The notes under the pieces were generated by a model. The model ran no database searches, was not told the origin of the DNA, and saw nothing but the letters and a program-made list of their open reading frames with translations. DNA of 41,918 nt from Armatimonadota bacterium. Lineage in GTDB: Bacteria > Armatimonadota > UBA5829 > DTJY01. Location of the stretch: positions 1-41,918 of the forward strand of contig JANYKG010000173.1 in NCBI GenBank assembly GCA_025358205.1, in the 5' to 3' direction. Of the stretch, positions 1-41,918 are shown piece after piece. The translations under genes and the position numbers were made by a program. Within the stretch, counting starts at the first letter, position 1. Every line of letters begins with the position of its first letter.

Positions 1-866
1 GCGTGCGGCTGGATTCGCACGTCAGCGGCAACGACGTCTACCTGTTCCAGGCGTTGTTCGACCCCACATCGGACCGATCCATTGACCAGAATTACATGGC
101 GTTCCTGATAGCAGCGCGCACGTTCCGCGAACACGGGGCAAACCACGTGACCGGCGTGCTGCCTTACCTGGCATATGCGCGACAGGACAAGCCGACCAAG
201 TTTACACGAGAAGCCGTGACCGCCCGGTTGATGGCCGACCTCAGCATAGCGGCGGGCATAGACCGGCTGATAGTTTGGGACCCGCACTGCGACCAGATAA
301 AGGGCTTCTACGGTGGAATGCCTGTCAGCACGCTTGAGTCGCTCTCGCTCTTCATGGAGGAGTTTGGCCGGTTCCGCGACTGCAACGACGTGATAGCGGT
401 GGCCCCGGACGTGGGCGCATCTAAATTCGTCACACACTTTGGCCGAGCGTTGGGCATAAAATGCGCGATCGCGTCGAAGTACCGCCCTCGCCCGGAAGAG
501 GTCGTGACGGCTGATATCATCGGCGACCTGGAAGGAAAGACCAAGGCGATAGTGCTGGACGATATGATCAGCAACGGCGGGACCATGCACTCGCTGATCA
601 AGAAGCTGGTCGAAGAAAAGGGCATCAAGGAAGTCTACCTGGGCGTATCGCACAATCTCTGTGTGGGTCAGGCGCGCGCGCGGTTGATTGACTTGTATGA
701 GAACTACAACCTGAAACAGGTGGTAGTGACGAACAGCATTCCGCAGACGGCCGACTTTGAGGATTTGCCGTTCGTGACGGTTCGGTGCCTCTCGGACACC
801 ATGGCGCGCACCATCAACCGCATACATTACAACCGGTCGGTAAGCGACGTCTTCTATCATCCCTGA
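1..866 (+). CDS. prs: Ribose-phosphate pyrophosphokinase, 5'-truncated by the window
   Basis: The enzyme makes PRPP from ribose 5-phosphate and ATP in the cytoplasm, feeding nucleotide, histidine and tryptophan synthesis. The frame is open from base 3 to the TGA at 864-866. The visible 287 residues are short of the usual 310-320, and the first visible codon (GTG) is unlikely to be the true start, so about 20-30 N-terminal residues lie outside the window. Family motifs are seen: YARQDK near residue 59, WDPHCDQIKGFY near 92-103 (normally xDLHxxQIQGFF) and the PRPP loop LDDMISNGGTM near 185. The loop differs from the common DDMIDTGGT, and the flexible loop after YARQD is also divergent. It may therefore be an atypical class or a paralogue; the family call is firm. 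Confidence 0.85.
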   Translation, partial: VRLDSHVSGNDVYLFQALFDPTSDRSIDQNYMAFLIAARTFREHGANHVTGVLPYLAYARQDKPTKFTREAVTARLMADLSIAAGIDRLIVWDPHCDQIKGFYGGMPVSTLESLSLFMEEFGRFRDCNDVIAVAPDVGASKFVTHFGRALGIKCAIASKYRPRPEEVVTADIIGDLEGKTKAIVLDDMISNGGTMHSLIKKLVEEKGIKEVYLGVSHNLCVGQARARLIDLYENYNLKQVVVTNSIPQTADFEDLPFVTVRCLSDTMARTINRIHYNRSVSDVFYHP

Positions 867-890
867 TCTCTCTGGATTGGTCGGATAGCG

Positions 891-975
891 GGAATAGGAT
901 CAAGGCTGTAGCCGCACCATTTATGGGTGCGCTCCATCCTCGCAGGCGTGAAACCTGCGGCTACAGGGCTATTCC
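891..975. repeat. Nested inverted repeat, MITE/REP-like
   Basis: The gap between prs and ubiE holds a perfect 11-bp inverted repeat (CTGTAGCCGCA at 906-916, TGCGGCTACAG at 956-966). It is flanked by a second 7-bp pair (GGAATAG at 891-897, CTATTCC at 969-975). Two smaller hairpins inside (913-918 with 926-931, and 942-946 with 954-958) compete with the long stem. It looks like a small non-coding mobile repeat or a structured mRNA element rather than a terminator, as no T-run follows. Confidence 0.6.
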
Positions 976-993
976 GTCCCCGCACGGGTCAAT

Positions 994-1707
994 ATGCCTG
1001 CTGAACACCCTCAAAAAGAAGAATACATCGAGGGACTCTTTGCCTCAATCGCTCCACGATATGACCTGCTGAACACTATTCTCAGCTTCAACAGGCACCG
1101 ATACTGGAGGGCGTGTACCGTGCGGCAGTGCGGGCTGCATATCGGCGGCAAAGCGCTGGACGTGGCAGCGGGCACGTTGGACCTGGCGCTTGCCATGTCT
1201 GACGCTGTGGGACCATCAGGCGAAGTAACGGCAGTGGATTTTTGCCGACCTATGCTGGATGTTGGCGCGAAGAAGCTGGCTAGGAGTGGCAAGACAAATA
1301 TCACGGTGGTGGAGGCAAACGCCCAGCACATGCCGCTGTCGTCAAACGCTTTTGATGCGGCGGGCATTGCATTCGGCCTCAGGAACATGGCTGACGTTGA
1401 GGCGGTTCTTGCGGAGATGACTCGTGTGGTGAAGCCCGGCGGCAGGGTGGTTTGTTTGGAGCTTGCCAAACCGCGCGGACCGATCTTTCGGCGGTTGTAC
1501 AATTTCTATTTTCACGGTGTGCTGCCGCTCATAGGCGGGGTGGTACACAGGCGACGCGGGCCTTACGATTACCTGCCTGCCTCGGTTCAATCATTCTGCA
1601 GCAGAGAGGAACTCGCCGCGTTGATGGTGAAAGTAGGCCTTACCGACATCCAGGTTCACGACCTCACCAGCGGCGTTGCAGCCGTTCATGTAGGGACAAA
1701 GATATGA
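994..1707 (+). CDS. ubiE: Demethylmenaquinone methyltransferase (UbiE/MenG)
   Basis: This SAM-dependent C-methyltransferase performs the last step of menaquinone (or ubiquinone) synthesis. The 237-residue length is normal. The UbiE signature FASIAPRYDLLNTILSF lies near residues 16-32, the SAM-binding stretch ALDVAAGTLDLAL near 54-66, and the second family signature FGLRNMADVEAVL near 127-139. The next gene encodes a polyprenyl diphosphate synthase whose ATG overlaps this stop codon by 4 bases (ATGA). The two are therefore very likely translationally coupled, joining head-group methylation with side-chain synthesis. With NDH-2 nearby, menaquinone is the likely product, but this is inference. 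No strong Shine-Dalgarno sequence precedes the ATG. Confidence 0.9.
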   Translation: MPAEHPQKEEYIEGLFASIAPRYDLLNTILSFNRHRYWRACTVRQCGLHIGGKALDVAAGTLDLALAMSDAVGPSGEVTAVDFCRPMLDVGAKKLARSGKTNITVVEANAQHMPLSSNAFDAAGIAFGLRNMADVEAVLAEMTRVVKPGGRVVCLELAKPRGPIFRRLYNFYFHGVLPLIGGVVHRRRGPYDYLPASVQSFCSREELAALMVKVGLTDIQVHDLTSGVAAVHVGTKI

Positions 1708-2717
1708 GCATGCCAGCAGCTCGCAGTAACGGCAAACTCACACGGGCGCCGTTTCTGCAACTGATAGATTCCGAGCTTCACTGCGTGGATGACATTCTGC
1801 GCGGCGAACTTGCCTCTATGGTGGAGACCATCTTTTCTGCGTCACGGCACATCCTCGATGCCGGCGGAAAGCGTCTGCGCCCCTCGCTCGTCATCCTGTC
1901 CGCCAAGGCATGCCGCACCGACTCTGATCCTGATCGCACGGTGGTCATAGCCGCTGCGATCGAGATGGTTCACATGGCGACGCTGATGCACGACGACGTG
2001 ATTGATGAGGCGGACTCCAGGCGCGGGCGAAGCACTGCCAGATCACACTGGGGAAACCAGGTTTCGGTGCTGACCGGCGACTACATGCTCTCCAAGGCGA
2101 CTTCTATTTTTGGCAAAGACGGCGATATTCGTCTCATTCAGGCGCTCTCCCATGCAATGGTGGCTATGACCGAAGGCGAGATCCGCCAGATTGAGGCGCG
2201 GGGCGACACCAAGTCGCTGAGCGAAAACTACCTATCAATCATCCAGGACAAGACCGCCGAGTTTATGTCAGCCTGCTGCCGGTTGGGAGGAATTCTCGCC
2301 AAAGCGGACCCGAAAGCGGAGGAAGCCCTGTCGCAGTACGGTCTGAACATGGGGTTGGCGTTTCAGATCACGGATGACGTGCTCGATCTGATCGGCGACC
2401 CGGCAGTGACAGGTAAGCCTATCGGGGGCGACATCCGTGAGGGGAAGATCACCCTGCCGCTGATCCTGGCGCTGGAGAAGGCTAGTCTTGCCGACCGCGC
2501 GAAGGCTGAGGAAATCATCCACGGCGACGGCGCGTCCGACGAGGATGTGGAGTTCATCCGACAGATGGTTCACAACACGGATGCAGTGGAAGGCTCGCGC
2601 TCAGTTGCGGCGGAATACATCAGACAAGCAATCGAAAACCTCAGCGTCCTGCCCGAATCCGAGTACCGCACCTCGCTCGAAGACCTGGCCAGGTATATCC
2701 TGAGACGGAAGAAGTGA
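1704..2717 (+). CDS. Long-chain polyprenyl diphosphate synthase
   Basis: This trans-isoprenyl diphosphate synthase makes the isoprenoid tail of the respiratory quinone (heptaprenyl/octaprenyl type, HepT/IspB-like). It has 337 residues, the usual size. It carries GGKRLRPSLV near residue 52, the first aspartate-rich motif HDDVIDEADSRRG near 95 and the second, ITDDVLDLIGD, near 222, followed by GKPIGGDIREGKITLPL typical of long-chain enzymes. The frame is open further upstream inside ubiE, but the ATG at 1704 overlaps the ubiE stop and starts just before the conserved region, so it was chosen. An ATG at 1710 is an alternative. Product chain length cannot be read from the sequence. Confidence 0.9.
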   Translation: MSMPAARSNGKLTRAPFLQLIDSELHCVDDILRGELASMVETIFSASRHILDAGGKRLRPSLVILSAKACRTDSDPDRTVVIAAAIEMVHMATLMHDDVIDEADSRRGRSTARSHWGNQVSVLTGDYMLSKATSIFGKDGDIRLIQALSHAMVAMTEGEIRQIEARGDTKSLSENYLSIIQDKTAEFMSACCRLGGILAKADPKAEEALSQYGLNMGLAFQITDDVLDLIGDPAVTGKPIGGDIREGKITLPLILALEKASLADRAKAEEIIHGDGASDEDVEFIRQMVHNTDAVEGSRSVAAEYIRQAIENLSVLPESEYRTSLEDLARYILRRKK

Positions 2718-2737
2718 ACCGTGAACAGTGAAAAGTA

Positions 2738-2767
2738 AACAGTGCGGGCCCATCCCGGTCCACTGTT
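2738..2767. terminator. Hairpin between convergent genes
   Basis: AACAGTG (2738-2744) pairs with CACTGTT (2761-2767), with an inner CGGG/CCCG stem. It lies between the stop codons of the polyprenyl synthase gene and the convergent URO-D gene, so it may terminate both. The surrounding 2718-2816 is a run of related short words (GTGAACAGTG, GTAAACAGTG, TTCACTGTTTACTATT), which looks like a dispersed simple repeat. There is no clean T-tract. Confidence 0.4.
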
Positions 2768-2816
2768 CACTCGTTCACTGTTTACTATTTACTATTCACT
2801 GTCCGCTGCCCACCGC

Positions 2817-3953
2817 TCACCGGTTCTCCCTGATCGTATCCAGCATCGCCAGCAGGTTCTCCTCAGGCGTCTGAGACATGATGAGATTCGAGCAGCCTAC
2901 TACCATGCTTCCGTACTTCTTCGCGGCTTCTATGCAGTAGAGGGTCTCAGCGATTACCTCTTCCTTCGTGCCCAGGTGCAGGGTGTGCGAGCTGATGCTG
3001 CCCAGAAGCGTGACGTGCGGATACTGCTCGCGAAGCAGGCATGGGTCCATCCCGGCGCGGCTGTCTATCTCGTAGAAGCCCTGCACCGCCGGAAACAGGT
3101 CCTCGGCAATCGGCCACAGGTTACCGTCGCTGGCAAAGAAGTGGTACTTGCCGTGCTTGCGGCATGCCTCGGTGACCTTCTTCTGTCGCGGTACAATCAG
3201 CTCTCGGAACGCGCGGGGCGAGTAGATAGGCCCTTGGTTTGACGCCATGTCGCCGCCGCCGAGCATCACATGCACATCCACGTCTGCTAGCGCCTCTATG
3301 TTCTTGACAGCTCGTACCACCTGGGCATCCAGCGCACGTTCCACAAGGTCGGGGCGCGTGACAATCGCCTCCAGCCACATCTCGGTTCGCTGAATTGCGA
3401 TTCCAACGCCCGTTCCAGGAATGGCTCGTTCGCCGCCGTATGCCGCTATGCCCATCAGGATGTCCGGGAAATCTTCCTTGGTAGGTTTGTAGTTTTCGGC
3501 CCCCCGCTCGGCATGTTCGACCTGGCGCTCCACATCCTCCATCGTCTCCTCGGGTCTCGGACTCCAGTCAACGGTTTGGTATAACTCCGTATCCGGGTCG
3601 AATCGCATCACTTCCCACTTGCCGTCTGGGTCGCCGTAGTAGAACGTGTTATCGTCAATCCTGCGGGTCGGCTTTCTGTCCAGCCGCCAGTAGGAAACCC
3701 GCACCATGTCCAGGTCCAGAACGGTCCCAAGGTCAATGGTGTCGCGCTTAGTCCGCTCAAGGAACTCCGCGTGGGCGTCCTCGCCGGTCCATAGCGCAAC
3801 TGCCTCGCGAAAACGTTGTATCGCTCCGCCAACATAGGCTTCTCTGCCCAGGATGATTGAAGCGGACCTGGACGAAATGTTGCAGTGATAGGTGGGTATC
3901 CGATCTACTGGTTTGTGTTCGCAGCAGGCGAGTATGCGTGTCTTTCCGTTCAT
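2817..3953 (-). CDS. Uroporphyrinogen decarboxylase (URO-D) superfamily protein
   Basis: A 378-residue soluble protein of the URO-D/methyltransferase superfamily (MtaA/CmuA-like TIM barrel), not canonical HemE. The N-terminus MNGKTRILACCEHKPVDRIP has the family's xxR(I/V)xxxxxxxPVDRxP start motif. Later blocks include DVDVHVMLGGGDMAS near 237-251, KYHFFASDGNLWPIAEDL near 283-300 and TLLGSIS near 327. The ATG at 3953 was chosen because GGAGGA sits just upstream and the family motif follows at once; the frame continues open to 4151 without family similarity. The substrate is unknown; relatives decarboxylate porphyrins or transfer methyl groups from corrinoid proteins. A second, distantly similar member lies at 40480-41718. 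Confidence 0.8.
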   Translation of the reverse strand: MNGKTRILACCEHKPVDRIPTYHCNISSRSASIILGREAYVGGAIQRFREAVALWTGEDAHAEFLERTKRDTIDLGTVLDLDMVRVSYWRLDRKPTRRIDDNTFYYGDPDGKWEVMRFDPDTELYQTVDWSPRPEETMEDVERQVEHAERGAENYKPTKEDFPDILMGIAAYGGERAIPGTGVGIAIQRTEMWLEAIVTRPDLVERALDAQVVRAVKNIEALADVDVHVMLGGGDMASNQGPIYSPRAFRELIVPRQKKVTEACRKHGKYHFFASDGNLWPIAEDLFPAVQGFYEIDSRAGMDPCLLREQYPHVTLLGSISSHTLHLGTKEEVIAETLYCIEAAKKYGSMVVGCSNLIMSQTPEENLLAMLDTIRENR

Positions 3954-4050
3954 GATTCCTCCAAGACTGTCATAGGAGTGTTCGCCGTCCTCGGAGCTTG
4001 AACCTCCTGCGCAAACAATGCTGTGGTTGAGCGAGCAAGTCATGCGGCAG

Positions 4051-4100
4051 GCCGGGACGGCGTCCGGTACGTTAGGAACGAGGGCCGGGACAGCGTCCGG
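4051..4100. repeat. Direct repeat pair, GC-rich and partly palindromic
   Basis: GCCGGGACGGCGTCCGG (4051-4067) and GCCGGGACAGCGTCCGG (4084-4100) differ at one base. Each is itself a near-palindrome (CCGGGAC/GTCCGG). They lie in the divergent region between the URO-D gene and glnS. Their core resembles the GGGACGTCC core of the repeats at 41796-41857, so they may belong to one dispersed family or be regulator sites. Confidence 0.5.
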
Positions 4101-4122
4101 CCACAACAGCGACTCGTTCTCC

Positions 4123-4162
4123 TTGACCTTCTTCTCTGAGATGTGGGACAATACGGTATAAT
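4123..4162 (+). promoter_or_regulatory. Candidate glnS promoter
   Basis: A perfect TATAAT lies at 4157-4162, about 60 bases before the chosen glnS ATG, but it has no good -35 at normal spacing. An alternative is TTGACC (4123-4128), 18 bases from GACAAT (4147-4152). One of the two probably drives glnS. Confidence 0.4.
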
Positions 4163-4221
4163 CGTTTTCGGACGGAGATGTTTTGGCGCCGGATTACCGG
4201 TGCAGGGAAGGGACAGAACAA

Positions 4222-5928
4222 ATGGACGAGCGGACGAGCGGGACAAACGAAACCAATGCGGAGATGGGTACGGACTTCCTTCGTGAAGCCGTGAAGGAAG
4301 ACCTGAAGAGCGGCAGGTTCCAGCAGGTACACACGCGATTCCCGCCCGAGCCGAACGCCTACCTGCACATCGGCCACGCAAAGGCCCTGTGGATTGACTA
4401 CGGTATCGCCCAGGACTTCGGCGGTCTCTTCAACCTGCGCTTCGATGACACGAACCCCACGAAGGAAGAACAGGAGTATGTGGACGCCATCATCGAGGAC
4501 GTGAAGTGGGTCGGGGCGAACTGGGACGACCGGCTGTTCTTCGGCTCGGACTACTTTGCGCAGACCTACCTGTGGGCTATCGAACTCATCAAGAAGGGCA
4601 AGGCTTATGTGTGCGACATGACCCCTGAGGACATGAACGCATGTCGCGGCACGATCACCGAGGCGGGCAAAGAAAGCCCTTACCGGAATCGGCCCATCGA
4701 GGAGAGCCTCGATCTCTTCGAGCGCATGAAGACCGGTGAGTTCCCGGACGGCACACGCACTCTGCGGGCGAAGATAGACATGGCCTCGCCGAATATCCTC
4801 ATGCGCGACCCGGTCATGTACCGCATCAGGCATGTTGAACATCACCGTCAGGGCAATGACTGGTGCATCTACCCGATGTACGATTTCGCCCATCCGCTGC
4901 AGGACTCCATTGAGGGGATCACACACTCGCTCTGCTCGCTGGAGTATGAGATTCACCGTCCTCTGTATGACTGGTTCCTGGTGGAATTGGGCATCTACCG
5001 CCCGCGCAAGATCGAGTTCGCGCGGCTGAACATGACCTACACCGTTATGAGCAAGCGCCGGTTCATCGAACTGGTGGACGGCGGGTACATTGACGGTTAC
5101 GATGACCCCCGGCTGCCGACACTGGCCGGCCTCAGGCGTCGTGGCTACACACCGTCGGCGATCAAGGAATTCTGCAAGCGCATAGGCGTGGCGAAGACGG
5201 ACAGCACCGTGGACGTGGCCGTGCTTGAGGACTGCGTGCGCGAGGACCTGAACAAGAGCACCCCGCGAGTGATGGCCGTGATGGACCCGGTCAAGGTGGT
5301 TCTGACCAACTACCCCGAGAGCCAGGTCGAAGAACTGGACGTCATCAACAACCCCGAGGACCCGGCTGCCGGTACGCGCAAGGTGCCGTTCGCACGCGAG
5401 CTGTACATCGAGCGCGAGGACTTCCGCGAGGACCCGCCGCCCAAGTTCTTCCGACTTGCGCCGGGACGCGAGGTTCGGCTGCGGAATGCCTACTTCATCA
5501 AGTGCGAGAACGTGGTGAAGGACGCGAGCGGCGAGGTCGTGGAACTGCACTGCACGTATGACCCCGCGACCAGAGGCGGCGATGCACCCGACGGACGCAA
5601 GGTGAAGGCGACCCTGCACTGGGTGGCGGCACAGCAGGCGCTCCCATCGGAGGCGAGGCTGTACGACCACCTGTTCGTGAAGCCGAACCCGGACGATGTT
5701 GAAGAGGGCCAGGAATGGTTCGCGAACCTGAACCCGGATTCGCTGAAGGCGGTCACCTGCTTTGTGGAGCCGAGCGTGAAAGACGCCGCACCGGGTACGC
5801 GCTACCAATTCGAGCGCACGGGCTACTTCTGCGTGGACAAAGACTCGACGCCCTGCAAGTTGGTCTTCAACCGCACGGTGACCCTGCGCGACTCATACGC
5901 GAAGCACGAAAAGGCGGCGAAGGGATAG
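4222..5928 (+). CDS. glnS: Glutaminyl-tRNA synthetase
   Basis: This class I aminoacyl-tRNA synthetase charges tRNA-Gln directly with glutamine. It has 568 residues, close to the 550-570 of bacterial GlnRS. It carries [15 protein letters not shown] with the HIGH motif at about 49-52, FDDTNP shortly after, and VMSKRR near 276-280 as the KMSKS equivalent, followed by the beta-barrel anticodon-binding region. The ATG at 4222 follows GGAAGGGAC at a good distance; an upstream TTG at 4183 is in frame but less likely. Its presence implies that the cell does not depend on the Glu-tRNA amidotransferase route for Gln-tRNA. The opposite strand is open for nearly the same length, which is a base-composition effect. 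Confidence 0.93.
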
Positions 5929-5955
5929 ACGGGAGACTGGAGACCAGAGACCGGG

Positions 5956-6276
5956 ATGAGAGCGAACAGGATGAAGAAGAATGTGTTGTCTAGGGACAGT
6001 CTGTGTACGCTGCTGAGGGCGTTCAAAGAGCAGCATGCTGCTGAGTATCATCTGCGCGCGCTGGGCTTCTTTGGGTCATATGCCAGAGGCGAGGCCACCG
6101 AGGACAGCGACGTGGACATCGTGTTCGACACAGATGCCCCGAACCTGTTCAAAGCAGTGCTGATGCAGCAAGACCTGGAGGCGCTGCTGGGGCGTCGCGT
6201 AGACGTTCTGCAGCTGCGTGGACTGACGAATCCGCGTCTGAGAGCACGTGTCGAAGAAGAGGCCGTGTATGTCTGA
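5956..6276 (+). CDS. mntA: MntA-like nucleotidyltransferase antitoxin (MNT domain)
   Basis: A 106-residue minimal nucleotidyltransferase. The active-site motif GSx10DxD is complete: GSYARG starts at residue 40 and the aspartates are at 52 and 54 (SDVDIVFD). In studied pairs, such MNT proteins neutralise a HEPN RNase by adding AMP to its active-site tyrosine. The gene overlaps the next (HEPN) gene by 8 bases, the usual toxin-antitoxin arrangement. It starts only 27 bases after glnS and might be read through from it. An ATG at 5971 is an alternative start. The pairing and motif make the call strong; AMPylation itself is inferred. Confidence 0.85.
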   Translation: MRANRMKKNVLSRDSLCTLLRAFKEQHAAEYHLRALGFFGSYARGEATEDSDVDIVFDTDAPNLFKAVLMQQDLEALLGRRVDVLQLRGLTNPRLRARVEEEAVYV

Positions 6277-6637
6277 CACGGAACTGATAGCTGATCGGTT
6301 GTCCAGCATCTTGGAGGTATTGGAGCGCATACCACGCAGATTCGCGGAAATCAAGGCACCCTCGGATTTTAGCGATACTCCCGATGGCATTGACCGTATG
6401 GATGCCATCTGCATGATTCTGATTGCGGTGGGCGAGGAGTTTAAGGCGCTAGACCGAAAGACGGAGGGTGCCCTGCTCTGCGGCTACCCCGAAGTTAACT
6501 GGCGCGGGATCATCGGTCTCCGTGACTTCCTCGCCCATGCGTATTTTCAGGTGAACGCAGAACAGCTTTTTGGCATATGTCGAGATGACATTCCTTCGCT
6601 GATTCAGACAGTCCGCAAGATGATCGAAGACTTGTAG
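6269..6637 (+). CDS. hepT: HepT-like HEPN toxin (DUF86)
   Basis: A 122-residue helical HEPN-domain protein, predicted to be an RNase toxin acting on tRNA or mRNA. The catalytic motif RX4HXY is intact: R85, H90 and Y92 within RDFLAHAYF. In known HepT/MntA systems the tyrosine is the residue modified by the partner nucleotidyltransferase encoded just upstream. The ATG at 6269 lies inside the end of mntA (8-base overlap), and the frame also opens a little earlier. Here the antitoxin gene comes first. No other domain is visible. The convergent NDH-2 gene ends 10 bases downstream. Confidence 0.85.
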   Translation: MSDTELIADRLSSILEVLERIPRRFAEIKAPSDFSDTPDGIDRMDAICMILIAVGEEFKALDRKTEGALLCGYPEVNWRGIIGLRDFLAHAYFQVNAEQLFGICRDDIPSLIQTVRKMIEDL

Positions 6638-6646
6638 TGACCGGGT

Positions 6647-7906
6647 CTACTGCCCGTCCTTCGTATCCCCGCCCAGGATGAGGCGGACGGCGCGCTCGTG
6701 GAAGAAGTAGTCTCTGGCCCAACTGGTGAGCACGAAGAGGCGGTTGCGGAAACCTATCAGGTTGTAGATGTGTACCATCAGCCAGAGCAGCCACGCGATG
6801 ACGCCCGTAAAGACGCGGTTTCCGACCCTCGCCACGGCTGATTTCCTGCCTATCGTCACCATCATGCCCTTGTCGTGGAACTCGAACGGCGCCGGCTGAG
6901 CTCCGTTCATCTGCCGTTTGATGTTCTCCGCGGCGGTTGTTCCTTCCTGTATCGCCACCGGGGCGGTCATCGGCAGGGCGACGCCGGAATCCTCGACGTA
7001 AGCCACGTCGCCCACAACGTAGACCTCAGGGTGACCCGGTACCTGCAGCGTTTGTTCGACCGCGGCGCGACCCCCGCGAGTGAGCGGCAATCCCCACTCC
7101 GCCGCGACTGCATCGCCCCGCGCACCGGCAGTCCACACCACGGTCTTGGTCTGTATCTCGTCCCCGCTCTTGAAACTGATACTGGTCGGCGTTACACCAG
7201 CGACCCATGTCTGTAGCCGCACCTCGACTCCCATTTCCGTGAGGCGCTTGGCCGCATAGTCGCCGCCGCGCTGTGGGATGCCGGGCAGCAGGCGATCGGC
7301 TCCTTCGATCAGAAATATCTTCGCGCGGCTGCACTCAATGGCGGGGTAATCGTTCGTGAACGGGCCCCTTATCAACTCGGCAAGCGCACCCGCGAACTCG
7401 ATGCCGGTCGGTCCGCCGCCAACAATGGTGATGTTCAGCGGTCCGCATTCCTTCGCGATCTCAACCTCGCATGCGGCGTCTTCGAACAAACGGAGTATGT
7501 GGTTGCGCAGTTGGATCGCCTGTTCCAGGGTCTTCAACTGAAAGGCATGCTCCGACGCGCCCGGTATGCCGAAGAAATCGGTCGTGGTTCCGGTAGCGAT
7601 GATGAGGTAGTCGTACGGCACGTCCCTGCACGATGTCTCGACGGTTCGCGTCTCGAAATTGATGCGCTTCACATCGGACATGCCGAATCGCACGCCCGGC
7701 AGTCTGCGCAGGATACCGCGAATCGGAAAGGCGATCTCCTCTGGCTCTATCTCCGCTGCCGCCACCTGGTAGAGCAGTGGGGGAAACGCGTGATAGTTGT
7801 TCTTGTCCAGTATCAGCACATCGGCGTCCGTACCCACCAAGCTGCGCGCGGCCCACAGCCCGGCAAACCCGGCGCCGATGATGACTACCTTCTTTCGCTC
7901 CTGCAT
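6647..7906 (-). CDS. ndh: Type II NADH dehydrogenase (NDH-2)
   Basis: This non-proton-pumping NADH:quinone oxidoreductase is a peripheral membrane flavoprotein. It has 419 residues. The FAD-binding VVIIGAGFAGL lies at residues 7-17, the NADH-binding ITIVGGGPTGIEFAG near 158-172, and VYVVGDVAYVED with the C-terminal FAD contact near 300-311. The family motif AxxTAPVAIQEG follows. The C-terminal stretch (GVIAWLLWLMVHIYNLIGF) is hydrophobic and should anchor it to the inner membrane face, as in known NDH-2. The ATG at 7906 has GGAG 11 bases upstream; an ATG at 7927 is also in frame. It would feed electrons to the quinone made by the genes at 994-2717. Confidence 0.9.
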   Translation of the reverse strand: MQERKKVVIIGAGFAGLWAARSLVGTDADVLILDKNNYHAFPPLLYQVAAAEIEPEEIAFPIRGILRRLPGVRFGMSDVKRINFETRTVETSCRDVPYDYLIIATGTTTDFFGIPGASEHAFQLKTLEQAIQLRNHILRLFEDAACEVEIAKECGPLNITIVGGGPTGIEFAGALAELIRGPFTNDYPAIECSRAKIFLIEGADRLLPGIPQRGGDYAAKRLTEMGVEVRLQTWVAGVTPTSISFKSGDEIQTKTVVWTAGARGDAVAAEWGLPLTRGGRAAVEQTLQVPGHPEVYVVGDVAYVEDSGVALPMTAPVAIQEGTTAAENIKRQMNGAQPAPFEFHDKGMMVTIGRKSAVARVGNRVFTGVIAWLLWLMVHIYNLIGFRNRLFVLTSWARDYFFHERAVRLILGGDTKDGQ

Positions 7907-8018
7907 AATGCTAGACGCTCCATGCATGCCGAGATCGAATCACTGTCTTGTTCCAAGCCGTGACCGGTCTTTCCTCTTTATACCCGAAAACGTCACGCTG
8001 TTTGGCAACCACGCCTTG

Positions 8019-8027
8019 TGGTAAAAT
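8019..8027 (+). promoter_or_regulatory. Extended -10 promoter placing +1 on the start codon
   Basis: TGG-TAAAAT (8019-8027) is followed by exactly six bases and then the ATG of the deacetylase gene at 8034, so the predicted +1 is the A of ATG. No Shine-Dalgarno sequence fits in the gap. TTGGCA (8002-8007) is too close (14 bases) to be a normal -35, which suits an extended -10 promoter. Confidence 0.6.
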
Positions 8028-8033
8028 GGTCGC

Positions 8034-8915
8034 ATGAAGACAATCTCCGTGTACCTGATATCCGCAATACTGGCGGTGGGACTGGTCAAATACGATCAGC
8101 CCACAGTACTCGCCTCAGTCTCGCACAATGACACGGGTGCGGTTGAATCCAAATCGCCCGGCGACTCGGACCGCAAACCTCTTTCTCACGAACAACTCGT
8201 GTCCAAGTACCGAGGCCGAAGGCCCTCGGCATGGGGGAGCAGCGTGCAGGGTGTTCTCACACGCGTTCGCACCGACCAGAAGGTGATCTTCCTCACGTTC
8301 GATGCCTGTGGCGGAGGGAAGAAGGGCAACGGCTTCGACTCAGAACTGCTTGCCTATCTGGACCGCGAGCACATCCCGGCAACTCTTTTCCTAAGCGGCA
8401 GGTGGATAGACGCCAACCCGGAGACCGCACGTCGGCTCGCGGCGAACCCGATCTTCGAGATCGAGAACCACGGATTCCGCCACAAGCCTTGCTCCGTGAA
8501 CGGAAGGTCCGCCTACGGTATACACGGCACGTCCGGGATAGGCGACGTGATTGCTGAGGTGGAGAAGAATGCGGACAAGATCGAGGGTCTGACACACCAT
8601 CGGCCCAGGTTCTACCGATCGGGAACAGCGATGTATGACGATGTCAGCGCGGCGGTCGTGAAAGACATGGGCGTCACACCGGTTGGGTTCACTATCAACG
8701 GCGACGGCGGTGCAACGTTCCCACTGGGGACGATCAAAGCCCGCTTGCTCAAGGCATCCCTCGGCGACATAGTTCTCTGCCACATGAACCATCCCGAGGG
8801 CCAAACAGCGGAAGGAATCATGGCCGCGCTGCCGATCATGCTGAAGCGAGGGTTCACGTTCGCCCGGGTGGACGCATACTCCCCAAGCAGCAGCTTACCT
8901 CACGGTAGTCCTTAG
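8034..8915 (+). CDS. Exported polysaccharide deacetylase-like protein (NodB domain)
   Basis: A 293-residue protein with a hydrophobic N-terminus (about residues 4-20) that should act as a signal peptide or anchor. The NodB fold is seen as LTFDACGGG near 86-94, ENHGFRH with both zinc histidines near 144-150, FYRSGTAMYDD near 197-207, and GDIVLCHMNHPEG near 246-258. It should remove acetyl groups from a cell-wall or extracellular glycan. The usual TFDD motif is TFDA here, so one metal-binding aspartate is replaced. A subgroup of exported NodB proteins has this DACGG form, so it may still be active. The gene is divergent from ndh and appears to be leaderless. Confidence 0.8.
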   Translation: MKTISVYLISAILAVGLVKYDQPTVLASVSHNDTGAVESKSPGDSDRKPLSHEQLVSKYRGRRPSAWGSSVQGVLTRVRTDQKVIFLTFDACGGGKKGNGFDSELLAYLDREHIPATLFLSGRWIDANPETARRLAANPIFEIENHGFRHKPCSVNGRSAYGIHGTSGIGDVIAEVEKNADKIEGLTHHRPRFYRSGTAMYDDVSAAVVKDMGVTPVGFTINGDGGATFPLGTIKARLLKASLGDIVLCHMNHPEGQTAEGIMAALPIMLKRGFTFARVDAYSPSSSLPHGSP

Positions 8916-8942
8916 CAGCGTTGTTCAAGCGCACGGCAGGGA

Positions 8943-9347
8943 TCAGCGTATGAATGTGATCCTGCAAAGCCCCTGTTCTCTGACCGCTTCGAGTTCGTGG
9001 CGATCTGCCGTGATGATCTCGGCGTCCAGTCGGTCGGCCAGCGCCATGCAGAAGCAGTCGGCGAGCGAGACACGTTTGATCTCAGCCTTGTGCAGACCGG
9101 CCTTCTGCCAAAATGCGGCGTCCATGTCTTCTCGGACGATAAGGCCGGACCGACTTATCTCTGCAATAGTGGACATAGCGCTCTCATAGCCCATGCCCCG
9201 GATGAGATCATAGAACACCTCGCATAGGTTGACCACATGGACCGCGCATTCATTCGCGGTATTCGCCAGCAACTCGTCAACCACATCGGCGCCGGACTCA
9301 CCTTTCAGTAAGGCGATGATGGCGCTGGCGTCCAGGACGTACATCAT
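8943..9347 (-). CDS. PIN-domain toxin (VapC-like RNase)
   Basis: A 134-residue PIN-domain protein, predicted to be an Mg-dependent ribonuclease toxin. The four acidic active-site residues are present: D6 in YVLDASAII, E43 in NLCEVFYD, D97 in SLADCFCMALA and D115 in IITADRHELE. Its start codon overlaps the stop of the upstream antitoxin gene by 4 bases (ATGA), so translation is coupled. The partner is an HTH protein rather than an AbrB- or RHH-type VapB, a less common but known pairing. The RNA target is unknown. Confidence 0.85.
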   Translation of the reverse strand: MMYVLDASAIIALLKGESGADVVDELLANTANECAVHVVNLCEVFYDLIRGMGYESAMSTIAEISRSGLIVREDMDAAFWQKAGLHKAEIKRVSLADCFCMALADRLDAEIITADRHELEAVREQGLCRITFIR

Positions 9348-9643
9348 TTGTCTTCCTCAGGAAATCTGCGGTTCTCCAGTTTTATATCCTCTTGCTTGCG
9401 GCGCATGAAGTCTTCACTGGAAAGGCCTGGTACATCCGCACATATGCCACGCAGGGATATCCGTTTTGTAGGCGCAAGAGGACGCGTGCTACTCAAGAAC
9501 CATTCGAGCTCGGTTTCCACGATTCGCCATGATCGGCCAAGCTTGCGCCCAGGTATCATGCCGCGCTTTAGGTACTCTCGTACCGTATGAGGCTTGACCT
9601 GGAGTTTCAGAGCGGCCTGTTCCACCGTCAATATCTGTGCCAT
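9344..9643 (-). CDS. Excisionase/MerR-type HTH antitoxin
   Basis: A 99-residue protein. Residues about 5-50 form a winged helix (HTH_17/excisionase type: LTVEQAALKLQVKPHTVREYLKRG, then GRKLGRSWRI and a WFL end). The C-terminal half is charged and probably wraps the PIN toxin encoded next. It likely binds DNA and autorepresses the operon. The ATG at 9643 follows a perfect GGAGGTGA; the longer open frame to 9703 lacks this. The role as an antitoxin is inferred from the 4-base overlap with the PIN gene. Confidence 0.8.
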   Translation of the reverse strand: MAQILTVEQAALKLQVKPHTVREYLKRGMIPGRKLGRSWRIVETELEWFLSSTRPLAPTKRISLRGICADVPGLSSEDFMRRKQEDIKLENRRFPEEDK

Positions 9644-9663
9644 GTGACTCACCTCCACTAACA

Positions 9664-9672
9664 ATAATACCA
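9664..9672 (-). promoter_or_regulatory. Extended -10 for the HTH/PIN toxin-antitoxin operon
   Basis: On the minus strand TGG-TATTAT reads from 9672 to 9664. The predicted +1 is near 9657, leaving a 14-base leader that contains the Shine-Dalgarno sequence of the antitoxin gene. No good -35 is visible, as expected of an extended -10. Confidence 0.5.
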
Positions 9673-9850
9673 CACATTCGACCACAAAACCATCTTTTAC
9701 CAAGACAAACGCATATTATTCGCCTATGCCCAACGGCAGAGCCCAGGCGCATCCGTCGTTTTGAGTGCGATAAATGAGCTTGGGATGGGTAGAAGGTAAG
9801 TGAGTAGGCAGAAGTCGGAGAGATCGGACACAAAGAGAGGAGTACTTGAA

Positions 9851-10408
9851 ATGTACGCAACTCAAGATCTACGCGATGAACACGAAGGCATCAAGGTGGC
9901 TCTAACCGTGCTGGAGCGCTTAGCCAAGGAGATCGAAGCCAACCGGCCTGTGAGTTTGGATGACTTGGGACAGATTGTAGACTTCCTGAAGATGTTCGCC
10001 GACCGGTGTCACCATGGGAAAGAAGAGGATCTGCTATTCCCGGCACTGGAAGCGGCGGGCGTTCCCAGAGAGAACGGCCCAATCGGCGCGATGCTGGCCG
10101 ACCATACCCAAGGGCGAGAGTACATCCGAGCTATGAATGATGCACTCACGGGTATCCCAGTGGACAGAAAGGCGTTTGCGGTTGCCGCACACGGGTATAC
10201 ACAGCTTCTCACCAACCATATCGAGAAAGAGAACAACGTGCTTTTCGTCATGGCTGAACGACAGCTATCTCCTGAGGAACACGCAACGCTGGCGGAAGGT
10301 TTCGAGCGGATCGAGCGGGAACGCATCGGTCCGGGGGTACACGAACGGTATCACGCGATGCTGAAGCGACTCGAAGACGAGTATCTTACACCCCCCGAAG
10401 GCTCATGA
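9851..10408 (+). CDS. Hemerythrin-like (HHE) domain protein
   Basis: A 185-residue soluble four-helix protein of the hemerythrin HHE cation-binding family. Likely di-iron ligands are H11 (DEHEG), H54 or H55 and E59 (CHHGKEED), H85 (ADHTQG), H123 and E127 (NHIEKEN). Such proteins bind O2 or sense and handle oxygen, nitric oxide or iron; which applies here cannot be told. The ATG at 9851 follows a GAGAGGAG site at 8 bases. It stands alone, and its stop codon overlaps the stop of the convergent DUF488 gene by 6 bases. Confidence 0.85.
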   Translation: MYATQDLRDEHEGIKVALTVLERLAKEIEANRPVSLDDLGQIVDFLKMFADRCHHGKEEDLLFPALEAAGVPRENGPIGAMLADHTQGREYIRAMNDALTGIPVDRKAFAVAAHGYTQLLTNHIEKENNVLFVMAERQLSPEEHATLAEGFERIERERIGPGVHERYHAMLKRLEDEYLTPPEGS

Positions 10409-10942
10409 TGGCTCTTGAACATTTGTAGTCGCGTATGTCACCTTTCCATCTACCACTGAGGCAAATGGAGTCAGTTTGTGCAGGCTGGACTTCCCTACCT
10501 CGATTATCTCAACGACCTCGAAGCTGTCTGCGAGGAGTGCGTCGGCGATAAGCGAGCGGTGACAACGCCAGGGGAGAATCTCCGCGCACATAATCGCCGT
10601 GCGTTTCTGCTGGGCGAGCGTCGCTAACCACGAGAGCGCTTCGCTGAACTCAGATGTCTGCATGTAATCCGCGAATCCCCGGAAGCTTTCGTTCTCCCAG
10701 GCCGTGTTCGTCGAATCCTTTCTCGGGTGCCTGAGTCCTCCGAGCGACTTGGCGTGTATGTACTCAATTTTCGCACCGGGCAGAGCCAGTTCTAGGGCGT
10801 CTTTGTTGAACTGAGGGTTCTTTCGGGAGCGGGGAACGGTTCTAACGTCAACGACCACCTCGATGTTGTAGGCTTTCAGAAGTCCAACAAACTCGTCTAT
10901 TGAGCGCGTAGAGTGTCCCACAGTCCAGATGATCTTATCCAT
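10403..10942 (-). CDS. DUF488 family protein
   Basis: A 179-residue protein of the DUF488 family, whose function is unknown. It shows the N-terminal TVGHSTRSIDEF (7-18), VVVDVRTVPRSRKNPQFN (29-46) and the cysteine motif MCAEILPWRCHRS with C119 and C127 (CxE...CHR). The motif looks like a thiol or metal site. The ATG at 10942, with AGGTGG upstream, starts the family alignment. An ATG at 10978 touches the stop of the upstream cytochrome b5-like gene (TGATG) and would add 12 residues. Same strand as the upstream gene, so probably cotranscribed. Confidence 0.8.
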   Translation of the reverse strand: MDKIIWTVGHSTRSIDEFVGLLKAYNIEVVVDVRTVPRSRKNPQFNKDALELALPGAKIEYIHAKSLGGLRHPRKDSTNTAWENESFRGFADYMQTSEFSEALSWLATLAQQKRTAIMCAEILPWRCHRSLIADALLADSFEVVEIIEVGKSSLHKLTPFASVVDGKVTYATTNVQEPS

Positions 10943-10977
10943 GGTATGCGCCACCTGATCCAATCTGAACAGCGCCA

Positions 10978-11208
10978 TCAAGAGGCCAACTCGCCAACGA
11001 CTGGGAATCCGGCCATCACCTCATCGCCGTGTGGGGCATCATCCACTGCCCCGGTCAGATCATCGCCCGCGAAGTGCTCGAAGTGCGACCCATCAATCCA
11101 GTTGGGCGCACTCGAAACATCGTAGACCTTGCCGTTATAAGCAATATAGGTCGGATTCCCATCGCTGCCGTCATACTTGCTGAGTTCCTCTTTGGAAAAC
11201 AAGCGCAT
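10978..11208 (-). CDS. Small cytochrome b5-like heme/steroid-binding protein
   Basis: A 76-residue single-domain protein like the short bacterial cytochrome b5-like proteins. It runs FSKEELSKYDGSDG, then PTYIAYNGKVYDVS (19-32), then WIDGSHFEHFAGDDLT (37-52) and APHG near 58-61. Candidate heme ligands are H42, H45 or H60. There is no signal peptide, so it is presumably cytoplasmic. The ATG at 11208 follows GGAGG at 8 bases; the frame runs open upstream into the neighbour but without similarity. Its redox partner is unknown. Confidence 0.8.
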   Translation of the reverse strand: MRLFSKEELSKYDGSDGNPTYIAYNGKVYDVSSAPNWIDGSHFEHFAGDDLTGAVDDAPHGDEVMAGFPVVGELAS

Positions 11209-11275
11209 TTCAAATGCCTCCACTTCGTATTCTCGCACTTTGTATATACCCAGAAGGTGGCTGGCGTCAGTGAGA

Positions 11276-12229
11276 TCAATTACCCTCGCCCCATTTTGGG
11301 CCGCCGTGCGAACCAGGAGCGGTGTAGACATTGTAGCCGTTGTTTCTGGCCCACTCGCGCCCCGCCTCGTCCAGCCGCTGGTTGCCGCAGTTCAGATAGT
11401 CCAGGCACATAGTCATGTCGCCGTGTTCGCGAATCACCTCAACCAGCGTCTCCTCGGTTCCTGGGCTGCCCAGCTTGATGAAGAAGGGGTAGTTGTCGGC
11501 CATGCCCTGCAGGTCGTGGTTGGCCAGCATCGCCATGAAGGGGGCGACCGCCTTCGGATTCTTGTCTTTCATCTTCACGAGGGCCATCGCCGCGCCGAAC
11601 CGCACCTCACGCCTCTCGTCCTTCAGCTTCTCCACCAGCAGAGGCACGGCGGGATCACCTATGTCCGCCAAAACACCCGCAATCCAATCCGTGTCTTGCT
11701 CCACTAGACCACTCACCAGCGGCTTAACCGCACTCGCCCCCAGGTTTTTCAGTGTGTCTCGAACAGAGGTCTTCACCGCCTCTGATGGGCAGAGCTTGTA
11801 CGCGGAGACCAACCCGGAGATGCTGGATTCGGAGCCTGTGACGCCGAGTGATTTGGCCGCCTCGATCTTGGTGTCTTCCGTCCCGGATGTCGGCGAGGTC
11901 AGCATCTTCCACAGTATGTACACAGCGCGCTCGGTCTTGACCTCACCCAAGCAGCGGATGGCGCTTGTTGTGCCGCTCCGCTCGAAGGTGTCCGTCATGG
12001 TTTCCAGACCTTCGGCTGCGTACCGGTTTGTGGATGCTACTGCAGCGATAGACTTGACCGATGCGGCATCGCCCCGCCCGGCCAGCGTCTCAGCCGCCGT
12101 CTTTCTCTGCTGGGCATCGGCATTCGTGGTGATGGCACTGATCAGTTCGCTATTGGGCGTCGAAGAACACCCGGTGATAGTCACTGCAAGCATCAGGAGC
12201 AATATCACCACAAACGGCAGCCTTGACAT
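11276..12229 (-). CDS. HEAT-repeat lipoprotein
   Basis: A 317-residue exported lipoprotein. The signal peptide has a short basic start, a hydrophobic core and a lipobox ending TITGC with C21. The rest is a series of helical repeats (for example VKTSVRDTLKNLGASAVKPL and PLVEKLKDERREVRFGAAMALVKM), typical HEAT-type units for protein binding. The ATG at 12229 gives the best signal peptide and has GGAAG upstream. An ATG at 12256 overlaps the stop of the 709-aa gene and would add nine residues. It is likely a surface partner of that protein, as the two genes abut. Confidence 0.75.
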   Translation of the reverse strand: MSRLPFVVILLLMLAVTITGCSSTPNSELISAITTNADAQQRKTAAETLAGRGDAASVKSIAAVASTNRYAAEGLETMTDTFERSGTTSAIRCLGEVKTERAVYILWKMLTSPTSGTEDTKIEAAKSLGVTGSESSISGLVSAYKLCPSEAVKTSVRDTLKNLGASAVKPLVSGLVEQDTDWIAGVLADIGDPAVPLLVEKLKDERREVRFGAAMALVKMKDKNPKAVAPFMAMLANHDLQGMADNYPFFIKLGSPGTEETLVEVIREHGDMTMCLDYLNCGNQRLDEAGREWARNNGYNVYTAPGSHGGPKWGEGN

Positions 12230-12255
12230 CGCGCTTCCAATATCGAGCCTTCCCA

Positions 12256-14385
12256 TCACCCATTTCCCATGTCTTTTCTGACCTTATCGAACTGCTTGAT
12301 GACCTGGCTGTGGGAGGTCATGTCCCAGAACGACGTACCCTTTAACCGCAGACCCAGCACGGTGCCGGTCCACGCGTTACCCCAGCCGCTCTCGATGCTC
12401 CATGCGCCCCAGCCCAGATCGCCGGACGAGGCCCAGTAATCCCATCGGCCGTAGTCGAACGCCCGCATCCACGCGCCGTTCAGATAGGGGTGTTTCGCCG
12501 ATTTTACCTGGATCCGGCACAGGAACTCCGCAAGCTTGTCCTCCGCCTTCTTGTACATAGGGTCGTCGGTCGCGGCATACGCCTCGTGCAGGCCAATGAG
12601 CGCGAACCCGGTTGTGTAGAGCTGGTCCGCCGCAGTATCGCCGTTCTGCTGAATGAGCGGAGTCTCGCTTGTGCCGTAAGCCTCGTTCGATTTCGGCGCC
12701 CAGTAATGCCCCGCCCCGCCGGTGTCGTTCAGATGCTCGGCAATCGCTCCGCACGGCTGCTGCAGCGTAAGCAGATCGCCTGCGACACTGCTCAGCCATC
12801 CGCGATGCTCCGGCGTATCCTCCAGCCGAACTAGCCATGCCAGACAGAGGATCATGCGCGACCGCTCCACGCTGTCCTGCCACCGCCAGCCCTGCGGGTA
12901 GACATCCATGGTCATACGAATGCCGATTTTGGTCTTGTCGAGGAACGGCTTGTAGTGGGTCTGCTGATATGCCCACAGGTAGCACGCCCACAGATATGAC
13001 TCGAAGTGCGGCGCGGCGTTCACGCGGGATGTCTGCTCGTAGTATTTCCATCCATGATCTTCCAGTTGCGCCATGTCTATCCGGTCGCCGCGGAACCCCT
13101 CGGGGCCGGTGGTCCGCAGGTTCGCCATCAGACCGCGCAGGAGCATCTCGTCCCACTTGTCGCTATCGAGGCAAGCAGCAGTCAGCATCGTACCCAACAG
13201 CACGCGGGCATTATCATCACCGTAGTTGGCGATCAGCCAGCCCGGCGCGATGTCGCCCCACGCGATGTGCCCGAACGCGGGATGCTCCGGGTTACCCCGC
13301 CCGCCTTTGCACATGCCAGACGTGAAGTAGATGTAATCAAGCAGGTTCCGCGCCGTTTCTCGGCTGTTGGAATGATTGTTTATCATCCCGTCCATGGCCA
13401 GGGTCATCGCCGCCTCGGCCTGACAGTCCGCGCGCAGAGGAATCCGCTGCCTCTGGTTGCCGTCCGCCTGAATCGCCGACGCATACCCCTCCAGCAGCCC
13501 GTGCGAACCGTCACCCACCGGCGCATCCGGCCCAGGTGTCGCGACCTGCTCCGCGCCTTCCCTGAGCAGCTTGTGGATATCAGGCTCACGCTGGGCCGTG
13601 ACTAGCAGGCGCGAGTCGTGGAACCACTTCGCCGCTGAGTCGAAGGCACTTTTCTCGTAGCTGGACGGGAGTTTTTCGGATACGCCGTATACCGGGGTCA
13701 CGTCCGGCGTCCACTGGAGATCAACCCTAACATCAGGATCGAGCTTGGTCAGTATGTGTTCCCAGATCGTCTTCCAGCCACTCGTCGGCGCGTACCTGCC
13801 GGTTACGAAGCTGCTCAGTTTGGTGGTGGCGACCAGGAGGTTCCGCTCGGAAATCTCGAACAGGATGGGCTGCGCGTTTGCCGGAATGCCGTACACCGCC
13901 TTGTCAAAGCCAGCGATCCGCGCGACGACGATCATCGGGTTCGGCGCGGATGTGGGCACGTAACGGCATTCCTGGATACCGAGGATTCGGAGCGTTGGCA
14001 GTGTGTCGCCGAACTCGTCCGATGAGACAACACCTCGCTCCCAATTCGTGTTCTGCGGTTCGCCGATCTCCAGTCCCGGTACGGCAGCCGGGTACTCCAC
14101 AAACAGCCGCAGGTTCTTCTTTGCCGCTGCATCGAAGACCGCCGCAGGTATGTCCGTGGTCTTCTCCGGGTAGCCGTCAGCCAGAATCAGGACGGCTGTA
14201 CCCGGCCTTGCGTTCTCCACGGCCTCGGACGCGGTATCGTATCTGGCGCATTTGACGCCGGATTTCGTCAGAACCGAATAGAGGTCGTTATCCGCCCTGC
14301 AGTTGAAGATCATTTGCGTGTTCCTGCCCTCCGCGCGGCACACCAACAGCCCTGCCAGCGCGATTATTGCCATTAGTTTCGTCAT
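12256..14385 (-). CDS. Exported 709-aa alpha-toroid protein, glycosidase-like, unknown function
   Basis: It begins with a short signal peptide (MTKLMAIIALAGLLVC). Residues about 25-240 look like an alpha/beta (class-I-amidotransferase or ThuA-like) domain with VLILADGYPE. Residues about 300-690 are rich in paired helices with many W, Y and G residues (GHIAWGDIAPGWL, YLWACYLWAYQQTHYKPF, YPQGWRWQDSVERSR, GGAGHYWAPKSNEAYG), as in six-hairpin (alpha/alpha) toroid glycosidases and lyases. I cannot name a family or a catalytic residue with confidence. It is the first gene of a minus-strand run that continues with the HEAT lipoprotein (touching), cytochrome b5-like and DUF488 genes. A carbohydrate-processing role is inferred. 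Confidence 0.6.
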   Translation of the reverse strand: MTKLMAIIALAGLLVCRAEGRNTQMIFNCRADNDLYSVLTKSGVKCARYDTASEAVENARPGTAVLILADGYPEKTTDIPAAVFDAAAKKNLRLFVEYPAAVPGLEIGEPQNTNWERGVVSSDEFGDTLPTLRILGIQECRYVPTSAPNPMIVVARIAGFDKAVYGIPANAQPILFEISERNLLVATTKLSSFVTGRYAPTSGWKTIWEHILTKLDPDVRVDLQWTPDVTPVYGVSEKLPSSYEKSAFDSAAKWFHDSRLLVTAQREPDIHKLLREGAEQVATPGPDAPVGDGSHGLLEGYASAIQADGNQRQRIPLRADCQAEAAMTLAMDGMINNHSNSRETARNLLDYIYFTSGMCKGGRGNPEHPAFGHIAWGDIAPGWLIANYGDDNARVLLGTMLTAACLDSDKWDEMLLRGLMANLRTTGPEGFRGDRIDMAQLEDHGWKYYEQTSRVNAAPHFESYLWACYLWAYQQTHYKPFLDKTKIGIRMTMDVYPQGWRWQDSVERSRMILCLAWLVRLEDTPEHRGWLSSVAGDLLTLQQPCGAIAEHLNDTGGAGHYWAPKSNEAYGTSETPLIQQNGDTAADQLYTTGFALIGLHEAYAATDDPMYKKAEDKLAEFLCRIQVKSAKHPYLNGAWMRAFDYGRWDYWASSGDLGWGAWSIESGWGNAWTGTVLGLRLKGTSFWDMTSHSQVIKQFDKVRKDMGNG

Positions 14386-14422
14386 TGTTCGTCTCTTTTA
14401 CTCCGCTTGCCTGCCAACAAAA

Positions 14423-14450
14423 CGGGCCGCCTTCACAAGAAAGCGGCCCG
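14423..14450 (-). terminator. Rho-independent terminator after the 1259-aa gene
   Basis: CGGGCCGC (14423-14430) pairs with GCGGCCCG (14443-14450). Read on the minus strand, the hairpin is followed directly by TTTTG. It lies downstream of the gene at 14549-18328 and just upstream of the 709-aa gene, so it should separate the two transcripts. Confidence 0.65.
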
Positions 14451-14476
14451 CCGTGAGAAACAGATTTCTCCGCTAG

Positions 14477-14545
14477 CGCGGATTATGCATGTCCCCCATA
14501 ATCCGCGACCTTCTGAGCATTATTCATGTTGTTCATGAATAATGC
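14477..14545. repeat. Two successive perfect hairpins
   Basis: CGCGGATTATG (14477-14487) pairs with CATAATCCGCG (14497-14507). Then GCATTATTCATG (14517-14528) pairs with CATGAATAATGC (14534-14545) around a 5-base loop. They sit between the end of the 1259-aa gene and its terminator hairpin. They may stabilise the 3' end of the mRNA or be REP-like elements. Confidence 0.6.
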
Positions 14546-14548
14546 GGG

Positions 14549-17500
14549 TTAGTTTGCGGCTGGGACTATCAACGCCAGGTTGTCCTGGTACGTACTTACC
14601 CAGTACGCTTTCCACGGTCTGAGAGAGTCATCGAACCGGCTCCCTCTAGCGCCGGTGCCTACGTACCCGAAGTTCCCGGCCGTACTGTCCCATGTGAAGG
14701 CGATGCGGCCTATCCATCCGGCCGCCACTGCATCAGTCAAAGACAGTGTCTGGAAGCCGTCCGTTAGCTTCAAGTTATTCCACAGGACCGGAGTGATGAA
14801 CGGATCTGATATCAGGCTCCAACCTCTCGTCGGGCAGGAAATCCTGGCGTCCACCGCTGGTATCGGCACGCCGTCAAATGCCAGAGCGCTTGCGGTGGTA
14901 GAGAGCAGTGCGTATCCATCCATCGGGCTGATGCTCCCGAATGTGGTGGGAGTCAACGCGGCATAACTTACGAACTGCTGCGTTGCCGTATCCCAATGGA
15001 ATAGTTTTCCATCGATGCCCAGACCGCCGAACGCCACGCTGGGCGTCTGGTCACTGGGTACATACGGTATGCTGAACAAGTTCAGGCCTGCGCTGATGGT
15101 GCCTGCCGGTGCGGTGACCGCCACCTTTGCCATGGGCGTGATGTCGGACTGTCGGCGCACGCGGACAGAGCGTTCAATGGTATCCACGGAATTGATTCCG
15201 CTGGCCTGAGCCATGGTGTTTCTGGCAGGGATCGTCAGACCCGGGCACTTGACCTTGATAGCACCTGATCCATCAGTGAGTTCAAAGAAACCGACTCCGG
15301 TGTTGGTCACCTTGCCCGCACATCTCACAAGCAGCGCAGTTGAGGTGGGCTGTCGGCTAAGGTCTCTCGCACTGGACCCGAGAGCCGTCAGTACAGCGCC
15401 GGATGTCTGCGCCATCACTACGGAGTGATCAAGCACACGCTCGCCGCCATACGTAACCACCCTGCCGATGAGATTTACGCGATCACCTTCAACTACTGTT
15501 GGAGGTGTTGTCCCTCCAAGTCTGACCTGCATGCCAATACTGCGATCAGCCTGCTCAATGTATATGCAGTCAGCAAGAACCGCCGTTACCACATTACCGT
15601 TTACTGCTATTACCGTGCCTTCAGGAGTAAGTGTCGGGTCCAGTGAGTCGGGGATATCCTTGATGTTTTCAGGCGATACAAATGGACCGAGGTTGAAGTC
15701 TGTCCTGATCGCGTTTCCGGCGGTCACGGTTACCGTGACCGGGTCGGAAGTGGTGAACCCGCTCTTGGCGGCAGTTATCGTGTAGTCGCCCAAGGGGACG
15801 TCAATCACGCCGTTATCATCTGCGATGACGTACGCGCCTGTGGCATCCGTTTCTACGGTGTAGGTATGCGGATCGCTGCTTGGGCCTACCGCAGTGACTG
15901 TGGCCTTGTATATCCAGTTTCGATAAACAGAATTATTGGGTTCCAGGGCATCGGTTACCTGTCCGAACAGATAACCTCTGGTCGGATTGTCTTTCCACGA
16001 CATAGTGGGGATGGGCGCGGGACTCTGGAACATGGTGGTCTTAATGGTATCGTAGAACGTCGTTTCCGAACCGGCTACCACGGTGACCGCTGATGGGTAG
16101 TATCCGGTGACAACCGGCAGTCCCGGCGCTGTGGTGTCGTCCTTGCCAACGTCGAAGCCGTACCGGAATGTTGAGAGACCAAGCCCATTGGCGCGGTCAT
16201 AACCCCACTGGTTGAGCACGCCCTGCATGATGTTCATGTAGCCGCCCATGGTGTCCACGCAATGTCTCCCAGACGTTGTCTGGAGTTGCTTCAGATAGTC
16301 GCTCCATAGGAAGTAATCATCGCTCTGGTTGCCAAAAGGATATCCGTGATACCGGTACCCGACCCCCGCAAGCTCGCGGGTCCAGTCGCGCTTGTAGTTC
16401 ATCAGCAAGTTTACGTCCAGGAAGTGCTTATTCATCCAGCCTTTTGAGTCCTGGCATACTTCAGTGTAAGCCCGAGTGCCGGTGAAGTTCGTTGTAGGAT
16501 CTGCGCCCATCCAGCCGATGGTGTCCGCAGTCATCTTGATCTTGGGGTTGATGGCAACTGCCTCAACGTAGCATCTCTTGACCAGATCTGTGATCTGTTT
16601 GCGCTTCCACTCACTCCAATTCGCCCAATCTGGGCTGGATGAGCTGGTCGGCGGGTTCACACCGTACTCAGCCTTAAAGCGCGCCTTGGAGATGGGATTA
16701 TAGCCATAGTTTGTTCCGTCGTAGCGGATGTAATCGAAGTTGATACCGTCAAGGGTAGGGTACTTGGTGACTATATCCTTAATGAGGTTCACGAGATAAT
16801 CCTCGACTCCGGGTATGCCGGGATCAAGGTTGTTGTAGCTGCCTACGTAGTTGTTGCCTGCGCTGTCCATGAGCGCCCACTCCGGATGCTTACTCCAAAT
16901 GTGAGTCGCAGGAGCTGACTTGCCCTTGTTCCAGATGCGGTAGGTAACCAGCCAGCCATACACCTGCATGTTCTTGGCGTGCGCCTTGTCAATAATGTCC
17001 GCAAGCGGATCGTAACCACCGACCACGTCAGTCGCCCAGGGTTCGTATGCTGAGTTGTAGTATGCATCGCCCGACTTTCGGATCTCAGGCATTACTATGT
17101 TGAAGTTGTTTGCATACAACTTGTCAATCATGGTCGTGGTTGCGGCGGGACTGGAGAACTCCTTGGCAAAGCCGTAGACCTCAGAAACGCGATACTCGGG
17201 AACTATTGTCCTGATGGTGAAGTTTGTAGCAGATGTGTCGGTGATCGAAGCATCTCCATTGAATGTTATCCGCACGCTGTACTGGTTGGTTTCCGGTAGA
17301 CCGGTAGTATCCCAGTCGAACGATCCCGCGCCGGAGAGGACACTGGCCGCTCCTGGTATCGTAGTCCAGTCGGCGCCGCCATTGCTCGTGTACTCCAGTT
17401 TGATGGTGTCATCGGCGGCCCAGTCGGACCCAAAGGCTGTCCACGTGACGTGAACAATGTTCCCTGGCTCGTAAGCCTCTCCGCCGTTCGGAGCCGTCAA

Positions 17501-18328
17501 ATACAGAGTTCTCCCGGGATAACTCGCAAATACCGCGTTGACCACAAGCTGGTTCTGGCTGGCGTTAGTCTGATAGAAGCAGTGTCCGATAAGTGTTACG
17601 TGTCCAGCCGCAATCTGCTTTGAGATTACCACGGGAATGCAGTTGTTTACCGTTTGCACTACAACTCCGGTCTCAGTGGTATTATATGCGGCGCTGCCGA
17701 CAGCGCCCGCGTACGGAGTGGCTACACCTGCGGCTAATGGGCTGGTTGGATCCGATATCTGGAGACTTTGATTGTTGATGCTTGAGATTCCGCTTATCGC
17801 CATCAATCCGGCGCCGGTCAGTATTCCATAGTCGCCCCCGGCATAGTCGCAGACAACAATTCGACCACCGCGGGCCAGAAAGGCGTTCAGTGTGGGCGCC
17901 CAGATCGTCCCGATGGCCTGCATCGCAGCCAGACTCGACAGCTCCTGTGCGGGTATGAGGAGAACATCCTTGCCCACGATAGCCGTAGGCAGCAACGTGT
18001 AATCGGAGAGTTCGGTGTTGTTGATGGAACCTCCACTCGCAATCGCGCTGAGAGTGTGCGGATACTCGCCGGTAACCGCTACGTTGGTAAACTGGATGTA
18101 CGACAGCACCTCTACAGGTCCGCCCGCCGGCATAGGCGCCCTGGTAGCAGGGGCCGTGACAGGTATACTAACAGGGCCAAAAACTGGACTTGTTGATCGA
18201 ATAGGCGCAATAGAACGCGCATGCGGTCCTAGCGATCTGCTTTGAGCGAAAGCGGGGATGAACGATAGCGCCAGCGTTAGTGTCGCCAGTGCGCACAGGA
18301 TAGTAGCAGCCTTGAGTTTCGTGCTCAT
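14549..18328 (-). CDS. Secreted GHL10 (DUF187) glycoside-hydrolase-like multidomain protein
   Basis: A 1259-residue secreted protein with a clear signal peptide ending in PAFAQ near residue 29. Domains in order: an alpha/beta amidotransferase-like region (about 50-265, with VLLIPAQE and GGRIVVCDYAGGDYG); an Ig-like domain (270-375, starting LTAPNGGEAYEPG); a GHL10/YngK-like TIM barrel (376-730, with GINFDYIRYDG near 526-536); a carboxypeptidase-regulatory-like domain (780-880); OB-fold-like repeats (890-1065); and a C-terminal beta domain (1066-1259) with GLNLFSIPY, GWSLISDPF and PWKAYWV. The barrel suggests glycan hydrolysis outside the cell; the substrate is unknown. The C-terminal domain may bind the surface. 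The ATG at 18328 has GGAGG upstream and begins the signal peptide. A promoter and operator lie upstream. Confidence 0.8.
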   Translation of the reverse strand: MSTKLKAATILCALATLTLALSFIPAFAQSRSLGPHARSIAPIRSTSPVFGPVSIPVTAPATRAPMPAGGPVEVLSYIQFTNVAVTGEYPHTLSAIASGGSINNTELSDYTLLPTAIVGKDVLLIPAQELSSLAAMQAIGTIWAPTLNAFLARGGRIVVCDYAGGDYGILTGAGLMAISGISSINNQSLQISDPTSPLAAGVATPYAGAVGSAAYNTTETGVVVQTVNNCIPVVISKQIAAGHVTLIGHCFYQTNASQNQLVVNAVFASYPGRTLYLTAPNGGEAYEPGNIVHVTWTAFGSDWAADDTIKLEYTSNGGADWTTIPGAASVLSGAGSFDWDTTGLPETNQYSVRITFNGDASITDTSATNFTIRTIVPEYRVSEVYGFAKEFSSPAATTTMIDKLYANNFNIVMPEIRKSGDAYYNSAYEPWATDVVGGYDPLADIIDKAHAKNMQVYGWLVTYRIWNKGKSAPATHIWSKHPEWALMDSAGNNYVGSYNNLDPGIPGVEDYLVNLIKDIVTKYPTLDGINFDYIRYDGTNYGYNPISKARFKAEYGVNPPTSSSSPDWANWSEWKRKQITDLVKRCYVEAVAINPKIKMTADTIGWMGADPTTNFTGTRAYTEVCQDSKGWMNKHFLDVNLLMNYKRDWTRELAGVGYRYHGYPFGNQSDDYFLWSDYLKQLQTTSGRHCVDTMGGYMNIMQGVLNQWGYDRANGLGLSTFRYGFDVGKDDTTAPGLPVVTGYYPSAVTVVAGSETTFYDTIKTTMFQSPAPIPTMSWKDNPTRGYLFGQVTDALEPNNSVYRNWIYKATVTAVGPSSDPHTYTVETDATGAYVIADDNGVIDVPLGDYTITAAKSGFTTSDPVTVTVTAGNAIRTDFNLGPFVSPENIKDIPDSLDPTLTPEGTVIAVNGNVVTAVLADCIYIEQADRSIGMQVRLGGTTPPTVVEGDRVNLIGRVVTYGGERVLDHSVVMAQTSGAVLTALGSSARDLSRQPTSTALLVRCAGKVTNTGVGFFELTDGSGAIKVKCPGLTIPARNTMAQASGINSVDTIERSVRVRRQSDITPMAKVAVTAPAGTISAGLNLFSIPYVPSDQTPSVAFGGLGIDGKLFHWDTATQQFVSYAALTPTTFGSISPMDGYALLSTTASALAFDGVPIPAVDARISCPTRGWSLISDPFITPVLWNNLKLTDGFQTLSLTDAVAAGWIGRIAFTWDSTAGNFGYVGTGARGSRFDDSLRPWKAYWVSTYQDNLALIVPAAN

Positions 18329-18479
18329 CTTCCTTAGCCTCCAAAATAATTGCGGGGTACTGCGTGAGAAACAGAACCATATAGCTTCTTTATGACGACG
18401 CGAACGCCGGAAAAGTTGCACGAAAGCACGGTTTCGGGCCGCATTGCCCCATAATTGTCCCGTCCGTGCCTTTGAGCAT

Positions 18480-18494
18480 GTGGAAACGTTCCAC
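18480..18494 (-). promoter_or_regulatory. Operator-like palindrome downstream of the +1
   Basis: GTGGAA-ACG-TTCCAC is a perfect 6+3+6 inverted repeat. It begins some 8 bases after the predicted +1 of the minus-strand promoter at 18509-18537, where a bound LacI-type or similar repressor would block transcription of the GHL10 gene. The regulator is not encoded in the window as far as I can tell. Confidence 0.5.
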
Positions 18495-18508
18495 TGATAC
18501 TCTCTTCA

Positions 18509-18537
18509 ACTATAGTATAAACTGCCCAGTTTGTCAA
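18509..18537 (-). promoter_or_regulatory. Sigma-70-type promoter of the GHL10 gene
   Basis: On the minus strand TTGACA (18537-18532) is separated by 17 bases from TATAGT (18514-18509). It points at the 1259-aa gene with a leader of about 170 bases. The rest of the divergent 18329-18694 region shows nothing clear; TTGACT at 18543-18548 could be a weak -35 for the plus-strand gene. Confidence 0.7.
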
Positions 18538-18694
18538 TCTATTTGACTGAGAATAATCTCAAATGTTCATATCTTCACGAAGGCATTCGCCCAAGTCTCT
18601 TCCGGTTGAGCGGTCCAAATACTGTTGTGCGTCTCCTGTTTAGATGTGGAATAGAGACATAAGGAACCCCAGCATACTTAACAGGAGCAGAACC

Positions 18695-20680
18695 TTGGGC
18701 GATATGCCTGCCGTTAATCAACCGAATGCCCAATTTGAAGCTGATGCTCAGCCGTTGGCACTCAAGGACTTCATGAACTCCCTGGGCTCTGTTCGTCGGC
18801 AGTCCAGCCTGTACGGATTGGACCACCCCAGCACCCAGCAGGCGGTAGACGAGTTGACGAACGTTCTCAAGGGTCTTCTCGACTGCTTCGGCCCATCCAC
18901 TTTTGTGCTCACCGAAGGTGCCGTGGTGCTGAATGACCGTTGGTTTCAGGCGTCGGAAAACAGCCGCGAGCTGTTCACCCGGTTGCGATCACGGGGTGCC
19001 ATGGCCTTTTCACTGGTAGGCGAACCGTCCGCCGACCAACTGGCCGAGTTCCTGCTGTACCTGAATGCCGAGCCACGAGATGTGCGAAACCAGGGCGGGT
19101 CAAACGCCTACCTGCGCAAGCACGGAGTCACCCGCATCGTGGCCACGGACGCGCTCTTCGCTTCGGGCGATGGCGACGGTTCGGCAGAGTCTGTGATACC
19201 CGGAGATCAACCGACCATGGACCGCGCGGTGGCGGCTGTCATCACATGGTTGACCAGACAGGACGAGGAGGAGGAGACTCCGCGACTGCGCATGAGCGAG
19301 ATTTTCGCAGACCCCGATGCCGCAGCCAAGCTGATCAGCGAGGCTGTGACCAAACTCCATTCTTTGCACCAGAAGCAGAAGCCGTCCGAACTGGCAACCG
19401 ATGCGGTGAACGACCTCAAAGACCTTGCCGCCGGAGACAAGGGCGAATGGGACAAAGCTGCTCCTCAGGTGCGCAAGGCGGTCGCCAAGCTGCCGCGAGA
19501 GATGCGCCCCACACTAGGCAGGTTCGGCTCATTTGACCAGGACGTTGAAATGGGCGTCACCGACACGGCAAGCGTGGCTGATGTAGAGGCTGCGGTAGAT
19601 GATTTCCTGGCGACTGGTCCGCTGTCCGGTGATACGGGTATCTCTGCATCTCTCCCGGAAATGGAGAAGCTGTTCGGCGCGCAGTCTAGCGGCCTGCTCT
19701 CGAACTGGATAAGTGAACTACAGCCAACAAACGCCATGCGGTCATCCGTGGAAACGCTGTCCATGCTAATGAAACTGGAGGCAAATTCATCAGAGCACGG
19801 GCAGTTCGCTCGTTCATTGGCGGCGATGATCTGCAGTGCATCTACTTCGGATGGGGCCAAGTTGGCCATGGAAGCAGCGTCTAGCCTAGCCGCAGAAGCG
19901 CGCCTGCGCGACCAGCCAACCTGGAGAAACCAGAACGCAAGATCAGCGCTGCAAACGGTGGACGTCACCGCGTTGAAGAGCCTTGTTGTGTCCGCACTTC
20001 AGACCGGCAAACAGGAAGATCAAGATGCTGCGGCAGACCTGGTGGAGATTGTACCCGCGCTGGCACTGGGTGTAGCCGAATCACTTGACGTGAACTGGAG
20101 CGGACATTTTGTCGAGAGCCTGAAAGCAGGTCTGGTGCAAACCGGTCGGGCTGCCGGTCCGCTTCTGGGCAAACTGATGACTGACGGTGACCCTGCTGCC
20201 AGACGTGCGGCGTTGGAGATGCTGGTTGGTCTACAGACAGACTGGTCGTTGATAGAGATAGAGACCAGGCTGACTGGAGCGGATGAAGCCTTCATCGTAA
20301 CGGCATTGGGTCTACTCAGCAAGCAGCGTTCGCCCGTAATCTCGCGTATCTGCGTAGATCAGCTCAAGCATAGGTCATCTGACGTTCGGCGCACAGCCAT
20401 CCGCGTACTCGGCGATGTAGGGAGCGACGTAGATGCACCGAACCTGATGAGGTTTGCATCAATGCGCACTGCACGTCAGGATCAGCGAGACGAGCAGCTT
20501 GATGCTGTAAGAATGATAGGAAAGATCGGCGGCGAGGACGTGATCGCCTGCCTTGAAAGCGCAGCGGCGCGAAGGCCGTTGTTCTGGAGATCACGATACG
20601 AACCGGTCCGAGTGGCTGCGGTGCGGGCGCTGGCCGAGATCCGCGCGCGATTGTCCTCCGGACAGGAACGAGCAGCCTAA
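18695..20680 (+). CDS. HEAT-repeat-like protein with the N-terminal domain of its HD-GYP neighbour
   Basis: A 661-residue cytoplasmic protein. The N-terminal 125 residues contain SLYGLDHPSTQQ near 38-49 and VLTEGAVVLNDRWF, and match the N-terminus of the next gene (LYGRSHP, AVVDAYLTLDSFP) in order and spacing. The rest is helical, and the last 200 residues are HEAT-like (LMTDGDPAARRAALEML, QLKHRSSDVRRTAIRVLGDVG). No catalytic motif is seen. It is 26 bases upstream of the HD-GYP gene and surely cotranscribed, so a role as a scaffold or sensor for the HD-GYP protein is plausible. The start is uncertain: TTG at 18695 has AGGAG seven bases upstream; ATG at 18704 and 18644 are also in frame. Confidence 0.7.
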   Translation: MGDMPAVNQPNAQFEADAQPLALKDFMNSLGSVRRQSSLYGLDHPSTQQAVDELTNVLKGLLDCFGPSTFVLTEGAVVLNDRWFQASENSRELFTRLRSRGAMAFSLVGEPSADQLAEFLLYLNAEPRDVRNQGGSNAYLRKHGVTRIVATDALFASGDGDGSAESVIPGDQPTMDRAVAAVITWLTRQDEEEETPRLRMSEIFADPDAAAKLISEAVTKLHSLHQKQKPSELATDAVNDLKDLAAGDKGEWDKAAPQVRKAVAKLPREMRPTLGRFGSFDQDVEMGVTDTASVADVEAAVDDFLATGPLSGDTGISASLPEMEKLFGAQSSGLLSNWISELQPTNAMRSSVETLSMLMKLEANSSEHGQFARSLAAMICSASTSDGAKLAMEAASSLAAEARLRDQPTWRNQNARSALQTVDVTALKSLVVSALQTGKQEDQDAAADLVEIVPALALGVAESLDVNWSGHFVESLKAGLVQTGRAAGPLLGKLMTDGDPAARRAALEMLVGLQTDWSLIEIETRLTGADEAFIVTALGLLSKQRSPVISRICVDQLKHRSSDVRRTAIRVLGDVGSDVDAPNLMRFASMRTARQDQRDEQLDAVRMIGKIGGEDVIACLESAAARRPLFWRSRYEPVRVAAVRALAEIRARLSSGQERAA

Positions 20681-20706
20681 CACGTGCGATGCGGTCGAGA
20701 GACAGT

Positions 20707-22089
20707 ATGATGAATAACGACAATGGGAGCCTTAAAAATACAATAGACACAGTCTTACTCGCTGAGTTTCTGGGCAAGCTTGCGGGCTGCACCAGGAGCA
20801 TGGGCCTGTACGGGCGCAGTCATCCTGTGATGCAAGAGATGACGGACGCCGCACACCAAGCCCTTGCACAGGTTCTCTCCGTCAATCCCGTCGTCACGCT
20901 GGCAGTTGTGGACGCCTACCTGACGTTGGACAGCTTCCCCATTGAGGAGAACCCTGAGTCCGTTTCCGCTCTAGCGGAGACCCTGGACGGCCACGGAGTT
21001 GGCGAAATCGCCTTTTCAGCGGGAGTAACCGAGGATGAGATAGCGGATCTCGCCGAGGCGTTGTGCATGACTCGTGAGGATCTCTCGACTCGCGGCGGTA
21101 TCATCGCAGATGTGAAGAATCGCGGGGTAACTCACATCCAGTTGAGAAGCGGCTTCACCCCAGCGGAAGCGCGTGAAGGCCAAGGCCCGGCGGACGTCTA
21201 TGAGGAAGCGCTGCTGGTGGTGGAGGAAGCGCTGGAGGCGGTTCACACCGGCTTGCGAATACCGCTGCCCGAGATCAGAGCGGTGGTTGAGGACTCGCTG
21301 AAGAGCCTGACATCAGACGAAACTGCACTTCTGGCGCTGGCGGGAATCAGGAGCTATGACCGATACCTTTCCGAACACAGCGTAAACGTGTGCATTCTTT
21401 CCATGGTATTCGCCCGTGGACTGGGCATTGATCAGTCCATTGCCGTGGACCTTGGCATCTCCGCCCTGCTCCACGATGTGGGCAAAGTCTTCATCCCTGA
21501 GGATGTGGCCACAAAGCCGGGAAAACTGAGCGAAGAAGAATGGGAACATGTGCGCAGACATCCGTCCGCAGGAGCACGAGTTCTTGCCTCTATGCCCGGC
21601 CTACCCTCGCTGGCGCCCACAATAGCGCTGGAACATCATGCCTACAATGACGGTACCGGGTATCCCTCACTCGTCGCCAGCCGCCGACCTCATATGCTCA
21701 GCCGGCTGGTCGCGATAGTGGATACCTACGACGCGCTGACCACAGACCGACCGTATCGCGAACGATGGACCGGACAGCAAGCCGTGGCCTGGATGCTTTA
21801 CGAAGCGCCAAACCGCTATGACAGGCAGTTGATGGCCAGGTTTGCGTCTACATGGGACCTCTATCCCATCGGCTCGTTGGTCCAACTGGTGAACCAGCAG
21901 ATAGGGGTGGTGGTGGGAGGTTCGATGAAACACCCCACAAAACCAACCATCAAGCTGATCTCCGGCTCCGGGCAGTCCAAAGGTGCGGTCAACTTGCATG
22001 AGAACGCCGACCCAGGGTTTGAGATCAAGTCTCTTGCCCAACCGGTGGAAGCTCTTCTGCCGTTCACGGATCGTCTGTTGGCGGCATAA
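20707..22089 (+). CDS. HD-GYP domain cyclic-di-GMP phosphodiesterase-like protein
   Basis: A 460-residue cytoplasmic protein. The N-terminal domain (about 15-125, LYGRSHPVMQEM near 34-45) is shared with the upstream gene product. The HD-GYP domain follows from about 200, with LLHDVGKVFIPEDV at about 254-267, LEHHAYNDGTGYPS near 308-321 and DTYDALTTDRPYRERW. Such enzymes hydrolyse cyclic-di-GMP. The HHExxDGxGYP signature is slightly altered (HHAYNDGTGYP), so activity is likely but not certain. The ATG at 20707 is followed at once by a second ATG. The next gene is a polysaccharide synthase fusion, a typical target of cyclic-di-GMP control. Confidence 0.85.
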   Translation: MMNNDNGSLKNTIDTVLLAEFLGKLAGCTRSMGLYGRSHPVMQEMTDAAHQALAQVLSVNPVVTLAVVDAYLTLDSFPIEENPESVSALAETLDGHGVGEIAFSAGVTEDEIADLAEALCMTREDLSTRGGIIADVKNRGVTHIQLRSGFTPAEAREGQGPADVYEEALLVVEEALEAVHTGLRIPLPEIRAVVEDSLKSLTSDETALLALAGIRSYDRYLSEHSVNVCILSMVFARGLGIDQSIAVDLGISALLHDVGKVFIPEDVATKPGKLSEEEWEHVRRHPSAGARVLASMPGLPSLAPTIALEHHAYNDGTGYPSLVASRRPHMLSRLVAIVDTYDALTTDRPYRERWTGQQAVAWMLYEAPNRYDRQLMARFASTWDLYPIGSLVQLVNQQIGVVVGGSMKHPTKPTIKLISGSGQSKGAVNLHENADPGFEIKSLAQPVEALLPFTDRLLAA

Positions 22090-22235
22090 TCACCCCTACC
22101 GCATGGTTTCTTGTACTACATGATTACGGTTTCATGATCTTTGGGTATACTTTCTAGGTTGACGAACTTCATGGACTCGGGTATCTGGAACTAGCAGACT
22201 CTACCTCCCGTATCTATCAGCAGGTAATCCGCAGT

Positions 22236-25200
22236 ATGAGTGAATCATTCAAACCGATCTTCTTTGACCATAGTGGAAGACGCTGGAGCCGCATACGCAG
22301 GGTCGGGTTTATTGCCGCGCTGGTGTTCTCTGTTCTGGGGGCGCTGATCTCGTTCAGCATCCTTGTGCTACCGGCCACTCCGATGAACCTGGACTCCCCG
22401 GTATATAAGCACGTCCGCATTTCTCTACCTGCCTTCATCAGCCACGAACAAGCCGCCCAGGCGTACTTGGTGAGCAGATCTAAGAACAAGCTGATGAAGC
22501 AAATACGGGCGGAGCAGTCGTACATAGGCAAAACCCACCAACGCAATAAACCCTACTCCACAGTGATCGGGTTCTACGTCAACTGGGACCCCGCAAGCTA
22601 TACCAGCCTGCGACGGCACATAGATGCTCTTACATACGTCGTTCCCGCATGGCTCGGACTGCCATCCAACGGAACTAAAGCGCCTGATGGACAGCCGTTC
22701 GTGAACCGGTTCGATAAGACCGGCTATGACCCCCAGGTCGTCAAGATTGCTCACGACCATGATGTGCAGGTTCTACCGATGCTGGACAACGCTGGAGCCG
22801 GAAGCTTTCACTGGGATCGGCTCAGGAATCTGCTTGCTGATCGTGCGGCTCAAACAAAGCTCTCGGTCTCCATCCGGGATTATCTCATCGCAAATGGATT
22901 CGGCGGGATCAATGTGGATTTCGAAGCGTCATACGACGCTTCGACGATGACGAACGCGCAGGTCGCGGAGGCCCAGCGGTTGTTGCGCGTCGAGTTGCCT
23001 CATTTCATGCAGACGCTGAAAGACACCCTCGGCCCACGCGGATTGCTAGTCACTCAGGACATGCCGCCAAACAACAGCGACTTTGACTACAGCGCGCTGA
23101 ACGACGCTAATGATTTTGTTGTCGTCATGCTCTATGACCAGCACTACCTCGGCGGTAACCCCGGCCCAATCGCGGCGCAGGATTGGATCGAGCAAATGGC
23201 CGAGACCGTATTCTCTAAGATGGACTCGACCAAGGTCGTGCTCGGCATCGGCAACTACTGCTATGACTGGCCGGTCAAGACAGACAAGCGCGGCAATGTC
23301 GTCGAGGATAAGAACGGCGAGATAGTCTACGGAGGACCGGGGCAACTCTCTAGCATGGGTGCGGCCATGCGAGTGGCCGACCAGTCTAAGGCCTCGCTTG
23401 GCATGGATGTAGGCGACCTGAACCCGTATTTCACATACGAAGGCGGTGACGGCAATCCACACATCGTATACATGCTGGATGCCTTAACCGCCTACAATCA
23501 GATTCGAGCGCTGAAGGGTTATGCACCCCTCGGCGCGGCGCTCTGGTATCTAGGCCCTGAAGACCCCTCGATCTGGAAGTTCTTCGACGAGCAGAAGCTG
23601 TCTGGAAAACTGGATTCCTCGCCTCTACAGACAGTCTCGTACGGCAGTGATGTCACAGCGGCCCCGCAAGGTCAGGGCGAGATCATGGATGTTGTAGCGG
23701 AGCCTAAGACCGGTACCCGACATTTTACCACCGACTCCGACGGCTTGATCACTTCCGAGCGCTTTACCCGGTATCCGAGTCCTTTTATCCTCGGCAGGTT
23801 CGGCGATATGAACAAGACTCTGGCATTGACCTTCGACGACGGGCCGGACCCGGTCTACACGCCGCAGATACTCCGAATCCTGAAGCGATATCACATCCCC
23901 GCGACATTCTTCGTCGTTGGTCGGAGCCTGGAAAAGCATCCTGAACTCAGCCTCGACGCCTGGAACGCCGGTTGTGAGATCGGAAACCACACGTTTACCC
24001 ATCCGCACCTCGCAGCCGTCTCGCAGATGCGCGCGGAACTGGAACTCAATACAACCCAGCGTCTGATCGAAAGGTTGACCGGACACTCTACGCGCCTCTT
24101 CCGCCCACCGTTTGGCGAAGGCGCGGATACCAATCCCGGCCCACGGGATGTTCCGCTCATCGAGGATGCCCGCAGACTCGGATACCTGACTGTTGGCATG
24201 AACATAGATCCGGCGGACTATGAGGCGACCAGCCCAGACGCCATTGTTGCGAGTGTGGAGAAGCAGATTGATAAGGGGCACGTGATCCTCCTGCACGACG
24301 GAGGAGGAGACCGGAGCAAGACGGTGGCCGCGCTGCCCACTATCATCAGCGATTTGGAGGCGGAGGGCTACCGTTTTTCGACGGTCTCCGGCTTGCTAGG
24401 ACCGAATGCCCACGCCAAGATGTTCCCTGCGGTGACTCATAACCAGGAGGCTCTGGCCGGTCTGGACCTGGCGGCGTTTGAGTCGAGCTTTATCTGGAAC
24501 AGGCTGATCCAGGCACTGTTCCTTATTGGCATCATCCTCGGCGTCGGACGTGTGCTGATCGTCACCCCACTCGCCATCGCACAGGCCCGGAGTGCGCGCA
24601 GTTTCCTTGTATCGGATTTCAGGCCGCCCGTGACCGTCATTATCCCCGCGTACAACGAGGGTAACATGGTCTGCCGCACGATCAACAGCGTCCTGAACAG
24701 CGACTACCCCGACATCAAGGTAATCGTTGTGGACGACGGCTCGACAGACGAGACATCCGCCAACGTCCAGGCTGAGTTCGGTCAAGATCCGAGAGTGATG
24801 CTGATCTGCAAGCAGAACGGTGGGAAATCCACAGCTCTGAATCTGGGGATATCCAGGGCTGATACCGAGATACTCGTCTGCCTGGATGCCGATACTATCT
24901 TCGCTAGAGACACGATCTCTCATCTCGTTCCGCACTTTGCTGATCCCAGGGTCGGCGCGGTAGCGGGTAACGTCAAGGTTGGTAACCGGACCAATCCGCT
25001 CACCATCTGGCAGAGTCTGGAGTACATCACCACCCAGAACTTCGACCGCCGCGCCTACGCAATGATGAACTCAGTCTCCGTTGTCCCCGGCGCGGTTGGC
25101 GCATGGCGAAAGTCGGCGATCCTCGAAGCCGGAAGCTACGGCTCGGATACGCTCGCCGAAGATACCGACCTAACCTACCGAATCAGGCTCCTGGGCTACC

Positions 25201-25694
25201 ATGTCGGTACCGAAAACCGCGCACTTGCATATACCGAAGCCCCGGACACCATCCAGACTCTGGCCAAGCAAAGGTTCCGCTGGGCGTTCGGGACGCTCCA
25301 AAGCCTCTGGAAGCATCGCCGAGCGATGTTCAACCCCAGGCACGGCTGGTTCGGGATGTTTGTCATGCCGGCGACATGGGTCTTCAGCATCGTCTTCCAG
25401 GCGATATCGCCGATCGTGGATATCATGATCATCGTCGCGCTCTTCAATCAGGGGTTCGTACCGGTCTTTTCATACTACGCGGCGTTCTTCGTCCTGGACT
25501 TCATCGGCGCATCAATCGCTATCCGGCTCGACGGCGAGGATGAACGGCAGTTGGTGTGGCTATTCTGGCAGCGGTTCTTCTACCGACAGTTCATGTGCTT
25601 TGTCGTCCTGAAGGCGCTCTTTACTGCACTCCGAGGCAGTATCGTCGGCTGGGGCAAGCTACATAGACGGGGCACCGTAACGGCGCCGACATAG
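22236..25694 (+). CDS. Membrane GH18 - polysaccharide deacetylase - GT2 fusion protein
   Basis: 1152 residues in three catalytic parts. A membrane helix (about 24-46) is followed by a GH18-like barrel (about 105-470) with GGINVDFEA, putative acid E230. Then a NodB deacetylase (about 525-715) has TFDDGPDP at 532, GNHTFTH near 583-589, RPPFGEG, and GHVILLHDGGG. A second membrane segment (755-781) leads to a family 2 glycosyltransferase (795-1040) with VIIPAYNEG, DDGSTDE, LDADT near 882, AEDTDLT and QRFRWAFG near 1011, then several C-terminal helices. Topology would put hydrolase and deacetylase outside and the synthase inside. This combines in one chain what PgaB and PgaC do in poly-GlcNAc synthesis. 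An exopolysaccharide synthase is inferred; the sugar is unknown. Confidence 0.85.
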   Translation: MSESFKPIFFDHSGRRWSRIRRVGFIAALVFSVLGALISFSILVLPATPMNLDSPVYKHVRISLPAFISHEQAAQAYLVSRSKNKLMKQIRAEQSYIGKTHQRNKPYSTVIGFYVNWDPASYTSLRRHIDALTYVVPAWLGLPSNGTKAPDGQPFVNRFDKTGYDPQVVKIAHDHDVQVLPMLDNAGAGSFHWDRLRNLLADRAAQTKLSVSIRDYLIANGFGGINVDFEASYDASTMTNAQVAEAQRLLRVELPHFMQTLKDTLGPRGLLVTQDMPPNNSDFDYSALNDANDFVVVMLYDQHYLGGNPGPIAAQDWIEQMAETVFSKMDSTKVVLGIGNYCYDWPVKTDKRGNVVEDKNGEIVYGGPGQLSSMGAAMRVADQSKASLGMDVGDLNPYFTYEGGDGNPHIVYMLDALTAYNQIRALKGYAPLGAALWYLGPEDPSIWKFFDEQKLSGKLDSSPLQTVSYGSDVTAAPQGQGEIMDVVAEPKTGTRHFTTDSDGLITSERFTRYPSPFILGRFGDMNKTLALTFDDGPDPVYTPQILRILKRYHIPATFFVVGRSLEKHPELSLDAWNAGCEIGNHTFTHPHLAAVSQMRAELELNTTQRLIERLTGHSTRLFRPPFGEGADTNPGPRDVPLIEDARRLGYLTVGMNIDPADYEATSPDAIVASVEKQIDKGHVILLHDGGGDRSKTVAALPTIISDLEAEGYRFSTVSGLLGPNAHAKMFPAVTHNQEALAGLDLAAFESSFIWNRLIQALFLIGIILGVGRVLIVTPLAIAQARSARSFLVSDFRPPVTVIIPAYNEGNMVCRTINSVLNSDYPDIKVIVVDDGSTDETSANVQAEFGQDPRVMLICKQNGGKSTALNLGISRADTEILVCLDADTIFARDTISHLVPHFADPRVGAVAGNVKVGNRTNPLTIWQSLEYITTQNFDRRAYAMMNSVSVVPGAVGAWRKSAILEAGSYGSDTLAEDTDLTYRIRLLGYHVGTENRALAYTEAPDTIQTLAKQRFRWAFGTLQSLWKHRRAMFNPRHGWFGMFVMPATWVFSIVFQAISPIVDIMIIVALFNQGFVPVFSYYAAFFVLDFIGASIAIRLDGEDERQLVWLFWQRFFYRQFMCFVVLKALFTALRGSIVGWGKLHRRGTVTAPT

Positions 25695-25719
25695 TGAAGA
25701 GTTCGAGTTTTGAATTTGC

Positions 25720-25737
25720 AGGCTCGGTCGAGAGCCT
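25720..25737 (+). terminator. Possible terminator hairpin
   Basis: AGGCTC (25720-25725) pairs with GAGCCT (25732-25737) around a 6-base loop. A T-rich stretch without a pure T-run follows. It lies 25 bases after the GT2 fusion gene. Confidence 0.35.
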
Positions 25738-25750
25738 CCTCTTGTCTTGT

Positions 25751-25780
25751 TTGACATGCAAGATTCGGTGATGCTAGACT
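25751..25780 (+). promoter_or_regulatory. Promoter of galE
   Basis: TTGACA (25751-25756), an 18-base spacer and TAGACT (25775-25780) preceded by TGC (extended -10). The leader to the ATG at 25814 is about 27 bases and contains GGAGG. Confidence 0.65.
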
Positions 25781-25813
25781 AATCATCGATCACGGCACAC
25801 GGAGGCTCAACGC

Positions 25814-26797
25814 ATGATACTCGTCACAGGCGGCACTGGATACATCGGCTCGCACACCGTAAAACAGTTGCTCGAAAACGGCTACGAGACCGTGGTTTTC
25901 GACAGCATGGAACTCGGGCATCCCGAAGCCGTCCTCGGCGGGCAGGTCTTCACCGGCGACCTGCGCGATGCCGACCGAATCAACGCGGTTTTCGACAAGT
26001 ACCCGATAGATGCGGTTGTCCATTTCGCGGCCTATGCCTCCGTGCCTGACTCCGTGGCGAACCCGGACAAGTATTTCACCAACAACATCGCCGGCGGGCT
26101 GAACCTGGTCAACGCCATGCGCGCCCATGATGTGAAGCGTATCATCTTCTCGTCCAGCGCGGCCACCTACGGCGAACCTCTGCACACGCCGATTACCGAA
26201 GACCATCCGCAGAACCCCACCAACCCCTACGGCGAGACCAAGCTGATGTTCGAGAAGATACTGAAGTGGTACGACGTGGCGTACGGCATCAAGTCGGTCT
26301 CCCTGCGGTATTTCAACGCGTCCGGCGCGGACCCCGAAGGCCGCATAGGCGAGGATCATGAGCCGGAAGGTCACCTCATTCCATTGGTGCTTCAGGTTCC
26401 GCTCGGTCGGCGCGACCACGTGAAGGTCTTCGGCCTCGACTGGGATACGCCTGACGGATCGTGCGTGCGCGACTATATTCATGTGACCGACCTGGCACAG
26501 GCGCACCTGCTCTCACTGAAGGCTCTGGAGGGCGGCGCGCAGACTACGGCCTACAACCTCGGGAATGGCGACGGCCAGTCCGTCAAGCAGGTGATCGAGG
26601 CGGCGGAAGAAGTGGTCGGCAAGAAGATCAAGTGGGAGCCTGCCGAGCGGCGTGCGGGCGACCCGGCCAAGCTCGTGGCAAGCTCCGACAAACTGCAGAA
26701 AGGCCTCGGCTGGAAACCGCTCTACGCCGAGTTACACACCATCATCGAGCACGCCTGGGCATGGCATTCCGCCCACCCCAGGGGCTACGCGAAGTAG
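25814..26797 (+). CDS. galE: UDP-glucose 4-epimerase
   Basis: A 327-residue short-chain dehydrogenase/reductase-type epimerase that interconverts UDP-glucose and UDP-galactose (or the N-acetyl forms). It has the NAD-binding GGTGYIGS at 6-13, FSSSAATYGEP near 112-122, and the catalytic YxxxK as YGETK at 139-143. It also has LRYFNASGADPEGRIGE and the C-terminal block YNLGNGDGQSVKQVI typical of GalE. GGAGG precedes the ATG at nine bases. It sits between the exopolysaccharide synthase fusion and thrS with its own promoter, and could supply sugar nucleotides to the former. Confidence 0.93.
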   Translation: MILVTGGTGYIGSHTVKQLLENGYETVVFDSMELGHPEAVLGGQVFTGDLRDADRINAVFDKYPIDAVVHFAAYASVPDSVANPDKYFTNNIAGGLNLVNAMRAHDVKRIIFSSSAATYGEPLHTPITEDHPQNPTNPYGETKLMFEKILKWYDVAYGIKSVSLRYFNASGADPEGRIGEDHEPEGHLIPLVLQVPLGRRDHVKVFGLDWDTPDGSCVRDYIHVTDLAQAHLLSLKALEGGAQTTAYNLGNGDGQSVKQVIEAAEEVVGKKIKWEPAERRAGDPAKLVASSDKLQKGLGWKPLYAELHTIIEHAWAWHSAHPRGYAK

Positions 26798-26848
26798 TAT
26801 GACACAATGGGAGGGCGATCCGCCGCGGCGGACCGTTGAGCGTTGAAT

Positions 26849-26931
26849 GCCTGCCCTGAGTCCTGTCGAAGGGTTGGATGTTCGAATCCCCATCTCCCGT
26901 CCTCTCCGTGTCCTCTGTGTCTCCTGTGGTT
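26849..26931. repeat. Dispersed-repeat debris upstream of thrS
   Basis: The stretch holds CCTGCCCTGAGTCCTGTCGA (26849-26868 region), a word that recurs in many environmental genomes. It then has TCTCCGTGTCCTCTGTGTCT...GTGGTT (26904-26931), which matches the terminal repeat of the element at 39088-39211. No coding potential is seen in 26798-26959. Confidence 0.5.
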
Positions 26932-26959
26932 CATTCCCTCCGAGTTCCATCTCCGAAGT

Positions 26960-26988
26960 TTGCACAAGGCGCACGAGTCTGGTATCAT
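26960..26988 (+). promoter_or_regulatory. Promoter of thrS
   Basis: TTGCAC (26960-26965), a 17-base spacer and TATCAT (26983-26988), with TGG directly before the -10. The leader to the GTG at 27041 is about 46 bases. No T-box leader is present. Confidence 0.6.
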
Positions 26989-27040
26989 TTGGTATTAGAG
27001 AGCATTCGGTTGGGAAACCGGCCGGAAAGAGGTGGACGGC

Positions 27041-28753
27041 GTGGAAGCAATCGGCAACGATCTGGTGACTCTTCGGCACAGCGCGGCGCATGTGATGGCG
27101 CAGGCGGTCACCGAGCTGTACCCGGACGCGAAGCCCGGCATCGGCCCGGCAATCGAGGACGGCTACTACTATGACTTCGACAGGAAAGAGGCGTTCACTC
27201 CCGACGACCTGGAGAAGATAGAAGAGCGGATGAAGCAGATCGTGAAAGCGAACCTGCCCATCATCCGCCGCGAAGTCACCCGCGAAGAGGCCGAGAAGAT
27301 ATTCGCCGACCAGCCATACAAGCTGGAGCTGATCTCCGAGCTTGAGGATGAGGTCATCACCGTCTACGAGCAGGGCGGTTTTGTGGACCTGTGCCGCGGC
27401 CCTCACGTCAACTACACCAGCAAGATCAAGGCATTCAAGCTGCTGAGCGTGGCTGGCGCGTACTGGCGAGGCAGCGAGAAAAACGCCATGCTCCAGCGCA
27501 TCTACGGCACGGCGTTCCCCAACAAGCTGGAGCTTGAGGAGTACCTGGTCCGAGTGGAAGAGGCCAAGAAGCGCGACCACCGCAAGCTGGGTAAGGAACT
27601 GGACCTGTTCAGTTTCCACGAGGAAGGCCCCGGGTTCCCGTTCTGGCACCCCAAGGGAACCATCGTCTACAACTCCATCGTGGATCACTGGCGCAAGGTT
27701 CACACCGAGCGCGGCTACCAGGAAATCAAGACCCCGATGATCCTGAACGAGGACCTTTGGCACCGTAGCGGCCACTGGGATACCTACCGCGAAAATATGT
27801 ACTTCGTGGCGATAGACGAGCAGACCTACTCCGTTAAGCCGATGAACTGTCCGGGCGGTATCCTGGTCTACAAGGACACGCTGCACTCCTACCGCGAACT
27901 GCCGCTGAAATACTGCGAACTCGGCCACGTCCACCGGCACGAGAAGTCCGGCGTGCTGCACGGGCTGTTCCGCGTGCGCGCGTTCACGCAGGATGATGCG
28001 CACGTCTACTGCACTCCTGAGCAGATACAGGAAGAGATCATCAAGGTCATTGACCTGGTTACGGCGATCTACTCCAAGTACGGCTTCACGGAGTACCGCA
28101 TCGAGCTGAGCACCAGGCCCGAGAAGGCGATTGGCTCTGACGAGATGTGGGAGACGGCGGAAAGCGCCCTTCACGCTGCGCTTAAGGTGAAGGAAATCGA
28201 GTACGCTGTGAACCCCGGCGACGGCGCGTTCTACGGCCCGAAGATTGACTTCCACGTGAAGGACACTGTCGGCAGGTCGTGGCAACTCGGCACCATCCAG
28301 CTCGATTTCTCCATGCCGGAGCGGTTCGAGATGGAGTACATCGGCGAGGACGGCAAGGCGCACAGGCCTGTTATGATCCACCGCGCGATACTCGGCTCGC
28401 TTGAGAGGTTCATCGGCATTCTGATCGAGAACTACGCCGGAGCGTTCCCGCTGTGGATGGCGCCCGAGCAGATAAGAGTGCTGCCCATCACCGACCGGCA
28501 TGCCGAGTACGCGAAGAAAGTCGGCGCGAAACTGAAGAGCCAGGGACTGAGAGTGGAAGTGGATACCCGAAACGAGAAGACGGGGTACAAGATCCGCGAG
28601 GCTCAGATGCAGAAGATTCCCTACATGCTGATCGTGGGCGACAGGGAAGAAGAAGCGGGCGCGGTTTCCGTTCGGCACCGGGAGGAAGGCGACCTGGGAT
28701 CAGTCAGCCTGGACGACTTCATTTCCCGAGTCAAGACAGAGTTGGCGGACTGA
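27041..28753 (+). CDS. thrS: Threonyl-tRNA synthetase without TGS domain
   Basis: This class II synthetase charges tRNA-Thr. It has 570 residues against about 640 in most bacteria, because the N-terminal TGS domain is absent. The protein starts directly at the editing domain, with HSAAH at 13-17 and CRGPHV near 118-123, so serine editing should be kept. The catalytic core has MNCPGG near 268, FRVRAFTQDDAH near 308 with motif 2 nearby, and HRAILGSLERFIG (motif 3) near 447. The anticodon-binding domain is complete. The GTG at 27041 follows GAGG at eight bases; a GTG at 27032 is also in frame. No TGS-like reading frame precedes it. Confidence 0.93.
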   Translation: MEAIGNDLVTLRHSAAHVMAQAVTELYPDAKPGIGPAIEDGYYYDFDRKEAFTPDDLEKIEERMKQIVKANLPIIRREVTREEAEKIFADQPYKLELISELEDEVITVYEQGGFVDLCRGPHVNYTSKIKAFKLLSVAGAYWRGSEKNAMLQRIYGTAFPNKLELEEYLVRVEEAKKRDHRKLGKELDLFSFHEEGPGFPFWHPKGTIVYNSIVDHWRKVHTERGYQEIKTPMILNEDLWHRSGHWDTYRENMYFVAIDEQTYSVKPMNCPGGILVYKDTLHSYRELPLKYCELGHVHRHEKSGVLHGLFRVRAFTQDDAHVYCTPEQIQEEIIKVIDLVTAIYSKYGFTEYRIELSTRPEKAIGSDEMWETAESALHAALKVKEIEYAVNPGDGAFYGPKIDFHVKDTVGRSWQLGTIQLDFSMPERFEMEYIGEDGKAHRPVMIHRAILGSLERFIGILIENYAGAFPLWMAPEQIRVLPITDRHAEYAKKVGAKLKSQGLRVEVDTRNEKTGYKIREAQMQKIPYMLIVGDREEEAGAVSVRHREEGDLGSVSLDDFISRVKTELAD

Positions 28754-28806
28754 GGCAGTTCGGCTTACTTGATATGCACGCGGTAATAGAAATCATACGT
28801 CTAACC

Positions 28807-28827
28807 GCCGAATCGCGCGAATTCGGC
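28807..28827 (+). terminator. Hairpin downstream of thrS
   Basis: GCCGAAT (28807-28813) pairs with ATTCGGC (28821-28827) around a 7-base loop. It lies 54 bases after thrS. There is no T-run, so it may be only an RNA-processing hairpin. The rest of 28754-28961 shows no gene. Confidence 0.3.
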
Positions 28828-28961
28828 TAATACATCACTGGTGAGCGTCTCTTTAGCAGCCTTTGCGCACTTGGCGGCGGGCCTTGGACACAATCCGCCG
28901 AATATGTATACCCCTCCATGTGTGTTTCCGTCCCCCTTTTGCCACCTCATCACAAATGTCC

Positions 28962-28990
28962 TTGACAAAACGATGTATTCTGCCTATAAT
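28962..28990 (+). promoter_or_regulatory. Full-consensus sigma-70 promoter of the SOS operon
   Basis: TTGACA (28962-28967), exactly 17 bases, then TATAAT (28985-28990). This is a perfect consensus promoter, the strongest in the window. The predicted +1 is near 28997, inside the LexA palindrome. Such a promoter needs a repressor to be kept silent. Confidence 0.85.
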
Positions 28991-28991
28991 A

Positions 28992-29005
28992 CGAACATAT
29001 GTTCG
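28992..29005. promoter_or_regulatory. LexA-binding SOS box
   Basis: CGAACATATGTTCG is a perfect 14-base palindrome of the form CGAAC-N4-GTTCG, the LexA box of Bacillus and many other Gram-positive and related bacteria. It starts one base after the -10 hexamer and covers the +1, the ideal place for repression. The operon behind it encodes DinB, a classic SOS gene, which supports the assignment. Confidence 0.85.
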
Positions 29006-29095
29006 ATGAAACTCCGAAGGGCATTGTTCAGCCTGGATTATTCGGGTTAGTCGAGATCCGAGCGCAAACGACTGCAAATTGCAAAGGTTGGCACA

Positions 29096-29344
29096 ATGGA
29101 AGCCGTCACTGTAGATGAAGCCATACGAGTCTGTGTGGCTTTCGAAAAGCAAAAAGTCTTCCCTGTCTGGTTCCGATGGCGGGATAGGTACTACAAGGTA
29201 AAGGAAGTCAATTTCACCTGGATTAGCAACCAGGGATCAGCGCGACTTCATCATTACGCTGTGACGGACGGAGACAACACCTATGAGCTATGCTTCAACT
29301 CTCGTACTTTGAGATGGATGCTGGGACGGATTTATGCAGGTTAA
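29096..29344 (+). CDS. Small WRxR-type protein of the SOS operon (DUF6504-like)
   Basis: An 82-residue protein, the first solid gene after the SOS promoter and 3 bases ahead of dinB. It contains WFRWRDRYYKVKEV (25-38), HYAVTDGDNTYELCF (53-67) and WMLGRIY near 74-80. This pattern of WRxRxYxVxEV, YEL and a C-terminal W...RIY resembles the small DUF6504-type proteins next to Y-family polymerases in other bacteria. That family name is from memory and unverified. AAAGG precedes the ATG. It may be a polymerase accessory factor; no function is proven. Confidence 0.6.
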   Translation: MEAVTVDEAIRVCVAFEKQKVFPVWFRWRDRYYKVKEVNFTWISNQGSARLHHYAVTDGDNTYELCFNSRTLRWMLGRIYAG

Positions 29345-29347
29345 GAC

Positions 29348-30577
29348 ATGGACAAGAGACGTTATATCCTCTTAGTAGACATGAACGCATTTTTTGCTAG
29401 TATCGAGCAACGGTGCAACCCTGCTCTGCGCGGGAAACCGGTATTGGTGGGAGGCTCTACCAGTAAGCGTTCTGTAGTGGCAGCAGCGAGTTACGAGGCG
29501 CGACCTTTTGGAATTCACTCCGGCATGTCAATGACGGAAGCTTTGCTATTATGCCCGAATGCCGTATTAGTGGAAGGAAACTCGTCAAAGTACGCAGACA
29601 CAGCGCGCCGTGTGTTCCAAATCTGCAAGGACTACACTGATCAGATGGAAATTTACTCCATTGACGAGTGCTTCATGGATGTTACCAACACGCAGAATAT
29701 TTTCGGCGGCGCTTGGGAAATCGCTAAGGCCGTTAAGCGGCGCATACGAACAGATATGGGATTGACCTGCTCGGTGGGCATCGGGCCAAACAAAATGCTT
29801 GCCAAGCTTGCATCCGGGATGATGAAACCCGACGGCCTGGTGGAGATCAAGCCCGAAGAAATCACAGGCTTGCTTGAAAAAATGCCTGTGGAAAAGCTTC
29901 ACGGCATTGGAGATAAAACCCGGATTCGACTGGCGAAGATGGGTATTACAACTGCGGGGTCATTGGGCCGCGTACCCGTCGAAACACTCCAGCGGAGGTT
30001 TGGAGTTCTTGGGGATATTCTGCACAAAATGGGAAACGGAATAGACTGCTCCGCCGTGGTTCCATGGCATGCCGAGCCGGATGTCAAATCTGTAGGACAC
30101 TCCTATACGTTGGACCGAAATACGCGAGATTGGGATGTGATTCACCATCATCTGCTGCGACTCTCAGAGATGGTGGGGCGTAGATTGAGAAGCCAGGGCT
30201 ATGCCGGCAAGACCATAACTCTTGTTTCGAGGTATGAAGATATGCATACGTTTACCCGGCAGCGGAGCATTGCTGAGTATTTGGATGATGGATATGCCAT
30301 ATACCAGGTGGCTGCCTCTATTCTGCATAAGCACGATGCAGGTGGGCACAAAATTCGCCTGGTGGGAGTATCCGTATCAAATCTGGTAAAGGGAATATGC
30401 CAACCGGAACTCCTTGCCGGCCATCGCTACAGAGATTTGTTGAAGACCCTGGATGGCATCAACGACAAATACGGCGAGTTTACCGTTAAGCGCGCAAGCC
30501 TGATGGATGTGAAGCTACGACCGAAGACTCACGGGTTTGAGCGCAAGAAGATAATTCAGTTGGTCACTACAGCATGA
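29348..30577 (+). CDS. dinB: DNA polymerase IV (Y family)
   Basis: This translesion DNA polymerase copies damaged templates. It has 409 residues. Catalytic residues are seen: D11 in LLVDMNAFFASIE (steric gate F15 or F16) and D106-E107 in YSIDECFMD. SVGIGPNKMLAKLASGMMKPDG (thumb-entry block) lies near 140-161, LHGIGDKTRIRLAKMGI near 182-198, and a little-finger domain ends the protein. The C-terminus (RKKIIQLVTTA) has no evident QxxLF sliding-clamp motif. It is second in the LexA-controlled operon, and its stop overlaps the region where the DUF72 gene begins, so all three genes are cotranscribed. Confidence 0.92.
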   Translation: MDKRRYILLVDMNAFFASIEQRCNPALRGKPVLVGGSTSKRSVVAAASYEARPFGIHSGMSMTEALLLCPNAVLVEGNSSKYADTARRVFQICKDYTDQMEIYSIDECFMDVTNTQNIFGGAWEIAKAVKRRIRTDMGLTCSVGIGPNKMLAKLASGMMKPDGLVEIKPEEITGLLEKMPVEKLHGIGDKTRIRLAKMGITTAGSLGRVPVETLQRRFGVLGDILHKMGNGIDCSAVVPWHAEPDVKSVGHSYTLDRNTRDWDVIHHHLLRLSEMVGRRLRSQGYAGKTITLVSRYEDMHTFTRQRSIAEYLDDGYAIYQVAASILHKHDAGGHKIRLVGVSVSNLVKGICQPELLAGHRYRDLLKTLDGINDKYGEFTVKRASLMDVKLRPKTHGFERKKIIQLVTTA

Positions 30578-30591
30578 TGAGTGGAGGAACT

Positions 30592-31404
30592 ATGGGGAAA
30601 ATTCGATTGGGAACCAGTGGTTATAGCTTTCAGAGTTGGAAGGGAAACGTCTATCCTGCCACCATCAAGAATGCCGACATGTTTACTTACTACTTGAGCC
30701 GTTTTGGGTTCAACACCGTTGAGATAAATTACACGTATTACCATCTCCCGAGCGCGGCAACAATGGCATCGCATGTGAGAAAAGCGCCCGATGATTTCGA
30801 CTTTACTGTTAAGCTATTTGGTGGTATCACCCACGACCCATGGAAAACCACAGTGCTCGGTAAACTGGATACCGGGCTGTGCGAGCAGTTCATAGAAGGT
30901 GTAAAGCCGCTCACGGAATCCGGCAAGCTGGGTTGTGTATTGGCGCAGTTTCCATCTGCTATGTCCAGAAACCCGACTGCAAAGAAGTTTGTATCCACAC
31001 TTGCAGAAGCGCTGGAAGGATTGCCGCTTGTCTGTGAATTTCGTAATAGAGGGTGGGCATCCAAAGAGATCGAGCAGGAACTAAGGCAGGCTGGTATAGG
31101 GTATTGCGCCGTAGACGAGCCGCAAATCGGAGTTTTGATGCCGCTTGTTCCACTGGTGACATCGGATATAGCGTATTTGCGTCTTCATGGTCGCAATCGA
31201 AAATGGTTTCAGGATTCATCGCAGCGATATGACTACTTATACAGCAATCAGGAACTATTAGAACTGCTGCCAAAAATAAAAGCGATGGCATCATCGAGCG
31301 AAACCATGTACGTGGCCTTCAACAACTGCCACGCAGGATCAGCAGTAGTGAATGCCAAGATGATGCTGGATCTGCTTGATGAAGAATCAAACCAGGATTG
31401 GTAG
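30592..31404 (+). CDS. DUF72 (YecE-like) TIM-barrel protein in the SOS operon
   Basis: A 270-residue protein of the DUF72 family, a TIM-barrel fold of unknown function. Family blocks are IRLGTSGYSFQSWKGNVYP (4-22), FNTVEINYTYYHLPS near 41-55, FDFTVKLFGGITHD near 68-81, LAQFPSAM, VCEFRNRGW near 144-152, YLRLHGRN, and VAFNNCHAGSAVVNA near the end. The ATG at 30592 follows GGAGG at four bases; ATGs at 30574 and 30577 overlap the dinB stop. As the last gene of a LexA-controlled operon it probably serves DNA repair or damage tolerance. That is inferred from context. Confidence 0.85.
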   Translation: MGKIRLGTSGYSFQSWKGNVYPATIKNADMFTYYLSRFGFNTVEINYTYYHLPSAATMASHVRKAPDDFDFTVKLFGGITHDPWKTTVLGKLDTGLCEQFIEGVKPLTESGKLGCVLAQFPSAMSRNPTAKKFVSTLAEALEGLPLVCEFRNRGWASKEIEQELRQAGIGYCAVDEPQIGVLMPLVPLVTSDIAYLRLHGRNRKWFQDSSQRYDYLYSNQELLELLPKIKAMASSSETMYVAFNNCHAGSAVVNAKMMLDLLDEESNQDW

Positions 31405-31458
31405 GGAATAAATCTCCAAAAAACGGCATTATACGCTTTGTGCATAACGCAGGCAAGA

Positions 31459-31467
31459 TGGTATAAT
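31459..31467 (+). promoter_or_regulatory. Extended -10 promoter of the MATE gene, +1 on the start codon
   Basis: TGG-TATAAT (31459-31467) is followed by exactly six bases and the ATG at 31474, so the predicted +1 is the A of ATG. There is no Shine-Dalgarno sequence. This is the same layout as at 8019-8034. Confidence 0.65.
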
Positions 31468-31473
31468 CCCCGC

Positions 31474-32907
31474 ATGAGTTCAGAAGTAAAGACATCCTCA
31501 TCAGGCAAACAGGGGCGCGACCTGACGACCGGCAGCATTCCACGCCATCTGGTAGCGTTTGCGATTCCGATGTTCATCAGCAGCCTGCTTCAGACCGCCT
31601 ACAGCTTCGTCAATGCGTGGTGGGTCAGCAATGGGCTGGGTAAAACCGCTCTGGCGGCGGTGACTGTCAGCATGCCGATCATCTTCGTTCTTATCGCAGT
31701 GGCGTTCGGGGTTACCATGGCTGCGAACATTCTTGCCGCGCAGGCATACGGCGCGAAGGACTGGCAGTACCTGAAGCGGGTAGTAAGCAACTCGGTAATA
31801 CTGGCTGCGGTAATGAGCCTTATTTGCGTCCTGGCCGGACACATCTTCGCCGGACGGCTGATCGTGCTGGCGAAGACTGCCAAAGATACCATCCCCATGA
31901 CTGTGCGGTACATGCAGATCATTATTTGGACCGTCCCGCCTACGTTTGCCATGTTCCTGTTTGCCTCCCTCCTAAGAGGCACCGGTGACTCCACAACGCC
32001 GCTGCGCTTCCAGGCTGCTGCTCTGATATCAAACGCGATTCTTGACCCGTTACTCATGTTCGGGTGGCTCGGACTTCCGAAGCTTGGGCTGAACGGCACG
32101 GCGTTTGCGAGCATCATATCGTACACCGGCGCCGTCATCGGACTCGCAATCTACCTCCGTGCTAAGAAGCACATCGCCCGCCCGGACTGGCGTCACCTCC
32201 GCACTGATTGGGCGACGAGTTCTTTGCTTCTCAAGGTGGGACTACCTACCATGTTTCAGCAGTCATCCATCTCAATCGGTTTGTTCATCATCATGAGCCT
32301 GGTGAACACGTTTGGCAAGGACAGCATAGCGGCGTTTGGCGCTTCGATACGCATAGACAACTTCGCTTTCATGCCGGCGCTTACGGTAGGAATGGCGGTC
32401 TCCGCACTTGCGGGACAGAACATCGGCGCGAAGAAATACGACCGAGTGCAGGAGGTCTTCAAGTGGGGCATCATCATCGGATGCGGCACTACATTTATCG
32501 GGGCGCTGATGCTGGTCACGATTCCATCGTTCCTGCTCACGCTTTTCACGCGAGACCCCGTCGTAATCGCTATCGGTGTACACTATCTTCGCATCGTGGG
32601 ATCGTCGTATGTGATACTGGCCGCAATGTTCGTGAGTAACGGCGTGATAAACGGGGCTGGACACACCATGGTCACCACGATCGTCTCGATGGTCTCGCTT
32701 TGGTTTATCCGCGTGCCGCTGGCGGCCTACCTGTCCCATCGCATGCATCGAGTTGAGGGCATATGGTGGGCGATGGCTATGGGCTTCTTCATCGGCACGA
32801 TTCTCAGCCTGGCATACTACTTCTCCGGACGGTGGAAAAAACCGCTGAAGGGTTCGCATCTCGCGGAAGAGCCTATCACGCCGATCCCGGATATTGTCGT
32901 GGAATAA
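31474..32907 (+). CDS. MATE-family multidrug/solute exporter
   Basis: A 477-residue inner-membrane protein with about twelve hydrophobic helices in two similar halves, as in the MATE family of Na+ or H+ antiporters. Typical blocks are IPRHLVAFAIPMFISSLLQTA near 22, AFGVTMAANILAAQAYGAKD near 77-96, SLLRGTGDSTTPL near 167-179, and the second-half equivalents VGMAVSALAGQNIGAKKYDR near 308-327 and VSNGVINGAGHT. It starts without a leader and is followed after only 14 bases by a secreted glycosidase gene. It may export a drug, a metabolite or a glycoside; the substrate cannot be read. Confidence 0.88.
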   Translation: MSSEVKTSSSGKQGRDLTTGSIPRHLVAFAIPMFISSLLQTAYSFVNAWWVSNGLGKTALAAVTVSMPIIFVLIAVAFGVTMAANILAAQAYGAKDWQYLKRVVSNSVILAAVMSLICVLAGHIFAGRLIVLAKTAKDTIPMTVRYMQIIIWTVPPTFAMFLFASLLRGTGDSTTPLRFQAAALISNAILDPLLMFGWLGLPKLGLNGTAFASIISYTGAVIGLAIYLRAKKHIARPDWRHLRTDWATSSLLLKVGLPTMFQQSSISIGLFIIMSLVNTFGKDSIAAFGASIRIDNFAFMPALTVGMAVSALAGQNIGAKKYDRVQEVFKWGIIIGCGTTFIGALMLVTIPSFLLTLFTRDPVVIAIGVHYLRIVGSSYVILAAMFVSNGVINGAGHTMVTTIVSMVSLWFIRVPLAAYLSHRMHRVEGIWWAMAMGFFIGTILSLAYYFSGRWKKPLKGSHLAEEPITPIPDIVVE

Positions 32908-32921
32908 CAGGAGGAACCACT

Positions 32922-35900
32922 ATGCGCGTACTCAGATTCACAACCATACTCTTTTGCCTTTGTCTGCCCGCTCTTGGCGCGTTGGCGAAACCGGAGCCGA
33001 GCATCAAGACCGTCGAGCAGCAGTTCACCACTTTGCCGATGGAGGCGAGGCGGCTGACCGGCCCGCTCTTCTGGCTGCACGGCGATGAAAGCAAAGAGCG
33101 ATTGGAGTTCTTCCTCGGCAAGCTCAAGGAAGGCGACAACGGCTCGTTCTGCACGGAGTCTCGCCCGCACAGTGACTGGCTAGGACCGAAGTGGTTCGAA
33201 GACCTGGATGTCTGCCTGCAGTACGCGAAGAAGAACCACCTTAAGATGTGGATCTTCGACGAGAAGTGGTGGCCCAGCCAGACCGTCGCGCGCACGGTTC
33301 CCCCGGAGTATGCTGCGAAGAGCCTCCAAACCTCCACGGAGATCGTAACCGGCCCCCAGCGCTTGACGACCGCTGTCGCCGGCAACATGGTCGCGGTGAT
33401 TGCGGGTAAGAAGACCAACGCGGGTATTGATTCAGCCTCGCTGATCAACCTGACTCTGCTCGTGCGCGACAAGACCCTCACGTGGGACGCACCGGCAGGC
33501 GACTGGGAGATCATGAAGTTCGAGTGGGGGTTGGCGCCGAGAGCGGGACAGGGCGGCCAGGTGATAGTTGACGGCGCGAGTAAGGATTGCGTGGACTGGT
33601 TCCTGAAGACCGTCTACCAGCCACACTACGATCATTTCAAGGACGACTTCGGCAAGACCATCGTCGGCTTCTTCTACGATGAGCCGGAGACTCAGGGCGA
33701 CTGGGGTACCGAACTGAGCAAGACCTTTGCCGAGCGCGATGTGGACGCGAACAAGGCGCTTGTCGCATGGAAATACCAACTCTCAGGCGAGGAGCAGGCC
33801 GCCGCGAAATACGCCTACGTAGACGCTCTGGGCGAGACCTGGGGCCGCACGATGTACGGCAGTACGCTGAAATGGTGCGAAGACCGCGGAGTTGAGTTCA
33901 TCGGCCACTTCATGGAGCATAACGGCCTGTATCTAAAGCGTGGTCTGGGCGCGCTGAACCTGTTCCAGATGCAGAAGTACTGCTCGATGGGCGGCATGGA
34001 CCTGGTCTGCCAGCAGCTTTGGCCGGGAGAACGGCGGGACGGCATCTACCAGTTGCCTAAGCTCACCAGCTCGATTTCCCACGCTTACAACAAGACCGAC
34101 GACCTGGCGATGTGTGAGATATTCGGCGCGTACGGCCAGGGAATAACCTACCCTCAGATGAAATGGCTCTGCGATGAGCACCAGGTGCGCGGTGTGAATT
34201 ACCTGATCCCGCACTCCTTCAACCCGCGTGCGCCGAACGACACTGACTGCCCGCCCTATTTCTACAACGGGGACGAGGACGCGCGCTGGCCGCTCTACCG
34301 CGTCTGGGCGGACTACACTAACCGCCTCAGCCTGATGCTTTCCGGCGGCAAGCACGTCGCTCCCGTGGCGTTCCTCTTCTGCGGAAACAGCGTCTACGTC
34401 GGCAAGGCGACCACGCCGGAGAACATGACCTCCACGCTTCAGGACGCGCTCTACGACTGCGACTGGCTGCCCTACGAGGTGTTCGAAGGCGACATGAAGG
34501 TCACCGGCAAGGAACTCGCGCACGGGAACGAGCGGTACAGGATACTCGTGGTCCCGCCGGTGGAGGTTATCCCGTATGCCTCGCTCGTCAAGGTCAAGCA
34601 GTTCTTCGATGCGGGCGGCGTGGTGGTGGCATATGACTATCTGCCGTCCGTATCAGCGACACTTGGCCGCACGTCTTCGGACATCAAGGCGGTCACCGAG
34701 GCGGTGTGGGGCGCGGATGCGAAAGCCGGACTGGATGCGCAGAAGACCAACCCCGCAGGCGGACGCTCGTACCTTGTGCCGGGAAACGTTACGCCGGAGC
34801 AAATTCAGCAGGTTTTGGGCAAGGATGCGCAGGTCACACCCACTCTTCAGGTTGCGAAGGGCGATACCAACCACTGGCTCCACGTGCTGCACAGGCAGAA
34901 ATCCGGGCAGGATGTCTTCCTTGTGTGCAACCAGGACATTCAGAACGGGGCCAAACAGTTCACCTTCCGCGTGAAGGCGAAGGGCCAACCGGAGCGCTGG
35001 GACGCCATGCGGAATGAGATCACCACGCCGTCATTCAAGCGGATCAACGCGGATACGGTTGACGTGAGCATCACGCTGGAGCAGATGGAGAGCGTGCTGC
35101 TGGTGTTCCGCACGGACAACCAGGCTCATCCAATGCGCCTGGACACCGCCGCCAAACCTCGCCTCGCGCCAATAGCCGTGACGCGCACCAACACCGTACA
35201 GTCCGCACAGGTCGGTTCCAGTCTGTTCGGGTGCTCGTGGGTCTGGTTCCCCGAAGGCAATCCGCGCGCAGAAGCCCCCGCCGGGACCCGGTGGTTCAAG
35301 AAAGAAATCACCATCCCTGAGAACGCGAAGATCACGCAGGCGGCGTTCCTGCTAAGCGCGGATAACGTCTACGAGCTTTTCGTCAACGGCAAGTCCGCCG
35401 GTAAGAGCGCAGGTGGAGCTGAGGACTGGCGTAAACCGGGGACGCTGGATATTTCCAAGCTGCTCAAATCGGGGCAGAATGTGTTCACCATCGCCGCGAC
35501 CAACCTGAAGTCTGGTAACGCGAATCCTGCGGGACTGATCGGTCGGTACACGATCAGCGTAGAGAACGGCAAACCGATAGTCGGCTGGATTGACAAGACA
35601 TGGATGGCAACGAACGCTGAGCAGCCGGACGCTAGCGCCATATGGGTAGCGGCCCTTGAGATCGCTAAGTTTGGTGAAATGCCTTGGGGCGCCATGGGCG
35701 GAACCATTCTGCCGGCAGACCCATTTGCGGGCAAGTGTACGATACCGCAGTCCGTCAATCTGAAGAAGAACCGCGTGTTCCTCGAAATGGACGACCTGAG
35801 CGAAGGCGCGAGCGTCAAAGTAAACGGCAAGTTCGCGGGCGGCATCATCGGCAAACCGTTCCGCATCGATGTTACAAAGCTTCTGAAACCGGGCGCGAAC

Positions 35901-35954
35901 TCGGTCACTATTGAACCTTACGCGCCTAAATCCGTCAGTTTGGTTGTGTACTGA
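32922..35954 (+). CDS. Secreted GH106-like glycoside hydrolase (alpha-L-rhamnosidase-related)
   Basis: A 1010-residue exported enzyme with a signal peptide (about 1-22, ending ALGALAK). The N-terminal half resembles GH106 alpha-L-rhamnosidase-like proteins: GPLFWLHGD, KKNHLKMWIFDEKWWPS near 101-117, FFYDEPETQGDW near 247-258, EFIGHFMEHNG near 326-336. A flavodoxin-like region follows (ILVVPPVEVIPY near 542). The last 250 residues hold two galactose-binding-like beta domains (WFKKEITIPENAKITQA; FVNGKSAG; FLEMDDLSEGASVKVNGKF). E251 or E252 in DEPE is a candidate catalytic acid. A perfect AGGAGG precedes the ATG. It lies 25 bases before another exported enzyme. The exact glycan is unknown. Confidence 0.7.
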   Translation: MRVLRFTTILFCLCLPALGALAKPEPSIKTVEQQFTTLPMEARRLTGPLFWLHGDESKERLEFFLGKLKEGDNGSFCTESRPHSDWLGPKWFEDLDVCLQYAKKNHLKMWIFDEKWWPSQTVARTVPPEYAAKSLQTSTEIVTGPQRLTTAVAGNMVAVIAGKKTNAGIDSASLINLTLLVRDKTLTWDAPAGDWEIMKFEWGLAPRAGQGGQVIVDGASKDCVDWFLKTVYQPHYDHFKDDFGKTIVGFFYDEPETQGDWGTELSKTFAERDVDANKALVAWKYQLSGEEQAAAKYAYVDALGETWGRTMYGSTLKWCEDRGVEFIGHFMEHNGLYLKRGLGALNLFQMQKYCSMGGMDLVCQQLWPGERRDGIYQLPKLTSSISHAYNKTDDLAMCEIFGAYGQGITYPQMKWLCDEHQVRGVNYLIPHSFNPRAPNDTDCPPYFYNGDEDARWPLYRVWADYTNRLSLMLSGGKHVAPVAFLFCGNSVYVGKATTPENMTSTLQDALYDCDWLPYEVFEGDMKVTGKELAHGNERYRILVVPPVEVIPYASLVKVKQFFDAGGVVVAYDYLPSVSATLGRTSSDIKAVTEAVWGADAKAGLDAQKTNPAGGRSYLVPGNVTPEQIQQVLGKDAQVTPTLQVAKGDTNHWLHVLHRQKSGQDVFLVCNQDIQNGAKQFTFRVKAKGQPERWDAMRNEITTPSFKRINADTVDVSITLEQMESVLLVFRTDNQAHPMRLDTAAKPRLAPIAVTRTNTVQSAQVGSSLFGCSWVWFPEGNPRAEAPAGTRWFKKEITIPENAKITQAAFLLSADNVYELFVNGKSAGKSAGGAEDWRKPGTLDISKLLKSGQNVFTIAATNLKSGNANPAGLIGRYTISVENGKPIVGWIDKTWMATNAEQPDASAIWVAALEIAKFGEMPWGAMGGTILPADPFAGKCTIPQSVNLKKNRVFLEMDDLSEGASVKVNGKFAGGIIGKPFRIDVTKLLKPGANSVTIEPYAPKSVSLVVY

Positions 35955-35979
35955 AACAAAGAAGGGTTGTACTGCTCTC

Positions 35980-37725
35980 ATGAAGGCAATGATCTGCTTA
36001 TCAATCGTTTCCATGCTCACGCTGCTGGCGACTCAGGCCATGTCCAATGAGAAGCCGAAAGCGCTGCTGTTCAAGGACGAGTTCATCCGCAGGCTGGCTG
36101 ACGCCGTTCCCGGCGTGCTGCAGACTCAGGATCCCAAGACCGGTCGGTTCGGAACAGGGATCTGGATAGTCCAAGATCAGAACGCCATGTTCTCGCTCGC
36201 GGCGGCGTGGAGCATTCAGTCGCCGGACAACCCATACTACCACAGCGACGAGGTTCTTCAGGCGGTCGTCTCTGCCGGTGACGCGCTCATCGCGGACATG
36301 AACCCGAATGGGAGTTGGGAGTTCCGAAAGAAGGACGGCTCTACCTGGGGGCCGATCTACATGCCGTGGACCTACTCCGCATGGATCAAATCGTACGCGC
36401 TCATCAAAGAGGGCATGTCCGCAGATCAGCGGGCTAAGTGGGACGAGGCGTTGACTCGCGGATTCACTGGGATATCCACCACATGCCTTGACCACATACA
36501 TAACATCCCGACAAACCAGGCCTGCGCGCTGTATATCGCCGGTCAGATTCTAAACCGCCCAGAGTGGTGCAAGCACGCGACTGAGTTCATGGCGAAGGTC
36601 GTGGCCAAGCAGGATCCGGCAGGCTTCTGGTCGGAGAACTACGGGCCGGTGGTAAGATACGGAAGCGTGTATACGGATGCTTTCTGTGTGTATTATTCCG
36701 TCTCACACGATGACACTGTCCTGCCCGCCATAAAGAAAGCGACCGATTTCTACTCGAGCGTGATCTATCCCAACGGGGAGATCGTGGAGACCGTAGACGA
36801 GCGCAACGGCTATCACACCGGTGTCGCCTTCCCGAACGCCATGTACACGCTCACGCCCGAAGGCAGAGGGTACATGCGCCGGCAGTGGAACCTCTTGACT
36901 GCGGCCGGCCACAATATCGGCCCGGATAACATGGCAAACTATCTGATCTACGGGCAGGAAGGCCCCACTGCCGAGTCCGTGACGCAGAGCGGGGACACCA
37001 CCTATGTGTTCACGGACGGCAAGGGGCTTATCCGCCGCAAGGGTCCTTGGTTTGTCTGCCTATCCGCGTACTGCTGTCCCATTCCGACCAGTCGGTGGAT
37101 ACAGGACCGCCAGAACTTCATGAGCATCTACCATGACAAGCTCGGCGTGATCATTGGGGGGGGGAATACGAAACTTCAGCCTCTGTGGAGCAACTTCACG
37201 GTAGGCGATACTTCGCTGCTCGCACACGCTGACGGCGATCAGGCGCCCGACTTCCTGCCGAAGGGTCCGCTGTTCCACGTGCCGTCGTCCGCCTCGCTGA
37301 AGAAGACCGACCCCGTGGGCCTGAACCTGCAGTACGGGGAGGAACGGTGCCACATCTTCGTTGAGCCGCTGGATGAGAAGACGATGCTGATCCACCTGCA
37401 AGCGAGCGCGGACTCAGGGATGCCCGTGGAGGGTCACATTACCCTTATGCCGGAGGTCGAGGGAATCGTTCGCACTGCGTCGGGGCGAGAGGTTGTCCTC
37501 GGCAAAGAGCCGTTTGACCTGACGTCGGATGAGATCGGCGGGTGGATAGCGCACCGGGGATGGAAGCTCACGATCCCCCAGGGCGCACGGCTGGTCTGGC
37601 CGGTTCTGCCGCACAATCCATATCGCAAGGACGGCTCGGCCACTCCCGAAGAGGCACGATTGGTGGTCTGCGTACCGTTCTCGACGGGCAACCACAAGGC
37701 CGAGATGACTCTCTCCATAGAATAA
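35980..37725 (+). CDS. Exported alpha/alpha-toroid enzyme (lyase/hydrolase-like), 581 aa
   Basis: It has a signal peptide (about 1-21, ending TQAMS), then a helical toroid (about 25-330) with WIVQDQNAMFSLAAAWSIQS, WTYSAWIKSYALI, HIHNIPTNQACALYIAGQIL and NGYHTGVAFPNAMYTL. A beta-rich half follows (330-581). This layout resembles heparinase II/III-type lyases, but I could not match a family. The preceding glycosidase gene and short gap suggest joint degradation of one polysaccharide. A run of nine G (37156-37164) in GGG codons could slip. The last 33 codons have a diverged copy at 38971-39069 behind the sigma-factor gene. The ATG at 35980 starts the signal peptide; the frame opens earlier inside the upstream gene. 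Confidence 0.7.
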   Translation: MKAMICLSIVSMLTLLATQAMSNEKPKALLFKDEFIRRLADAVPGVLQTQDPKTGRFGTGIWIVQDQNAMFSLAAAWSIQSPDNPYYHSDEVLQAVVSAGDALIADMNPNGSWEFRKKDGSTWGPIYMPWTYSAWIKSYALIKEGMSADQRAKWDEALTRGFTGISTTCLDHIHNIPTNQACALYIAGQILNRPEWCKHATEFMAKVVAKQDPAGFWSENYGPVVRYGSVYTDAFCVYYSVSHDDTVLPAIKKATDFYSSVIYPNGEIVETVDERNGYHTGVAFPNAMYTLTPEGRGYMRRQWNLLTAAGHNIGPDNMANYLIYGQEGPTAESVTQSGDTTYVFTDGKGLIRRKGPWFVCLSAYCCPIPTSRWIQDRQNFMSIYHDKLGVIIGGGNTKLQPLWSNFTVGDTSLLAHADGDQAPDFLPKGPLFHVPSSASLKKTDPVGLNLQYGEERCHIFVEPLDEKTMLIHLQASADSGMPVEGHITLMPEVEGIVRTASGREVVLGKEPFDLTSDEIGGWIAHRGWKLTIPQGARLVWPVLPHNPYRKDGSATPEEARLVVCVPFSTGNHKAEMTLSIE

Positions 37726-37799
37726 TGATCCCCAAATGGAACCATTCAGGCGTGACGCTGCATCTACACAATGACGGAGCGCTCCGATCATAACTCGCC

Positions 37800-38951
37800 A
37801 TGAACACTGAAACAGACGGACAACTGGTATCCCGCTGTGTGGGCGGCGACATCACGGCATTCGAGACACTCGTAGAGCGACATCGCACAGGCCTGCTACG
37901 GTATACGCGAAAACGCGCTTGCAACATCTCCGACGCTGAAGATATGGCACAGGAGACCTTCGTCCACGCCTATTTTCGAATGCATCAACTGCGGGAGCCC
38001 GAGAAGTTCCTGCCCTGGCTGCGGACCATTGCTGAGCGGTTCTGCCTCATGCATCTGCGCAGAAGACGCGAAGAGGCTGTCGAGCCCGCCGAGATGGAAC
38101 AACTATCCGCCAAGGCGACTCGTTCCGACGACACTGACGTCCAGGATGCGCTTGGCGCACTTCCCAAGCCGATGCTTGAAGCGGTCAAGCTGACCTACCT
38201 GCTCGGCTACAGCAATGCAGAAGCTGCAGAGATACTCGGCGTCTGTGAGGGTACCATCAAGAGCCGTCTTCACCGTGCAAGGGCGATACTGAGAATGGAG
38301 CTGGGAATCATGACAAAAGAGAGAACCGATCACGGATTCAACGACAAGGTCGTCGAGCGACTGATGCGTCGGGCGCAAGCGTTGATGGACCAGAGAGACT
38401 ATCTGGCCGCCGAAGAGCCTCTGGATGAGGTGCTGTCTCTCCAGTTCGAGTACGACATCCCATTCGATCCCGAGGCAGTTCGGATGGCCGAAAAGGTTTG
38501 GGACGAGATGCGACGACGCGACACAGAATCAAACGCGCGCCAGTACGGAAGGCGGTTGGAAGATCTGAACTGGACGATCACCCCGTTCAACACGCTCTGC
38601 AACTCCCTGGCGGCACCTGGCGGTGAAGGCGCGGATCTGTGGGGTGTGCCACGAGAGGTGTTACCGCACCTTGTGGATGCCAGGGATGTCTGCCGCAGGT
38701 TGAAGATATCACCCGCTACGCTGCACCGCTTCGTACACGACGGGATGCCCGTGATCCGCTATCGGCCCTGGATGCGGTTCGACTGGGAGCGCGTTCTGGC
38801 CTGGCTAGCGGACAAGAATGTTGAGCCGGACACCACGATGGAACTGGCTAGCCGCCCGCTGCGATACCTGTTCACAGAAATCGAGTCCGGACGGCTGACC
38901 GCCTCGCAGGCAGAACGGCTGTTCCAGGACCTCGATCTGCCTCCGGTCTAG
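37800..38951 (+). CDS. ECF-type sigma factor with C-terminal HTH extension
   Basis: A 383-residue RNA polymerase sigma factor. Region 2 (about 8-75) has DAEDMAQETFVHAYFRM and FLPWLRTIAERFCLMHLRR. Region 4 (about 115-170) has LPKPMLEAVKLTYLLGYSNA, EAAEILGVCEGTIKSRLHRAR. ECF factors normally end there at 180-200 residues. Here a charged linker follows, then an excisionase/MerR-type HTH (about 287-338, VDARDVCRRLKISPATLHRF, RPWMRFDWERVLAWL) and a short helical tail. The extra domain could bind DNA or act as a built-in regulator. No anti-sigma gene is adjacent. No clear Shine-Dalgarno sequence is seen before the ATG. It lies between a carbohydrate enzyme and the remnant of a related gene. Confidence 0.85.
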   Translation: MNTETDGQLVSRCVGGDITAFETLVERHRTGLLRYTRKRACNISDAEDMAQETFVHAYFRMHQLREPEKFLPWLRTIAERFCLMHLRRRREEAVEPAEMEQLSAKATRSDDTDVQDALGALPKPMLEAVKLTYLLGYSNAEAAEILGVCEGTIKSRLHRARAILRMELGIMTKERTDHGFNDKVVERLMRRAQALMDQRDYLAAEEPLDEVLSLQFEYDIPFDPEAVRMAEKVWDEMRRRDTESNARQYGRRLEDLNWTITPFNTLCNSLAAPGGEGADLWGVPREVLPHLVDARDVCRRLKISPATLHRFVHDGMPVIRYRPWMRFDWERVLAWLADKNVEPDTTMELASRPLRYLFTEIESGRLTASQAERLFQDLDLPPV

Positions 38952-38967
38952 CCCGTGACCCCGAGGA

Positions 38968-39069
38968 ATGAAGGACGGCTCGTCCACAATCGAAGAGGCG
39001 CGACCGGTGGTGTGTGTGCCTTTCTCGCGGGAGAATGAGAAGCAGGAGCTTACGCTCACAGTGGAATAG
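38968..39069 (+). pseudogene. C-terminal remnant of a paralogue of the 581-aa enzyme
   Basis: The 33 codons ATG (38968) to TAG (39067) translate to a peptide matching the last residues of the 581-aa protein. Shared blocks are KDGS, EEAR, VVCVPFS and a final E before the stop. By hand, 22 of 32 residues and about 70 of 99 bases agree without a gap, and many differences are at third codon positions. A stop lies just upstream in the same frame, so only the tail survives. It appears to be what is left of a tandem paralogue, with the sigma-factor gene now between the two. Confidence 0.7.
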
Positions 39070-39087
39070 GCCGCCTGCGTGATATCC

Positions 39088-39211
39088 AACCACGGAGGCA
39101 CAGAGAACACGGAGAGAAAACTATCCTTCTTGGCGACCTTGGCGTTTTGGCGGTTCATGAATCCCGACATCCCGTCCGTGCATGTGGATTCCTCTGTGTG
39201 CCTCGGTGGTT
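39088..39211. mobile_element. MITE-like element with terminal inverted repeats
   Basis: About 124 bases without coding capacity are bounded by AACCACGGAGGCACAGAG (39088-39105) and its near-inverse CTCTGTGTGCCTCGGTGGTT (39192-39211). The right end reaches into the stop codon of the GyrI-like gene. A sequence like one end recurs at 26904-26931. Similar words (accacagaggcacagag type) are common dispersed repeats in environmental genomes. No transposase is present. Confidence 0.6.
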
Positions 39212-39728
39212 AGCCCTTCTTGCGCACGGGATACCGCACGACTGTCTTCTGCACTTTCGCGTCCGGACGAGTCAGGTACTCCTCCTCGTGGATGCCTGCC
39301 AGTTCGTAGCCGCTCTCCTCGATAAACTTGTGCAGCGCCTCGACGGTCGGGCCTTCCTCGCTGTACGGGCCGAGGTGCAGCACCTCCGCGACCGTGCCGT
39401 ACTCCCAAACCTCGATGTGTACCTTCGGCTCCGGGACCTTCGCGGGCAGTTCGGTCGTTCCCTCGGGGATCGGCAGCGCCCAGTGCGCGGTCCATTGGTC
39501 CTTCGGCAGAAGGTGGGCATCCGGCCAACGCGCGCGGAAGCCTGTGACCTTGAAGTCCTCTCTGCCCGCCTTCTTGAGAGTGAACTTAAGCGTGTACACC
39601 GCACCGAACAGCGCAGGGCCGACAACCGCCCCGACCACGTTCGGATCGCCCTTGCTGACCACAACTGCCATGGTCTGCGCTGGCATCTCCACTATCACCG
39701 GCATGAACGGTTTCAGTTTATCTGCCAT
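39210..39728 (-). CDS. GyrI-like small-molecule-binding protein
   Basis: A 172-residue stand-alone GyrI-like (AraC effector-binding, SHS2-fold) protein. The N-terminal half has MPAQTMAVVVSKGDP near 15-29. The C-terminal half has YGTVAEVLHLGPYSEEGPTV near 110-129, FIEESGYELAGIHEEEYL near 135-152, and ends with the typical KTVVRYPVRK. Such proteins bind hydrophobic cations or other small molecules and can act as drug-binding or hydrolase proteins. AGGAGG precedes the ATG at seven bases. No regulator domain is attached. Its 3' end touches the MITE-like element. Confidence 0.8.
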   Translation of the reverse strand: MADKLKPFMPVIVEMPAQTMAVVVSKGDPNVVGAVVGPALFGAVYTLKFTLKKAGREDFKVTGFRARWPDAHLLPKDQWTAHWALPIPEGTTELPAKVPEPKVHIEVWEYGTVAEVLHLGPYSEEGPTVEALHKFIEESGYELAGIHEEEYLTRPDAKVQKTVVRYPVRKKG

Positions 39729-39761
39729 TCATCTGCCTCCTGTCACTTGGGTACCGGCCGA

Positions 39762-40166
39762 CTAGAAATCAGGCGGAAGTGATTTGGCAAGATAGTTTTC
39801 CAGCACTATCTTCATCAGCGTCTGCCCGGATCGTATACCCTTCTGCTCTGCCAGATAGCTGAACCCGTCAATCACCTTCCGGGAGAGCCGAATGGATGTC
39901 TTTAGCTTTTCCAGAAGCCTTGGGTCAATGTCAGGCTCTACGCTAGGCAGTGTCGCGCACCAGGCATCGTACTCCTCTGCCGTAGCGAACTCCGGGATAT
40001 CTACGTCACCGGCATCGAACCTAGCGTTCTCTGCACTTCCGGGAGCCGCCGTGTCTGCAAGCTTATGGTACAATGCAGAACACATACGGAGCCATTCCTG
40101 CTCGCCTTCGGTTGGCGAGCGATGCTCAATCCACTGACCTTGTCTTGATCTTCTTATTGTTTTCAT
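39762..40166 (-). CDS. BrnA/CopG-like ribbon-helix-helix antitoxin
   Basis: A 134-residue protein. The C-terminal part (about 80-134, LKTSIRLSRKVIDGFSYLAE, QTLMKIVLENYLAK) is a ribbon-helix-helix DNA-binding segment. The N-terminal part contains FATAEEYDAWCATLP, a toxin-binding-like acidic stretch. Its ATG overlaps the stop of the upstream toxin gene (TAATG), with GGTGA in the end of that gene as ribosome-binding site. Gene order toxin-antitoxin and sizes fit BrnT/BrnA systems. It probably represses the operon by binding the palindrome at 40428-40439. Confidence 0.75.
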   Translation of the reverse strand: MKTIRRSRQGQWIEHRSPTEGEQEWLRMCSALYHKLADTAAPGSAENARFDAGDVDIPEFATAEEYDAWCATLPSVEPDIDPRLLEKLKTSIRLSRKVIDGFSYLAEQKGIRSGQTLMKIVLENYLAKSLPPDF

Positions 40167-40411
40167 TATTTCACCTCGCGTACGGAGAAGATTCGCACAA
40201 CGCCACCGGGTCTGATATTGAAGTACGCTACCAGGTTCCCACGCCTGGCCGTATAGACCATATTCCCACGGGAATCCTCTCTCACCTTGAAATACCTTCT
40301 TGCGCTAAGGACGATCTGCTCTAGGTCATCCAGGCTCACATTAGGGTGAGCTATTTCCAGATGATCCAGATTTCCTTCGTCCCACTCGAAACGGCTTACT
40401 CTGATGGTCAT
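40166..40411 (-). CDS. BrnT-like ribonuclease toxin
   Basis: An 81-residue protein. The start RFEWDEGNLDHLEI (7-20) is the BrnT hallmark FxWDxxN...H, followed by HPNVSLDDLEQIVLS and the C-terminal beta strands GNLVAYFNIRPG and VRIFSVREVK, matching the RelE-like BrnT fold (RxIxARxA at the end in most members). Such toxins cleave mRNA and are neutralised by the BrnA partner encoded next. ATG 40411 was chosen; a TTG at 40426 is in frame. Sequence similarity is modest, so the pair arrangement supports the call. Confidence 0.7.
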   Translation of the reverse strand: MTIRVSRFEWDEGNLDHLEIAHPNVSLDDLEQIVLSARRYFKVREDSRGNMVYTARRGNLVAYFNIRPGGVVRIFSVREVK

Positions 40412-40427
40412 TGCCAGCTTCTCCAAG

Positions 40428-40468
40428 TTGTACGTACAAATTGTACCACAAACTGCACGATTCTACAA
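40428..40468 (-). promoter_or_regulatory. Promoter and operator of the BrnT/BrnA-like operon
   Basis: On the minus strand TTGTAG (40468-40463), 17 bases, then TACAAT (40445-40440) with TGG just before it. Directly downstream is the perfect 12-base palindrome TTGTACGTACAA (40428-40439), covering the predicted +1 near 40433. A further TTGTAC half-site lies at 40441-40446. This is a natural autoregulatory operator for the ribbon-helix-helix antitoxin. Confidence 0.65.
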
Positions 40469-40479
40469 CGCGAAACTCA

Positions 40480-41718
40480 CTAGTCCAATCCTCCGGTTTC
40501 CTCCTGGGCGATGCGGACCCAGTTGTGGAGGCGCAAAGGGTCGTTCTCGACCGTGTGCGTGTCCTTCATTATCATCTCGAAGACGTTGCCCTGGGTCAGC
40601 GCGACCGCCTCGCGAATGCTCTTGCGGATGATATCCTCGTCCGCGCCGCTGCACACCGGCGATGGGTTCGGCTTCCACGAGTAGACGTACTTGTCCGCCA
40701 GCCGATCAGCCGCGATTCTCAGATCCGCCCACGGGCTGACCGATATCCGGCGCAGGTTGGGAATCTTGAAGATGTAGTCCAGCCTGTCCGTCACCGGCTC
40801 GCAGCATCCGTAGCATGTCAGGCCGAACCGCTCCAGCAGCGGACGCTGGTACTGCAGTGCGAATTCCTCGTGCATCTCCGGTGAAATGCGCGAGAACTCC
40901 TGAGCCTCCGCGAAGCCCCACAGGTCCTTCATCCGCACGCGTCCGCTGAAATCCTTGGCCGGCAGATCATTGGTGTAGCCCACACCGCCCGAGCCTATGT
41001 AGTCATCCTCGTTGTTCAAATCGAACTTGTCGTACGCCTCGAACTGATCGAAGAGATGCATCATCCCGTCCCGCAAGAAGGCCATGGCCTGATGCACCCA
41101 CTCCGGCCGGTCAATCATGTCCCACATAACCTGGTCCAGCCCGCGCAGACTGGCGAGCACTCTGACCAAACTCGCCTCGCCCCAGATATAGAACCTGCGA
41201 TGAAGCTTGACCTCGATGATGCCGCCGATCGCCTCATTGACAGTCTCAAAGTTTCGCTGCGTTGCCTCTTCATCCACCACCAAATCGGGAAAATGAAGCT
41301 TCTTGATATCCGCTTCCGGGTCTTTGATCGGCGGATCGAAGCGCCATGCGCCGCGATCAGCCCCGCTATGAACGTAGCCGGGATCCAGACCCCATCCGGT
41401 GTTCGACCAAGCCATCCCGACCTTCACCCACGGCTCGACCACGTTGTCGTCGCGCAGGTAGTTCCACTGGTAGATCTTCATCCTGAGGTGCCGCTCCATG
41501 CCGCGCGCCCCCCCGTCCGTACACTCCAGCGCGCTTTCCGGCAGAAGCTCGCCCCACGCACCTTCGGGGAAGCAGAGCACCATCGGCTTCACGCGCTGGA
41601 GGCCGTTGTGCTTGATCCACATCTGCCGGCGTTTTGCCTGCCGTGGATGCGCGGCGATCTCCGCCACACGTCCTGCAAGGCCGCGGAGTATTTCTCTATC
41701 ACTTGGGCTGAATGCCAT
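40480..41718 (-). CDS. Uroporphyrinogen decarboxylase superfamily protein, second member
   Basis: A 412-residue soluble protein of the URO-D superfamily, only distantly similar to the one at 2817-3953. It starts with SDREILRGLAGRVAEIA, then has LHRRFYIWGEASLVRVLASL near 194-213, NEDDYIGSGGVGYTNDLP near 259-276, and FGLTCYGCCEPVTDRL near 322-337. That cysteine-rich block could bind zinc or a corrinoid substrate as in MtaA/CmuA-type methyltransferases. SPWADLRIAAD and the C-terminal ENDPLRLHNWVRIAQE follow. The ATG at 41718 has GAGG nine bases upstream; the frame runs open to 41781. Function unknown; such genes are often multiplied in carbohydrate-degrading bacteria. Confidence 0.75.
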   Translation of the reverse strand: MAFSPSDREILRGLAGRVAEIAAHPRQAKRRQMWIKHNGLQRVKPMVLCFPEGAWGELLPESALECTDGGARGMERHLRMKIYQWNYLRDDNVVEPWVKVGMAWSNTGWGLDPGYVHSGADRGAWRFDPPIKDPEADIKKLHFPDLVVDEEATQRNFETVNEAIGGIIEVKLHRRFYIWGEASLVRVLASLRGLDQVMWDMIDRPEWVHQAMAFLRDGMMHLFDQFEAYDKFDLNNEDDYIGSGGVGYTNDLPAKDFSGRVRMKDLWGFAEAQEFSRISPEMHEEFALQYQRPLLERFGLTCYGCCEPVTDRLDYIFKIPNLRRISVSPWADLRIAADRLADKYVYSWKPNPSPVCSGADEDIIRKSIREAVALTQGNVFEMIMKDTHTVENDPLRLHNWVRIAQEETGGLD

Positions 41719-41795
41719 TTTACTTACCTCATAGTTCGATGAGTGATAAGTGATGAGTAACCCGCAATATGTCTGGTTCACGTATCACTGGCGGG

Positions 41796-41857
41796 GTGAC
41801 AGGACGTCCCGGTCACCCCAGAGTTAAATCACGGAAGTGACAGGACGTCCCGGTCAC
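41796..41857. repeat. Pair of 21-base palindromic direct repeats
   Basis: The same 21-base sequence occurs at 41796-41816 and 41837-41857, 41 bases apart. Each begins GTGAC, has ACGTCC in the middle and ends GTCAC, so each is an imperfect palindrome. They lie upstream of the minus-strand URO-D gene and may be operators or REP-type repeats. The remaining region to the window end is AT-rich and shows no gene. Confidence 0.6.
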
Positions 41858-41918
41858 TCCGCGAATCGCCTTTTTGGCAATTCATAAAAAACTGTTTTCA
41901 ACAAGTTTTGTTCACTCG

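Follow-up and report, generated by a model that had tools for sequence, protein, structure and literature searches.

Promoter, palindrome and gene order

The window, by which we mean the whole 41,918-nucleotide stretch of Armatimonadota DNA that was analysed, carries three genes in tandem behind a candidate sigma-70 promoter (28962..28990, + strand). This promoter reads TTGACA-17-TATAAT and scores 12/12 against the consensus, the sole such match in the region scanned. One base past its -10 hexamer begins a perfect palindrome, CGAAC-ATAT-GTTCG (CGAACATATGTTCG, 28992..29005, with no strand assigned), which covers the expected +1 and is a candidate Gram-positive-type LexA operator. Downstream lie genes for an 82-aa protein (29096..29344, + strand), a DinB/GeoPolY-like Y-family polymerase (29348..30577, + strand) and a 270-aa DUF72 TIM-barrel protein (30592..31404, + strand), with gaps of 3 bases between the first two and 14 bases between the second and third. 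These observations agree with the initial annotation, which had described a full-consensus promoter, a perfect palindrome on its +1 and three closely packed genes. It had also called the DUF72 protein small, which we correct here: the reading frame opens at 30574 and its credible start is the ATG at 30592, following a GGAGG at 30583-30587, which yields 270 residues. A MATE efflux gene lies 70 bp downstream of the DUF72 gene on the same strand (window positions 31474-32907) with a TATAAT only a few bases ahead of the ATG, and its transcript is possibly leaderless. With dinF, an SOS-linked MATE gene, as the comparison case, we considered whether this gene is co-transcribed with the operon and rejected the idea, given its own -10-like hexamer and its apparent lack of conservation: in two related loci, L036 and L037, what follows DUF72 is a gene outside any shared cluster.

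The zero-mismatch CGAAC-N4-GTTCG copy at 28992-29005 is the only one within the window, and the exact palindrome occurs four times in the whole genome (4.08 Mb, 200 contigs). Only the window's copy sits on a recognisable promoter; the other three sit on none, and two of them fall inside open reading frames of at least 100 aa. Because a reversed control pattern occurs 13 times in the same genome, the string itself is not rare, and it is position and conservation that make it significant. All nine of the closest loci (L034-L042) have a perfect CGAAC-N4-GTTCG in the promoter before the small gene, as does the more distant L051, and near-consensus promoters (10-12 of 12) stand at the same place in each. 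The register of the palindrome varies, in that it starts one base after the -10 hexamer in the window and in L034, a member of the same family, and fills the -35/-10 spacer in L035-L042 and L051. An identical word at two promoter registers has the look of a repressor operator and is hard to explain if a single ancestral sequence had simply been inherited.

Conservation of the whole arrangement, on which the initial annotation had staked its reading, held for its first part. Promoter, box and small gene are kept together in 9/9 of the closest relatives examined, and dinB comes next in 8/8 of those whose contig continues past the small gene. DUF72 occupies third place only in a subset of these relatives, and across the phylum it does so at a minority of ImuB-C loci.

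The ImuB-C protein and its polymerase

On sequence grounds, the 82-aa protein is a standalone ImuB-C protein (DUF6504), a known mutasome subunit. It scores 24.3 bits against PF20114, for which the cutoff is 24.2, and the same profile matches 16 of its 21 homologues. Comparison by hhalign with the C-terminal regions of three canonical ImuB proteins gave a nearly full-length alignment (P 1.9e-5, probability 77.6). A plain HMM search found no match of the 82-aa family to canonical ImuB C-termini, and PF20114 reaches the C-terminus of one ImuB at a score below cutoff. The structural model is a predicted seven-strand beta barrel (pLDDT 94.4) for which no clear relative was found among solved structures (Foldseek E no better than 0.2; Z no higher than 5.6). 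In this it resembles the ImuB-C domain, which a 2026 survey portrays as a beta barrel with a novel fold (PMC12926913). We set aside an SH3-like interpretation of the protein when no solved structure matched well, and we note that a weak match excludes nothing.

Standalone ImuB-C proteins have been treated in earlier work (Aravind et al. 2013, PMC3765255; Timinskas and Venclovas 2019, PMC6511836), and the genomic neighbours of the 82-aa family are in keeping with that identity: its homologues adjoin Y-polymerases or DnaE2, and a plasmid search recovered two weak homologues of the small protein, one of them inside a lexA-small-polY operon. The WRxR motif that had been pointed out in the 82-aa protein is present as W28-R-D-R31, and the placement of this protein as a partner beside the polymerase stood as well. 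The protein is no orphan, since it belongs to the ImuB-C family. In three loci of the same class and family (L052, L055 and L068), an ImuB-C homologue is flanked by an ImuB-like Y-polymerase and DnaE2, so close relatives alternate between two kinds of mutasome operon.

The polymerase (PF00817, E 4.5e-51; 29348-30577) is the sole Y-family member detected in this genome and is catalytically intact, with D11, D106 and E107 retained. A small all-beta ImuB-C gene beside a Y-family polymerase with intact catalytic residues is what a GeoPolY-like mutasome comprises, and the first two genes of the operon are an already known kind of unit. The clamp-binding motif that precedes the polymerase tail, QLxLF in most relatives, is weakened to QPELL in the window's enzyme. 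The tail itself contains a candidate RecA-binding motif conserved in the family, D-x-I-x-(D/E)-(K/R)-(Y/F)-G-(E/D), which looks by eye like the RecA N-terminus; pairwise and profile comparisons of the tail with the RecA N-terminus scored no better than shuffles.

The DUF72 protein and its genomic neighbourhoods

DUF72 proteins are found from E. coli to archaea and solved structures exist, and we know of no experimentally tested function for the family. The window's gene is the only DUF72 gene detected in its genome, and its product belongs to the family by profile (PF01904, E 2.2e-56, 191.8 bits versus 25.3) and by fold, with its model superposing on TM1631 (1vpq) at Z 34.5 and 1.9 A over 257 residues with 40% identity. 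After TM1631, the model is nearest to MbnB, UVDE and sugar epimerases about equally (Z 13-16). It has the endonuclease IV/UVDE type of TIM-barrel fold, with the UVDE structure 3tc3 aligning at Z 14.8 (10% identity and 3.6 A over 225 residues), though sugar epimerases reach similar scores (Z 13-14.7). Endonuclease IV holds its metals with a His-rich multi-metal ligand set, to which DUF72 is a poor fit since H83 and H201 are the only invariant histidines among 39 DUF72 proteins. The conserved residues E46, N48, K76, Q121, E151, R153, R199, H201 and N246 lie at or beside the C-terminal ends of predicted strands. All but H201 correspond to the binding-site residues proposed for Tm1631, listed in the same order as Glu42, Asn44, Lys72, Gln114, Glu143, Arg145, Arg191 and Asn239 (PMC3828134). 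Tm1631 has been predicted by computation only to be endonuclease IV-like (PMC3828134, PMC4939058), and its structure, 1vpq, is reported to contain no metal (PMC3828134).

To see which genes accompany DUF72, we fetched from named genomes the 80 DUF72 loci most similar to the window's (824 kb) and scored a locus as linked when a close neighbour on the same strand was a Y-polymerase, DnaE2, LexA, ImuB-C or RecA-like gene, calling these by similarity to a few queries, which may miss some links. By this measure 20 of the 80 loci are linked, and they come from about ten phyla, with Goldiibacteriota, Planctomycetota, Cryosericota, Caldisericota, Bacillota, Atribacterota, Effluviviaceae, Eisenbacteria, Fermentibacterota and the window's own class all represented. 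Y-polymerase is the commonest neighbour family, with 16 found near the 80 loci against an expectation of about 0.27 (P ~3e-23) that assumes a background of 1.3 Y-polymerases per 4 Mb. We also counted Atribacterota as a whole phylum, one picked for holding linked loci but whose members were not picked by similarity, and found DUF72 within 4 kb of 13/22 Y-polymerases, always on the same strand. Among the strong DinB-type enzymes of that phylum the fraction is 13/14, and the gene of the one exception stands at a contig end. At least 8 genomes in an Armatimonadota sample of 291 have adjacent DUF72-polymerase pairs.

The order ImuB-C > PolY > DUF72 recurs in Armatimonadota, Goldiibacteriota, Bacillota, Fermentibacterota, Eisenbacteria and Effluviviaceae. 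Among the linked loci, gene orders include LexA-ImuB-C-PolY-DUF72, LexA-ImuB-C-Fpg-PolY-DUF72, LexA-DUF72-DnaE2-PolY and LexA-DnaE2-RecA-like-DUF72, and a Desulfosarcina plasmid carries lexA-DUF72-polY-dnaE2. Fpg/MutM-type glycosylase genes lie inside the lexA-ImuB-C-PolY-DUF72 operons of L124, L141 and L146, which include Eisenbacteria and Effluviviaceae, and also neighbour DUF72 in L086 and L101. In one Atribacterota genome (L184, G344:C13), the DUF72 gene of the mutasome operon is broken by stops and an intact DUF72 gene is found elsewhere. Seven of ten genomes with a linked DUF72 have it as their sole copy. Mapped on the DUF72 tree, the label for linkage switches 14 times or more, with 9 switches forced by well-supported branches, versus about 25 in shuffles; the label is clustered, and together with its repeated switches this indicates that clades inherit the tie and that it has been gained or lost several times. 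Judged from these gene neighbourhoods, membership of DUF72 in such operons is a recurrent cross-phylum linkage and not a local one.

Most DUF72 genes lie away from polymerases, and any explanation of the family must cover its glycolytic as well as its translesion operons. We consider it possible, if unlikely, that DUF72 is a housekeeping sugar-phosphate or nucleotide enzyme merely placed in SOS operons, where it would serve nucleotide supply or detoxification of stress metabolites and have no direct part in lesion bypass. Such a role would suit the DUF72 genes that end gap-pgk-tpi operons in other genomes of the window's class (L071, L077, L082 and L084), the tpi-DUF72 pair of L136, the nucleoside diphosphate kinase-like genes (a family read from sequence) beside six DUF72 loci, and the proximity of the fold to sugar epimerases. 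It would also suit the pocket, whose invariant residues are all common to polymerase-linked DUF72 proteins and their gap-pgk-tpi paralogues, which argues that the chemistry is not specific to SOS and may be general. Weighing against it are the many phyla in which DUF72 recurs close to Y-polymerase, DnaE2, LexA and Fpg genes on the same strand, and the separate gains or losses of that linkage. Ordinary operon drift, in which DUF72 has been passed down next to dinB without a functional link, could explain why L034 and L039-L042 keep the box and the small-dinB pair and have no adjacent DUF72, but we find it improbable given linkage in widely separated phyla with differing gene orders and polymerases.

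For DUF72 itself, our best guess is a phosphate-binding, damage-processing TIM barrel, and we guess, with some hesitation, that damaged DNA is its substrate. A more specific proposal, toward which we are more doubtful, is that DUF72 is a new SOS lesion-processing enzyme. On this view it would be a TIM barrel poor in metal that grips phosphate and makes damaged DNA, or the ends of such DNA, ready for translesion polymerases, and LexA-controlled mutasome operons of the PolY, DnaE2 and PolB2 types would have acquired it again and again.

Probable LexA control, proposed mechanism and known systems

The genome encodes three LexA paralogues, among which is one of the type that the palindrome calls for, as the initial annotation's reading required. 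This copy, on contig C77 (L001; PF01726, E 1.2e-21), has the recognition segment SSSSTVHAHL, which we take to resemble that of B. subtilis LexA. Upstream of its own gene lies CGAACATCCTTTCG, a one-mismatch version of the box that starts one base after a TATAAG, the same register as in the window. The window's palindrome, a CGAAC-N4-GTTCG element overlapping a promoter, is presumably an SOS box of the B. subtilis type found in Gram-positive bacteria. The remaining two lexA genes have different palindromes upstream. That of the third (L003, contig C150) is AGACGCATGTCT, suggesting that the LexA paralogues may use separate operators. We rejected the palindrome upstream of lexA2 as a second LexA operator, because about 39 genomic copies (control 0) mark it as an interspersed element; this palindrome, TTATTCACG-N5-CRTGAATAA, also occurs downstream of recA, and its places in the genome include L173 and, near recA, L008.

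LexA control of the operon appears well supported by these sequence features, and we infer LexA binding at 28992-29005, induction by damage and formation of a complex. We give little credence to the alternative that another regulator, or one of the two other LexA-like proteins, binds the palindrome and that the operon lies outside the classical SOS regulon. The other paralogues with their own upstream palindromes, and the stretch before recA, in which no box was seen, would fit it. The match of the palindrome to the B. subtilis-type SOS box, the C77 LexA with its matching recognition segment and same-register box, and the fact that several related operons of other phyla start with lexA itself all speak against it.

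Our best explanation as a whole, which we consider likely, is that the window encodes a LexA-repressed, damage-induced three-gene operon for lesion bypass with DUF72 included. It builds on the promoter, palindrome, gene order, conservation, intact polymerase site, ImuB-C membership and recurrent DUF72-polymerase linkage that we observe. In undamaged cells, LexA C77 would occupy the palindrome, which covers the start point, and shut off transcription. RecA filaments on damaged DNA would then trigger LexA self-cleavage, and the three genes would be made together. The polymerase would copy past lesions, and ImuB-C would be its small partner or recruiting subunit, probably together with RecA. DUF72 would most likely act on the damaged template or its ends, at a sugar-phosphate or nucleotide phosphate, enabling bypass to start or finish.

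Among the closest known systems is the lexA-imuB-C-polY operon of Geobacter sulfurreducens (GeoPolY, PMC6511836), in which a standalone ImuB-C likewise precedes an active Y-family polymerase under LexA control. Compared with a copy on a Geobacter anodireducens plasmid, the window's polymerase is 53% identical over 284 residues and its small protein 39% identical. Unlike the Geobacter operon, the window's operon lacks lexA and has DUF72 as an extra third gene. On Geobacter plasmid pSD (L064, 5246-6390), the lexA-small-polY operon has a Y-polymerase that lacks annotation and whose reading is split by a change of frame. The LexA-controlled DnaE2 cassette also has a standalone ImuB-C; by contrast, its Y-family partner is inactive and DnaE2 does the synthesis. 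In the open-licence literature, DUF72 is not mentioned in the paper on the LexA-controlled ImuB-C/DnaE2 cassette and is not listed in the surveys of Y-family/DnaE2 operons (PMC6511836, PMC12926913), and PMC3765255 is not among the open-licence papers that match DUF72 with LexA. DUF72 does appear near a damage-induced translesion polymerase in the neighbourhoods of polB2 operons, which in bacteria are enriched in lexA too (PMC11791011). That case differs from ours in that the polymerase is of the B family and DUF72 is mentioned only in passing, and not for Y-family/DnaE2 operons. Set beside these systems, the regulation and ImuB-C identity of the window's operon are both ordinary and well supported. 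The recurrent link of DUF72 to Y-family/DnaE2 operons is the new part, for which the PolB2 remark (PMC11791011) is the only precedent we found in open-licence literature. The repeated appearance of DUF72 in translesion operons tied to LexA offers wide genomic grounds for testing it in DNA damage tolerance, and the linked operons name the hosts and partners in which its DNA-damage role can be tested.
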